Shown: piece after piece, positions 1 to 64,000 of the stretch
Numbering within the stretch: the first letter of the stretch is position 1
Layout: each line of letters begins with the position of its first letter
NCBI GenBank assembly: GCA_963969495.1
Contig: OZ018333.1
Location: 93,011,207-93,075,206, forward strand
Direction: 5' to 3'
DNA from: Ceratothoa steindachneri
Taxonomy: Eukaryota > Arthropoda > Malacostraca > Isopoda > Cymothoidae
DNA length: 64,000 bases
Notes under the pieces: model-generated
Told to the model about the DNA's origin: nothing
Databases searched by the model: none
Seen by the model: only the letters and a program-made list of their open reading frames with translations
Program-made: the position numbers and the translations under genes

Positions 1-184
1 AACGATCCTTGGATGTTATTGACGTCGAGAAGTATTATTCCTAGTTGAAGTATAGGAGAAACCTCTTCTCTCTTTTCCGCTAGACAGTTATTTTAGGTTC
101 TGGCAGTCGACCGTTCTTTTCCGAAAGCCTGGATGTTGAAATTGCAGCTACACTGAGCTCTCGTATCAGGCCATTAAGCTTTTA

Positions 185-1640
185 AGGGAAGAACTGATAA
201 GTGCTCAACATGGGTTCAGGAGGAAATTAGGTACGGAAACGGCTCTGGCATTAATTACGGAGAGAATAGCGATTGGAAAAGCGACGAATGGTAATGTCGA
301 TGTCGTACTTCGCGACGTGGCCTCGGCATTCGATAAGATATGGCTACCGGGTCTTAAAAGCAAACTGAGTGAACTAGCCATGGATGGAAACTTAACCAGG
401 ATTTTATGCGACTATCTGGAGGAAAGAGAAGCAGTGGTGAAGATAAATGGTACAGAAGGGATATCCTTTAGTCTCGAGGCTGGGGTACCCCAATGGGGCT
501 GCCTCAGTCCCACCCTGTATTCAGTGTATACTGGGTATTTACCACATCCTGTTCAAGACCTTACCCAGTATGTACAACTAGAAGATGATATCACTCAAAT
601 CGTTACGAGCGTTTACAAAAATCCTAACGACATCGCTAACAGGACAGGGAGAGAAATTGTTAATGTCAACAACTTCGAAAGAAGAAATAAGATAAAAAAA
701 AATGTTTAAAAGTTCAAAGTGATACCAGTTGACCGTCGGAAAACATCGGACGTACTAGTGCAGGATGAGCTCTATGAGTACTCAAGAGAAGGCCGAGTTC
801 TAGGCTTGAAATTAACATTGAATGGGTACAGGGCCCATTACCTACAAAAGATCACCGCTGTTGCGAAAACGCTACAGAGTCTCTATCGCTTTAGACATGT
901 CTCGGCGAGCGACAAAAGGAAACTCTTTTGTTGGTGAGACCACTTCTCTTGTATTCGGCTATACCTCTTAATACCCTGAGCAAAACAGTTATTAAGAAAG
1001 CTCAAATTATCCAAAACAAGGCAATAAGGTTTATTACCAACGTGTCACTGCTTGACTACATTCCTACTAGATTATTACATGAGGCGACGGACATCGAGCC
1101 ATTAAACATCACCCTAAATAGACGGGCACGAAATATTTGGCAGAAAGTCTATTATAATATGCCAGAAGAGGTGCTGAACCCAAGTAGACTACCTGATTTA
1201 GACATGCAGAACCTAAGGTTCAGGCAAGCTTTTAAAAGCAGCCAAATAATAGCTCGACAAGTAATCCAACCGATTTATTGAGAAACTACCACAAGATTAA
1301 TCCTATTTCAATTCACATTGACAATTCAATATTAAACGATGGATAAAGGAAACCAAACTGATTTATTTCACGTAAATAATGATAATAAATTGATCATAAA
1401 TGATCTTAAGTGGACAGTTAAATAAGAGGAATAAATAAAATAAAAGATCCTAAGTGGACAATACATAGGTAAATATAACAAAATAACAATAAATGAATAA
1501 ATATAACAAAAGATCCGAAGCGGACACATATTAATATAAGTAAAGTCATCCAACCATCAAGAGGCCTACAAGAATTCAAAGGCTTGAATGCTTCAATAAG
1601 AAACTAGTGATAATAACTACAGCTAATAAAGATAAAAACG
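185..1640 (+). mobile_element. LINE-A copy 1, 5'-truncated Jockey-like non-LTR retrotransposon
   Basis: Starts inside the reverse transcriptase: HGFRRKLGTETAL, DVVLRDVASAFDKIW, then AGVPQWGCLSPTLYSVYT. The catalytic YADD is decayed to QLEDD. Frame breaks near 709 and 935 separate the RT from the C-terminal segment (IQNKAIRFITN), which ends at 1281. The 3' UTR carries repeats of a GATCCTAAGTGGACA-type unit (1395-1530) and the family end AAAGGCTTGAATGCTT near 1580. A stop or frameshift in each third makes this copy inactive. Confidence 0.85.
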
Positions 1641-2170
1641 ACTGAGGTAGCCAGACAACCAAGCACAACTACTCTCCCTCTATTATACACCTCTTCTACC
1701 TATCCTCTTTACTCTTACACACTGTATACCTTTTTTCATCGTTAATCGTTGATGAAGTGCTAACGAACTTCTTTTAGATTCTCAGTCACTATTACTATCT
1801 TTGCTACATCCCACTGCTTGCATTTCTTCATATCACGTACATAAACATACACAGTTGCACTCACACACAAACACTCATTTATTTGTTCTTTTCAATAAAA
1901 TCATGTAGATGATAATAAGTCCTCCTTTTTCCTGGAACCTGCCTCTTTAGGTGGCGTTTCTAAGTAATTAATATTTTGCTGACAAATGAATGATAGGCCT
2001 CTTTTCATTGTATCAACCGAGGCCTATTATTATTATTAACGTTCAAAGGGAGCATTTTCTAAACCGACCAACTTGTAGGTTAGTTAGGCCCTTAACCAAA
2101 GCCTTTCTATATCTCTGAGTGGGGATTACTATGAATATTCTCCAATATTTTGGGGGGTATCTTTCACTCA

Positions 2171-2175
<5 letters not shown>

Positions 2176-2243
<68 letters not shown>
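2176..2243. repeat. (TA)n microsatellite
   Basis: Uninterrupted AT dinucleotides, 68 bp. They abut a 57-bp piece of an inverted-repeat element on the right. Confidence 0.98.
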
Positions 2244-2246
<3 letters not shown>

Positions 2247-2297
2247 AAGGCCCATGAAAATGAAAATTGGTGACACAACCCGGAAAAACCATTAGGA

Positions 2298-2300
<3 letters not shown>
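2244..2300. mobile_element. fragment of an inverted-repeat element terminus
   Basis: TTTAAAGGCCCATGAAAATG and the following ACACAACCCGG are nearly the same as the terminal repeats of the element at 57903-58271. Only one end is present, trapped between two TA tracts. Confidence 0.6.

Positions 2301-2356
<56 letters not shown>
2301..2356. repeat. (TA)n microsatellite
   Basis: 56 bp of pure TA, ending exactly where the Tc1-like terminus CAGTGTAGTGACC begins. Tc1 elements insert at TA. Confidence 0.98.
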
Positions 2357-2359
<3 letters not shown>

Positions 2360-2880
2360 TGTAGTGACCGAAGTATTTGCACACTTAAATTTCAATATTT
2401 TTTTAATATTTCTTACTTTCGTCTGGTTATATAGCTAACAAGAAACGCAGTAAAGGTATATTTAACAGAATAAATACACATAAGATAGATTTTGTTTGTA
2501 TATGACAACAATCGCTAATAGACAAAATTTAGCAGGTGACAAAAATATTCAACTATTAATGATTTCAGTCTTTTAATATATCGTGGCGTAACCTTTGTTT
2601 ACAATAAAACGATTCTCATAGGTTGATATTAGCTTTCCGCAATCATTTCTTGATATTTTGTTCCACTCTTCTACACAATATCGCCAAAGAGGCAAACAAG
2701 GTTCTGTGGATTTCTCTTTCTCATTGCAGCCTTCAGTATTCGCCACAAATTTTCAATATAATTGAGGTGTGGCGAGCGACTTGGGCATGGGAGGAATTTA
2801 TTTATTTATTCCTCAACCATTTTTTAGTTAATTTGGTCCTGTACTTAGGACCGTTGACCTGCTCATGGTAGAGAGACTAT
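2357..2880 (-). mobile_element. Tc1-like transposon remnant A
   Basis: Begins with a CAGTG-type terminus (AAGTATTTGCACACTTAAAT) directly after a TA tract. On the - strand it decodes, with frame breaks, the C-terminus of a Tc1 transposase ([19 protein letters not shown], then EEWNKISRNDC and GYATIY). The 5' two thirds are missing. It is the same family as the copy at 53449-53990. Confidence 0.75.
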
Positions 2881-3294
2881 GGTCTAGAAGGAGAAGGAAA
2901 GCGGTGAATTGTGAGGGCTTGAATATTGCATGTGCAGAAGGCTGGATGAGAGTGTGTTGGTGTGCCAAAGTGGGCGTATGATTGGGAGACTGCGGTATGA
3001 AAGGAGACTGAAATATGTAGCGCAAATGGACGACTTGAAAGGAATGTTTGGGTGTGCGAAAGGTGATTAGAAAGAAGAACGACTGGATAAGAGTTGTTTC
3101 TGGTGTGAATACAGTGAAGTAAAGTGTTCTGATGTGTTATGGGTATATGCAGATAATGAAGGGGATTGAACTTGTGAGGAAGATGTAGGAGGGTGAGTTG
3201 AGAAATGGGATGGAAGACCAGGTAAAGAGGTAAGTTGACTGTGTGAATGTGTGAGAGAGAGAAAGGGATGACCGAGAAGGAAGTGGAGGATAGT

Positions 3295-3344
3295 TCTCAC
3301 TAAAACTCCCTCCCCACATAAAGGGGGGGGGAGTTTTAGTGAGA
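3295..3344. repeat. near-perfect short hairpin
   Basis: Arms 3295-3315 and 3324-3344 (21 nt, one mismatch) flank an 8-nt loop; the arms read TCTCACTAAAACTCCCTCCCC and its complement. No T-run follows, so it is not a convincing terminator. It may be a miniature foldback. Confidence 0.7.
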
Positions 3345-3960
3345 TCCCCTTGGGTTAAGGTTTTCAAAAGGGCCGAATTGTTTCCATTTGATCTTTACGT
3401 GTTCCAGGGTGGGGTCAACCCCTCTAAAAAATGAAATCAGGCCCCAAATTTCAATAGGCTTTAATTCTTAATTCGACAATTAAGAAATGAAGCCTATTTA
3501 AATCTCGCCCGGTTTTTTTTGGGGGGGAGGGGCAGCCTGTATTTCGCAATTATCCTCTTCTCCGCAACCATCCTCTTTTTCGCTAATTCAAGTGAATGCT
3601 TTTGGCCATTGCGGCGTAGGGAAGCAGTGGTCAGGAACTAGTGCCAGAATTGGCCCTTTAACATATTGGCCCTAACGCCACATAGAGTACTCGTAGAACA
3701 GACCTTTTAGAAGGACAAGAATCCATAGAACGACCCTTAATTTTGTTCCTTTCGCCCATAGAGACATTTGAATCAGCCGTCTAACTATTGATTGTTGGTC
3801 TGTAGACGATCATAATCAGTGTCGAAGGGAATTATTAATACCGACCCACAATTCCGTGCACCCATCCTAAAGCCTACACGCCTCAGGATGAAAAACCATT
3901 CAGTAAGTACACATCTGCTCTTATGGGGTGGAGGTATCTAAAGAGCACTGGGTATGGCAG
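3345..3960. other. gene-less stretch upstream of the PL8 gene
   Basis: No long reading frame, splice-supported exon or recognised repeat was found. The region contains a poly-G/poly-T patch (3511-3532) and mixed sequence. It is the best place for PL8 promoter elements. Confidence 0.4.
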
Positions 3961-3968
3961 GATTATTT

Positions 3969-3978
3969 TATATAAAAG
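3969..3978 (+). promoter_or_regulatory. candidate TATA box of the PL8 gene
   Basis: TATATAAAAG lies about 340 bp upstream of the start codon at 4314. A TATA box here would put transcription start near 4000. A 5' untranslated exon would then be spliced to the acceptor at 4291-4292 (TTTTGTTTTCAG). The untranslated exon and its donor are not resolved, and TATA-like strings are common in AT-rich DNA. Confidence 0.3.
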
Positions 3979-4313
3979 TGCTAAAGCTAAGAGAAACACG
4001 TCTGCCTTTGAACGTGGAAGAAGAGATCCAATGAGAGGTTGTTTAGGCTCGTGCAAATGAATTGGAGTTTTTTTTTTGTATAAGCGTCATACAGTTACTG
4101 GTACACAATGTTCAAGTGGTGTGTGTTCGTAGCCGAAAACTCCGACATAAAGTACTGCTGCGTAGGTTGTGTTTTAATAAGTTCCAAAATGTCGATGTAT
4201 CAAAAATGCACACGAGTTTATGTCCTGTTCTGCAGATTAGAAGTAATGTGTTTCTTGCCATTTGTTTTTATTTATACATTTTTTGTTTTCAGATACCAGC
4301 ATTAACCACTTTG

Positions 4314-4484
4314 ATGGTTATTTTAGTTCTTCCATCCCAAATTTTAATTTGGGGTGTATGTCCTCCGCTTACCTCGACCACCATCGAAGACCGACTTTTA
4401 GAGTACGCTAAGGATCTACTGAAAGGTGAAGATCCTACAAAATATCCTAAAATGGATCCATCAGGGAGATTCCCAGATTTGAGT
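4314..4484 (+). CDS. PL8 exon 1 (signal peptide and N-terminal helix)
   Basis: Residues 1-57. The ATG at 4314 is the first in-frame Met after a strong acceptor at 4291-4292 and opens a hydrophobic leader (MVILVLPSQILIWGVC). The exon ends in GRFPDLS, the PL8 block seen in bacteria as DGSWPDI. I chose donor GTAGGT at 4485 because it leaves phase 0, which fits exon 2. The stronger-looking GT at 4489 would break the frame. Confidence 0.8.
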
Positions 4485-7400
4485 GTAGGTTCATTCAATA
4501 ATTGTCCTTTGATATGTTTCAAAAATCACCCCATTATTAAGGGTCATTGTAATTCTGACGACATCAATAAAAACTCTTGCACTGACACATAAAACATTCT
4601 CCCATGTGCAGAATTATTAGGTTTCATCCGTTTATCAATTTGTTATTTTTAATATTTTTATTTACTAAATTTGTATTTTGCTTATTCCTGGAGATGTTTT
4701 TTAATAATTTTTTGGCTTTCCAATTACTCAAACCACAGATACGAACAATTTTATCTTGAAGGATGCCTAGACCTCCCTCAGGACCGAGTTCACCTTCAGG
4801 AACTAAAGTGGCTGAGCATTTTCAATTATAACAGTGCCTTTTTTTCTTGCTAGCAATTCAAATGACTGAGCATTGTATAAATATCACAATGACCCCCACC
4901 TCCAACTTGTCTTTTAGTATGGGTCGGAAAATGACTTCAAAGTCCACGGTACTCGACTGGGGGCAATCTTCCTCAGAGATATCAATGCTGGGAACCCATT
5001 CGCACCAGAAGCAATTGCCTCTCTCGACTACTTAGCAGATCCTACCAAGACGCAATCCCTAACAAGTAAGGAGACTGATGCATTGTTCTGTTTCCTACGA
5101 CCTCGATTCGTGACTCCGACGAAGACGTAAATAGGTACAGGATCAATCAAGGAACCTTTGCTTCTTAGGACAACCCACACGAGTTAAGGAGAAGGGTCAA
5201 GTTAGCTCTGTATTTTTATCCAACTCAAATTAAAGGGAGAAAAAAATCGCCTTGAATTCTATCTTCGATAGGCAACAGTTCACTCCTAGGGTGCGTGCCC
5301 GTCCTCATCTGCCCCAACCAGGAAACAAATAAGTAACCCATTCAGCACCCTTCCAATAGCCACGACCATATAAAGGAAACAAACATTTGCACACTAATAT
5401 TTCTCACTCACAACATCTTTGCCCCAACACACTCAGCAACATCTCTGCCGAGGTCATTCCGGGTGCGAGCGGCCATAAGAACTTTCACGCTGTAGGATAC
5501 TCCCGCCAATCACGGCGGAGCGCCCTGTTTCGCGCATCTACGCAGACACCTTCATATTCGTAGCTCATCACTCACACAGTAATTTACAACACTGCCCTCT
5601 TTCACTTCTCCCATTTACGCATCACTTTCATGCCTAAAGGGGTAAATATTCCCTACTCCCCTGAGGTTGACCGGGTGGCTCTCCTTCTAGCTACAGTAGG
5701 ACTCCAAACGCCTATGATCGGTGGCAAACACACTAGTATCATTCTCACCCCCACCCATCTTCATCCCCTGAAGCTGATCTTCGTCCCCTCGGTCTTGGTT
5801 GTGATTGTCATTCCGATTTTTATGCTGGTTTCATTATCCTGTGAGGAAATCTCTTCCAAATGGAAGGGATGGGTGGCGCTAATAAATTTATTTGGTAACG
5901 TCACAAATAACCGTCCTTGTGAACTGCTGGACCTGTGTCACTTAATTCCAGGCTCTAACTGGTGGGATCATGTGATCGGGGTCCCCGAAAAGATGTGGGC
6001 GCCGATCTTTTTGGCGAGGAATGACGTCACTCCACAGGTGAAATCCAAATACATCGAAAGGTATGGTTGAATCAGTCATCTCTTGATAACCATGCTCCAT
6101 CTGGACCAGTAGTATTTAATTAGGAGACGTAAGGTAGCGCTCATTTAGGTATTGAAATACAGTTGCATGTCCTAACGTAATTAAAATGTAAAATACAAAT
6201 GCAAACACCCAACAATCACAATATGCGAGACGCACAAAAGTCGAGTGATCCCTGCATTGCCGCGAGATGTCCTTTTTACTGCCTTTAAGAAGAAGTCATT
6301 TCTACCGATGGCCGCATTCTTCCCATCAGTTATTTATTTGACACTTGAATTGAATAAGAAATGCACTCGTGGACTAAGTTGAACAGGGGAGGGAAAGGAG
6401 ATTGTCTATCACTCCCATCTGTGACTCAGAATAAAACATTTTGGGGCAATAAATCGATCCACACGGATCTTGACATCGTGGTATTTTTCAGGTATTTTAC
6501 ACAAACCAAGAGCGGACCAGTCTGGAACTTGAGCGATAAAACGGGGAAGATGTCAGGTTTGTAGAAGTATCCGACTCTCTTTGTTTGGGCCGCATACAAA
6601 CATGTACACGCAGTGTGTTTGTCGACCTCATTGTGGAAAAGTACTTAAACTCTATAGACTTTTTTCCTTGACTCTGTTTCATTCTTGCAGATAACTAAAT
6701 TATGTTTCTGATTTTGACCTAAAGGCTTCGCAAGGTTGGTGAGGCAAATTTGCTTTTGTGAAGGTGTCGGTGTTCTAAGGGTAATACTGCCCCGTGCTCT
6801 TTGATATTTACATAAGATTGTGTTTGAAGGGCGACCGAAATATGCATTTGAGTATGGCTATTTTGGTTCCTTTTTGTACTAACTAGAATTTTCTTTGAAC
6901 AAAACCAAATCTTGAAGTTATCGAAGAATCTCTTTTTAACTAACTCGTCTTATCTATCCCTCCTTTCCTCTCACCCATGGATAAACATTAACTGACATCC
7001 TTTCTTGTACCACTCACCCTCACTTGATATTCTCAGGAGGGAACATGGCACCGCGGCTATTCCTCGCTCTGGTGGTTAATTTCCTGGAGGATAATTTGTG
7101 CAACTTCGACCAAGAGGCAAAAAGTGTTCTCGAGAGAGAAGTGATCAAGCGTGAACCCTACGACGGGGAAGGATTGAGGTGAGGAATAGGTGTCCTTAAT
7201 GGGGCGGGGGGGGGGAACAAAGCTATCAACTGGAGCAATAAGAGTTTAAAGACTACTTCCGTAAGAATAATCCGGACTACTTGATAAAATATTCTGCGAG
7301 CAATAAATCTGAACCGACCACCCCACTTCTGTAATATCGAGTACTTGCTTCTCTTTGTTTAAGATCAACAAGGCTGGTTTCCAAAGTCTCTTCTTATTTT

Positions 7401-10400
7401 ATAAATAAGGGGAGAGAAGTTAACAATGTCCATGTTCTGAGGTGGGATCTTTTTCCAAAGGCGGGTGTTCAAGTTATTACCGCTCAAATAGACTCGCATT
7501 TCTGGATTTACACTACTTTATTCTGAGAATCAATTTTTAGGTAATGGAATACAGGATTGTGAAAAATGTTTGGTACGGTAAATAAACTTTATTCAAGAAA
7601 CCAAACAAAATTAATGCGGGTGTTCAAGTTATTACCGCTCAAATGGACTCGCATTTCTGGATTTACACTACTTTATTCTGAGAATCAATTTTTAGGTAAT
7701 GAAATACAGGATTGTGAAAAATGTTTGGTACGGTAAATAAACTTTATTCAAGAAACCGAACAAAATTAATGCTAAGTGGTAGGAAAATGCAAAAATAAGC
7801 TTCCTTTATTGATACATAATGGATAGTTGCCATCTTCCTGGCAATTTTCTTGCACCATCTCCAAAGTAGGTCTTTGATTTTGCAGAAATCCTCGCATCTA
7901 AAACACCAAAGATTTCTTCCAAAGATGAGAACCTCCTACAGCAATCCGAAAATATTTAACTTTCTTTGAGAGTTTGAGTATCATAACTGCTACCGGCGTC
8001 CACAGATACCCAGGTTACTTTCCTATGTAGTCCTGAGGAAAAGGGTCCCTTCCCTCTCCAACGGTTGAAGTTCTGCCCATTTTAGAGTGTCTCTGGTGCA
8101 TGGTTCCTCAGTGGGCTAGACCTCAAACCTGCTCTTCCAGGCGCCTCCAATTATTTCTTTCGCGTAGAACGGTATAGTTGGAAGGAGGCGAAATGAGTGG
8201 CATTCCAATCCATTTCCGTTTCCATGCGCTGATTCAGAGGGCGCTAAGGAGGCTGAGGGGGTTGAAGCCCCCTCCCACATCTTTCCTCTCATTAGCCAAC
8301 AGTGACAAGCGAAGCGACTTCATTAAGCGTCCCCTACAATGACATGATTCAATCATTGTGATCATCGAACTCCTGTCGGTTATTGTCATCGAGGATGACT
8401 GCAATTCGGAGGCGACGGCGGGACCATTACTGATCGTAATCCAAAAGCCACCGTGCTTTCTGATTGGCTATGTTTTCGCAGAATTGGATTTAGCTCACAC
8501 CGTGGAGCCAAGCCGAACCGAGCCGAGCCCTGTAGTTTCCTACGGTCGATATCCGCTACGATTGCTGAAGTGAAGACGAATCTAAATAGGACCCGAAAAT
8601 ATACACTGACCAGCTTCCACGAAGTCTTAAAGAATGCTTAGGAGCTCCTTCACGTACCTCGAGTTTGTAGGCGGCAAACGCAACAAGCGAACGTAACCTA
8701 CCAGCCAACTAGGGAATATTCCTGCCGATATGTCTATGTCCCGTTCATTGACCAGGTATTTACTGAGCGGCAGAGCTGGTTCGGGGACGACACTTTCCCG
8801 GTCATTTTCAACATCACATTTGCTCTGTGCGGCGTCTACGGAGATGTTACTGTTTTATTGGAGGCGGCAACAGTCTACAATGCTGATATCGAGGCCTTAA
8901 GCCACATCAAGGCGAAAGTAAGGCGCTGGTTTTCCTCAACAATCAAGTTTGACCCCGTTGGAGATGCTCTTGGTCAAGACCAGACCCCAATGTATCCAAA
9001 CCTGGCTACGCTCTTTCAAGGTCTGATCACTCTCCCAGTCTCGAATGCGGAGGCCGAACGTTCAGTTTCGGGCCTGAAAGAATAGATACCTTCATCAATG
9101 CATTTGCCCAAAGGAACGGGAGGTTGCTTATGTCAAATAGCGTGACCCATGTTGTGTACTAAATGCTGTTATTAACCCTTTCAGACCAATCTACCTATGT
9201 TTATGTTTCTTTTCTAAGCCATACTTGTATTCTGCTATTCGGAAAAGGTTTTGTAATAATATAAAATATTTACAAGAGGAGCGGCTTTGCTTCTCCTCCT
9301 TACAGAAGGAGCTTGCGCTTCGCAGGCAGACCTTCGGTTTGTAGAAGGTAAAGGTATCTGTTCCATTTCAGGATCGATTTGAGCAGTTAACGTTCATATG
9401 TCTAGTGTCAAATTCTTCTGAAATATATTTATTACTTTCTTCTTTTTTTATATCTTCTCCCAGTAGAAAATTTTCACTATATTTTTTAATAACTTCTTTT
9501 TAGATTTTCTCTTTTGTGATTGTAACCTTTATTTTCTTCTAAAATTTTATTAATAATCTTATCTTTAAATAATTCTTCGTATACTTTTTCTATAGTTTAT
9601 TCCATACTTTCTCAATCCTCAATTTTCAAATTCTAAAGCAACTCTTAGAAATAAATAATATGCTCTTGGTCTATTTTTTCACACCGATACTTATTTTCTA
9701 GGCCAAAGACCAGAAAAAAACTTTCATCTGAATTCTTTTTAAATAGAGGAAAAAAATTCTCACGATTCTTTTTTTCTCAATCTAAATTAGCTCTAATAAA
9801 TTCTTTTGTTTTACTAATTTTTAGGGGCCCGTAACTATTTACTCCTGATAAAGATTAAAATTATGATCTATTTTAGCAATAAATTCGAAAATTGAAATCT
9901 AAAAAGTGACCTTTAGACCCCCAACAGAGTTGCCAAGGGTTATTTTTTATATTACCTATAAAGAACCATTTCCAAATACCGTGATTTTATGGAAGGCAGC
10001 AGAATTTCATATCAAAAATCGACGCTGAAGACATCTCACTTTAGATAAAGGAGGAAACGGTTGAGGCAAGGGAGGCTCATAACGCCAAGTGTTTTTGCCT
10101 CATCAAACCTACGGTGAGAATTCGTTAAAGAACTTTAAACCGGCACCAAGAAGACTTGATGTCGTGCTAACTCCCCCCCCCTCCCGCTACGGAGTCGCGA
10201 AGCTGAAATGAACTGATTTGCCACTCATCTAGTCTCGCCACAACTATGTCGGTCCACTTTGATAGACATAATTGGGGACGTAAAGGAAAGCAGGTTTGAG
10301 GATTAGCCCACTGTGGAACTCTACGGAAGAGATCGCCCGGTTACGAGGCGATGCTGAAAGCTTTGGGTAAGAGTTCGCTCTAATCTCTAAGGGGAGCTTC

Positions 10401-13400
10401 CGGCTAAGACCAAAGGGGGACACACAACCGTCCCTGTGTAAGTTGGAAACAGCATCGATATCCAAACCCCAGATGGGGCGGCACCCCGGGTGGTGGTAGT
10501 TGATTCTATCACCGCCCATCATCAAGTCCGCCACTCATCACCCATCTGAGGGGCCTCGCCCGGGTCCACCCTCCATCATTCATCCCCCCCATTTGGCAGT
10601 TCAGTTCACGTAAGCTTAGCGATGAAGTAGAGGGAGTCCCACACAACAACAAATAATCCGAGAAGAGAAGGAGCACCATTCTGTGGGAATACCAACCACC
10701 CACATCGAGAGCGGACTGAGAAGAACAAATATCTGGACTGAAGGGCCACTCTTGTGAAGAGATGGCCAAGGACCACACGACCAGGATCCCTCTGCGGGTT
10801 GTCGACGGGCAGCCCAAGCCCAGCAGAGAGTCCACTTTTGAGGCCGTGTACGGAGCACTGGGCATAGCCATGGTTAGGCTGCTGGATATCACCTCAGGTT
10901 ATATCGCCATATGCGAGAAAGAGAAGGATATCGAGGAAATAACCAAAGAAAGGGCAGTAGAAGCGCTGCGAGCCATTGGACTGCAGCCAGCAGATCCGTG
11001 CAAAGATAAAGCTTCGGCAAGCCTGGGCCAAGGTAGCCAAAGTTATTAAGTTCATGAACAGAAGGGACGGTGGTGAATACACGCATGTGTTCAAGGTGGT
11101 CTTCGCGGAGACTACCATGGCACATAAGGCTAAAGAACAAGGACTGCTAATGTTCAATGCCAAGATCAGTGGAGAGCAAGTAGAAAAGGGATAATACACT
11201 CCAGTCCAGTTCTGTTTTAAATGCTACCGGATGGAATCTCACGCCACCAAAGACTGCAAGGAGCAGCAAGAATCTTGTTCCAAATGCAGCCAGCAGGGCC
11301 ACAATTGGCGCAACTGTGACAGCAACACAGTGAAGTGCATAAGCTGTGGGCAAGGTCATAGGACTATGGCCATGTCATGCCCCGCCAAAAAGGAGATTAT
11401 GAGAAAGAAGCAGGAAGCCAAGAAAAATGAGGAGACGCGTAGAGCGAACACGTCCTATGCCCAGGCAGCTAAGGCAGCCATCTCTGAGGTGGACGCCAAG
11501 AAAACCTATCTTAAAATCGAGAAGTACGTAAGGTAGCAGTCGAGGCAACAACTCCTGCTCCCACTCATGGCAAAACAGAATCGGCGACAGACAACCCTGA
11601 CAATAGCAGTTCTTCGGAATCCTCAGATTCCTCAGACACGGAAACACCCAAACCCCACGATAAGAAGGAACAGAAGAAGAGAGTGAAGAAGTATATTCCA
11701 GGGTATAAGGTCAAAGATCTACAAATGGGAATATGACTCAGAGGTAGATCCCGAAACAGTGGAGGAGGCCCTGCTCGCGCAAAATGTGATTCTACATCAC
11801 AGCACATGCGAGCAAATCTCGAACGCTGAGTTTAGGAAGAAGAAGAACGGGAGAAAAAAGAACATCACCTAGAAGCACTAAACGACAGTAGATGGAGAGA
11901 GTAAGCAACAGAATGAGGATTCTGACACTCAACGTGAATGGATGGGAGAAGAAAGCCACGGCATATGGTAACATTTTCCGTGTGCTCGACCCCGACATCA
12001 TTCTACAGCTGGTCGCATTAAAATACCGGGCTACAGAGTAATCATGAAGAACCATTTCCAGGAAAGATTTGATGGTGCTGCAATAGCTGTCAAGAGGAAC
12101 ATCTCCTTTAAACAACTTCCAGAACTCGATGAGTCCTTCATGGCAATCGAGGTACACACCCTGGTAGGAGACCTCGTGATAGCTGCAGCATATCAACCCC
12201 CTCGATCAGTATATCTCCCGTTGTGCAACTTCTACACACTGTTCGGGCACCGCAGAATGGCATTCTTAGGGGGAGACCTCAATGCCAGATGCCGTGCGGC
12301 GGGCTATGGTAGCACCAACGATAGAGGCCGAAACTTGGAATTGATTATGGGAAGAAGAAACAATCAAATGATAGGGCCGGATTTTCCGACCTATATCACT
12401 TCCAGATCAGCAACTAAGCCTGACATAATCTTAACAAGTGAAGGCTTCCCTTTCAACTACCATAGTGAGCCGGGCCCGGCAGTCCCTAGTGATCACATAG
12501 CGATTCTCACAACAATATCTCTCGCACCAATCCAGCTCCCAGCCTCTCTCCGGAAAAATTACGCCATGGCCAACTGGGATCGTTACAAGCAACGACTCAG
12601 TGACTATGCGCCAGCTGACCTCAGCACGGCGTCGTTAGAGGAGATTGACAGGGAGTTGAAGAGGATAACAACGTCCATACTAAACGCAGACCGCGAGAAC
12701 ATACCCGTTACAGGGTATAAAACACCTCCTCAGCCCAGATGGACAGAGGAGATGAGAGATATCGCTCGCGTTCACAGGGAAGTGTTCGGAGAAGTACGAC
12801 GGGAGGGTCCCAGCCGGGAAAGGAGCTTGCTGCTTCGACGCCTAAGCTCAGAGCTTAAAGAGGCTATCAACCTCCAACAGGGGGAAATATGGAACAACTT
12901 GATAGCCAAAGTCGACAGCGAACTTAGCCCGGCCAAGTTCTGGCGCCAAGTCAGAAACTTAAAGGGACTTACACCAAGACCCAAGGCTCGGATAAAGGAG
13001 AACGGAGACTACATTGAGAACCCGGTGGTACTCGAGGATATGTTCAGGAACTTCTGGAAAAACGTTTTCAGGATTACACCCGAGGAAAACGTTGAGTTCG
13101 ACCAGGAATTCGAAGGCCAACTGATTGAACAACTAAATCAGGAAATGCATCGCACACACCCACTACAGCAAGTCAACGAAGGCAGGGAGATGGCGGGTCA
13201 TGGACGTCCCATAACATTAGAGGACGTCATGGCCATTGTAAAAGCCTTTCGACAAAAGGCACCAGGCTGGACGGGTATCACCAGAAACAACTTGGTTAAC
13301 GCTTCACAGCAGATCATTCAGGGAATCGTTAATATCTACAACGCTTCCCTGAACACGGGCTACTTCCCGGAAGGTTTCAAGATTGCGAAGGTGATCTTCA

Positions 13401-16400
13401 TACCCAAGGGAGGTAAGCCCCCTGATCAACTGGTAAACTACAGGCCAATCGCCCTGCTGGAGTTCATTGCAAAAGTCTACGAGAGACTCCTAGCTGACAG
13501 GCTTCAACAACAACTTGCCGAGCTAGGAGCCAACAACCCTCAGCAGCACGGGTTCCGCAAGGGACGAGGAACGGAAACAGCCCTCGCCCTTCTTGCGGAG
13601 AAACTCGCTTGCAGTAAAGCTGAGAGGCGGTACGTAGACGTGGTGCTGCGTGATGTAAAGAAGGCCTTCGATAAGGTTTGGCTGAGAGGATTACAGTACA
13701 AGATCGTCAACCTCCAGCTTAACCCATTCCTGGAAAGGATCCTTTGCAACTATATCTCCGATAGGAGAGCCCGAATTTCAATCGAGGGCTGCAAAGGACC
13801 AGAATTCGAACTTAAGGCGGGAGTTCCATAAGGCAGCTGTCTCAGCCCTCTGCTGTACCTCGTGTACACAATAGACCTGCCTGCTCCAGTGAGGTACGAT
13901 TCGATGTATCTGCAATATGCAGACAACATCACCCAAATCGTCCTGAGTCCATTCAGGAACTCTGGAAGCCAGGCGAGGGCGACAGCTGTCGAAATTGAAA
14001 ATATCAATAGATATGAAAGAAAGTGGAAAATTAAGACCAACCGCCAGAAGTTCACGATCATTCCAATGAACCGCCGGAAAGTTGATGACGTTGTCGTCAA
14101 TAACGAGAACTATCCGTACTCCAACGAGGGTAATGTCCTGGGCTTACGACTCTTCAAATCGGTATATAAGACGCACATGAATACCAGAGTCTCCCTAGCC
14201 AAACGAGAGCTGAAGAAACTCTACCGTTTCCGAGGCCTCAGCGTGCCTAACATCAAAAAGCTGTATATGGCCTTGGTACGCTCAGTCCTGGTGTACCCGG
14301 CCGTGATTCTGCAGATGGCAAGCTGTACCTCTCTCAGAATGATGCAGAGAGTGCAGAATAAAGCCACGCTGCTGATTACAGGCACGCGAAGGATCGACCG
14401 TACTCGGCAATCGACTCTTCACCAAAGAATCGGTCTAAAGCCGATCAATACGGAGATCCAAAGGCTAGGGAGAAAGACATGGGACAAGATAGACCAAACT
14501 ATACTCCCGAACATGAACCTGAATTTTAATATTCGTGCAAACCGGAGACGCGCTATAGGTAGAACTGCTGTGTTCCCAAGCAGTAGAACCTGCGCGAGAG
14601 AAGTGGTCCTACCTATGTTTACGTAATGTTAGTCCACTACTCTAAAATTCTATGATTTTAAAACTCAAAAGTTTGACAATTAGTCCAACCAAGTTAACAA
14701 TTTAAAAAAAAAAACAATTGAAAAAAGAGGCGAAGTGCCCACATTAAAGTCCCCTCCCCCTCCCCCCCCAATATAAACATAGTAAGAATTAATAAAATTA
14801 AATCTAAATTTAAATATAAAAGAGGCGAAGTGCCCAAACCTAATAATCAAAATTTAAAGTCCACATTAAAGTCCCCTCCCCCTCCCCCCCCAATATAAAC
14901 ATAGTAAGAATTAATAAAATTAAATCTAAATTTAAATATAAAAGAGGCGAAGTGCCCAAACCTAATAATCAAAATTTAAGAATAAAAAGAGGCGAAGTGC
15001 CCAATTCCCAATACCCATTTGATAACAAGAAAACTAAACAAAGTCAACAAAATTCAAACGAAGAAAAGAGGCTAAATGCCCATATTAAAAAGATTACAGA
15101 GTACTCAAAACTGAGATTCATTCAGCAAGAAAAACAACCTTGAAAGGCTTGAATGCTTCGAAGGTGGAAATACCTATCACATAAAGAAATATATATATAT
15201 ATATTATAACGGAGGAAACTGGCTGTCAATGACAGTCAGCTACTTATTGACGGTGGAATTTTTTATTTTTTAAACAAAACATGAAGAATGCTAGTGATGC
15301 CCTAACACCAGGGCAAACTAGGAAACATATTCACACCTTTATATACCTACCACACAATTTCACCACTTTAACTTAATTTGTAATTTGCAATTTGTGATTT
15401 TATGGAAGTGGGGGAATAAAGATTGGAGGGTAATGGGCAAGACGAAGCTGCTTAATTATTCAATCTTTAATCCAGCATCCTTATTATTAATTAGTTCAAA
15501 GATGCAAACAAATAAATAAAAGAGGCCTTTCGTTCAGTTTATCCTTTTTTTAGGCAAGATGGATGTCTCCACCAGCACAATCTCATCTGGAAAAGAGCTG
15601 CTCCAGGCGGAGGAGTGGAGAGATATGTCTATTCAATGATATACTTCAACTACGGCAAAGAATTCCTGAGGGTGAGCAACATTAATAAGCTTGGCAAAAT
15701 AATGAAACCAAAAGGTTCCGAAGAAGTGAGGAAGACTCTATATCTTTCTTCAGTGAAATCTCGTGATGATAGTTAAGAGACTGTACGTATTTATGCTACA
15801 TACCATTCCCTGATTGACATATGTGAGCCAATATTTTAAACAATGGAAGTCCTTGAGATTGTCAATCCATGTCTATCGATAGCAGACGCATCAGTGTTTC
15901 TTAAGGCCAAGGTTACCGTTTTCTCTACTTAATTAGGTGTTTAAGAAAAGGGGTATTTCTTTTTAGCAATTTCAGCATGAAGTACATTGAAGTTAAGTGA
16001 AAATCGGACGGTATGGTGTCCCGGACCCCTTTACAGATTCTCGACAGAGGATCCTTAACTACAGGTAGACAAGTCCGAGTCTAAGTATGCACGGCCTCAT
16101 TTATAATCCCGAGGCATCACTATTTAGGACAAAGTTTGGGAATAAAACAAGGCAAAAACACTTTCAGAACGCTGCTCGGGTCATGTGGATTTTAGATGGT
16201 TCGGACTACGATTTGGGAGACAAGATTGAGTTGGCCATCTTCGCATCTTTCCTAGAGTGCCAACAATGGCTGTACAAGCACCGCACGGTTGATCCTTCGT
16301 CTACCGGTAGATTTATCGACTCAGGTACTCGTAAATCCAAACCTTGATTTCTCCGATCGGTTGATTGAATACTTTCTTATCCAAAATCCATGTCGTTAAC

Positions 16401-19400
16401 TATGAGGAGAGGAGTGCGATACCTTCTTATCCATGGTAGTCATATGTAAGATTTGCTAATGATAAGTTCGGGCACACGATAGGTTTGAAAGGTCATTTTG
16501 GAGAATCCAATTTTTTTATCTCCCAATAAACTGTATTTATAGAATTATCTCACAGGAAAACGTGTCACTAAATACGTCAGCAAAGATGGCGTTCAGGAGC
16601 CATTGAAATACTTTTTGAGAGTAAATCACAACAGGAGTGAAATTGAAGCCGCCAATAAACGCTACGAAGATAAAACTCCTGATCCCATTTATGCCTTGGA
16701 GGGCAATAGACATTTCTTCGTGTAAGTAAAGGAAGACAGTGATCATCTACAATATATGGAAATATCTATACGAATATTTTAAAATTAATGAAATGTCAGT
16801 AAACTTCCAAATTTGCTTCTAAGGACGACTTTTTTCACACTCGAAATCGAACAAACTGTCATAAAAGTGTCCATTTCAGCTCCGACATGATGGCTCATCA
16901 GAGATCAAGATACATGTCTACTCTGAGGCTCTTGTCCACAAGAACTGTGAGACCAGAAACTAGTCCTCGAACTCGCGAAAATAACAAAGGATATTTTGAG
17001 GTTATTTTAAAACTCCATCATAATTAACTGACCTCTTTATAAATTGAATTACCAGGCCTGACTAAACCGTTTTTACAGTTCGCACTGGTCACTGTCCATA
17101 TATTTACTCCTCCCGCGAGCCGTAAAGTGGGGTTCTCTTTGTTTCAGGGCGATGGATTCCTCAGCGTAATGGTGACGGGGGAGGAGTTCGGAACCTTCGA
17201 AAACGAGGTCTTTCAAGTCTATGACTGGGCTCGAATCCCAGGCGTCTCTTGCCACTATACAACTATTATCCCAGAAGTAATTCTAAGAAAGTTTCTAATG
17301 TTCTGGTTTTGTTGATAGTGTGTTTCTTAATACACTTTTCGGCGGGTCCTTTCTTCAGGCTTTCCGTCACCTCCATATTTTGGATGAGACTTGCTAAAAA
17401 TAGTCATATTCGGGAATCTGCCATTCAATAAAAGCATGGTTCTATCACGCTGCCATTAGTGATAATTATATCGGCAATTGTGCAAGGTTCTTTGCAAATA
17501 ATTCCATAAAATGGCATAATGATGCTTTTAAAATATGCCATCACCCTTTTATTTATTTATTATAGTGATTGACTATTATTATTGTTTTCTCATAGAAAGA
17601 AACCATTTATGTAAGAGAACGGATGCATGCATTCAATAACGCTGATTTTGTTGGTGGCGTCTCTAACGACCGAGAAGGTTTTGCTACGATGGTCTACAAG
17701 AGGCCAAGCGTGCCTTTAAATGGGAAAAAAAGCTGGTTTTTCACCGACTCCGTTATACTCTGCATTGGATCAGACATTACTCTCCCACCCACCGCAGTCA
17801 ACAACGAACCAGTGATCACAACACTAAATCAGGTCAAGTCACACTTAGATCTATTAGCAGAGATAGATACCATGGGTCCATGCTATATTAGCTATTACTC
17901 TCGGACTAGTTAGATTATCAACCTTCTAACTGAATAAGTGTATGCGTAGAAGGCATACAATTTGTAAAGAGGAAGCATTTCGTCCTGTCATATTTGCTCA
18001 AAATTTTAAATACAAAATTTTCTCCACTAATTTAAAGACATGAAAATCCTGGCTGGAGGCAAAAGCCGATCTATGTGTTAGTGTAAAAGTTTGTGAGTTA
18101 TTACTATGAGATAATGCATGTCTTAGATATTTATTTATTATTGAAATCCACAGGTTGTATACGTTGGGTCTCATGCTGCTTGGGAGGCAAATAATTCTCC
18201 CACCACTTCTCCAACCGCAGTGACTCAGAAAATAGAGCAAGAGTTCGATATGTTGAATAAACCTCGATTTCACCACGACTCGGTTGGGTATGTGCCTCTC
18301 AAGCACAACGGAAAAGTGCGACAACAACTGGATATAAGAAGGCACAACAGACCAAAGGCACAAGATATTTTCACCTACAGGTAGGTCTTTTTAATGGCCA
18401 AATTCTTAATCAGCAGCGGATATTGTTTGCCTAACGTTAAATTTAGACTGGGTGCGGAGAAATAAATGAACTTTCCAAATGAGGACTTATAAGTGCTAAA
18501 TATTCAATCCGTGATTGAATGAGAGAGGGAATGACTCGTAGAAATAACTGTCCATTTTACGCATCGTTGGAAAACGAGTGTCGCAATGGAATTTTTTATG
18601 GATTTTAAATATTTATCGTTAGAATCAAAGATTATGACGTTCGAATGATTCACCTGCCTCGTGTAAACATAATTTTGGTTGAATCCATTACTAATACCAA
18701 TATAACATTTTCAATATTAAGGCAAACTTGATGAAAGTCTTACAACAATTTATCGAGAGGATTTCGATAAACATAATTGCGTTTACACGAATACTTTTTC
18801 CATTTGATTATTCAGATTTCGGTTCGCTTTTTCGTATGACAGAGACTGTATGCTTCGTTGTTTGGATTGGGATTACTGGATAATTTGCCCCTATTTCAGG
18901 GATATTGTTGCCAGTCATAGAAATACTATAACTTTTTGAAAGTTATAAAACGATGGGGTATGAATTCTACGTCAATTGACCAACAATTAGTAATTTTAAT
19001 TTCCTACCCCAGTTTGTGGTTGGATCACGGTCAACAGCCATTAAATGCGGAATACGTGTATGCGATTCTACCGGGGAGAAGTGACATTGAGACGGAGAAC
19101 TTTGCCCAAAATCCAACCGTGCAATCTTTGATGACGTCTTCGCAGCTTCATGCTGCAATTTCCTTGGCACCCCATAAGGTCGGAAAATTTACTATGTCTA
19201 TTGATGTCTTGAGTTTGCTAATATAAGCAATAAGGTTTGCAAAGGTCTCCTAAAAATCCCAGGGCACTTAGACTCCTAATTATGACACTTGGAATCTTCC
19301 ACTTTTGTTAAAAACTATATTAAGCAAATAAATAATAAAATAGGCCACTTTATTTCCTTCAGAGATTGCATCTTTTTTTCGACTATAATCTTTTACGCCA

Positions 19401-19915
19401 TATTTACAAATCCCTCTCCCTAGAATCATTTATGTGACTATCGTCGTCTGTCCACAACTGTCTTGCAGATGTTCCTTTGGTTTTACCATTCCATTTTCTT
19501 TCTATTTATTTATCAGTCATTAAACTTCATCTGACAAATTTTAAAATATCAAATAATTCTCTAAGAAGAACAATTAAAATAACCTTACATGTTTCAGGTT
19601 CTCGGTGCGGCATTCTTTGTGAGTGGTTGCTTGGATGGTTCTTCTTTTGATCCAAATTTTGCACAGATCTGCGTCAATGCCCCGGCTTTGCTTTTAGTCA
19701 AAGAAATGCCTCCTAACGCTCCTAATTGTCAAGATGTTCCTAATCAGTTGGCAGAGCCGAGTTCCCTCAGTATTAAGCTACAAATTAGCATTGCTGATCC
19801 AACACAAAAGAAAACTAGAATTTCGTTAAAAATTGATCATTGGTTTTTGCATACTTTTCATCTCCCTCGAAAGCCATTAAGCGGGAAGAGTGTCATAAAT
19901 TGTTTCGAGATCTAA
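4314..19915 (+). CDS. secreted polysaccharide lyase family 8 (PL8) protein, 14 coding exons
   Basis: Joined exons 4314-4484, 4918-5065, 5952-6060, 6492-6556, 7037-7178, 15554-15671, 16168-16324, 16556-16721, 16880-17000, 17148-17276, 17596-17832, 18154-18380, 19013-19178 and 19598-19915 give 757 residues plus a stop. All introns are GT-AG and every phase matches. PL8 enzymes cleave uronic-acid polysaccharides (hyaluronan, chondroitin, xanthan) by beta-elimination. Residues 1-16 look like a signal peptide, so the protein is probably secreted. Residues about 20-355 form the helical toroid (NWWD at 109-112). Residues about 356-620 form the beta-sandwich (FVGGVSN 460-466, KKSWFF 486-491). Residues about 625-725 form the C-terminal domain. 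By family alignment the catalytic candidates are N167, H220, Y245 and R299. The Y245-R299 spacing of 54 equals that of bacterial enzymes, but His-Tyr spacing is 25 instead of 9, and the usual second Arg (R+4) is Ser303. Length is normal for the family. The substrate cannot be told from sequence. Horizontal origin is an inference. Confidence 0.9.
4918..5065 (+). CDS. PL8 exon 2
   Basis: Residues 58-106 plus one base. The acceptor is CTTTTAG and the donor is GTAAGG. The stretch with HGTRL, AGNPF and ASLDYLADP corresponds to the PL8 block 'H..RL..A....S.lyGN..l...i..aLdyl' just before the NWWD motif. Confidence 0.85.
5540..5625 (+). mobile_element. possible old SINE tail in intron 2
   Basis: ATCACTCACACAGTAATTTACAACACTGCC and the pyrimidine-rich stretch after it resemble the body of the tRNA-derived SINE at 34948-35230 (ACACAATTACAACACTGC). 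No A or B box remains. Similarity is limited to about 50 bp. Confidence 0.35.
5952..6060 (+). CDS. PL8 exon 3 (NWWD motif)
   Basis: Residues 107-143. Contains SNWWDHVIGVPEKMW, a direct match to the PL8 signature NWWD.EIGVP. The acceptor is TTAATTCCAG and the donor is GTATGG. The phase-1 entry completes Ser107. Confidence 0.93.
6492..6556 (+). CDS. PL8 exon 4
   Basis: Residues 143-165, a 65-nt exon between acceptor ATTTTTCAG and donor GTTTGT. It carries DKTGKMSG, which joins to exon 5 to build the TGxxxGGN block holding the catalytic Asn. Its entry phase (2) and exit phase (1) fit both neighbours. Confidence 0.8.
7037..7178 (+). CDS. PL8 exon 5 (catalytic Asn)
   Basis: Residues 165-212. GGNMAPRLFLALVV corresponds to bacterial TGANR.d.alv; N167 aligns with the catalytic Asn. 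The exon ends in YDGEGLR, which runs on into the DG..HQH motif only after splicing across the 8.4-kb intron 5. Acceptor TTCTCAG, donor GTGAGG. Confidence 0.88.
7461..7770. repeat. 155-bp tandem duplication in intron 5
   Basis: The unit starting GCGGGTGTTCAAGTTATTAC at 7461 starts again at 7616 and differs at only a few bases, so the duplication is recent. No coding potential was seen. It lies at the 5' end of the enlarged intron. Confidence 0.95.
8690..9120 (+). mobile_element. hAT transposase C-terminal remnant
   Basis: The frame at 8858-9085 ends in MYPNLATLFQGLITLPVSNA followed by EAERSVSGLKE. This is the C-terminal dimerisation block of hAT transposases (LPVS.A..ERsFS.lk). A stop follows directly where intact proteins continue. 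Only the extreme C-terminus is recognisable. The upstream part (8358-8690) is open in places but not identifiable. Confidence 0.65.
9130..10030. other. AT-rich stretch of intron 5 without genes
   Basis: Mostly T-rich low-complexity sequence (9420-9830). A patch at 9280-9350 with GGAGC..GCTTC inverted motifs vaguely resembles the ends of the dispersed repeat at 33671. Nothing coding. Confidence 0.4.
10762..11536 (+). pseudogene. LINE-A ORF1 (gag-like zinc-knuckle protein), broken
   Basis: An RNA-binding nucleocapsid-like protein. It starts at ATG 10762, changes frame near 10985 and has a stop at 11192-11194. Three knuckles follow: CFKCYRMESHATKDC, CSKCSQQGHNWRNC (classic CX2CX4HX4C) and CISCGQGHRTMAMSC. 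The tail is Lys/Glu/Ala rich (KKQEAKKNEETRRANTSYAQ). A related knuckle region, also frameshifted, is at 40980-41155. Confidence 0.8.
11916..14626 (+). pseudogene. LINE-A ORF2 (endonuclease + reverse transcriptase), broken
   Basis: Starts MRILTLNVNGWEKK, the APE endonuclease start. A small deletion near 12008 removes the TE-H motif. The frame then runs from 12044 with GGDLNARCRAAGYG and PSDHIAIL (endonuclease), and RT blocks DVVLRDVKKAFDKVW and AGVP. A TAA stop at 13829 replaces the Gln of VPQG. The same frame reopens to 14626 with LQYADNITQ, where the catalytic YADD has become YADN. No RNase H domain. About 900 codons in all. Confidence 0.88.
14735..15000. repeat. LINE-A 3' UTR tandem repeats
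   Basis: A 122-bp unit (ACATTAAAGTCCCCTCCCCC onward) at 14741 is repeated at 14863 almost without change, and shorter GAGGCGAAGTGCCCA units recur at 14726, 14822, 14945 and 14989. A unit of similar design (CGAAGCGGACA or CTAAGTGGACA) is in the 3' UTR of copy 1. Confidence 0.9.
15554..15671 (+). CDS. PL8 exon 6 (catalytic His and Tyr)
   Basis: Residues 212-251. QDGCLHQH matches the PL8 'DGSf.QH' motif, so H220 is the likely catalytic His. FNYGKEFL matches the block with the catalytic Tyr, giving Y245. About 16 residues more than in bacterial enzymes separate the two, including a glycine run (PGGGVERY). The acceptor has a long T tract (TTTTTTTTAG); the donor is GTGAGC. Confidence 0.88.
16168..16324 (+). 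CDS. PL8 exon 7 (catalytic Arg)
   Basis: Residues 252-304. NAARVMWILDG continues the helix after Y245. ECQQWLYKHRTVDPSSTGR corresponds to the block ending in GR.ISR, with R299 as the conserved Arg and Ser303 where a second Arg is usual. Acceptor CTTTCAG, donor GTACTC. Confidence 0.87.
16556..16721 (+). CDS. PL8 exon 8
   Basis: Residues 304-359, between acceptor TCTCACAG and a consensus donor GTAAGT. The middle is poorly conserved and Lys/Arg rich. It ends in LEGNRHFFV, which joins SDMMAH of exon 9 to make the PL8 block 'l.g.r.f..SD.m.H'. Confidence 0.82.
16880..17000 (+). CDS. PL8 exon 9 (start of beta-sandwich)
   Basis: Residues 359-399. SDMMAHQRSRYMSTLRLLS followed by RENNKGYFE matches 'sD.mvHhR..y..s.km.S.Rt...E..N.EN.KGyy'. 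E392 and N393 or N394 are candidates for the acidic and Asn residues that assist the catalytic site in chondroitin AC lyase. Acceptor ATTTCAG; donor GTTATT is weak. Confidence 0.87.
17148..17276 (+). CDS. PL8 exon 10
   Basis: Residues 400-442. GDGFLSVMVTGEEF plus YDWARIPGVSCHY correspond to 'GDG..ylm..g.ey.....vwDW.riPGtT' of PL8. Phase 0 at both ends; acceptor TTTGTTTCAG, donor GTAATT. Confidence 0.92.
17596..17832 (+). CDS. PL8 exon 11 (central beta-sandwich signature)
   Basis: Residues 443-521. Contains FNNADFVGGVSNDREGFATM and NGKKSWFFTDSVILCIGSDI, the most diagnostic PL8 blocks, and ends in TTLNQ. Phase 0 at both ends; acceptor TTCTCATAG, donor GTCAAG. The reading frame stays open to 17913, but splicing at 17833 joins exon 12 in frame. 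Confidence 0.94.
18154..18380 (+). CDS. PL8 exon 12
   Basis: Residues 522-597. It carries FHHDSVGYVPL, matching the 'HdgvGY.f' block, after a low-complexity Ser/Thr/Pro stretch. Acceptor AATCCACAG, donor GTAGGT. Exit phase 2 completes Ser597 with exon 13. Confidence 0.88.
19013..19178 (+). CDS. PL8 exon 13
   Basis: Residues 597-652. LWLDHGQQPLNAEYVYAILP matches the PL8 block 'l.idHG..p....YaYvllP'. Acceptor CCTACCCCAG. The donor GTCGGA is weak but leaves phase 0, and the resulting join HK|VLGAAFF matches the family. Confidence 0.88.
19598..19915 (+). CDS. PL8 exon 14 (C-terminal domain, stop)
   Basis: Residues 653-757 and a TAA stop. VLGAAFFVSG, NAPALLLVKE and LQISIADPTQ match the C-terminal PL8 domain, where bacterial enzymes read '..aAvF', 'd.PalvlV.e' and 'l.vsDPT'. 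About 35 residues follow the DPT motif. No AATAAA signal is clear in the next 200 bp. Confidence 0.9.
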   Translation, partial: VLGAAFFVSGCLDGSSFDPNFAQICVNAPALLLVKEMPPNAPNCQDVPNQLAEPSSLSIKLQISIADPTQKKTRISLKIDHWFLHTFHLPRKPLSGKSVINCFEI

Positions 19916-20214
19916 GTAAGTCGATTTAAAAGTTGATTGCGCAGGAGTCATATCAAAAGAAGTGTCTAATTCTATTCATTTATAGTGGTGCGATTTTGAG
20001 TAGGTTTTCGGAAATATTTTATTTCCTTAACAGTGCACGACATTTTTATTATATATTTACTAAGTTTAAGGGGAAAATATTGCTTATGTAGTATGTGGTG
20101 AGAAAATATATATATATATAAATTTAGACGATGTGTTTATGTTATTATAACCCTAAACCCTAGCGGACATTATTATATATTTGTTGTTTTTACTTGTGGA
20201 TTTAGCGGGGAAAT

Positions 20215-20640
20215 TGTCCCATCATAGACTGATTACAAGGAAGAGCGAATTGAAACGCGACGGACAATAGCATGGGAACATGTTTTCATCCCTTTCGGCA
20301 CAAAGATTTTGTGATTAGCAGCCTCTCAAAGGGTGGCTGGCTTAACTTCAGCCATCACCCGTACAAAATTGCGTACATATGAAGTCGGATCGAGGTGAGA
20401 AGGTAAAGGTTGGTCAGAAGAAGCAAGGAATTTACCAGGAAGACGAATTTGAGTACCATACACGAGTTCAGCTGCAGAACATGCCAAATCTTATTTAACG
20501 GACGAACGAATACTCAGTAAAATTAAAGGTACCTTGTCCGCCCAAGTGATGTTGGGATTGGTGGAGAGTAAGTTTGATTTGACGGTCCTGTGTAGGCGTT
20601 CTACTGCGGTGCTGCTCTTTGGTGCTCTAACCGCGGGCCT
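20215..20640 (-). mobile_element. Gypsy (Ty3) LTR retrotransposon integrase remnant
   Basis: On the - strand the region decodes, with two stops, VERLHRTVKSNLL, WADKVPLILLSIRSSVK, ACSAAELVYGTQIRLPGKF and CSHAIVRRVSIR. These are the end of a Gypsy integrase core and its C-terminal GPY-like region (ctHVFVR.D). No LTRs or protease/RT were found around it. It is tail to tail with the PL8 gene, starting about 300 bp beyond its stop. Confidence 0.8.
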
Positions 20641-20932
20641 CCTGACCTCGTAGGTAATCGGATCTTTTGAGTTCGGCGATTAACTGGGCGTTTGACCTAG
20701 TGAGTTGTTCAAACCGTCAGCTAGATAGAGTTCTTCCGCCATTTCACTGGGGCCTGTTTCTTATTAGAGCTGCCTAATGGCCTTTTGCCGCTTCCTTGGG
20801 ACGTGCAGCTCGAGTCGACTAACCACCGGGCAGGGATCAGAGCCATTCGGCAGTTTGACTGGTAGTAAGAAGCCTACCGTTCTCACGCACCTCAATTTTT
20901 TGTTCTGTTCTTTCGCTTTCTCCGAAGAGAGA

Positions 20933-20936
<4 letters not shown>

Positions 20937-20997
<61 letters not shown>
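20937..20997. repeat. (TA)n microsatellite
   Basis: 61 bp of AT dinucleotides between the Gypsy region and the 3' end of a Penelope-like element. Confidence 0.98.
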
Positions 20998-20998
<1 letters not shown>

Positions 20999-20999
20999 C

Positions 21000-22190
21000 T
21001 GAATCACGAAAATAAGGAACGTGAGGAATTTATGAATATCGTTACAGCCACGAGGAAAATAAAACAACGGAGAACTGCGAGGCCTTTCGACTAATGGTCC
21101 TTTACTGAGCAGACTAAAAGACAGGGAAAAAGAGAAAGATATTTATACACCTGATTAATGAAAATATGGGATATAAAGATTAAAAGGGGTGGGATTAACA
21201 GATACCTGGAAAAAACCTATTAACAAGGGTTAAAAAAAAAAAAAAAAAAGTTTACGGGTTACAAAAGAAAGGAGGGGGGGGGCCAATGCTTGGGAATCAC
21301 ATATGCAATATGAAAACAAAAAAAAGTTTACACATGATAACTAGAGAATATGACAAAAGAAAAATATGAGGAAAGGTTTTTTATATAAATAAGCTAAAAT
21401 AACTTCTATGTGGTAATCATTAATTCAGAAATTTTATCTTTAAAGTCATTCTTAAACATTCTTTTGATACAAGGGTCCAAAAAATACATTCCAGGGCTGA
21501 GATTAAAATTCGAAGTCAGTTGTATAAATGCTGATTCTAAAAGATTTCGTGAAAAAAAGTCATTTGATTTGGCAATCACAGAACTCTCCTTCCAATTAAT
21601 ACGATGGGAATTTTCACTCAAATGGATAAAAATGGCATTTGATGTTTGCCCAGTGCTTACAGAGTACTTATGTTGCTTAATACGCACATTCAGATCCTTG
21701 CTAGTTTGCCCAATATAAAATGAAGGGCAATCCAAACAAGGGATTTTATAAATTAAGTTATTTGTCTGATTAGGGCAATTTTTTATTAACATTCTTTTTA
21801 AAGTATTAGTATAAGAGGAAACAAGATTTACATTAAGTGTTTTTAACAATGTTTTTACGGTTTCAAAGCCATTAAAATAAGGTATAATGACGATATTCTT
21901 GGGCGCTTCCATCTCAATAGTACTTTCGTTATAAAACTTTTTTTTGGCTTTATTATAACAAATATCAAGTAATGAAGAAATGAAACGGCAAACATAATTT
22001 TTTTTAGGGAATGTTGTAAAATTAAACCGTTCCCTCTCATTAAGTTCATGACATGGCCACAACAGATTTGCCGGCAACCATTTCGACCAAAAGACATGAA
22101 GAAAGCAGACATGAAAGCCTCTATGTAAGAAATTTTATATTGCAGAAAATAGTTTGCTACAATTATAAAAAATAAAATAGTCACTCAAGA
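21000..22190 (-). mobile_element. Penelope-like element remnant with GIY-YIG domain
   Basis: The - strand frame 22077-21406 (223 residues) covers the C-terminal part of a Penelope protein. It contains NNLIYKIPCLDCPSFYIGQT and KDLNVRIKQHKYSV (GIY-YIG core with Arg and His), then SHRINW and RNLLESAFIQL (catalytic Glu). The RT domain upstream is absent. The segment 21000-21120 carries the 3' region (GAAAGGCCTCGCAG, TTTTCCTCGTGGCTGTAACG on the - strand), which other Penelope elements also carry. The GIY-YIG core looks intact. Confidence 0.85.
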
Positions 22191-22199
22191 ATTTGCTTG

Positions 22200-24330
22200 C
22201 CGAGTCGAGAAAACGGGTGATATTTATGCGTAGGAAATACGAAGTCTGCTTAGGTTATTGGTCTATTATTAGCTTTGTTTTTTTCCTTTCTCTTTCCTTC
22301 ATCATTTGGGTTTTTATGCCCCTTATCACAATGTTTGAAAAGAGAAAGGTTGGAATGGAAATAGATTTTGGGCGGAAATTTGATTCTAAGAAAGGTTTAT
22401 TTAAATCTTAGAGGTTCTTCATGAAAGGTCTCATCTTTATTGACCTGACACTAGCAGGTTGGTATCATGTGTAAAATGTGGAATCCACTGCACAGAAGAA
22501 ATCAGTGACCTAACTATAACTACTGCCACGCCCTTATCCTCCCCAGCTAACCCCATCCATTTCACAAACTACATCCAAAGGATGATTAATATCCAGAACA
22601 TAGACGAAGCTCAAGGCTTCGTTCAGCGCGCATGACTACGTTGTTCGAGTTTGAATCTGACGGAGCCAGATTTTTAGAGTTAAAGACTCCTAAAATAATG
22701 AAAACTCAAGCTTCATTATTTTAAAAACTTGAAATTTCTTTAATTATACTTATAGAAAGACATTTAGTTTTCCAATAGAATGAGTACTTCCCCGCCCCCC
22801 AAACGTCTTAGAGGAAAATTGACCACTTTGTTAAATTTGACTTGACGGGAAAATGGGTAAGTTTACAAGACATGAAATTTTACTTGACGAGAAATCCGGA
22901 TATCTTACTAATTGGTGGAATGAATAGGAACCATCGATGGCATTGTGAGAGTTTATGATCGCCTAATAATTCTATTAATCGATCGTAAACGGGGTCAGAA
23001 GTAACCGGGAACAGTTCACGGGTCAAGGTCATTTTTAAGACGAACCGAATCGTTTCGTAATGACACACAAAATATAGTTCCAAGTAAATCTGTGTCATTT
23101 TATCATAAATAAATGGTATTTAATTTTAAAATATATATTACAAAATGCATGAAGGAGAAAAAATAAAAACGGTAGGAAAAAAGGGAGGGAGATAAAAATG
23201 GAACGAAAAGGAAACATTTCTAAGATTTAACTTGAAAGTAATGGTTGTGTATAAAAAACTATGCCAAAATGAAAGCAGAGAGAAAAAAATAATTGAATGT
23301 AGAAAAAGGTGGGCAAAAAAGGTAAATAAAAGGAAAAAAAAAAAAAAAAATTGCACTCCATGCATGACAGACCTACAACTAACCTCGGAAAGGTGGATAG
23401 GGTTTGAGTGGAAAAAACAGTGGTTAGAACCTAACGCTGGAGCAGCGTATTTCTCGCCAACTCCCCGAGAAGTCTCCTCCCTATTATCGTCGGGCGAGAC
23501 ACTCTCTCTTCCCCTAACTATACCATTTCATTTACCAATTTGGATCAAGGAACCGAACAGAAGCACAAATACTGTTACTGTTGACTTCCCCTGATGGAGA
23601 TGGGGGGGAGGAGTCAATAATTGTTATAAAGCAGCTTTCGAGTACGCGACAGAAGGGAGGAATTGGGGAGGGAGGTTAGGAGACCGCTGGTATGTGTGTG
23701 TGCGTGAGAGAGAGATAGAGTATGTTGTGTGTGTGTGCGTGAGTGTGTGTAAGGGCAAAGAGTTTAAAACGAAAGAAAATGAGTGGCTGAGAAATAGTGA
23801 CACAAATGACCCCCCCCCCAAAAAAAAAACCCAAAAAAAAACCCAGCGTCACTATGTTACCTTCCGCAGGGCCGCATTGAGAAGTCGGAAGACTTTGTCC
23901 TTTTCTTCGTATTATTTCTCTTTCTTTTCTTCCCGTCACCAGCCTTCATCGAGGCCAGTTAAGGTGGAACAACACTCCCGCGCGCACTAGCTAGGCCAGA
24001 AGTCGTGTTCTAGGGCTTACTCATTTGCAACCTCAACACTCGTGAAAAAAACACAAATTTACCCAATCAAGGCAGGCAATTTACCAAGTAAGGAAATGCG
24101 CACACAATCCTGTCCAGTTGATTGAAGCAGTTGTCGAGGGAAACTAAGTTTCCTTTCCCAATTTATGAATCGAGATTAAACACAAACAAAATAAATAAAG
24201 AGAAAAAAATAAATAATTCACAAGAGAAAAGATCATTTGATAAGACGATTGCTTGAAAAAGTCTCAACACCGAAACCACCGCACGGGCCGAAGGCCTGAC
24301 CGAATCTGTTGTGCTCATTTGAACTTTCAT
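22200..24330. other. anonymous gene-less DNA
   Basis: Only short, unconvincing frames. The region contains purine-rich tracts (23140-23350), a GT/GA microsatellite (23690-23755) and a C-run/A-run patch (23811-23845). No recognisable coding or repeat family. Confidence 0.4.
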
Positions 24331-24337
24331 TATTATA

Positions 24338-24528
24338 AAGGGTATTCCATTAAGACGGATCGCAGTTAGCAGTAAAATATTGGATTTTTCTGCCTCTTTC
24401 AACACTACTTTCAATGATCAATATATTGATGATTGAAAGTAGTGTTGAAAGAGGCAGAAAACTCAATATATATTTTGCTGCAATGTATATTTACTGCTAA
24501 CTGTGATCCTTCTGAATGGAACACCCTT
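24338..24528. mobile_element. foldback MITE with TA target duplication
   Basis: The left end AAGGGTATTCCATTAAGACG and the complement of the right end AAGGGTGTTCCATTCAGAAG match, and the pairing continues almost to the centre (TGCCTCTTTCAACACTACTT on both arms). TA flanks each end (24336-24337 and 24529-24530). This fits a non-autonomous Tc1/mariner-type element. No coding sequence. Confidence 0.85.
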
Positions 24529-24539
24529 TATGATCCCAA

Positions 24540-26400
24540 ACCCCACAAGAGGAGCGGGTGAGGGACAAGCCTCCAAATTGTGTCCCTCTACCCCGCACCC
24601 TAAAAAAACAAGTCGGTGTGTGTGTCTGGGGGAAGGGGGCGAATAGTCGTATCATATAATTAAGGCTTTTACAAGGGGACCCCATAACCACAGAGGACAT
24701 ATGGGTCAGGAATGGGCAAAGGAGAGATGAAGCAAATAGAATAATTTATGCGATATTGTAAAATCCACCCTTCCCTCTCATTAAGTTGATGAGGAAGATG
24801 CAAAACCCCCAAAAAACCTCAGATGGAAGAGTCAAAGCCCCAACACTCCGGAGAACCAAAAGAATGGTCAAAAGGAAACGTTAACAAGGACAAGCATAAT
24901 AACTGATTAAGGAAAGAAAGCCGACCTAAAGGAAAAAGAAGTATAAATTCTCCTACCAGGACACCGAGTAAATACGATACTCGAGGAAATTAAGATATGG
25001 ATCCAAGAATGGAGGCGAAGATCTTGACGTGCTGAAAACACGCATACAGCCAATATGGGAACCCCAGGGTGCGATGAAAAAGAACTCGAGGTTCCGAACA
25101 AAGTGAATATAGGTAAAGCCATTTCAGGGATATTGAATAAACGCACAAATAACAGAAATCACCTGAAAAGGAATCCGAGAGAAGACCGAGCAGGGAAAAC
25201 ACAATCAAGTGACTCTTAATCAGAGAGGAAGAGATTCCCCACTCGACCAGGTCCCACAGAACCACCTCCTCCCCCAAGGAACCAATGCAGAATCATTGCG
25301 GGAACTTTCAGTGATTCAATGCACCGTACAAAAGAAGAAGAAAAAATGCTAAAAGAATCAACAAGAAGCAGACAAATGGAACGAACCCATCGAAGAAGTG
25401 GCTAGCGAAGCAGCACCTACAAGAGAAGTAGAAGAGAGGCGGGGAAGAGAGGGGGCCGGCAGGCCGGCAGCCTCCAAACTTTAAATGCAGGAGGCATGGG
25501 CGGCGGGCGCTGCTATCCCTTGCTCATTTAAGGGCTTGGACCCTATCGAGCTGCGTCCCCTGTGAGCTGAAGATTTTGTGCAATTCCTACACCAAGAAAA
25601 GCCAAGACAATAAACAATAATAACCTGTAGAACATTCTTTTATATTGAAATCGCAGAAACTATAAAGGTTAGTCCCTAAAATGTAGAAGTACGTTTTCTG
25701 TAAATTGAAGTCGAGATATTACCGTTTTCTCTAGAGAATAAATTAATTTTAAAAGGGGATACTATTTCAATTTTCTGTTTCAATGGTAAACTTAAAATTT
25801 GGGTGCAGATGTAACAATAAGGCTCTTGGAAATCGTTGAGCATAGTGATCTCACTACAAAATTGTGATAGGAAGGAGATGGTTACAAGGCGAAGAAATAA
25901 GGAGGAAGAATCAGTTGATAGGAAGGAGATGGTTACGTGGCGAAACACAGAAGTCGAGTGAAAAGGAGAATAATTGGGGCTTCACATACCACAATCTATT
26001 GCTCACATACCAAAATAATGAGGATAGGAGAAACTGCCAGTCGTGTAAAGTAAAGGACATTTAATATAAAATGGTTTAAACTGGGAACGAGCAAACAGTT
26101 CATTTCAGCCCCTTTTTAAAGTCTCGAATCAGAGTCTTAAATAAGATCCGAGAGAACTGAGAACAGGACAAATATTTCTCTGAGGAGAAGATAGTTTTAT
26201 CTCAAAGAAGCTTCCATTGCAAAATGACATGCCACTTTGAGAAACCAAAATTAAAGTTTTCTCAGAACTATTTACGAAGGGTATTTTTCAAAAGTAGATT
26301 CCCAAGTTAAATATCGAGCACTGTCCCGAGAGCAACACAGATCGCGACGGAGTTTCTTAGCCCTAAATTAAAAGAACTAAGTGTATGAGTGGCGTCTCTC
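24540..26400. other. anonymous gene-less DNA
   Basis: No supportable gene. A tandem pair of TGATAGGAAGGAGATGGTTAC units is at 25864 and 25917. A GC-rich patch at 25440-25560 contains GGCCGGCAGGCCGGCAG. Confidence 0.4.
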
Positions 26401-26422
26401 GTTGACCCAGGCATCGTCACGA

Positions 26423-26710
26423 TTAGCCGAAGATGCAGTGAGGTGCAGGGATCGCGTGTACAGACAGACCAATAGTGCATTGTGCACGGCGCAGAGCAAA
26501 TGACATCTTCCCAGCATCGACAAGAAGGTTCCCACTGGGGAACGTGCGGGTGTGGTTGGTTAATTCCAACTTCCGCAATACACGCTCGGGAGCGGATGCG
26601 TAAAAGTCAGAAAGACCAAACGATGGGTAGAAAAGTATGGTAGCATCCCAATCCGCACCCAAAATGCTGAACTTCGAGGAACGAAGAATGTCCATGACGC
26701 AGGTACAAGG
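26423..26710 (-). pseudogene. I-like LINE fragment (region after the RT)
   Basis: The - strand decodes MDILRSSKFSILGADWDATI, LFYPSFGLSDFYASAPERVL and LLVDAGKMSFALRRAQC. These parallel the segment at 31608-31890 of the I-like LINE (MDILRSVTFSAWGADRATAL, LLVDAGQMPLALRRVQC). The alignment contains small deletions. Too short and decayed to be active. Confidence 0.8.
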
Positions 26711-27499
26711 AGTCGATAAGAGCGAGCAGTGTGTGAGAGGAACCTGGAGTGTTGAATATATGGGTGATTGTTGAAATTGCACAGTTGAGGATAGAGGAGA
26801 GGACAATTCAGGATCGGAGACACAAGGTTCTTTTGCATCAAAGCTAAAATATTATATACATATATCGTATCCTTTTCGTATATCCTAACCAAACGGTATA
26901 AAGACTTTAGAGATGCTAACACAAATAAGCTGAGAATGTTCATACATTTGTGCATGAACGGGTATGCCATCCGTCCCTTTTCAATCGTGGACCATATACA
27001 CCGACCGGATAATGAAATGCGTATAAAGATTAGAATGACAATGCCCATATGGGAGGAGATGAATGATTTTATACACCACCAATCAGAAAGAAAATTTTGC
27101 GTCCCAGGACCGTTCCACGCCTGACGTATGTGAATCTTAGGAGCACATCGGCTACTTCTATGTGATTATTCAACTGATTCCATGTGGAATCCATGTCTAT
27201 ATAAAACAAGGTGTGACCTCGCATACGAGACACAGACTGTGAAAGTTAACCTCTGTAATTAGCATTTCTCTTAATGAATCCCGACACTATTTGCTTATTA
27301 CCACCGGCAAAGAAAACTTGTAGCAAATGTAGGAGAATAGCATAATGCACTTACATTTCCCCACCTCCCTTCCGGGTGGGCCGGTTATCAAACCTTCCCC
27401 TTCCGGCCCGATATCTGATAGTCTCCCGCCGGAAAAACCCGCCGACCATTTTAGCTAACCACTGCGTTCCTTGCTCGACTGGTTATCGATAGATGGGGG

Positions 27500-28055
27500 C
27501 CCATCTTGGCTTCCGGTGGTTCCCGGAAGTTTGCAAAGGAGGAAATGGAGGAGATAATCAAGGTCACAAAGTTAAGCGTTGAAAAGGAACCAGCGAATAT
27601 CATCGAAGGAATGAGGAGAATTTTTAGGGCCTGTCTCAATACAGGATACTTCGCTGATGCTTCCTCTTTGAGAAGATCCTCAATCGAAGACTGGTGTCTC
27701 ACCTGCAGGAGAACTCTCTGTGCAATCCTTGCCAATTTGGATTCGGGAAAAAGCCAATTATGGAGATGGAGATAAATGTTATGGCGGGAGGGTATTCCGA
27801 AGACAAAAGGGAGGGAAGTTACGTGGACATTGTATTTCGGGATGCATCAAAAGCATGTAATAAAGTGTGGCAAAGGTGAATGCAATGCAAGAAACAGCCG
27901 CTGGGACCAAGTGAAAACTCGGGAAGAACTCTTCGTGATCGTCATAGAGAGAGCGGCGTATCTCAGTTTGGGGAGCATGGACCGTCCAAAGTTCATGCTT
28001 GATGCAGGGCTCACGCATAGGGGGTGTCTGGTCCCCTACAATATTAGTACATAAA
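27500..28055 (+). pseudogene. decayed LINE-A-type reverse transcriptase fragment
   Basis: FRACLNTGYFADA, then QFGFGKKPIMEME, then YVDIVFRDASKACNKVWQR and LDAGLTHRGCLVP match successive RT blocks of the LINE-A copies (NASLNTGYFPEG, QHGFRKGRGTET, YVDVVLRDVKKAFDKVW, LKAGVP). There are many frame changes and a truncated end. Confidence 0.72.
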
Positions 28056-28668
28056 AATAAGTCATAATAAATAAAGCCAAAGAGTAATAATTAATAAAAA
28101 ATATTAATAAGAATGATGATAATAGTAATAATAATAAGGTACAGTAGGGCTGAGAGGAGGCGAGGGAAAAGCGAACCAATAACCTTTGAGGCCCCGTCAG
28201 AGAGTTCCCGTCAACCGAGTGATAAGGCCTCCCTCAGGCCGGGTAACGTGCAGCTGCTCCGGATACCAAGTGTAACAGGCTGCACTGGGTACCCAGTGCG
28301 GGGGGGGGGCCCTAAGAGTGAAACATGGTTATTAGGTACTCTCTCAGATGAGGACGAACCACCCCATTACTTATGTCTACTCGAGTTCTCAGGCACGAAG
28401 AACTTCCAGGGGCAAACTCAGGATGTTGGGGTTGGTAAGGCACATAATCTCACATGGCACCTCCATGTGGGTTATGGAATTTAGAAAACGACCCCTATCC
28501 TTCCTAAATATTCGTTAGGGGCTCGCCCTCTTTCCCTGAGGATAAGTCAAACCTCTTCAGCCCGAGAGTCAATAGTAGGCGCTGTGTGAAGGCCCCTGGC
28601 CTCGAACAGCGCCATTAAGAGGTAATATTAGGATCTCCACCAGAAAAATAGTATTAAAAGGTTGATAA

Positions 28669-28860
28669 TTGGTTAAAGTTGGAGGAAGTGAAAGGGTAAG
28701 GATGATACATAGGCAGAGCATTCCAAAGAGGAGACTACTAAGAGAAGAAGTTTGCAAAAAGCTAATCAATAACCTATACGAAGCAACTCCTGTTCCCCTA
28801 ACCAGTAGAGTGCCACCTACCATCTTCTACCATAAACCTACCCAATCTACTTTTAAATAG
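28669..28860 (+). pseudogene. I-like LINE linker fragment
   Basis: The frame contains KKLINNLYEATPVPLTS, which is very like VNSLYEAAPFPLT encoded at 30365-30410, just upstream of the I-like reverse transcriptase. The 5' flank (28130-28620) may be the element's UTR, but I cannot show that. The 3' flank (28865-28960) is rich in CGATTCC motifs typical of some hAT ends. Confidence 0.5.
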
Positions 28861-28964
28861 AGATGGGATGATTCCAAAAGTTTTTGCGATTCCGATTCCA
28901 GTTATAAGTTACGATTCCGATGCCGATTCCCTTACAAAATGGAATCATAATTCCTTCCGTGTAA

Positions 28965-29940
28965 TAATAATAATACTTGATACTTCAATAATAATTAATC
29001 AAGTTAGTTGTTACATAAACTAAATAGAATATAGTGGACAAATAAAGGTAAGATGAACATTGTGCCTAAGTTTACATAGTATCTGCTAACATCTATCTAT
29101 CTATGTATTATACACAACTACTAATGCAATAACGATAATATCTACCACCTTATAGAATTAGTGTTAGAGACACAAGGTGTACCTATCTCCTTAGATTGCC
29201 ACGTTTTAGGCCACGCATCTAGTAGTTTCCGCTTTAAAACCACTCGTTTACAGAATACAGTAGGAAACTCTTGGCGATAACACACACATACATACGGGTT
29301 CTGGGGTGCATTCTTTTAGAATTATCTGCTCAGGTTCGCAGTGATGGTGGAAATGTCTAATATCAGTAAACTTTGGATGATTTTTCCGCCTTTTTATAGT
29401 TTTCCGCCCAGTTTCTCGCTTATGCTTAAAAAGCCGTAAGTAAGAATACCCTAAGTTACTTCCAGACCCCTCAATTATCCCAGTCGTAGGAGCAATGAGG
29501 AACCGCTTCGGGGGAGCTTTACGCTTCCCTCCCCTCATCCCCAAACTAGACCCTAGATAAAAAATACCAAATCCCTTGATTTTCTTTAGGAGGGTTAGAA
29601 ATTTATAAACCAGTTTGGAAGAATGAAGTAAAAAGAAGTGCGGGCCAGATTTGGGACCAACGCGCCCAGTAGTTTCCTCTTTTATACACTTAGTGACTAT
29701 GTCCTTAATTATTAATTAAGTGTCGAGATTAGACTCGTATAATTCAACAATAAAATATCATATTCGCTAGTAATTTCTAGACCGATTAAAGTTCTATGGT
29801 ATTCCATTTTTATTTAAGATTCAGTTCAGGTATTCGGTCAAGGAATTATTAGCTTATCGTTCATGGAATGTCGTTCTAAAATTTATGTGCATTTCATTTT
29901 CTTGTAATGTCCACGTTTCGAGGGAGGATTTTCAACATAA
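28965..29940. other. gene-less AT-rich stretch
   Basis: A 98-codon - strand frame (29544-29248) is rich in Lys, His and Cys but matches no family I recognise. Otherwise nothing. Confidence 0.35.
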
Positions 29941-29941
29941 T

Positions 29942-30049
<108 letters not shown>

Positions 30050-30124
30050 TTAAGATAATGGCATAATTAGACAGGTGATCGTAATTTAATGAATAGCAGT
30101 TGTCTAATTATGCTCTTATCTTAA
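30050..30124. repeat. short hairpin element between TA tracts
   Basis: TTAAGATAATGGCATAATTA at the left end and its near-complement at 30101-30124 form 24-nt arms with two mismatches around a 27-nt loop. Probably a tiny foldback element inserted into a TA repeat, since a second TA tract follows at 30168-30229. Confidence 0.75.
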
Positions 30125-30163
30125 ACGCGCCAATTTGTATTAGATAATATACACACATATATA

Positions 30164-30167
<4 letters not shown>

Positions 30168-30229
<62 letters not shown>
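30168..30229. repeat. (TA)n microsatellite
   Basis: 62 bp of AT dinucleotides, preceded by a short ACACAC patch. Confidence 0.97.
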
Positions 30230-30235
<6 letters not shown>

Positions 30236-30359
30236 CCAAACCCAGAAGACAAATGAAAAGCTATTTCCTAGTTCTTTCGAACTTCATTCCGTTACTTATC
30301 AAAGAATAGAGTAAAGGAGTTCAAGAATAAAGAGTAAAGAAGTTAAAAGGAATAGTCTG

Positions 30360-33285
30360 CAAAAGGACTGTCAATAGCCTATACGAGGCAGCTCCTTTTC
30401 CCCTCACCCAACATCCTCCTCTAAGTTCTCGCAGGACCCCCCTCCCGTTCTCCAGGAGAATGGGACCGCAATCTCGGACCCCGCGTCCGTGGCGGAATCC
30501 TTCGCGACCACTATCTCCGCATTCTCTAGCCGGGATGCTGCTCCGGCAGTATTCAATGCACGTATTGATGTCGCGGAAGGCCGCCGACTGGACTTTACCT
30601 CCAGAGGCGGAGAACCCTTCAACGACAGGTTTACTGAGAGCGAGTTACGCTCCGCTCTCGCTTCTTGCGCGGATACCGCCCATGGTCCGGACGATGTCCC
30701 GTACGCCATGCTTCGACACCTGGGTGAGCGAAACATGGCCTTTCTGTTAGAATTGTTTAACAGGATCTGGATGGAGGGTCTTCTCCCAGATTCCTGGCGA
30801 ATCGCTACTGTGCTCGACTTTCGCAAACCGGGGAGAGATCACTCTACTCCCACCGGTTTCCGCCCAATCTCTCTAACCTCTTGCGTGAGCAAGTTGATGG
30901 AGAAATTGGTAAATGTTAGATTAGCCTTTTTTCCTGGGCAGCGGAGGCCATCTGTCTTCGGCACAGTGCGGCCTCCGCAAGTTCCACTCCACGTCGGATG
31001 CTCTGCTCCGACTGGAAATTGCCGTCTGCGAGGCTTTCCTTGGTAGACAGCACTACGCCACGTTCTTTTTCGATCTGAAGAAGGCCTATGATACCGCATG
31101 GCGATACGGAGGGGACGCCTCCGAATGTTTATATCTGAATTTTTGCGAGATCGTCGATTCCGCATACGGGTGGGGGGAGCCCTCTCCGTCCCAAAGGAGA
31201 TGAAAGAGGGTATCCCGCAGGAAAGTGTCATCAGTGTCACACTCTTTGCCCTGAGCATCAAGGGCATCACCTCGGTGCTACCGGAAGATGTTCTCGCTAC
31301 GCTCTACGTGGACGACCTTTCGATCTCTTTTGGAGCGGCCCAGAAGCCAACTCTGGAGCGTCGACTCCAACAGGCATTGAACCGCGTCTTTCGCTATGCC
31401 AAAGTGCACAGGTTTCGGTTTTCTTTGGCCAAGACTAAGGTGGTGCACTTCTGCCGCAATCCACGGCTTCACCCCAACCCAGATTTGTTTCTTAATGGGG
31501 TGCGCCTGGATGTGGTTGAGTCGCACCGTTTCCTTGGTCTTGTATTCGACCGACGCCTCACCTAGGAGGCTCATATTCGCAGCCTTAAGGTATATTGTAC
31601 CCGCGCAATGGATATTCTCCGTTCCGTGACATTCAGCGCTTGGGGCGCTGATAGGGCTACTGCCCTACTTTTTTATCGATCCTTTGTTCGTTCGAAGCTC
31701 GACTACGGATGCGAGTTTTATGCATCCACAGCCGAGCGTTTATTGCGGAAGGTGGATTCGATCCACCACACCGGCCTCCGCCTTGCGACCGGTGCCTTGC
31801 GCACTTCCCCTATTGAGAGCCTGTTGGTCGATGCTGGGCAGATGCCACTCGCTCTGCGCCGCGTGCAGTGCATCACTCGCCTGTACGCGAGAGCCCGGTG
31901 CCTCCCTCAGTCGCCAACAGCCTTCACTGCATCCGTAGCTGATCTCGACGGTGCCTATGCCGGCGAGAGACGCCAGTTATACCCTAAGCCCTTCGGGTTT
32001 AGGGCCAGGAAACTCCTTCTAAAGCTAGATATAGCTCTCGGGCCCGTGGCGCTCCTGGTTCTGCCCAGGACGCCACCCTGGAGGGTACCAAATTTGGCTA
32101 TTTGTCGCCACGCCTTTTCTCCCAAAGCTTGTACTGCACCGGGAGTATTGCTTTCGACCTTTTTGGAGCACACATCGTGTCACGCTGGAACCGTGCCAGT
32201 GTATACGGATGTCTCCAAGTCCCAAGAGGGGGTCGGCTTCCACGTCGTATCTCCTCTGTTTGAAGTCAGTGGAGCTCTGCCAGGCACTGCGTCTGTCTTC
32301 ACGGCCGAGGTGGTGGCAATACATCACTCGGTACGGGAGATTACGCGACGTGCCCAGTTCGGAGACCGGATTGTGATCTATAGCGACTCACAAAGCGCCC
32401 TGAGTGCTCTCGGGGCATTGGAATCTCCGCATCCCCTGGTTCGCGATATCCGTGACACCACGGTTTTGGCGAGCCGGGCAGATGTCGAGATTATCTTCTG
32501 CTCGGTTCCTGGACATGTGGGAATTGCGGGGAATGAGCGCCCCGATGAGGGCGCCAAAGAGTCCACGAGGTCTCTGCGACCGGACCAGCGTTTCGCTCTT
32601 CCTCACACCGACTACATGGCAGTAATACGGGCAGCTTTTCGGACTGCTTGGCAAAGAAGATATGAGACGGTCGAAGGGAACTTAAAGTTGCGTGCCATTG
32701 CGCCGCGACTGTTCCCATGGACCTATCCCCCAATGCCGCGACGGCTTCAGGTCGCTTTCTCTTGTCTCTGAATCGGACACACTCGTGTGACACATCGCTA
32801 TTTGATGGAGCGCTCGCCTGCGCCCTATTGCAACGACTGCGTCGTCCCCCAAACTGTTCGGCACATTCTTGTCGAATGTCCCAGTCTGGGTGATCTTCGC
32901 GCACGATACCTGTCCCGGTACCGGAATGGGTGGGTTCGCTACCGCCTGTCCCTTGTACTTGGGACGGATTCGTGCACATTGACTTGTGGACTTGTTGACT
33001 TTTGGGGGAAGGCCGGGCTTCTCCCCTTTATTTAAGGTTCTTTTTTGTTTTTTGTTTGTTATTGTTTTGTTTAAGGGTTGCACTCTCCTGCACCGGAGTG
33101 AGGGGGACCTCCCTCCGCTGCCGGAGATTGCTTCCTAATTGTTAAGTTTTTCACATTTTTATCATTGTTATGTTTTCATATTTTTATTTTAAAGTAGCCT
33201 AGTTCTAGGCTGTCGTGTTTTTCGGCGACTTATGCCCAAGTGGGCAGTTGCCAGATGGGCTCTATAAAATAAAATTAAAAAAATC
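30360..33285 (+). mobile_element. I-like LINE with reverse transcriptase and RNase H, 5'-truncated
   Basis: Coding sequence runs from the endonuclease-RT linker to 33035, then a 3' UTR ends in an A-rich tail (ATAAAATAAAATTAAAAAAA, about 33260-33285). The RT, RNase H and terminal C/H-rich region (NDCVVPQTVRHILVECP) are in family order. Only a few stops and frameshifts occur, and codon use is GC-rich compared with the AT-rich surroundings. The endonuclease and any ORF1 are missing. Confidence 0.88.
30489..32771 (+). pseudogene. RT-RNase H polyprotein of the I-like LINE
   Basis: RT: RKPGRDHSTPTGFRPISLTS, then (after a frameshift near 30960-31040) FFDLKKAYDTAW, GIPQESVISVTLF and an intact LYVDDLSI at about 31300. 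A TAG at 31563-31565 replaces an expected Trp before the tether region MDILRSVTFSAWGADRATAL. RNase H: VYTDVSKS (Asp), FTAEVVAIH (Glu), IYSDSQSAL (Asp) and GHVGIAGNERPDEGAKE (His, Asp), so all catalytic positions are kept. One TGA at 32769 separates the C-terminal 83 codons (32787-33035). Confidence 0.88.
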
Positions 33286-33289
33286 ATTC

Positions 33290-33380
33290 GGAAAGTAAAA
33301 TGATTACCATCCGACCGACGATCTACGGACCGACCCAGTAACTTATAGAGTCGCTAAGTTAAGTTGGAGAATCGATCGCC
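33290..33380 (+). repeat. dispersed repeat family R, fragment 1
   Basis: GAAAGTAAAATGATTACCAT and CTACGGACCGACCCAGTAAC occur also in related form at 36020-36075 and, for the first part, at the window end (63975-64000). The family is non-coding. Confidence 0.6.
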
Positions 33381-33670
33381 AGACTGAGCGAGAATCTACA
33401 ACGAGGTCTAAAAAAAAACAAAAAACCCCCGAATGTTCGGAGTAATGGAAAATGGAATTAAATGTCTGCAAGTGTAAGGCAATGGATACAGGAAACAGAA
33501 ATAGTCATTATAATTATGATATCAATGGATACAATTTAGCCTGTTGATCAGGAGCGTGATTTAAGCGTTATGATTTCAAATGATCCTAAGATCTCGAAGC
33601 AATTACTAAAGAATACAAGAAAGAAGACTGAATTCTCGGTTACAAAGTTTACTTATAAAAACAAAGACAT

Positions 33671-34118
33671 CATCATCACTTAACTAACTCTATAATTTAA
33701 GAAGGGGATTTTGGGGAGTATTTGAATAATAATTTCATCTTAGTTTGGTTATGACTTATGTTTTTTTATCAAAGTTATTTTTAATCATTCTTTTATAATA
33801 TAAAAAAGTGAAGTTCAGAAATAAATATAAGTATCGAAATTTTGTGAATTTTTTTAAACCCAAAGAATTACAAATGGTGAAGTTTAGAAAATTTATTTTA
33901 ATATATCTTCTTCTATAACTCTATATTTGAGCAACGTGATATTTTGAAAGGGAAGAAATTTAGTTTAGAGTTCCTTTTTAAAATTATTATAATTGGCGAA
34001 GTTCAGAAAATTTATAAAAATTTAACCGTGGCTGCTTTTTTTAGATTTTGATCTTAGTAGCGAAGCACAAGCTCCCCCTTTATGGGGGAGTGGCGAAGCC
34101 ATTGCTTGGTATTGCTTT
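33671..34118 (+). repeat. ~450-bp dispersed repeat, copy 1
   Basis: Nearly collinear with 56896-57360 over the whole length (CTATAATTTAAGAAGGGGAT at both starts). The right end has an inverted repeat, CTCCCCCTTTATGGGGGAG at 34072-34090. Non-coding. A fainter third relative is at 45432-45510. The class is unknown. Confidence 0.85.
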
Positions 34119-34129
34119 ATACAAAAAGA

Positions 34130-34945
34130 ATCGCTAAACTGCGTCTTCCTACTCTATCCAGCATAAATAAGAGCACATTTACTTCAGCTGTTTACCAGAA
34201 CTTAAGTTCATAGCCCGAATCCTGAACACTGATGACCTAATATCCAATTTACATGTATTTACCTCTATCAATATCTCTATCTTCTATATACACTAATCTA
34301 TTTTTGTGATATTTAATTAATAAATTGTGTTAGAAAACGATGTTGTTTTATTCAAAAATCTATTTCGGATGAGAAATATTTACAAAAATCAGCCTAAAAT
34401 CTCACAAAAATGTCATCGATTTATTTATAACCGATTTTTAAAAAAAAAAATCGACTTGAAAACAAAATTCTGACCTGATCGATGAAAAAAAATGTCATTT
34501 TTCGAATTTTTCGGTTTAAAGTTGTCGTAAATCAGTTGAAAAATTCCGTCCTTTGTCCATTCAATAATGGACGGAGAAAAGATGATTGAAATAAAAGACG
34601 TGTGGCAGCTCTACCTACAACTCACATAGGCATTCCAAATATTACAGTATAATACAGTGACGATAAAGCAATTAGACAGAGTGGTAGATATAGATTTGGT
34701 TGCATTTTAGAGGCCCTGTTACATGGTACCCACATCGATGGTACTAAATAAATATCTTCCAATTGACTTCAAGGTAGATTTATTTTCTGTTCAAAGCCAC
34801 CAATTAATGAACTTTGCCTGCAAATTAAAACTCCTATTTTTCTTTTGTTTAGAACTTAATGCAAAAATTAAGTTCTAAGTTATTTTAAAACGAATTCTCC
34901 TCCTTTAATAGTCAATAGTAGTGTCTACAAGCATAGGTACTATCT
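34130..34945. other. gene-less AT-rich stretch
   Basis: No coding signal or recognised repeat. Contains A-runs at 34440-34450. Confidence 0.4.
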
Positions 34946-34947
34946 AT

Positions 34948-35230
34948 TCTTGTTAGCCGAGTAAATAAGGGCGTTGATCAGCCCACTTTGCGGTACTGGG
35001 TTCGATCCCGGCATGAGCGGACGTAGAGATCTGGCGGACACACTGTGCTCAGCCCTGTACTCGGGTGGTTAGAACTTAGAGTTCTCATTACACACATACA
35101 CAATTACAACACTGCTTTCTACCATCTCTCATCTTCGCAGCACAACACACACATTCTCTGTCGCAAGGAATCTTGCGGATGACTATCTATATCCCCATAC
35201 CTCTGACGCGGAACAGGTTCCTCTGCCCCA
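34948..35230 (+). mobile_element. tRNA-derived SINE, copy 1
   Basis: A tRNA-like head with an A-box-like TTAGCCGAGTAAATAAGG and a B box GGTTCGATCCC (34999-35009) is followed by a body with ACACAATTACAACACTGC and TGACTATCTATATCC. The same head and body, in the same order, occur inverted at 58880-59209. The long shared non-tRNA body shows it is a SINE and not a tRNA gene. Confidence 0.82.
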
Positions 35231-35879
35231 GGGCGACGAAAGCTCTACCTTAACGCTGTTCGACGTCAAAACATACTTCTTGTCACCTTTCCCTGAAGAG
35301 GATCGGCCCCTGGTGTCCTCAGGCTCACCAGTGATTGTCCTACTGACCAAAGTGTTTCTGTTTTCCTGAAAAACACTCGGGTAGCAGGAAAAAATAGAAG
35401 TTTGAGCTTAAATAATGTTTGTTTTAAATCTATTCCATAAATTTATAAAGATTTCTCAAGTTTATACATGTAAATCAGTTTGCCTTCATCATTTTGTAAA
35501 TCTATTTGATCTTTTATATAATAAATGGAATGTTTGGGTGCTTTTGTATGTGCAAGTGGAATGTTTGGGTGCGTAACCAATTCGATAAATAACTTAGGAA
35601 TTGCTTGACAAAACGTATCTTAATTTCAGTCCAAACTTTGAATCTTTATTCAAAATTATTACAAAATTTAATCCGGTTTTTATTAAATCAAACTCACATT
35701 TTTCATAATTTGGCCAAATCTCTTTTTCAGTAATTTAGATAAAATGGATTTCGAAAACCTTTTTTTGTAAATTACTGTCATTTGTTTGTTTAAGCAAACA
35801 GACGACATTATCAAAACAGACACAAGTCGCATGCTCTCAATTATTCTGAATTACATATGACCTTCCAAACTTTCAATAG

Positions 35880-36075
35880 GTGGGAGCAATCCGACCCATA
35901 GTTAGTTTTCTTTTAATAATTCCCGAGGCTAACCTTGGGAGGACCTTAGGATTCTATCATTCGAAAGAGAATATAAAACAACATAAAGGGTTTAAATTTT
36001 GCCCCCCAAACTTATTGAAGAGTTAAATGTTACTATCCGACCAGACGACGACCTACGGACCGACATATTAAATTC
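35880..36075 (+). repeat. dispersed repeat family R, fragment 2
   Basis: TATCATTCGAAAGAGAATAT, AAAACAACATAAAGGGTTT and CTACGGACCGACATATTAA match the family also seen at 33290 and 63720-64000. Confidence 0.75.
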
Positions 36076-36126
36076 GTGAGTTGTGTGCACGCGACTAAAA
36101 AACGTTCAATATAGTTTTATTTCGTG

Positions 36127-36404
36127 TGCTCAACCGGGTCAATCAGCTGAAAGAATCGTGACAATCCATTTCCCGTCTACCAGGTCAACCTGCTGAAGGA
36201 ATTGTGTCAATCCATTTCCCATCTACCAGGCCAATCAGCTGAATGAATCGTGACAATCCATTTCCGCTCTACCAGGTCAAGCAGCTGAAGGAATCATGGC
36301 AATCCATTTCCCCTCGACCAGGCCAATCAGCTGAAGGAATCGTAGCAATCCATATCCACTCTGCCAGGTCAATCAGCTGAAGAAATCGTGGCAATCCTAC
36401 GACT
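36127..36404. repeat. 46-bp minisatellite, about 6 copies
   Basis: Unit CCAGGTCAATCAGCTGAAGG + AATCGTGACAATCCATTTCC + six more bases, repeated with roughly 10-15% divergence. No long frame runs through it. Confidence 0.93.
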
Positions 36405-36639
36405 ATTTTCTATTTATAATATAAAAGTGCCCCCCAACTTTTTATCCTCCTATTCCTTATCTTACTGCATCACAAAAGTACATAGAAAAAGTACGGATAT
36501 GGGAAGATGCCTCAATGCAGAGAGTGAATGCCCTGAAAGGTATAAAATAAGCGTAATCGGCTCATACATCCGCCGAACATATAAATGCTGCTCTATGTGG
36601 GAACTTTTCCACCAAGAGATAGCGAGTAAAACAAACACT

Positions 36640-37090
36640 CGTGAATAACGGTTTTTCAAACAGCATGATTGACAAACAAGTCCAATCATTTTTAAATAAT
36701 CATTGCAAAGATACGGATAAAACTGAAAGTAATGAGGGAGAAGTCAACAACATCAAAGTGTATTACAGAATTCAGATGTCCATGGCCTATAAAATACATG
36801 AATAAAACGTCAAGGAGATTATTAACCGTAAAATCAAGGTTAAAAATTAAATGGAAAAATTCAACTCATCATTTATTATAAAACAACAAAAGCCAGCAAT
36901 CTTCTGATGAAAACAACACCTGCCTAAACTCCTCAAATCTCAAGAAAACCAACATAGTTTACATGTTCATCTGCCCCGATAAAGACTGTAAGCTTTATAA
37001 CAACACAAAATATATTGGCATGAAAACTAATACACTTTCGAGGCGTTTAACTATGCACAAAAACAATGAAAGACAAAGATCTTTGGATAT
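36640..37090 (+). pseudogene. Penelope-like element fragment (linker + GIY-YIG)
   Basis: With frame breaks it reads GFSNSMIDKQVQSFL, KVYYRIQMSM, KEIINRKIKV and then VYMFICPDKDCKLYNNTKYI followed by GMKTNTLSRRLTMHKNN. This is the C-terminal linker and GIY-YIG core of a Penelope element, diverged from the copies at 21.4 and 56.2 kb. It is cut off by LINE-A copy 3 at about 37100. Confidence 0.75.
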
Positions 37091-37111
37091 AACGTTCTAC
37101 AAAAGAATTGC

Positions 37112-39335
37112 ATAGGAGAGAGATTTGACGGAGCGCTAATAGCAGTAAAAAACTATCTACAATTCAGACCGAGAAACCCAATGGATGAATCGAGACTGTC
37201 AATCATCTTAAGGTGCTCCATGGGTGACATCGAACTGAACGCGGGTTACTAGCCTCCTCGCGGGTCATATCTGCCCTATCATGACCTATACACACTTTTC
37301 ACAAAAGAGCACCCAGTACTATTCGCTGGAGACCTTAACGCCAGGAATAGTGCAGCGGGATACTCGACGACAAACTCAAGAGGTAGACTACTCGATCTCT
37401 ATATTAGAAAGGGCGTTGCAGAGTGCATTGAGCCGGTCTTTGTCACATATTTCTACCCAGGGTCAGCCACCAAACCAGATGTCGTGCTCACGAACCCAAA
37501 CTTCCCCTTTCACAAACTTATCACTCCACGGCCACTAACACCAAGCGATCATTTGCCCATGCTGAACACCATAGCAACTGCCCCTATCCCAGTCCCAGAT
37601 ACCTCAAAAAAAGACTTCTGGAATGCCGATTGGGAAGAATACAGGAGGGCATTCCCAGCGGATATTCTTGACCTGAATGACGCATCTGAAGAAGATCTGG
37701 ATGAGGAGCTTACTGCTATCAGCGCCAGCATCTCTAACACCGATACTATAGCTATCCCCATTACATTACACACAATTACCATTCCTACAAAACCCACACA
37801 AGAGAGAGTGGTGCTACAACAACGTTTCTCCCGCATCTATGAGACCATCCTCAACATGGGCTTCACCAGGCCCATGGAATTCCGTTTCGTTCAGTATCTC
37901 AGAAGTGAGTTAAATTCTACGCTAAGATTAGAACTCAGAAACAAGTGTAATAGAATTATAGAAAAATTTGACACTGAGAGAAACCCGAAGGCCATTTGAA
38001 CGACAATCAACAAATTAAAGGGGAACGCTCACTCCCTTGGCCCATCTGCAATCAAGCATGAAGGAACCTGCTCAACGCATCTCTAGCAATGGGCTACTTC
38101 CCGGATGGCCTGAAGACCTCTAAAATGATCTTCATACCCAAACCGGAAAAACCACCAAACCAGGTCATGAATTATAGACCCATCTCATTGCTGGAGACCG
38201 TTGGGGAGGTTTTTGAGAAAATCCTCAATAACAGACTGACAAAATACCTAGCAGAAAAGAATCTACTGAACGAAGAACAACATGGATTTAGAGAACACTG
38301 AGGCACTAAGACAGAAATAGACTATATGCTGCAATATGCAGTAGCATGGAGGGCTAGAAGATTGTGGATTAACGTCGTCCGCTGAGACGTTAAGAAGGCC
38401 TTCGATAAAGTTTGGATCGAAGGCCTGAAATACAAAATCTCACGACTGAAACTCACATCCCACTTCGAAAAGATCCTCTGTAGCTATCTAACCAATAGGC
38501 GAGCAGTGATCGCCTTCGAGGGGCATACAGTAAAAGCCTTCGACCTCGCCTCGGTTGTTCCACAAGGAGGATGCCTGAGCCCCACTCTCTTCACCATCTT
38601 AACGAGAGACATCCCTAAACCAATTGAAGTAAAAACACTAAATATACAATACGCGGACGATATCACCCAAGTTGTAGTTCGAGGACAAAGTCGGCAAAGA
38701 TGATGGCCAGAGCCACGGCAGCAGAGGCCGAAAAGATCTCCAACTTCGAAGAACGCTGGAAAATCCAAACGAACGTGTCTAAGTTCTCTGCAACTGCAAT
38801 AGAGATACATCGTACCATCCCCTTCAACCTAGGAAACGCCGATATTGAATACTCTCCGCACGCGTCAATTCTAGGCTACAGACTCTCTAGTACCGGAATG
38901 AATAGGCACGTGAGCACCAGAACCGGATTTGCAAGAGCTGAACTAGACCAACCCCTCCAATTCAGGAACCTCACAATAGCAAATAAGAAAAAGCTATACA
39001 TCAGTTTGGTTCGATCGAAACTGGTGTACCTCAGTATACTTCTCAATGCATCATCGAACAAAAACATATCGAAACTTCAAAGAGTGCAGAACCAAGGCCT
39101 CTGTTTCATCACTGGCTCTAAGTTGTACGACTTCCGGACCTCGAGGAGCCTCCACGAAGAAATAAGAATTGATCCTTTGAACTTGTATCTCTACAAAAGA
39201 GGAAGAGACATTCGGGAGAAGTTCGAAAAAATTCTCCCCAATGATACACTAGGCACCCTCGATCCAGAGGAGGAAGAGTACAAGAATTACCTCCCAAATA
39301 CCAAAAGTGCCGAGCCAATCCCAAGATTCAAGTGA
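37112..39335 (+). pseudogene. LINE-A ORF2 of copy 3
   Basis: Endonuclease blocks FAGDLNARNSAAGYS and PSDHLPML, then RT blocks KMIFIPKPEKPPNQVMNYRP, KAFDKVW, VPQGGCLSPTLFTIL and IQYADDITQVV, with an intact YADD. The region between endonuclease and RT is shortened (the stop at 37999 is followed by a jump to the NASLAMGYFPDG block). Several frameshifts, for example near 38300 and 38700. Confidence 0.85.
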
Positions 39336-39369
39336 ATGAACTAGAAAAAAAAATTATATATATATATAG

Positions 39370-39372
<3 letters not shown>

Positions 39373-39446
<74 letters not shown>
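39373..39446. repeat. (TA)n microsatellite
   Basis: 74 bp of pure AT dinucleotides followed by (TAA)n-like sequence, inside the 3' region of LINE-A copy 3. Confidence 0.97.
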
Positions 39447-39452
<6 letters not shown>

Positions 39453-40526
39453 TAATAATAAAAAGAGCATGAAATAATAAAAGAAGAAAAACCAATGGAG
39501 ATGGCCCGAATACCGGGCACCTAAACTACTAATCTAATACTTCCTTCCTTTCCTCACTATTTTCCCTCCCCCTTATATTTTTAGCTAATCACCCCCTCTT
39601 TTTCCCCACTTTCTCTAGAAAAGAAAGAGAAAGAAAGAAAGAATTCCTGGCAACTATCTTCGAATTCGATAAAGGAGGAAAAATTTGAGGAAAGTTTTTC
39701 CCAAGACTCCTCCGAGAATTTGAGGTACTCGGACATACGGATATTGAGCCCTCGCACTTGAATGACAGCTTACGCTACTTTCGCTTCCCAACGCCTGACC
39801 TTTTGGGAAAAAAAAGATAATCAGAGAATTACAAAAGCATTTTCCATATCCATCTTTACAAAAGAAACCTTCCTCTCCAACGCCACTTTTTCCCTTACGG
39901 GGTACTTTAAAAAAAGAGATTTAATACCAGTGGTCATAATTAATTCTATGGCTACCTAAACTCATCACCCCCTCCGCTCTCACCTTCTAAGGCGTAGCCG
40001 AGTGTACTGCCGTTCATAACCTAGTTCGAACTATGCCCACCGCGATACAAGGCATAATTCGAGGTGGTTGGGAAAGCAAGTTTGTGGACTAACCCACTGT
40101 GGAACCTTCCGTCATAGGCACTCCGGACAATAGGCGATGCTGCAACCGTTGAAGAAGAGTTCCCTCTATCCCTAATGAACCGGCAGTGATCCTAGAGGGA
40201 CATAAAACCCTCTCTATGTGAGCTAGAAGCAGCCTCGATACCCAAAACCCAGAAGAGGTGGCACCCTGGGTGGTGCTAGTTGATTCAATCACCACCCATC
40301 ATCAAGTCCGCCATGAGTCATCTTTCTGGAGGGCTTTCCCGGGTCCATCATATCATTCATTCATCATTTTCACCCAGGAATTTACCCTGGCTATGCTAAA
40401 TATTGAGGGGGCCGGGGTTAATTCTCATTTTCATCTCAAATATAACATATTTTTTATCTTAAGCAAACTAACTAGGTACGGAAAAGGCTAACCCACAAGA
40501 AGAAGGAGGCTGCAACCCAGCTACAA

Positions 40527-41890
40527 TGGACGACCGGGAACAGACGCTGAAGAGCATCTATGCAGATATAGGAGGGGTCCTCCTACGACTAAAAGACCAA
40601 CACAATGGATACGTGGCGCTTTGCGACACTGAAAAGACTTTGATCTCCTTCTGAGTGAGGGCGCAGCCAAAAAACTCTGGAAAATCGGACTTGTACCCCG
40701 GACGCCGCCTGACCTGCAAACAAAATGATCCATAATATGCCGGCGCCTTGACCCATGGGTAGGAAAACACACGGCCCAAGAAATAAAAGAAAGACTCGAA
40801 AAAGAGCAAGAATGGACAAAGGTCGATGACGTGATTAAATTTAAGGACCAGAATGGAGAAGACTATAATCACATCTTCGAAGTGATCTTCAGATCTACGA
40901 AAATCTCAAAGAAAGCCGCCGAAATAGGACTCCTTGCATTTTACACAAAAATCTCTCCAATCAAATCGAAAGAGAAACATTCGTGTCAGTGCACGTGTGC
41001 TTCACATGCTACGCGCGAGACAAGCACCCAACCAAGGAATGTACATTTGAAGGAAAAGCATGCTCTGAATGCTCAAGCCAAGATAACAGGTGGGACGAGT
41101 GCAGAAGCACAGAAAAAAATGCTTAAACTGCGGAAATGGGCATAGAACTCTAACCATGTCATACCCAGTCAAAAAACAATTAATTCGGAAGAAAAAAAGC
41201 TGAAATTAACACAGAGAAGGAAAGAAGGAAAAACACTTCCTACGCCGCAGCAACAGCTAACGGAAGCGTCACTGCACCCGCCGCACAGACCACAACAGTC
41301 AATATCGAGGGTATCATGAGGCATGACTTAATTCTATGCATAATGCATTCACACTTTGTTAACATGGCGAGCCCGGGATCATATGCAACTGAACTGAATA
41401 CCATGATTGAAAAAAACGGCTAAAGAAAATGTGGTTCCCGGAGAACCCCCCTTCCAGTGAATTGTATAAAATACACATGACTCCAAAGGACAATACTAAC
41501 CAAGTAGAAGAAGAAGAAGGCAAAAGTGAAATTTAAACCAACTATGAAGAAGAAAACACAAAAAAGAACTCAGAAAAACAAAAATCAAGACCACCCAACA
41601 CTTCAACATCAAAATTTACGGATCCCATGCTTACCCCATTCCAAAGCAATATAAGCAGAAGGAAATAGTCGATGGACTAGTCAAGGGAAAATTTAGATGG
41701 GAATACGAAGCAGACGCAGACGAAACGGAAGTTCACAATGCACTGAAACAGAGCATGTTATACATCGCCCAAGAGTCATGTAGTAACATCTCGTGTGGGG
41801 AATTTAAAAAGAAAAGAAATGGACGCACTCGATCCCCAGGCCGACCAGAAAACACAAAGTCAAGAAGAGACCACATATATAAACAACAAT
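40527..41890 (+). pseudogene. LINE-A ORF1 of copy 4, broken
   Basis: Starts near MDDREQTLKSIYADIGG. Knuckle region in shifting frames: CFTCYARDKHPTKEC, CSECSSQD and CGNGHRTLTMS. A downstream Lys/Glu/Ser-rich tail extends to the start of ORF2. Multiple frameshifts and stops. Confidence 0.72.
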
Positions 41891-44520
41891 GGACACGTAT
41901 CAACGTAGAATTAAGATATTCACCTTGAACGTTAACGGCTGGAAGGAGAAACGCATAATCTACTCGAACATAATAAGAAAGGAAGAGCCAGACTTAGTAA
42001 TCCTAACAGAACATGTTATGAACACAGATACGGAAACAATAAAAATCCCCAATTATAAATCATAACAATCAACTACTCACAGTCAAGATATGAAGGGGTT
42101 GCAATAGGTATTAAAAAAGGACTACACTTCACAAAAATAACAGACCTAGAAGAGTCATTTCTAGCAGTGAAAATAAAAATTACCACAGGTGATCTGGTCA
42201 TAGCCGGGTCCTAACAACCCCCAAGACGCTGGTACCTACCGTTACCCAATTTCATTAAGCTCTTCCGTAGACAGGCCTCAAACTTTCTAGCCGGACACCT
42301 TAACGCAAGGTGCAGGGAAGTAGGGTACACAACCCATACAAATGGAACGGGTAAAACCCTTCAACTCCTAAGGCAAAGAGGCCTACTAAACTTAGAAGGT
42401 CCAGACTTCCCTATTTATCTTACAGCCCGAGCCTCGACTACCCCAGGTATTATTTTAGCGAATCAAAACTTCAATTCTAAATAACCACACACAGCCAGGC
42501 CCCGCAACCCCCTCCGATTATTTAAGCATAATTATCACCATCTCAACTTCGCCATCCAAATAAAAATATCAGGGAGCAAAGCAACCAGCAGAACAAACTG
42601 GGATGGATATAGACAATACTTAAATAAAATAGAAAATGGATCCCTTAACAACCAAGGTTAAGAGGAAATAGATGACCGACTAGAATTAATTACCAGAAAA
42701 ATCAGAGAGGCGGACAGTATACACACCCCAACAATAGAGTACAGATCCATACCTGTACCTAGATGGACCCAAGATATCCAAGATGAAATGGAAGAATTTC
42801 AAAACATAATAAATGAAATCAGGGTATCGGGAAATACGATGCAAAGGTACAGAAGTATTATCACAATTAGAAGGAGGATAGACACCCTCATCAAGGAAAA
42901 TTCAGACAGTCTCTGGGATAATATAATAGGCAAAATGGAAATAGAAAAGGATCCAATGAAATTCTGGAGACAATACAGGAAATTACGCGGATCACAGCCA
43001 AATGAGGAAATAAGCCTGAAAATACAGAACCAGATAATAGAACAAAATGAGGACACACTGTATGAAAATATTTTCTATTTTACCGGAAGAGAACCAAGAA
43101 TTAGGACAAAATTACGAAGAAGAAATCATACATAGCCTAAAAACACAACGTGAACGTATTATACCGTTTAGAAACGTTGACGAACAAAGACACAATCCCA
43201 TAGGGAAAGGAAAGCCTTTTACAATGGATGAATACCTAACAGCCTTAAAATCCTTTAAAAAAAAGGCTCCGGGACAAAGTGGGATATCCAAAGCTCACCT
43301 AATCAATGCCCCAGAAAATGTGCGCGAATCGGTAGTGAAGATCTTCAATGCCTGCCTAAATATGGGATACTTTCCCCAAGCATTTAAAACGTCAAAGATG
43401 ATCTTCCTACCGAAGCCGGGCAAACCGAAACACCAAGTCGGAAGCTTCCGTCCAAACTCACTCCTGGAATTTTTAAATAAATGCCTAGAAAAGCTCCTTA
43501 ACGAAAGGTTAATCAACCACCGTAACGAAAACAACCTATACAACAACAGCACGGGTTTCGGAGCAAGCGAGGGACAGACACCGCGCTAGCAATCATAACG
43601 GAAAAAATTGCTACAGAAACCGCCCGAGGCAACAGAGTTGATATTGTACTTCGTGATGTTGCTAAAGCCTTTGACAAGGTGCGGTTGCCCGGCCTAAAAG
43701 CCAAAATCTGTGACCTTAACCTGGAAATAAACCTCTGCAAAGCACTCTGCAGCTATGTAGAAGAGAGAAAATCAGTATTGCAGATAAACGGCAAAACGGG
43801 CGACGCAATCAATCTGCAAACGGGTGTCCCACAGGGAGGCTGCCTCTCACCAACACTGTACACAGTGTACACCAGGGACCTTTCACATCCAACCGATGAA
43901 CATTAGATGTATATACAACTAGCAGACGATATCCCACAGATAGTAACCAGTGACATGAAAAACCCTAAGGACATCGCCCTTAGAAGAGGAATAGAAATTA
44001 AAAACCTAAATGATTACGAAAAAAGGAATAAAATAAAGACAAACAAAGATAAGTTCAAACTAATACTCATCAACAGAAGGAAAAAGGCCCCTGTACGCGT
44101 AGATGGAGAGGCATATCCTTTTTCAACAGAAGGACGTTTCCTCGGACTAAAATTAACAACGTCAGGCTATACATGACATCTACCACAAAAAAAATCATCG
44201 AAGCAAAGTCCACCTTATCAGAACTATACAGATTCAGACAACTATCAACCAAAAATAAAAGAAATTATACCTGGCCTTAGTACAACCTAAGCTCCTATAC
44301 CCAATAGTACCATTGGACGCATTAAGTAACTCCCAAATCAAGAAGATCCAAATAATCCAAAATCAAGCCACTAGATTCATAACAAACAGAGGAAGACAAG
44401 ATTACATACCAGCAGAAGAACTCCACCGCAGAACTACTAAAGAACCCATAAACACAATCTTACAAAAAGAGAAAGAAAGTTGGGGGAAAAATTAAAAAAA
44501 ACAATACCCCAGAAAATAAT
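41891..44520 (+). pseudogene. LINE-A ORF2 of copy 4, broken
   Basis: Begins FTLNVNGWKEKR, then DLVILTEHVMN. The LTEH motif deleted in copy 2 is kept here. Endonuclease continues with frame breaks (FLAGHLNARCREVGY at about 42280). RT: KMIFLPKPGKPKHQVGSFRP, IVLRDVAKAFDKV, TGVPQGGCLSPTLYTVYTRD and LADDIPQIV. It ends after IQNQATRFITN near 44380. Frameshifts and stops throughout. Confidence 0.82.
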
Positions 44521-45369
44521 AGACCAAACCATCGTAAGAGAAGACGAAACATTAACAACCGTCAATCCAATCTATAGGTAATAAACTATAGTACATAAAT
44601 GTAACTGCCAGAAACGTAACAACTAAAAAAGGACAACTGATTATGACTAACAACTATACAACTCAAATGAGAATCCCGATGAGAAATTAAGAAAAGTAAT
44701 TACTGACCATATTAAAGAAGAAAAAAAATAAACAAATAAATCCCCCAAAATAAACAAAAAACAAGAAAGCGAAAGAAGCACAAAAAATAAATAAAACCAA
44801 AATTAAAAAAATGATACAGACGCTCAATTGAGCAAAAGAAAACAAAGGCTTCAATGCTTATTATAAATATGTATCTCAAAAAAAATTATAAAAAAAAACG
44901 AAAGCGTTAGCCAGGCAACCTGGCACAAATCTTTAACACCTTCACTACATCATCTTCACTTATCCTTCTACACACATTAACAGCCACACCAACTCACCAC
45001 ACTTTAATTTCTATCTATCCTATTTCTCTCTCCACATTCTAACTTTATGCTATCTTATGCTCTTATGCTTCTTTCATTGTGTCAGATCCTCACTCCACTC
45101 ATTACATCGATAAAGGAGGCAAGAACACATCAAAACGCTCCGAAGATGATTGAATAAGATCGAAAGCTTAGCAATTTAGTTTGTTTTTTACCAAAAAACA
45201 TTCATTTAAAAGAGAGATGAATACAGAAGAAGTGATCCACCATCTACAAGATGGAATAAAAAAGATAGTTAGAAGAAGAGAAAGTTGCTAAAGGAAATTA
45301 ATTAAGGCGAAATACACATTGGTCTTCAAGAAAATTTGAATTCAAGAGAGACTGCTACCCAACTACACT

Positions 45370-45373
<4 letters not shown>

Positions 45374-45431
<58 letters not shown>
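45374..45431. repeat. (TA)n microsatellite
   Basis: 58 bp of TA. A short relative of the 450-bp dispersed repeat follows (45432-45510), then a purine (GAA/AAAG) tract to 45580. Confidence 0.96.
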
Positions 45432-45509
45432 CCCTATATTTTAAGAATGAGATTTTTTGAAGGTGTTTCAATAAGATTTTTTCTTATAGTTCGGTTGTCA
45501 CCTAAGAAA

Positions 45510-45582
45510 AAAAAAGAAAAAAAAGAAGAAAAAAGAAAAAAAGAAGAAGTAGAAGAAGAAGAAGAAAAAAAAAAAGAAAAGG
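45510..45582. repeat. polypurine AAG/GAA tract
   Basis: About 70 bases of almost only A and G in irregular AAAGAAGAAG units. A polypurine strand of this length can form unusual structures. Confidence 0.9.
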
Positions 45583-45721
45583 GTGTTCAGGGTGTTAAAA
45601 TAAAGAGTATATAAAGGCGATTAAAAAAGGCGGTTAAGATTAGTAAATAAGGCCGTAAGCCACACCCCGCAGGGGTGCCTGTGTAACCAAGCTCTTTCTG
45701 TTAAGGAAGAGAACAGCGGCT

Positions 45722-46073
<352 letters not shown>

Positions 46074-46149
46074 TATAAATAAGCAGATTGGAAACATGAT
46101 GCCCTCCTTCTGAAGGGTTCACGTATTAGAGTTCCAAAACATCCAAGGA

Positions 46150-47700
46150 GGTCAGTTATACCACGGTGCTTACGAAAACCACATTAAAAGGGAGAAATCC
46201 GGTTATTAACTTCTAAAAACCAGCCCAACCAGACCTTAACCATTTGCTTTAATGGAGCTCTAAGGCAGCTCGTAATGGAGAGAGGAGGGTAGCTGGCTGG
46301 ATTCAAACTATCTTTACGGTTTTCAGGAATGGCAAACCGATCCCACCGGCCAAGAGAACGGATCAAAGCCCTTACCCCCAAATCCCAAATAGGGTTGAAC
46401 ACATCCAGTGAAAATAATTCTGAATGTGGATTGAGATGACTTAGAGAGTCGCGATGGATTTCGTCATGACCTGATGCCGTCGTTGAGGATTAAGAAAAGG
46501 CAGAACGTATTTCATAAATTACGAAAGTTTTATTATAGACAAGGTTGAAGGTTGTGTTGGAATATAGAGGCTTAAATTCCTGAGGCACTTTGTAGGCTGC
46601 TAATTCCTTTGGAAATCTGGCGATTCTGCTTATGCCGTGAAAGCTATTGGCTACCATCACGCGGCTCGGTAGAACCGTTTCCATTTACACTTAGGGCCAA
46701 GGCAGCATGACCGGTATATTTGTCTCTGATCTTTTTACCATCTTCCAAATCTTAGCATGTGGAGTCGAGAAGGATATCGAGGAAATATAATGTAGTTATG
46801 CCACGAGGTTCGACTGGCCTGTCGAGGTGTCCTTTGGCGGAATGCCCGAGTTTTATTTCTTTCTATACGAGGAAGTGGTGTAAGATTTACTCTATATCTG
46901 GAATGGCAGTGGTGTCTCGGCTCTAGCAGAGTACAGCAGACGGTCTTCGGCCAGAAGAACTTCACGGATGAGTAGTGTTATCAAGTCCACGGTTGACTCA
47001 ACTCAATCAAAAGCGTCCAACAGAGCATCAGTGTGGAAAGCCGGTTCGTAGCTATTCTAGTCAGCTCGCTGTAAATTCCTTTGAAGGAGATGGGCGAGGG
47101 AGTTGTGGTCCTTGTTAACAGTTGTCAAAACAATATGTAACAATTCACTTCCCTGTAAGTCATCGACATCTGACTACTGGAAATCGAAAAACCAATCTGG
47201 GAAACACAAGGATATGTCTACATTGTTGCAAACAGGATACGAGGGGAAATTTCCAAACTTAATACATAAACGGTTTGATAATCAAAGACTACAATACGGC
47301 CTTTAGTACTACAGGTGAGAATAACATCACAAAGGATGAAGGACATTAAAATCCCTAAATAATAAAAACGGTGGAGGTAGATGGTTAAAGAGTTTTAACA
47401 TATCAGACTGGGTCCCTGCCGAGTCTCGTGGAAGGTTTTAGGGACAAACCGTTAGAGGTTTCGAGGAAAACCCCTCGTGGCCACTGACTGCTGGACGGGT
47501 GGGAAGGGAAAGAGTCTAAAGTAACGAGGTTTCGTTACTAGAATAAAAGCTTCATATGCCGAAACTCCGGGGTGATGGAGAATTGAAGACAAAAATGTCG
47601 GAATCAAAGGGAAAGGGTTTATTCCGATCTTTCTTCCTGAAGACAAAGAACTGAAGTTGGAATGCCAAACAAAATAAATCTAAGAAGAAGAACTCCTTAG
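46150..47700 (-). mobile_element. LINE remnant with endonuclease and RT, I/R1-like
   Basis: On the - strand, reading from about 47650 down: PDWFFDFQ, VDDLQGSELLHIVLTTVNKD and HNSLAHLLQRNLQRAD (end of an APE endonuclease, the DLhGSDHfPI block), then LRFGRW, GHDEIHRDSLSHL, and IPENRKDSLNPASYPPLSIT SCL (RT fingers, the 'KpgKdp..p.sYRPIsLts' block). It is cut off before the catalytic RT motifs by the TA tract. Numerous stops. Upstream to about 48200 may be its ORF1 or 5' part, but I cannot confirm that. Confidence 0.68.
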
Positions 47701-48589
47701 CAGGTTCACTGTAAAATTGAACCTACTGTCACTTGCGAGTAGAACCTAATATGGCAATTTTACTCCCAGTGACGGAGGTAATTGGTGTGGAGACAGAGCC
47801 TCTCAAAGAACGGGGCTGTGTCAGCAGCGGCTTTTTGCCTCGTCCTGACTTGGATGTTTGTGAGGCCAAAGAAATAGGGAGAATTGAAGTCCTAATTGTC
47901 GGGTGCGCATGAGGGGGTACATAACCAAGTGGGAATGGCAAGCCCAAAATGGAACTCCCACTCACCACCTTTGGAGGAATAATTGATGTATTAGTGAGGG
48001 GAAATCTGTCTGAAATGAGAGGTTCTTTTGGTAGGAACTGGCCTCCACAAGTCATTTTCAACTTTTGTTCCCAAGGAATGTGTCTCCTTTAACCTGGTTG
48101 GTAGCTCGGTAGTAGTAGGAAGGCCACTAGGTTCTTGATGTATGCCAAAGAAGGTCTGAAGGAGGGAGGGCCCCACATCCTGCAAATGACTTTAGGTGAG
48201 TTGTGAGATCTGGCAATAGATGGCTGGGTTCATTAGGTCCAAGATAGCTTCCTTTAGAATTGGAGGAAACCCCTTAGTCATTTTATTGATACTACTCATT
48301 TATAACCGATTTCCTACATCAACGTCACTAGCCATGTGTTTTAGTATCTCCTCCAGTCAGGGAGGAGATACTAAAAAGCCTACCACCCCTACAAACCTCT
48401 CTATAGACCTCTGCCATACACTATATCATCCACCTAATCCTCAGACAGCTCCTTCTCTCTCGAATACCTTTTACACTACCATCCACCCCTTCGCTCACTC
48501 TTGTTTATCCTCTTACACATCTTTATCTATTCTTCTTACATTTCCATACCACCTCACAACACTTTTAGCCATATAATTTGCACACTCAC

Positions 48590-48890
48590 AAAATAAAGCT
48601 CTCTTAACGTCATCGTTCTATCAAACGTTCGAGCACCAAGCATCTCTACCACATTGCTCATTTGCGCTGCAGCGCTCTAGATTATGGATCGGCCACCCAT
48701 CGCCCACTGAAGAAGATGTAATAATGATGACGATGGAATTGAGACTATTTCCGACACACCAAAATATTAACCATAACATAAAATATTTATTCTTCATGTT
48801 TAAATTATTCAAATTGAAAATTTAGTCAATGTTACACAGACACGGATTTCATCGTACGCCAGGCACGTATGATGCTTTCAGCTAGCGTTG
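48590..48890. other. gene-less stretch
   Basis: No coding signal or known repeat recognised. Confidence 0.35.
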
Positions 48891-48899
48891 TCAGCGCGT

Positions 48900-49412
48900 T
48901 GGAAATTTTGCTTTAAATCTGGAATGGGCAATAATTTTAAGCAGCGGGCCTCTTTGACGCTTATGTAAAGCCTTTCGGGCCTCTTTGACGCTTATGTAAA
49001 GCCTTTCGGGCCGCACTTAAACCATTAGATGCAAATTTAGAATACATATAAGTTAATTGCAATTACTTTTGTGCATTTGTTTGCATATACTACATAGTCA
49101 TAGATAAAGCTGCCCATTAATAAGTAAGAATAATTATTTTTGTATAGATTTGCTACCCCTTTAAAACTCTTTCCAGACTTATATCAAAGTGGGAACTTAC
49201 AGCATCACATGAAATCCGAATTACACTTTACAATAAATCATTAACGCAATTATTGACTGAAAATATAAAACTAGGCCAGTATAAAGTTAGTTTTTTGGGG
49301 AAAGCAAACCATTAAAATTTTAAAGGCTTTCCAAAATTTGACAGAATTACCGTATAAGGAGAGATTTTGGTCGTGTGCGGTCCGCGGGCCGAAGTTTGTC
49401 TACCTCTGCTTT
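48900..49412. mobile_element. possible non-autonomous hAT-like element
   Basis: The right end GTGCGGTCCGCGGGCCGAAG + TTTGTCTACCTCTGC reads on the - strand as a CAGAGGTAGACAAACT..CGGCCCGCGG terminus, a style common in hAT elements. GGGCCGCACTTAAACCATTA near 49010 is a typical internal block. Terminal repeats were not proven. Confidence 0.4.
48957..49018. repeat. 31-bp tandem duplication
   Basis: GGGCCTCTTTGACGCTTATG + TAAAGCCTTTC occurs twice in a row with no difference, so it is recent. Confidence 0.95.
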
Positions 49413-49635
49413 ACATGTTTCTAAACTAAATTAAAATTAACAAAATTGTATTTTGTATCTATTTAAATTATGATTAAATATAGTTTATTTTTTCACAGAA
49501 ATTAAAAAAATCTTTCATATAAAATGTGGCTTAAAAATGAAAATCGTTTTCGCTTTATTCAGAGATGTTGAAATTGTTTTGAGACTTCGGGATAAAGATC
49601 GCCATAGGAATATCGGCTCAGAGGCAATGGACATT

Positions 49636-49693
49636 TAAGGTTAGAAAGATTGGTATTTGGTTGTCAGGTTAGAAAGATTGGTATTTGGTTGTG
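49636..49693. repeat. 29-bp tandem duplication
   Basis: GGTTAGAAAGATTGGTATTT + GGTTGT occurs twice, separated by CA. Non-coding. Confidence 0.9.
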
Positions 49694-50561
49694 GCATATA
49701 AATATTAATTTAAGTAATTTCGAGTGCTAGCAATATTTCCTCGCGGTTTATTTGTGTTTGTTCGGCAAAGTTTTAAAAGATTTTAATTGATATTGAAAAT
49801 TATTAGGTGTTCTCATAAGTAATTCAGCTTTTTTTCATGTTTATCATTATTTGATCGATATAAACCAAACAACTCTTTGCAGTTAAGTGCATTTAAATAA
49901 ATATTTATCAATTTAATGAGTATTTTAATTTACACTAATCTTCAGCGTTCTACTAAGGGAGCAATGCTGTTTGTAAAAATCATTTGGCTTTGATTAAAAA
50001 AAATCTTTAAGATTGTTTTCAACCTCTTTAGTTGCTGACATCTTCATTCCCTTCAGGTGATTCACCAAATTCCTAAAGAGATAGTAATCCTCGAACCAAA
50101 TCTTCGAGGTAAGAGCAACGCGCAACTGGCCTGTGCAAGTGCTCTCTCTGTCTCTCTCTGCCACTCTCCCCTCAGTGTAAGCCTCATCATCGGCTTAGTT
50201 GACGCTCAAGGTCGTTAGAGCGTCCCTCAGTCCATATTGTCCGTTTGTTTGTACAGTTACCGTCCTCACCACGTCCCCCACCCCTCTTACCTGCGGAGAC
50301 CCGTATAAATCTAGTATGTCTATAGCTCATTTTTAAAGTCCTTTTAACCTTGTAAAATAATATTGATTTGCATAAGTAAAGTTATTTTTGTACCCGTTTT
50401 TCTGTTATCCCGGAACTCAGCGATAGTCAACTATTGGCCAACCTACTTTCAGTTAATTTACACTCTGCTTATATTGTAAACTTCCCACGCACTCGGAAAG
50501 CAGAAAGGGTAAACTTGACCCTATTATACGGCATCTATATTCTACTACTGCCCACCACTGG

Positions 50562-50792
50562 GGTTTTGACCTTCACTTTTGGCGGGGTAATACACGGGAT
50601 CGTTCTCACCCAACCGTTGCGTACGAGATCGATTTCATCTTCCAATTTGATACAGTTCTTTTTAGGACTGCTTGATTCATTATGTAGTATGAAGGTTGCC
50701 ATCTATTGCTACATTAACCGCATACCACCACTAAGTACTACCTTAACGATCCCGTGTACTACCATGCCCAAAGTGAAGGTTAAAATTCCCAA
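50562..50792. mobile_element. MITE with ~45-bp terminal inverted repeats
   Basis: The left end GGGGTTTTGACCTTCACTTT..ACACGGGATCGTT and the right end AACGATCCCGTGTACTACCA..GAAGGTTAAAATTCCC are inverted copies. About 140 bp of unrelated sequence lies between. A 120-codon frame (50434-50796) spans it but looks fortuitous. Confidence 0.8.
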
Positions 50793-50984
50793 TTGATACA
50801 GTTTATTCTAGTGCTGTTAGATTGGCATATTGGATACAGTCACTTTCTTAGGATGGATGAAGAACGTCTTCCAGATGTTTCAGATGCAGTATGGAGTGGG
50901 CTACTCATTGCTGTACAAACCCAGTGCTTACACTAAAATGTTATCAATCTTTAATATCTGTCTATTACTACTAGAAACTGGAAA

Positions 50985-52520
50985 CAAAACTTAGAATAAA
51001 GGTCAAATTTGAAAAGAGGGTAGAATATGACCTCCGTCCTGATCCACTCCTGCTCCTCTTAATCTTAATCGGCTCCAGTGGCCCCTTTTCTATCTGTGTC
51101 CAATTGGATCTTGGGAGGAAAGGGAGAAGGGCCGAGCGGGGGCGGCTCTCTAACACCCGTTCCCACTCGGAGAGGAGACTATGCCCGCGATGAATCTTTC
51201 TCTTCTACTACCATAAAAAAGAGCTTTTAGTCCGTCTGTACATTTATAAATTGACTTTTCAATAGACTCTTATGGAAGACTCTCAAAGAGCTGAGATTTG
51301 CTCTCAAAGGTAAGGCCTATTTTTAATTTACTCACCAAGGTAGTTGCGAGGGAACAAGCACGTGATGGGAAAAATAACGTTGCTTTTAAGCATGGCCTCC
51401 ACGTGATGGACCTCGTTGACGCTTAGGAGCATTTTTTTCAAGCTCAAAAGCGTGAGAAACAACAAGAACGGGCTGAGGAATGCAGCCCGTATCAATCCGA
51501 ATATTTAGACAAGGAGTCTTCCCCACATCCTTTCCCCTTCCAGCCACGCAGGGATCGCCTGAGGTAAACGACAGCCGAAGCCGCGTTCGCACTAATTAAA
51601 CGATCGACGATAGTCCCCTCCCCTTCTATAGGGTATGCTTCCTCACTCCAGGCGTACATATTTACCCGTGTCGCCATGAACCATGGAGATTGTGCGAGAA
51701 AAGCTCACGTGGAACAGACTATCTTACTCTTCCTCGATTCGGGTTGTCATACGTCGAAGGCAAGAAATTTGCGGGATAAAATTGAATATCCCTCCTTGGA
51801 TAAAACAAATATCCACCCTGGATTAGTCAAGAATCCTCTCCCCGTAAGAAGACCAGTCTGACTCCGTGCAACGTCTCTATCTCCAAAGAAGAACCCAAGT
51901 CTTATCCCAAAAGTCTTCATTGAAGATTGATCTTCGTGTAATACCCCTTAATTACGCATAGTCGTCCAAACGACCCGTTTGACGTCTCAGAAGAAACTCA
52001 CCCTCCGTTTTCTTCGAAGAAATTACACCGGAACAATTCACCCCCTCCATTCTCGCAGGCTCTGCTCCTCCCATCCCCGTCCTCTCAAAGGAATACTTCA
52101 ACTCCGAGCAAGTTGACCCTGGACCCCGTCGAAGTGACTCAACCTCATTTCCCCACTTCGCAGGAAACGACCATCGTCTCCCTCTTTAGCTTCTCCAAAT
52201 TTATAATTGCCGCCTACTGTTCCCCCATTGTCAATGTGTGTTTACTATGTCCGAGTGCAAAGCTCAATTTTAATTCCATCTAGACTACCCATGTTATTGC
52301 ATTTTCAATACCTAATCTTAGTACTTGCCCGTTAACCACTGTAACTATTTGTCTTATTATATGTCTTTTATTGTCGTACCATTTAACCTAAATTATTAAT
52401 ATTTATTAAAAATATATTTTTGTTGACTCCTTTACTTTCAACCTTTGACCTCATCATAGCCGTGTAATAAATAGCCTGTAACAAAGTGAGACTTTGAATA
52501 CTCAGCCAATTAAGAATTTA
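50985..52520. other. unassigned stretch with weak coding traces
   Basis: The + strand at 51340-51860 can be read, with stops, as a polypeptide including SEYLDKESSPHPFPFQPRRD and LFLDSGCHTSKARNL. The latter faintly resembles a retroviral-type aspartic protease (LDSG). This could be a very old retroelement, but the evidence is too thin to assign. Confidence 0.25.
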
Positions 52521-52524
52521 AGTA

Positions 52525-53406
52525 GCTCTATTGGATTAGCCCTCCCTTACGAGAATATGACCTCGTAATCGGACCCGGCCGACCAAAGGTATTAAAAGGA
52601 AACCCCGCGCTCTCTAAAATCGAATATAATAGATATATGTATGGTATATAGAAACCTATACCACGACAGTAGGTTTTTCCTTCTAATGCTGGCCACTTGA
52701 AAAGTCGATGGAGTTTAAGATCAGGATTGCTGAGTACCAGTTCTTGGGTTCCATAATGCCCCAATGATGTCCCTTCCTGCAATCTCGAACCTAGATTGAA
52801 ATTGCACAGACTTTATCTCTTCTATGCATCTTTTATCCTTTTTCTGCACTTTTATTAAGCCTTCTCACCTTTTTTTCCTGGATGACGGTTAATTCATTCA
52901 TCCTTCGTGGTACCTTCTTCTGTCAGAGAATTTTATTTTAAGGTTGGTCAGGAAATTTGAAAATTCGAGATTTGTTGTAAACTTGAATATATTTTCCGGA
53001 AATACCGCCAAATACCCAATCCATATCAGCCACGTCTCAGCATATTGACGCGTTTAGATGCATCTCGTCAATAGGGATAGAAAATCCAACCCGCGAATTC
53101 CGCGTCGCATTTTTGCGCTATTCAGAATAAATCCCATCATAGTCGGATCTATCACACCGTTGGGCGCATACTAAACGAAGGAAAAGTGACAATATAACGA
53201 AATAAAATAAAACTTTCGCTCACGAAATTAAAAATTCAGATAAAATCGTTCGGGGGTTAAGAATATTTATTTAGATCAATCCTTTTTCTTTTAGAAAGCA
53301 TCCAAAGTCCCATATTTCAATGTTTTTCTGGTCCTCAAACCATGCTATAAAACTACATTACACGGAGAAATGCGAGAATTGCCGAGCAATATTTCAAGTG
53401 AAACAT

Positions 53407-53410
<4 letters not shown>
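52525..53410. other. gene-less stretch
   Basis: No supportable gene or repeat family recognised. Confidence 0.35.

Positions 53411-53411
<1 letters not shown>

Positions 53412-53448
<37 letters not shown>
53412..53448. repeat. (TA)n microsatellite
   Basis: 37 bp of TA ending exactly at the CAGTG terminus of the Tc1-like remnant B. Confidence 0.97.
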
Positions 53449-53451
<3 letters not shown>

Positions 53452-53990
53452 TGAGGTGATAAGTATTTAAGTATTTGTACACTTAAATTTTCAATATTTT
53501 TGAAATATTACTTCCTTTCGCCTCGTTATAAAACTAACAGAAAACTGTACTTAAAACATTATATTTGTATATAACAACAATTATTACTAAACAAAATTCA
53601 GCAGATGATAAAAGTATTCCACTAATAATAATTTCAGTCATTAATATTTCGTGGCGTAACATTTTTGCAATAACAACACGAAGACGATTTTGACATCTCT
53701 GGATCATTTCGCAATCATTTTCTGATATTTTGTTGATCCACTCTTCTCCTCAAATCTCCCCCAAAGAGGCAAGGCTCTGTCGGATTCTCTTTCGCATTGC
53801 AGCCTTCAGTATTCACCACATATGATCAATAGAATTGGAGTCTGGCGATTGACTTGGCCATGAAGGAAGTCTATTTTGCTCTTCTTAAACCATATGTGAG
53901 TAAATTTGGCCGTGTGCTAAGGATCGTTGTCCTTCTTAGAAATTTCGCGAATTTTCAATCAAAACAATTTCACCGAATTAATAAGATTTT
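53449..53990 (-). mobile_element. Tc1-like transposon remnant B
   Basis: Terminus CAGTGAGGTGATAAGTATTT then AAGTATTTGTACACTTAAAT. The - strand decodes [33 protein letters not shown] and EEWINKISENDCEMIQRCQN, the C-terminal catalytic end of a Tc1 transposase. The 5' part is missing. More complete than remnant A at 2357. Confidence 0.85.
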
Positions 53991-54029
53991 TTTGGTTTAA
54001 TAACAATATTGAAATGAGGGTGCAATGTA

Positions 54030-54394
54030 CAGGGGTTGGAAAAAATAATGGAAACATTAACTGATGCACCCATTCACCCCAAAAAAGATTTAAAAACTTG
54101 TTTAAAATGCTTGAAAATGACGTTGAACACATATTGGCCTCCATAATTCACAGATCTTGCCATAATCAAGTTTTTTGTGTAAATTGGAGCAAAAACGAGG
54201 GGATATATTCCCTCTAAAAAGCATCTACGAAAGAGCTAGAGCAGGTTTCACTCGAAAACAGTTAAATTCATTAGATACAGCACCATACTGTATGAATCCA
54301 TTGGTCGGCGTATTGAATCTATTTATATTGCTAAGGAGGAGGGGACTCAAGTCAGTAATTTAATTAGTGTTTCCATTATTTTGTCCACCTCCTG
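54030..54394. mobile_element. 365-bp Tc1/mariner-type MITE with TA duplication
   Basis: Left end CAGGGGTTGGAAAAAATAAT and the complement of the right end CAGGAGGTGGACAAAATAAT form about 27-bp inverted repeats, flanked by TA (54028-54029 and 54395-54396). Inside are unidentifiable frames of about 60 codons. It sits next to the Tc1 remnant and a (GTAT)n-(TA)n tract. Confidence 0.88.
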
Positions 54395-54414
54395 TATGTA
54401 TGTATGTATGTATG

Positions 54415-54479
<65 letters not shown>
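54395..54479. repeat. (TATG)n then (TA)n microsatellite
   Basis: About six TATG units followed by about 60 bp of pure TA. Confidence 0.97.
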
Positions 54480-54482
<3 letters not shown>

Positions 54483-54499
54483 TAAAACTCATTTATTTC

Positions 54500-55189
54500 A
54501 TGCTTGACATAATACAAGAAGTTTCGCGAAACAAAAGAGAATCCTGTGTGGGCGGTGGATGCTGTCTTGCCCTTCCCTCTCGCTGCCTTAAAGACAAAAC
54601 CAAGAAACTTCCAACACCAGGATTTGAAAGAAACTCACGTACACCAATGCATTCATCCCGAATTGAGGCAGAGAAAGCTCAGATTTCTGAGAATTCAGTT
54701 GTTGCTCTGATGGTGAGCGGCAGCGACCTCTACCTCAGAGGGGGTAAGGTTGGCCTCAGTGGTAAGACCATCCAAAGGGTGATGGGAGCCGTGGACAACA
54801 TAGGGCTTAAAACCCGCAAACGTGTGGTGGTTGGCATGCTTCCGAGAAGAGGTCCATCCCGAACCGCTCACGAAAGAAACGTTGCAGTGAACAGAAGGTT
54901 GGCGGATCTCTGCACGGCAGAAGGAGTCTTCTTCGTGGACCCCTATCGTACCTTTATCGGTATAGACGACCTCTACCAAAGGGACGGGGTACATCTCTCC
55001 TTTGAAGGGAAGGCCTTTCTTTCCAACCTAATTCAAGATGTCGTGGAACGCACCCAAATGAGCGTTCGAAACAAAGCGAAAGCGGACGTGCGCCAGCATG
55101 CCCGTGTCACTCCTGGAACGACCTTCTCGGAGGTCGTCAAAAAGGGTGTGACCACGAAAACAGAGAAGCCGGGAAACGGAAGAGCGTAG
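54500..55189 (+). CDS. SGNH-hydrolase-like ORF1 protein of a CR1-like LINE
   Basis: A 229-codon uninterrupted frame. VALMVSGSDLYLRGG, KRVVVGMLPRRGPSR, NRRLADLCTAEGVFFVDPYR and RDGVHLSFEGKAFL match the second half of an SGNH/GDSL esterase domain, with DGVHL giving the catalytic D-x-x-H pair. Such esterase domains occur in ORF1 proteins of CR1/L2-group LINEs. The N-terminal part with the nucleophile Ser block is not evident, so the 5' end may be lost. The C-terminus is basic. The true start is uncertain. Confidence 0.78.
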   Translation: MLDIIQEVSRNKRESCVGGGCCLALPSRCLKDKTKKLPTPGFERNSRTPMHSSRIEAEKAQISENSVVALMVSGSDLYLRGGKVGLSGKTIQRVMGAVDNIGLKTRKRVVVGMLPRRGPSRTAHERNVAVNRRLADLCTAEGVFFVDPYRTFIGIDDLYQRDGVHLSFEGKAFLSNLIQDVVERTQMSVRNKAKADVRQHARVTPGTTFSEVVKKGVTTKTEKPGNGRA

Positions 55190-56216
55190 GGAGTCCTACA
55201 CTAGGTGACTCCCTCAAAGTTCTTCTGTTCAATGCGAGGTCAATCAGGAATAAGTTTTTTGAGCTCCGTGGCCTTCGTAGTAACAGAGGAACCTGAGATG
55301 GTGGCAATAACGGAGTCGTGGATAAAAACCTCAAGCCAAGATTTTGAAGGTAAATTCATGATTCCCGGTTACCAGCTCTTCCTGAAAGATAGGCCAGACA
55401 GAGAGGCTGGCGGTGTGATGTTGTATGTAAAGGATACTCTCAACTCGACGGATTGCAACATCGTATCTGACCATGAACTACTAGGTGTTGACCTAGAGAT
55501 AGGTCCTGCCAAATACAGGACCCTGGTGCTTTATAGACCTCCTGCCCAACTCGTTGAAAAGGACAGAGATCTGTACCAACTACCATGAGAACTTGTCGAA
55601 GACAGAGTGTGTATTGTCATGGGTGATTTCAACAGACAAGTTGACTGGCAAACCAGAGAACCCTGTGGCGAGAACGCACTACTCCTGGAATTCGCGAACA
55701 ATGAGTTCCTCACTCAATGGGTGAGAGAGCCAACGAGTGGAAACAATATCCTCGACTTGGTTTTCACCTCTGAGGATGACATCGTTGAGGACCTCTCTGT
55801 TGGCGAAGAGCTCGGTGGCAGTGACCACCGACTAATTAGATTTGTAGTCAAAGTTCCAAAGGCAGGGCCTGCAACTAGTAAATTGAAGAAACTCGATTTG
55901 AAAAGAGTAGACTTTGCAGGTCTTCGTGCTGGACTGACTGACGCGAGGCTAGAAGTGTGTGATGTTGTTGAAGACTCGTGGAACAGTTTCAAAACCCCAT
56001 TCATGAGTCTTCAATCGCGTTTCATCCCTCTAAAATGTCCCCGTCGGTCTTCTGTTCAACCAAAGTGGTTTAATCGAGAAATCGGCCAACTGCTCAGGAA
56101 GAAGAGAACTGTGTACCGGCAATCGAAGATCTTGGGTAACCTTGACGAATACTGGAGGCTAGCCAGGAGAGTGAAGTCCAGCATAAGGGTGGCTAAGCGG
56201 TCTGAGAAATCTAGAC
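54500..56216 (+). mobile_element. CR1/L2-like LINE: esterase-type ORF1 and endonuclease, 3'-truncated
   Basis: ORF1 (54500-55189) and the endonuclease part of ORF2 (about 55195-56216) follow in normal order. The element stops abruptly at about 56216 where Penelope sequence begins, so RT and 3' end are absent. It is the best preserved coding pair among the LINEs here, with a continuous ORF1. Confidence 0.82.
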
Positions 56217-56230
56217 AAGAGGTTGTATGA
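55195..56230 (+). pseudogene. APE endonuclease part of the CR1-like ORF2
   Basis: KVLLFNARSIRNKFFELR opens the domain. After a frameshift near 55270 come VAITESWIKTSS (catalytic Glu), AGGVMLYVKD, VMGDFNRQVDW and GGSDHRLIRFV (catalytic Asp/His). One in-frame TGA at 55586. The downstream linker KPKWFNREIGQLLRKKRTVY is typical. The frame ends at the junction with the Penelope fragment. Confidence 0.83.
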
Positions 56231-56480
56231 ACACAAAAGAGATATTAGAGTGGGCAGCCAAAGCAGTGGAATATTTTACCATGTTAAAGACAAGAATCAT
56301 ACGATCGATTTCAATGGAAGTAAAATGGTATTTCAAATCGGCTAACTATGTTAAGAGAAGAATCGTAGAATCGAGCTTTATATCGTCAGTTCCTAATTCA
56401 AATCTATCTGAGGGTCAATTTTCTTTTAATCCTGTAATAAGAAAACAAATAAACAAAATAGTAAAATGTCAGCTTTTCAA
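56216..56480 (+). pseudogene. Penelope-like GIY-YIG C-terminal fragment
   Basis: Reads RLYEHKRDIRVGSQSSGIFY, HVKDKNHTIDF and, after a frameshift near 56340, NYVKRRIVESSFISSVPNSN then LSEGQFSFNPVI. This is the second half of a Penelope GIY-YIG domain (H..K.ai...H, rR..ES). It is joined directly to the truncated CR1-like LINE. Confidence 0.82.
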
Positions 56481-56672
56481 TATGTTTAGGCCTACCCCCC
56501 CCCCCCCAGATTAGCCACAAGTAGGGGATTGGGAGAAAAAAGAGGGGATCTTGTGTTATGCTTATATGCACTTCTCTTATATTTTCTACCCAGTGTCAGT
56601 TGAAAAAGGGTGTGAGATACACCGAAACTGTTCTGAATTAAATTGTCTTCGGAGAATGTGGTTTAATTCCTC

Positions 56673-56683
56673 ATATATATATA

Positions 56684-56753
<70 letters not shown>
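56673..56753. repeat. (TA)n microsatellite
   Basis: About 80 bp of TA with one ATC interruption near 56684. Confidence 0.97.
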
Positions 56754-56754
<1 letters not shown>

Positions 56755-56895
56755 TTACCTAAAATTATGCACTGTGAAATCGATCTTCGTGCCTATATCT
56801 TTAAATATAAAAACTAAGTTTATTTCTAATATCAATAATTTATTACTCAGGTACCTGACAGAATAAATTTTTAACCTCAAAACGAAAAGTCAATC

Positions 56896-57360
56896 ATTTC
56901 ATCACTAACTCTATAATTTAAGAAGGGGATTTTTTTGAGTATTTGAATAATAATTTCATCTTAGTTTGGTTATGACTTGTTTTTTTTATCAAAGTTATTT
57001 CTGATAATTCTTTTTTAGTATCAAAAAACAAAATGGTGAAGTTCAGAAATAAATATAGGTATCGAATTTTTGTGAATTTTTTAAAACTCAAAGAATTACA
57101 AATGATGAAGTTCAGAAAATTTATTTTTGTATATTTTCTTCTTCTAAAACTTTATATATGTTAGCAACGTGATATTTTGAAAAGGGGAAAATTTAGTTCA
57201 GAGTTCCTTTTTAAAATTATTATAATTGGCGAAGTTCAGAAAATTTATAAAAAATTAACCATGGCTGTTTTTCTTTAGATTTTAAACTTTAATCTTAGTA
57301 GTGAAACGCAAACTCCCCCCGTAGGGGGTAGTGGCGATGTTATCCCTTGGTTTGCCTTAT
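56896..57360 (+). repeat. ~450-bp dispersed repeat, copy 2
   Basis: Collinear with 33671-34118. The terminal inverted motif is weaker here (CTCCCCCCGTAGGGGG). No coding sequence. Both copies lie in the same orientation. Confidence 0.85.
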
Positions 57361-57820
57361 AATTTTTTAACATTATTTTAGACAAAGAACTTAAGCTTGT
57401 TTTAAGATAAAAAAAATAATAATAAATTGTTAATTCAATCACCTGACCCAAACTCGAAAAAAAAAATGAAAGTGCACAGAATTTTCAATAGAGGAGAACT
57501 CGAGTTGATAAAAAAAGAAAAATGAAACTTAAGCAATTCTTTAAAAAAAATAAAAATCATACGTCATTGGCATATAGCAAATATTCCGATTTGATTAGTG
57601 TAATGTGAGTGGACGGGAGTGCGCGTTGTTTTATTCATATAGAACGAGAAATTGTAAGAGTTGGGAGAGAGAATGAAGCCTAACACCACTGCGTTGTATT
57701 AAACCCATTCCAATCGTTCATCTTGACCTCAACTTCAGCCTAACCTCACCACTTCAGAAGAAAAAAAAAAAATCCACAATCGCACTTGGAAATTTTTAGC
57801 GAGCCATGGGCCTTTTCCTT

Positions 57821-57885
<65 letters not shown>

Positions 57886-57902
57886 TATATGTGTGTGTGT
57901 GT
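57821..57902. repeat. compound palindromic microsatellite (AC)n(AT)n(GT)n
   Basis: ACACACACAC, then about 60 bp AT, then GTGTGTGTGTGT. The two flanks are reverse complements, so the whole tract is one potential hairpin or cruciform. Confidence 0.95.
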
Positions 57903-58271
57903 ATTTTAAAGGCTCAAATAAATTAAACTGGTAACACAACCCGGACAAACGCTAAGGAAATTATTATTATGTATACCATTAAAGTTTAAGAAGGAAAAGG
58001 GGAGATATAGTAACATAAAAATAGGGGCAAACTATTTTAACCTTTATAAAAAAATGAATAAAGGAGTTGGATTCGAATCTGTGTCATTAAGCGCTCTTCG
58101 CTAAAACGACCACGACGCTCATCGTCAGAGCTGCCATCCTCAACCACCCAAAAAGGTTGATTCAAGAAGCCTTTTGAATAATGAAGTGTAGCTTTTTATC
58201 CAGTGAGAGACAAGAGAAGTATTTTTCCAGGTTGTGTTATCAGTTTTCATTTCTTTGGGCCTTTAAAATAC
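57903..58271. mobile_element. inverted-repeat element (~370 bp) related to the 2244 fragment
   Basis: Left end TATTTTAAAGGCTCAAATAA..AACACAACCCGG and right end CCAGGTTGTGTTATCAGTTT..GGGCCTTTAAAATA are imperfect inverted copies of about 45 bp. The interior holds a tRNA-like B box on the - strand (GATTCGAATCC at about 58068-58078), which may be chance. No transposase. Confidence 0.7.
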
Positions 58272-58314
58272 ATCTATTATATATAACGGTGTCATGTGGT
58301 TTTTAATTATTATT

Positions 58315-58320
<6 letters not shown>

Positions 58321-58409
<89 letters not shown>
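58321..58409. repeat. (TA)n microsatellite
   Basis: About 89 bp of TA with one TAAATA interruption near 58355. Confidence 0.97.
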
Positions 58410-58411
<2 letters not shown>

Positions 58412-58436
58412 AAAGAACTCAATGACGAGTTATAGC

Positions 58437-58616
58437 ATATGATAGTGAAATCACTGTATAGGAGGCAAAAGTTTAATTTGCGAGACTAGTTTCAGTATGT
58501 AGTTTATCATACTCTCTTCAGTCGTATACTGAGAACGACTGAAGAGAGTATGATAAACTACATACTGAAACTAGTCTCGTAAATTTAACTTTTGCCTTCT
58601 ATAAAGTGATTTCACT

Positions 58617-58623
<7 letters not shown>
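58437..58623. mobile_element. foldback element with ~89-bp arms and a 9-nt spacer
   Basis: Left arm 58437-58525 and right arm 58535-58623 are inverted copies with only a few mismatches (TAGTTTATCATACTCTCTTC in one, its complement in the other). TA tracts flank both sides. If transcribed, it would form a long near-perfect RNA hairpin. Confidence 0.92.

Positions 58624-58699
<76 letters not shown>
58624..58699. repeat. (TA)n microsatellite
   Basis: 76 bp of TA directly after the foldback. Confidence 0.97.
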
Positions 58700-58700
<1 letters not shown>

Positions 58701-58879
58701 CAGGCCTTAACACAAAGAGTTGTGCGTGTTAGTGTTAATAATCATAAAAGAAATAATACTTGGATCTAAGCACAAACTCGCGTGATGGATATAGGAAATA
58801 AAATAAAAGTTCTGAATCAAAATCTGTAAAAAAAATCATATAGGTATTTAAATATTGGGGAAAGGTATCAGGAATCATT

Positions 58880-59209
58880 ATATTTCGACACTATGTGGAA
58901 TCTTCATTGCCCCGAGGTATGTGTATATAGATAGCCATCGGCAGGTATTCCTTGGAACAGATAGTGTGCGTGTGTGTGTGGTGTGCTGCGAAGACGAGAG
59001 AGGAAAAAAAGCAGTGTTGTAATTGTCTATGTGTGTGATGAAAGAGTAAGATCTACCCACCCGAATACAGGGTAGAGCACAGCGCGTCCACCGATGGTTA
59101 GCCAGATCTCTCCGTGCGCTGACGTTTTGTGTCCGCTCTTGTCAGAATCGAACCCGGTACCGCGACGTTGTCAGACCAACGCCGTATCCACTCGGCTAGC
59201 AAGAGCTCT
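58880..59209 (-). mobile_element. tRNA-derived SINE, copy 2
   Basis: On the - strand: CTAGCCGAGTGGATACGG (A box, 59183-59199), GGTTCGATTCT (B box, about 59144-59155), then a body with GACAATTACAACACTGC and TGGCTATCTATATACAC shared with copy 1. The head can still pair an acceptor stem (GCTCTTG with CAAGAGC), so this copy is closer to its tRNA ancestor. Confidence 0.85.
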
Positions 59210-59290
59210 GTACCCATGGAGTAAAGTATGATAGTAGCCCCAGGAGTTGTCTAATTTCAAATCCGAACCATTAACGCCAATTTGGATATA

Positions 59291-59369
59291 CAGGGTGTGC
59301 GAAAAGTCACGCACCAAAGTAGAGTTATGTTAGGTTTCTCCTATAGTAGGACACTTTTAGGACACCCTG
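59291..59369. mobile_element. 79-bp mini-MITE with TA duplication
   Basis: CAGGGTGTGCGAAAAGTCAC and the complement of the right end CAGGGTGTCCTAAAAGTGTC form its inverted repeats. TA flanks lie at 59289-59290 and 59370-59371. This is a typical minimal mariner-type derivative. Confidence 0.85.
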
Positions 59370-59557
59370 TATTTTAGGTCACAACATCATCCCCATCTTT
59401 TCTCATAGGTTAATCCAGTTCTCTCCTACACCGTCTTCTTCTCTCTCATTCTGTAGTGGATTTTTTTCCGGTACCGCCAGACAGCCAGGGCGAACTCGTC
59501 ATCTGCCTCTAATCCGATGCCCCGCTCAGATTTGTGCCATTTAGTAATTTTCCCCTA

Positions 59558-59798
59558 GATTTATCCCCCATAAGCCAGTTAACGGACATTATCCCCTATA
59601 AGCTAGTTTTATCCCTCATAAGCCAGTTAAGAGACATCATCTCCCATAAGCCAGGTAAGAGACATCATCCCCCATAAGCCAGTTAAGAGACATTATCCCC
59701 CATAAGCTAGTTTTATCCCCCATAATCCAGTTAAGAGACATTATCCCCCATTCGCCAGTTAGGAGACATTATCCCCCATAAGCCAGTTAAAAGACATT
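59558..59798. repeat. 28-bp minisatellite, about 8 copies
   Basis: Unit GACATTATCCCCCATAAGCC + AGTTAAGA, with shortened variants (CTAGTTTTATCCC) inserted twice. Confidence 0.93.
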
Positions 59799-60204
59799 GA
59801 TAGATATTATAGAATATTGGTATGAAAAGAATTGGCATAAAAGTCTAACAGTAGCTAGAAGGCGCTCAGGGATCGCATAACTCCGCCAACGCCATTAAAA
59901 CTCTAACAAAGACATTAAAAGATGCCATATAGTTGCTCGACACTAGAAGCATATCTCTAGAATTTAGAATCATCTGACAGTCATTACTAGTTTGTGAAAT
60001 AAAAAAAAAACTGTGATCTTCCGAGATGGGGGAAGGAATCCGGATTTCTACCCCTGATCAGCCATACGCCGAGATAAGTAACACCATATAGTTGCTTATC
60101 CCTGGAAAAGTCCCTGTCCCATTAGGGGTCATGTGTCTAGATTCAGCCGTCTATAAATCATAAAAAGCTGATTTTTAAAAAAAGAAAAATGTGGATCGAG
60201 TATT

Positions 60205-61050
60205 CGTCCAGATATGGCAGATCCGTACCTTTTATTCTTCGAGATATGGCAGATTTGGACCACTTATTCGTTTAGATATGGCAAGCTTAGTTCTGGAATT
60301 CATCTAGCTATAGCAGAGCTTGTTTCATGTTCGTCGGGATATGTCAGGGCCATAGCTTTTATTCGTTCATATATGGCTGATTATTGCCTCTTATCCGTCC
60401 AGATATGGCAGGTGTGGATTTCTTATTCGACCAGGTATGACAGATTGCAAGCTCGCATTGGTTAATGTATGGCAAATATGGTTCGCGTAATCATCCAGGT
60501 ACGGCAAATATGGATATCGTATTTGTCCAGGTACGGCAGCTTTGAATCTCGTATTCGTCCAGATATAGCAGATTTGGACCTCTTATTCGTTCATGTACAG
60601 CATATTTGAATCTCGTATTCGTCCAGGTATGGTAAATGTGGATATCGTATTCGTCCAGGTCCGCCAAATTTGGATCTGGTGTTCGTCCAAGTATGGCAGC
60701 TTTGAATCTCGTATTCGTCCAGATATAACAGATTTGGACCTCTTATTCGTTCATGTACAGCATATTTGAATCTCGTATTCGTCCAGGTATGGTAGATGTG
60801 GATCTAGTATTCCTCCAGGTCCGCCAAATTTGGATCTGGTGTTCGTCCAAGTATGGCAGATTTAGATATCGTATTCGTCCATATATCGCAGATGTGGATC
60901 TCATATTCGTCCGGTATGGCAAATGTGGATCTTGTATTCGTCCAGGTACAGCAGATCTGGATCTTGTATTCGTCCAGGTATAGCAGATGTGGATCGCGCA
61001 TTTGTCCAGGTTCTGCAAATCTGGATCTCGTATTCGTCCACATATAATAA
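60205..61050. repeat. 32-bp minisatellite with a 160-bp higher-order repeat
   Basis: Unit TCGTATTCGTCCAGGTATGG + CAGATGTGGATC, about 26 copies, more diverged at the left. GCAGCTTTGAATCTCGTATT at 60536 recurs at 60696, 160 bp (five units) later, with the surrounding block nearly unchanged. Frames such as 60753-60983 and 61072-60743 are by-products of the repeat. Confidence 0.93.
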
Positions 61051-61359
61051 TTTTTTGCTTGAAAAGATACACAAAATATGTTGGAAGCAGACTAAATCTA
61101 AATGATCTCAGGTGCGCGTTGGTGGCAATTCTTTGATACTATCACTCTTTAATACTGTAGTGTGACTGTACAAATGATACCGCTACAAATATATATTTTG
61201 AACTCACAGATTTGAATCTGGATCCAAATCAAATGGCATATGTGGTAGAACATCATATGTTGTCTATCTTTAGGTATTTTCAATTTGACTCAACCATGTT
61301 TATGATACTGTTGAAAAGAATATAAGAAAATTATATATATAGCAATGTTAAAGAAGGCG

Positions 61360-61545
61360 AATAAACGATCCAAAATCCACCTCCGGATCCGTATCTACCC
61401 CCAAATCTAATCCACTCTTGTATGGACCGACGCCGACCGATTAAAAAGGCTCATCGAAATCCATCATTGACCTTTTGAGATATCGAACGCACAATCAGGC
61501 GGAGAAAAAAACTTGGGCGGGGGATCACAGAACCCCTGCTATATT
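61360..61545. repeat. possible dispersed repeat
   Basis: Phrases such as GATCCGTATCTACCCCCAAA and TCGAAATCCATCATTGACCT + TTTGAGATATC resemble a style of invertebrate interspersed repeat with an '...aaatcc.tt.a...ttttgaga' end. There is only one copy here, so the family is unproven. Confidence 0.3.
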
Positions 61546-61639
61546 CAGTCGGCGGAGGTAATACTAATATTAATAAGAACTAGATGACTCGGTGGAAATT
61601 TTATAGTGAATAGCATGCCAGTGATTAAAGTACTGCTTA

Positions 61640-62035
61640 TTGCTTGATTCTGTCAGAGTGAAACGAAACGTAGATAAGACGTTCTATGAGCTTTGCTTTG
61701 GTTGTTATGGAAACTTCCTTATTTCATTTTTTAGAACGTACCATAAATCTCAATAGGGTCCCTGTCTGGGGAATTTCTAAGCCATGGTAGCAGTTCCATG
61801 CCATTTTGTGCACATCATGTCTTCACTGATCGCGTCGTGTGACAAGAAGCCGAGTTTTGCTGAGATATGCCTGATCTGTCACCGAACCATTCCCCCATTT
61901 GAGGTACCAAACGGTCTTTCAGTACTTCACTATACTTATACTGATTCATTATACATTCAACAATCTTCAAGCGACTTTTCCTATGGATAGAAATTGCTCC
62001 CCACACCATGATTTTCTGTAAATGTTTTAGTCTTT
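61640..62035 (-). mobile_element. Tc1-like transposon remnant C
   Basis: On the - strand MVWGAISIHRKSRLKIVECI + MNQYKYSEVLKDRL, then SQQNSASCHTTRSVKT and, after a frame change, PWLRNSPDRDPIEIYG. These are the central and C-terminal DDE blocks (the usual QQDNApcH and W...SPDlNPIE). The catalytic Asp of QQDN appears lost (QQNS). Confidence 0.82.
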
Positions 62036-62469
62036 TACAGACTCCTTACTGTCTGCATACGGTCATGAAGTACTGCAATAGTTGAATTGTTCGAAAATAC
62101 AACCTGCAACAATATAATAATCCACCACAAACCACACCAAATTTGGTAGCTTGTATCTCGTAAATCACGCGTAGAAAGAAGTCGAAATTAAAACCAAATT
62201 CAAGTTTGATTTATTCCATTTGAATCCATAAATAATTAATTTCATCCATTCTCTTCTTGACATTGAAATTAATTTTTAAAATATGAGTAGTGCAAAAAGG
62301 AATGTCAGATTCATTAATTGGTAATTCCATTTAATTAATTGTTAATGAACAATTCAATATGACATCCAATGTGATTAATGACAGCCTTTTAAATTTTATT
62401 CTCCGCTTTAAAATTGCATCGACAATTGCGGAAAATTATTCCAATTAGAGCAGATTTGTTTTCATAATT

Positions 62470-62800
62470 ACACTGTAAAATATTTAATGGTATTTTCGCA
62501 GTAATTTCCGGCAGGTAATCATTCAGTAAATTACGGTAGTTTTCACAGCAACAAAAATTATTACTTCAATAATTAGAGAAACGTGCATGACTTTGTATTT
62601 TTATATACACGTTACTGTAAAGAACCACCTTCATATTATTGCTATTTTTATAGTTTATTACTGTAATTTACGCCATAACATAATCTATGTTGCTATAAAA
62701 ATTACAGTGATGCTATATTTAAAAATTCAGTACGATGCCTTGTTGTGGCAAACCCCCAACTCAGTGGCTATTGAACTGCCAGTAATTTACCGTGATAATT
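62470..62800. mobile_element. possible MITE with ACTGTAAA / TTACxGTAA ends
   Basis: ACACTGTAAAATATTTAATG, GCAGTAATTTCCGGCAGGTA and AAATTACGGTAGTTTTCAC at the left are mirrored by GCCAGTAATTTACCGTGATA at 62779-62798. The imperfect inverted symmetry suggests a short DNA element. No transposase, and the boundary is not clear. Confidence 0.45.
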
Positions 62801-63284
62801 ACAACATATGTGCATTAATTAGTGCTTATACATGTACACTAGTATTTTTTTCAATAATTATTTCAATGAATACTTCATTTACAGAAAAAAAACAGCAACC
62901 AAATTAGAAACCATTACTTTGGTAGCATTACTCACCAATTTTAATGAGTCGAAGCTTTATTAAATACCCGATTTGTTCAAATTCCGGTTCAGTTTACAAT
63001 GAAGTGAAACATTTCAGGAGATTCTTTCATTCTAATTACTACCCAGGTCCAAGGTCCTATGCCCCATATATTCTAAAGAGCAAAAATTCAAATTAAACCT
63101 GAGCAACTTTGAATACATGACCACTGAATTATATAAAAAAATTATTGATACCCTCAAAATGTACTTTCCCGAATGTCAATTCTATTTTTCGAGTTTCTTG
63201 CGATCCTGAGTCATGTACAATTTTTCATGTACCACCTTCCCAAGTCCTTTTGTCGGTCATTCAGGCCATCAATTAGAATATAGG

Positions 63285-63600
63285 ATTAACATTAAATTGG
63301 GAGTCGCTCACTTAGAACGGTGCATCCCTCAGGGGGGGGGGGATCTCAGTCCAACCCTCTATACAGTCTACACTAGCGATCTACCACAACCGATACATGA
63401 AGATACAGGTTACATAAACTAGAAAATGACGGGACCCAAATAAGTACAAGGGACAGAATCCCCCCCAAATGTAGCCAGACAAGTCAGCTACATCAATAAA
63501 TACGAAAAAGGAACAAAACAAAAACAAACAGTAGCAAATTAAAAATAATACCAGTTAACCGTAGAAAAACAGCAGAAATAAGAATCATAGCCATAAATAG
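63285..63600 (+). pseudogene. LINE-A fragment (RT palm and thumb)
   Basis: GVAHLERCIPQGG, DLSPTLYTVYTSDLPQPIHE and, after frame changes, KLKIIPVNRRKT match successive parts of LINE-A ORF2 (AGVPQGGCLSPTLYTVYTRD; KFTIIPMNRRK). The catalytic YADD is lost. Truncated at both ends. Confidence 0.78.
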
Positions 63601-63721
63601 CCGATGCAAAAACAACAATGTCTCACTATCAGGAACTTATCAGAAGATAAACAAAGTCTACTGACCAAAGTCACGGGCTCTTACTTATTTTGATTTATGA
63701 CCCTACGAGCTTCAAGACTTT

Positions 63722-64000
63722 CAATCATTCCTGGGCTAACCTTTGGGGGACTTTAGAAATTATATCATTCGAAGGAGAATGTAAAACAACATAAGGGTTT
63801 CAAATTTCGTTAGAATCGGCCGAATAGTCACGATGTAATTTCCAAATAATTCCTGGACTAACCTTTGGGGGACTTTATAAATTATATCACTCTAAAGTGA
63901 ATGTAAAACAACATAAGGGTTTAAAATTTTATTAAAATCGGCTGAATAGTTACGATGTTATTGGCAAAATAACTCATTGAAAAGTAAAATGGTTACCGAT
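63722..64000 (+). repeat. dispersed repeat family R, tandem pair at the window end
   Basis: The block ATTCCTGGGCTAACCTTTGG..AAAACAACATAAGGGTTT occurs twice about 122 bp apart and continues past the window edge (AAAGTAAAATGGTTACCGAT). It is related to 35880-36075 and 33290-33380. Confidence 0.8.

Follow-up and report, generated by a model that had tools for sequence, protein, structure and literature searches.

An intact, intron-rich gene of the isopod Ceratothoa steindachneri predicted to encode a PL8 polysaccharide lyase, one of an amplified family in an old animal clade

Glycosaminoglycans are usually cut by lyases in bacteria and by hydrolases in animals. The window analysed here, a stretch of 64,000 nucleotides of the C. 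steindachneri genome, carries a gene resembling polysaccharide lyases of family PL8, and it raises the question of whether this is a genuine animal gene, where it came from and what its product would do. We rebuilt the gene from conserved splice sites. The model comprises 14 exons at 4314-19915 (+), with a 2274-nt coding sequence for 757 residues, and all 13 introns are GT-AG with consistent phases (Table 1), reproducing the exons, phases and coordinates given by the initial annotation. Five other copies in the genome, one of them p95.49, match it in all 14 exons, in splice sites and in frame, and the window gene differs from p95.49 with dS 0.54 and dN 0.16 (dN/dS 0.30 over 757 codons), indicating that the gene model did not arise by chance. 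Purifying selection acts between the copies; dN/dS of the window gene to p71.39, p71.44, p78.13, p71.97 and p91.50 was 0.38-0.46. The gene is nuclear, intact and rich in introns and belongs to a cymothoid isopod; it is real and, judging from its sequence, probably active. Two additional candidate exons were rejected: for the one at ~5168-5234 (reading DNPHELRRRV...), p95.49 does not keep the frame, and exons 2 and 3 fit together in phase without it; for the one at ~16000-16065, p95.49 lacks the donor, and the junction of exons 6 and 7 is in phase 0. Neither the start codon nor the signal peptide is certain. A conserved splice acceptor is located 21 nt upstream of the ATG and the frame between them is open, suggesting that the coding start may sit in an upstream exon. 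Of the signal-like leader described earlier, the hydrophobic core is present and a basic residue before this core is absent.

Table 1. Exons of the PL8 gene and neighbouring features in the window
Feature	Position	Strand	Basis
Stretch between conserved splice acceptor and first ATG, open frame	4293..4313	+	Polypyrimidine tract and AG common to copy p95.49
Exon 1: hydrophobic leader, start of N-terminal helical domain	4314..4484	+	ATG to GT donor; kept in p95.49
Exon 2	4918..5065	+	AG/GT conserved
Exon 3: NWWD (N109-W110-W111)	5952..6060	+	Gene model, alignments
Exon 4	6492..6556	+	Gene model
Exon 5: GGN with Asn167 (= Asn175 of chondroitinase AC)	7037..7178	+	Gene model, alignments
Non-LTR retrotransposon insertion and neighbouring repeats, intron 5, approximate extent	9986..15421	+	RVT_1, Exo_endo_phos_2; frames 11972-13831, 13832-14626
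Exon 6: His220 and Tyr245, their spacing exceeding the usual bacterial 8 residues by 16	15554..15671	+	Gene model, alignments
Exon 7: GR motif with Arg299 (= Arg288)	16168..16324	+	Gene model, alignments
Exon 8	16556..16721	+	Gene model
Exon 9: RTxRPE with Glu385 (= Glu371)	16880..17000	+	Gene model, alignments
Exon 10	17148..17276	+	Gene model
Exon 11: FVGGVSN, KKSWFF (super-sandwich domain)	17596..17832	+	Gene model, family search
Exon 12: HHDSVGY	18154..18380	+	Gene model
Exon 13: LDHG	19013..19178	+	Gene model
Exon 14: ADPT, stop codon	19598..19915	+	Gene model

The window protein matched PF02278 Lyase_8 (159.8 bits, residues 354-619; Pfam cut-off 27) and PF08124 Lyase_8_N (37 bits, residues 90-304; Pfam cut-off 24). 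The initial assignment to an animal gene of the PL8 family is confirmed. PF02884 Lyase_8_C gave no match at E 0.001 and is listed for 8 of the 13 crustacean homologues described below; the profile used for structure search aligns through the C-terminus of 1hm2. This profile was made from nine sequences: P0015, a metagenome protein, together with the window protein and seven further proteins of animals. Its best match among solved chains was 1hm2 (294.9 bits, full length), like 1cb8 a structure of the PL8 chondroitinase AC of Pedobacter (Flavobacterium) heparinus, ahead of xanthan lyase (167 bits), the mannuronan lyase 7r2x (155 bits), the chondroitin AC lyase 1rwa (127 bits) and hyaluronate lyase (104 bits). 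By sequence comparison, the window protein is a PL8 polysaccharide lyase whose closest solved counterpart is chondroitinase AC. Since the score for the NCBIfam chondroitinase AC equivalog NF043001 was 118.6 bits against a cut-off of 1000, this enzyme name is not to be taken as substrate specificity. The substrate is likewise not readable from the structure scores, in which 1rwa ranks below the xanthan and mannuronan lyases.

In PL8 enzymes, beta-elimination is carried out by a Tyr/His pair, with an Asn that neutralises the carboxylate and an Arg and a Glu in support. All five residues are kept in the window protein, where N167, H220, Y245, R299 and E385 align with N175, H225, Y234, R288 and E371 of 1hm2 in the same domain order. 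The window protein differs from 1hm2 in the 13 introns of its gene, in the additional residues between His and Tyr, and in Ser303 at the position of Arg292, a second active-site Arg of chondroitinase AC. In a 24-row alignment, 10 of 11 animal rows had no Arg in this column; P0015 and 11 of the 12 bacterial rows had one. Arg was also absent in 14 of 15 animal rows of a 185-row alignment, whose column is unreliable for bacteria, so that the 24-row alignment was used for them. The catalytic His and Tyr are separated by 24 residues in the window protein, compared with the usual 8 in bacterial enzymes; wherever it could be read, the spacing was 22-25 in animals (all 14 rows) and 6-8 in the others (131 rows), and in P0015 it was 19. 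Note that the spacing was counted from the alignment; a regular-expression count was dropped, as its pattern failed to match 31 of 104 database proteins and 47 of 80 loci and gave a few wrong readings. The insertion evolves rapidly (Nd 15, Sd 2 over 23 codons), and a claim of positive selection on it was dropped because of too few sites. A family search detected at least 16 PL8 loci in the genome, 14 of which are on chromosome 17. Both this family and the animal-specific insertion had been overlooked by the initial annotation.

Homologues of the window protein in databases were 13 malacostracan proteins, from shrimps, lobster, crab and woodlouse among others, and one protein of the annelid Owenia. 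The crustacean proteins named 'chondroitinase-AC-like' by NCBI (Penaeus, Homarus, Eriocheir, Armadillidium and others) fall into the same clade with 33-47% identity, and the His-Tyr insertion is found in every readable one. They are known as database names, and no characterised one was found in the literature searched. The term PL8 is absent from the main text of a study of 815 arthropod species (PMC11543626) and from that of a study of isopod transcriptomes, where polysaccharide lyases are given in bulk (PMC6555040). Animal PL8 proteins formed one clade (support 100/100), in which Owenia grouped with Malacostraca. Malacostracan PL8 genes were monophyletic in all three trees, indicating that any bacterial transfer would predate Malacostraca, and the related genes in shrimps, lobsters, crabs and woodlice suggest that crustaceans have long had this enzyme family, which went unnoticed, and did not take it from bacteria recently. 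As judged from its homologues, the gene is old in Malacostraca and no novelty of the parasite. A recent transfer into the parasite only is ruled out by the crustacean homologues, and bacterial contamination by the 13 GT-AG introns, the intronic retrotransposon, the chromosome-scale context and the many copies.

An ancient transfer from bacteria, as initially proposed, is possible. P0015, a protein of 744 aa from a JGI contig of 4582 bases, was sister to the animals and formed with them a separate branch. The window protein was 19-29% identical to the listed non-animal relatives, and among the best 80 of 182 GTDB loci there was neither a relative above 31% identity to P0015 nor a close candidate for the bacterial donor group. 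Alternatively, PL8 could have been present in the protostome or animal ancestor and lost in most lineages, so that crustaceans never received a transfer, which we regard as a serious possibility, if not a probable one. Consistent with this, Malacostraca plus P0015 without Owenia was rejected by the AU test (p 7e-5), Owenia has the His-Tyr insertion in common with Malacostraca, and two genes of the choanoflagellate S. rosetta are named 'chondroitin sulfate lyase'; in the available part of that paper, the authors see them as candidate transfers from bacteria (PMC7971027). However, further animal phyla were absent from our database searches, whose reach was limited (one scored 8000 candidates), and many losses would therefore be needed.

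Regarding function, we lean towards the explanation that the window contains an intact PL8 gene of the chromosome-17 family, whose product is a secreted chondroitin/hyaluronan lyase for digesting fish tissue. Its secretion would most likely be from the digestive gland, and its substrates would be glycosaminoglycans that contain uronic acid, namely chondroitin sulfate and/or hyaluronan, cleaved by beta-elimination. Specifically, the Tyr245/His220 pair would abstract the uronate proton at C5 and Asn167 would neutralise the carboxylate; Arg299 and Glu385 would assist, and an unsaturated uronate would be left. In the parasite, the copies would break down the mucus, skin, tongue and cartilage matrix of fish. 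The product is most likely a digestive lyase, secreted and acting on chondroitin/hyaluronan; the initial reading as a likely secreted glycosaminoglycan lyase is retained, and the ectoparasite supposed there is indeed a cymothoid isopod. In the available part of the study, the shrimp homologue LOC113799989 is one of the genes named as typical of a particular cell cluster of the hepatopancreas (PMC12902777). In red king crab, also a malacostracan, hepatopancreas homogenate converted hyaluronan, and at a lower rate chondroitin sulfate, by beta-elimination into unsaturated products detected at 232 nm; as far as the available text describes it, this activity was found at 40-50 kDa, preferred hyaluronan and ended at a tetrasaccharide (PMC8604925). 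The authors credit this 'hyaluronidase' to a 42.5-kDa relative of hydrolases (EC 3.2.1.35), and no PL8 gene is considered in that part of the paper; the PL8 protein is a candidate for the activity credited to another protein (PMC8604925). Note that the sizes do not match, as the window protein is ~86 kDa before processing.

A broader version of this explanation, which we find rather doubtful, is that the animal PL8 clade with its loop insertion, fixed or acquired once before Malacostraca, is the true source of beta-eliminative hyaluronan and chondroitin cleavage in the crustacean hepatopancreas, and was amplified to at least 16 loci as the parasite's main tool on fish connective tissue and mucus, replacing the usual hyaluronidases. 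The same kind of family search gave one apparent locus of GH56 hyaluronidase against 16 of PL8, and a GH88 family search gave no match for unsaturated-uronide hydrolase in the genome.

Three other roles were considered. The enzyme could be an alginate (mannuronan) or other algal-polysaccharide lyase derived from algae- or detritus-eating crustacean ancestors, given the PL8 genes of other crustaceans, the significant match to 7r2x, a chain named mannuronic acid specific lyase that scored above 1rwa, and PL8 alginate lyases said in the available part of a brown-algae paper to occur in some eukaryotes (PMC11468063). We consider this unlikely, as the score of 1hm2 was almost double that of 7r2x and over the full length, and as many PL8 copies are found in a fish-dwelling animal. 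Homologues across Malacostraca of very different diets would suit lyases acting on endogenous proteoglycans, in moulting, the brood pouch or tissue turnover, with neither a digestive role nor a host target. This is also improbable, since an apparently recent amplification would suit diet or host better than housekeeping, and since the shrimp homologue is named for a hepatopancreas cluster, the cell type of which is not identified in the available part (PMC12902777). Little probability is likewise given to a spreading factor secreted where the parasite attaches or feeds, which would reach fish tissue with the oral secretions and not work mainly in the gut; a fish ectoparasite with an amplified family and several intact copies would be consistent with it, but the sole expression hint comes from the shrimp hepatopancreas (PMC12902777).

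Mobile-element remains were found around the gene, namely reverse transcriptase in intron 5 and upstream, and RNase H and GIY-YIG downstream, in agreement with the flanking transposons noted initially. The reverse-transcriptase frame of the intron 5 element is interrupted by an in-frame stop, and the insertion site is empty in five of the seven near chromosome-17 paralogs compared, filled in p92.63 and partly filled in p71.97. Frame and splice sites are intact in six of nine modelled copies, whereas p71.35 is clearly broken and p71.97 and p91.50 have no recognisable exon 14 in the stretch taken. It is very improbable that the window copy is a dead duplicate, as these three copies and the retrotransposon might suggest, since its frame, all its splice sites and the five catalytic residues are intact and the insertion is intronic.

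Taken with its relatives, the locus is evidence, at the level of sequence, that animals possess an old lyase family whose active-site loop is distinctive. It offers a named candidate for a lyase activity in animals that was assigned to its gene, in the available part of the report, by similarity (PMC8604925), as well as a possible means by which tongue-biting isopods feed on their hosts' tissue, and it would bring animal enzymes into a family used as laboratory and medical tools.

We reconstructed the gene model using conserved splice sites in the window, which spans positions 93,011,207–93,075,206 of chromosome 17 in a 3.93-Gb assembly. The resulting PL8 polysaccharide lyase gene has 14 exons (2274 nt, 757 residues) and 13 introns, all GT-AG and with consistent phases, and its ends, exon number and protein length were the same as those proposed in the initial annotation. 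The protein matched the Pfam families Lyase_8 (159.8 bits) and Lyase_8_N (37 bits), and a tblastn search of the window with this protein returned its own exons and otherwise no match better than E 2.5, indicating that the window holds one PL8 copy. The gene and its membership of the PL8 family are as good as certain. The earlier guess that the species is an ectoparasite was also borne out. Its mitochondrial COI (contig C529) showed 90% identity to Cymothoa and 88% to Ichthyoxenos and Elthusa, the best among 120 listed matches. Separately, COI-like stretches with in-frame TGA were seen on the nuclear contig C11 (170834712–170836051), and these probably stem from mitochondrial DNA copied into the nuclear genome.

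We next characterized the PL8 family of this genome. The exon-11 peptide gave 19 genomic matches at E ≤ 1e-5. Sixteen cover almost the complete exon, 14 of them at 71.3–95.9 Mb of chromosome 17 and one each on C270 and chromosome 1; the other three, all on chromosome 17, cover part of it. GC content of chromosome 17 (42.5%) is the highest among the 23 chromosomes listed (PMC12361884); 14 of the 16 loci lie on this chromosome. DNA was taken around nine copies besides the window, and eight of these, all on chromosome 17, were modelled. Six of the nine models, window included, have all 14 exons with frame and splice signals intact, namely the window gene, p92.63, p71.39, p71.44, p78.13 and p95.49; in p95.49, the Asn of the NWW motif is replaced by Arg. 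Exon 14 was not found in p71.97 or p91.50 within the stretch fetched around each, and the acceptor before exon 13 of p71.97 is non-AG. The p71.35 copy is broken: its exons 1 and 9 are altered in length, and the joined reading contains 32 stops. The window and p92.63 share 99.4% identity across at least 19.5 kb, and by this likeness the pair is a recent segmental duplication. The dN/dS values between the window gene and seven other scorable copies were 0.28–0.46 (0.30 at dS 0.54 for p95.49), indicating that the PL8 proteins are under purifying selection. In a partial reading of the chromosome-1 copy, matches to exons 6–11 end at the residues where the window gene is also interrupted, suggesting that the introns among these exons predate the divergence of the two genes. 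This chromosome-1 locus (L027) also holds, at 4469–5941, a 57-bp minisatellite of ~26 copies whose unit resembles the beginning of PL8 exon 13 together with the splice acceptor (SLWLDHGLHP); apparently, the edge of an exon turned into a tandem repeat.

Intron 5 of the window gene carries a non-LTR retrotransposon whose reverse transcriptase has an in-frame stop. This element is present in p92.63, partial in p71.97, and absent from the corresponding position in p71.35, p71.39, p71.44, p78.13 and p91.50. The remaining window holds more mobile-element remains. A GIY-YIG nuclease occurs in Penelope-like retroelements, and the GDSL-like frame is probably part of a non-LTR element. The two tandem duplications listed below are near-perfect or perfect and also occur in p92.63. 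Several dozen bases 3' of exon 2 are conserved in p95.49 at about exon level, and the p95.49 counterpart contains a stop; this start of intron 2 is possibly a regulatory or splicing element.

Features of the window (positions in nucleotides)
Feature	Position	Strand	Remarks
PL8 gene	4314-19915	+	
Conserved start of intron 2	5066 to ~5150		
Tandem duplication, two copies, 155 bp	7461-7772		intron 5
Tandem duplication, two copies, 122 bp	14739-14979		intron 5
Open frame, weak GIY-YIG nuclease match	21406-22134	-	23.1 bits, cut-off 22.6
Open frame, GDSL-like hydrolase match	54482-55189	+	below cut-off
Endonuclease-like frame	55589-56230		downstream of GDSL-like frame; by eye

As counted from alignments, N167, H220, Y245, R299 and E385 of the window protein align to N175, H225, Y234, R288 and E371 of the solved chondroitinase AC 1hm2, which we take to be the catalytic residues of that enzyme. 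The five residues match, but the second Arg (R292) of 1hm2 is replaced by Ser303; of the aligned rows, 10 of 11 from animals lack this Arg, and 11 of 12 from bacteria retain it, as does P0015, a 744-residue metagenome protein. The window protein scored 118.6 against the NCBI chondroitinase AC equivalog, far below the cut-off of 1000. Judged by sequence scores, it is a PL8 lyase whose exact substrate these scores do not fix, and not a certified chondroitinase AC. We favor, with somewhat better than even confidence, the reading that this intact PL8 gene encodes a secreted digestive lyase of chondroitin sulfate/hyaluronan. That the enzyme is instead an alginate (mannuronan) lyase appears unlikely; in its favor, 1rwa, a second solved chondroitin AC lyase, scored lower than xanthan and mannuronan lyases, and this score slightly lowered our confidence in the favored reading and raised that in the alginate one. 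In the same kind of family search, whose locus counts are lower bounds, four matches to GH56 hyaluronidase lay in gene order within 14 kb on C36, apparently a single locus, and no GH88 was matched in the genome.

The 92 database hits comprised 13 crustacean proteins, one from the annelid Owenia and 78 others, the latter being unnamed metagenome proteins or bearing bacterial/JGI names. The crustacean hits were all from Malacostraca (decapods, krill, mantis shrimp and woodlouse), three of them from Penaeus vannamei, and an alignment-based profile search, which scored the 8000 candidates with the most shared words, added no further animals. In a careful tree of 32 rows, including nine animal rows and 20 of 80 GTDB loci, animals formed one clade (100/100) with the isopods together (100/97) and P0015 as sister to the animals (100/99); two quick trees, one of 70 rows and one of 55 rows that included 36 of the 80 loci, agreed. 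An AU test rejected the grouping of P0015 with Malacostraca without Owenia (p-AU 7e-5, to be taken with caution given long branches). The animal clade is further supported by an insertion between the catalytic His and Tyr. In a 185-row alignment, 22–25 residues lie between them in all 14 readable animal rows (of 15, the exception being an Armadillidium fragment), 19 in P0015, and 6–8 in 131 of 131 other rows with both residues aligned; 38 of the 169 other rows were left uncounted, their His column being Arg (37) or a gap (1). Judged by their filling, the insertion columns lie below the limits (30–40%) at which columns were removed from the tree alignments, which makes this support largely independent of the trees.

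Within Malacostraca, mantis shrimp grouped with decapods (98/97), and the branching order of crab, lobster and shrimps differed from expectation (92/92 and weaker). The accepted malacostracan species tree differs from this branching, which counts against simple vertical descent; old paralogs or long branches could be the cause. As for the proposed acquisition from bacteria, P0015 was at most 31% identical to its matches in GTDB genomes (among the best 80 of 182 loci), so that no donor is in sight there. These data are consistent with a single old PL8 gene in animals, which either was acquired very long ago or was ancestral and then lost from most phyla; transfer from bacteria is possible. In the available part of a study on the choanoflagellate S. 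rosetta, two chondroitin sulfate lyase genes were proposed as transfers (PMC7971027).

As to function, a secreted digestive lyase is the best-supported reading. Full-text literature searches, with subscription journals mostly outside them, gave, among the results listed, no paper on an animal PL8 enzyme apart from one that names a shrimp homologue, LOC113799989 (P0013 in our hit list). The available part of that paper places this gene among those characterizing the hepatopancreas cluster HepVp9 (PMC12902777). According to the accessible portion of another study, red king crab hepatopancreas homogenate formed a C4–C5 double bond in hyaluronan, as examined by 232 nm absorbance, NMR and chromatography, and cut chondroitin sulfate much more slowly (PMC8604925). 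The authors attributed this activity to a 372-residue protein related to EC 3.2.1.35 hydrolases, which they identified via similarity and cDNA cloning; the activity tests described in that portion used homogenate. A PL8 gene would be a simpler candidate source of such lyase chemistry, but the zymogram band at 40–50 kDa and the tetrasaccharide end product described there argue against simple identification with PL8. For the window gene, the predicted PL8 lyase activity is likely, and secretion with a digestive role is probable; a significance for feeding on the host is plausible.
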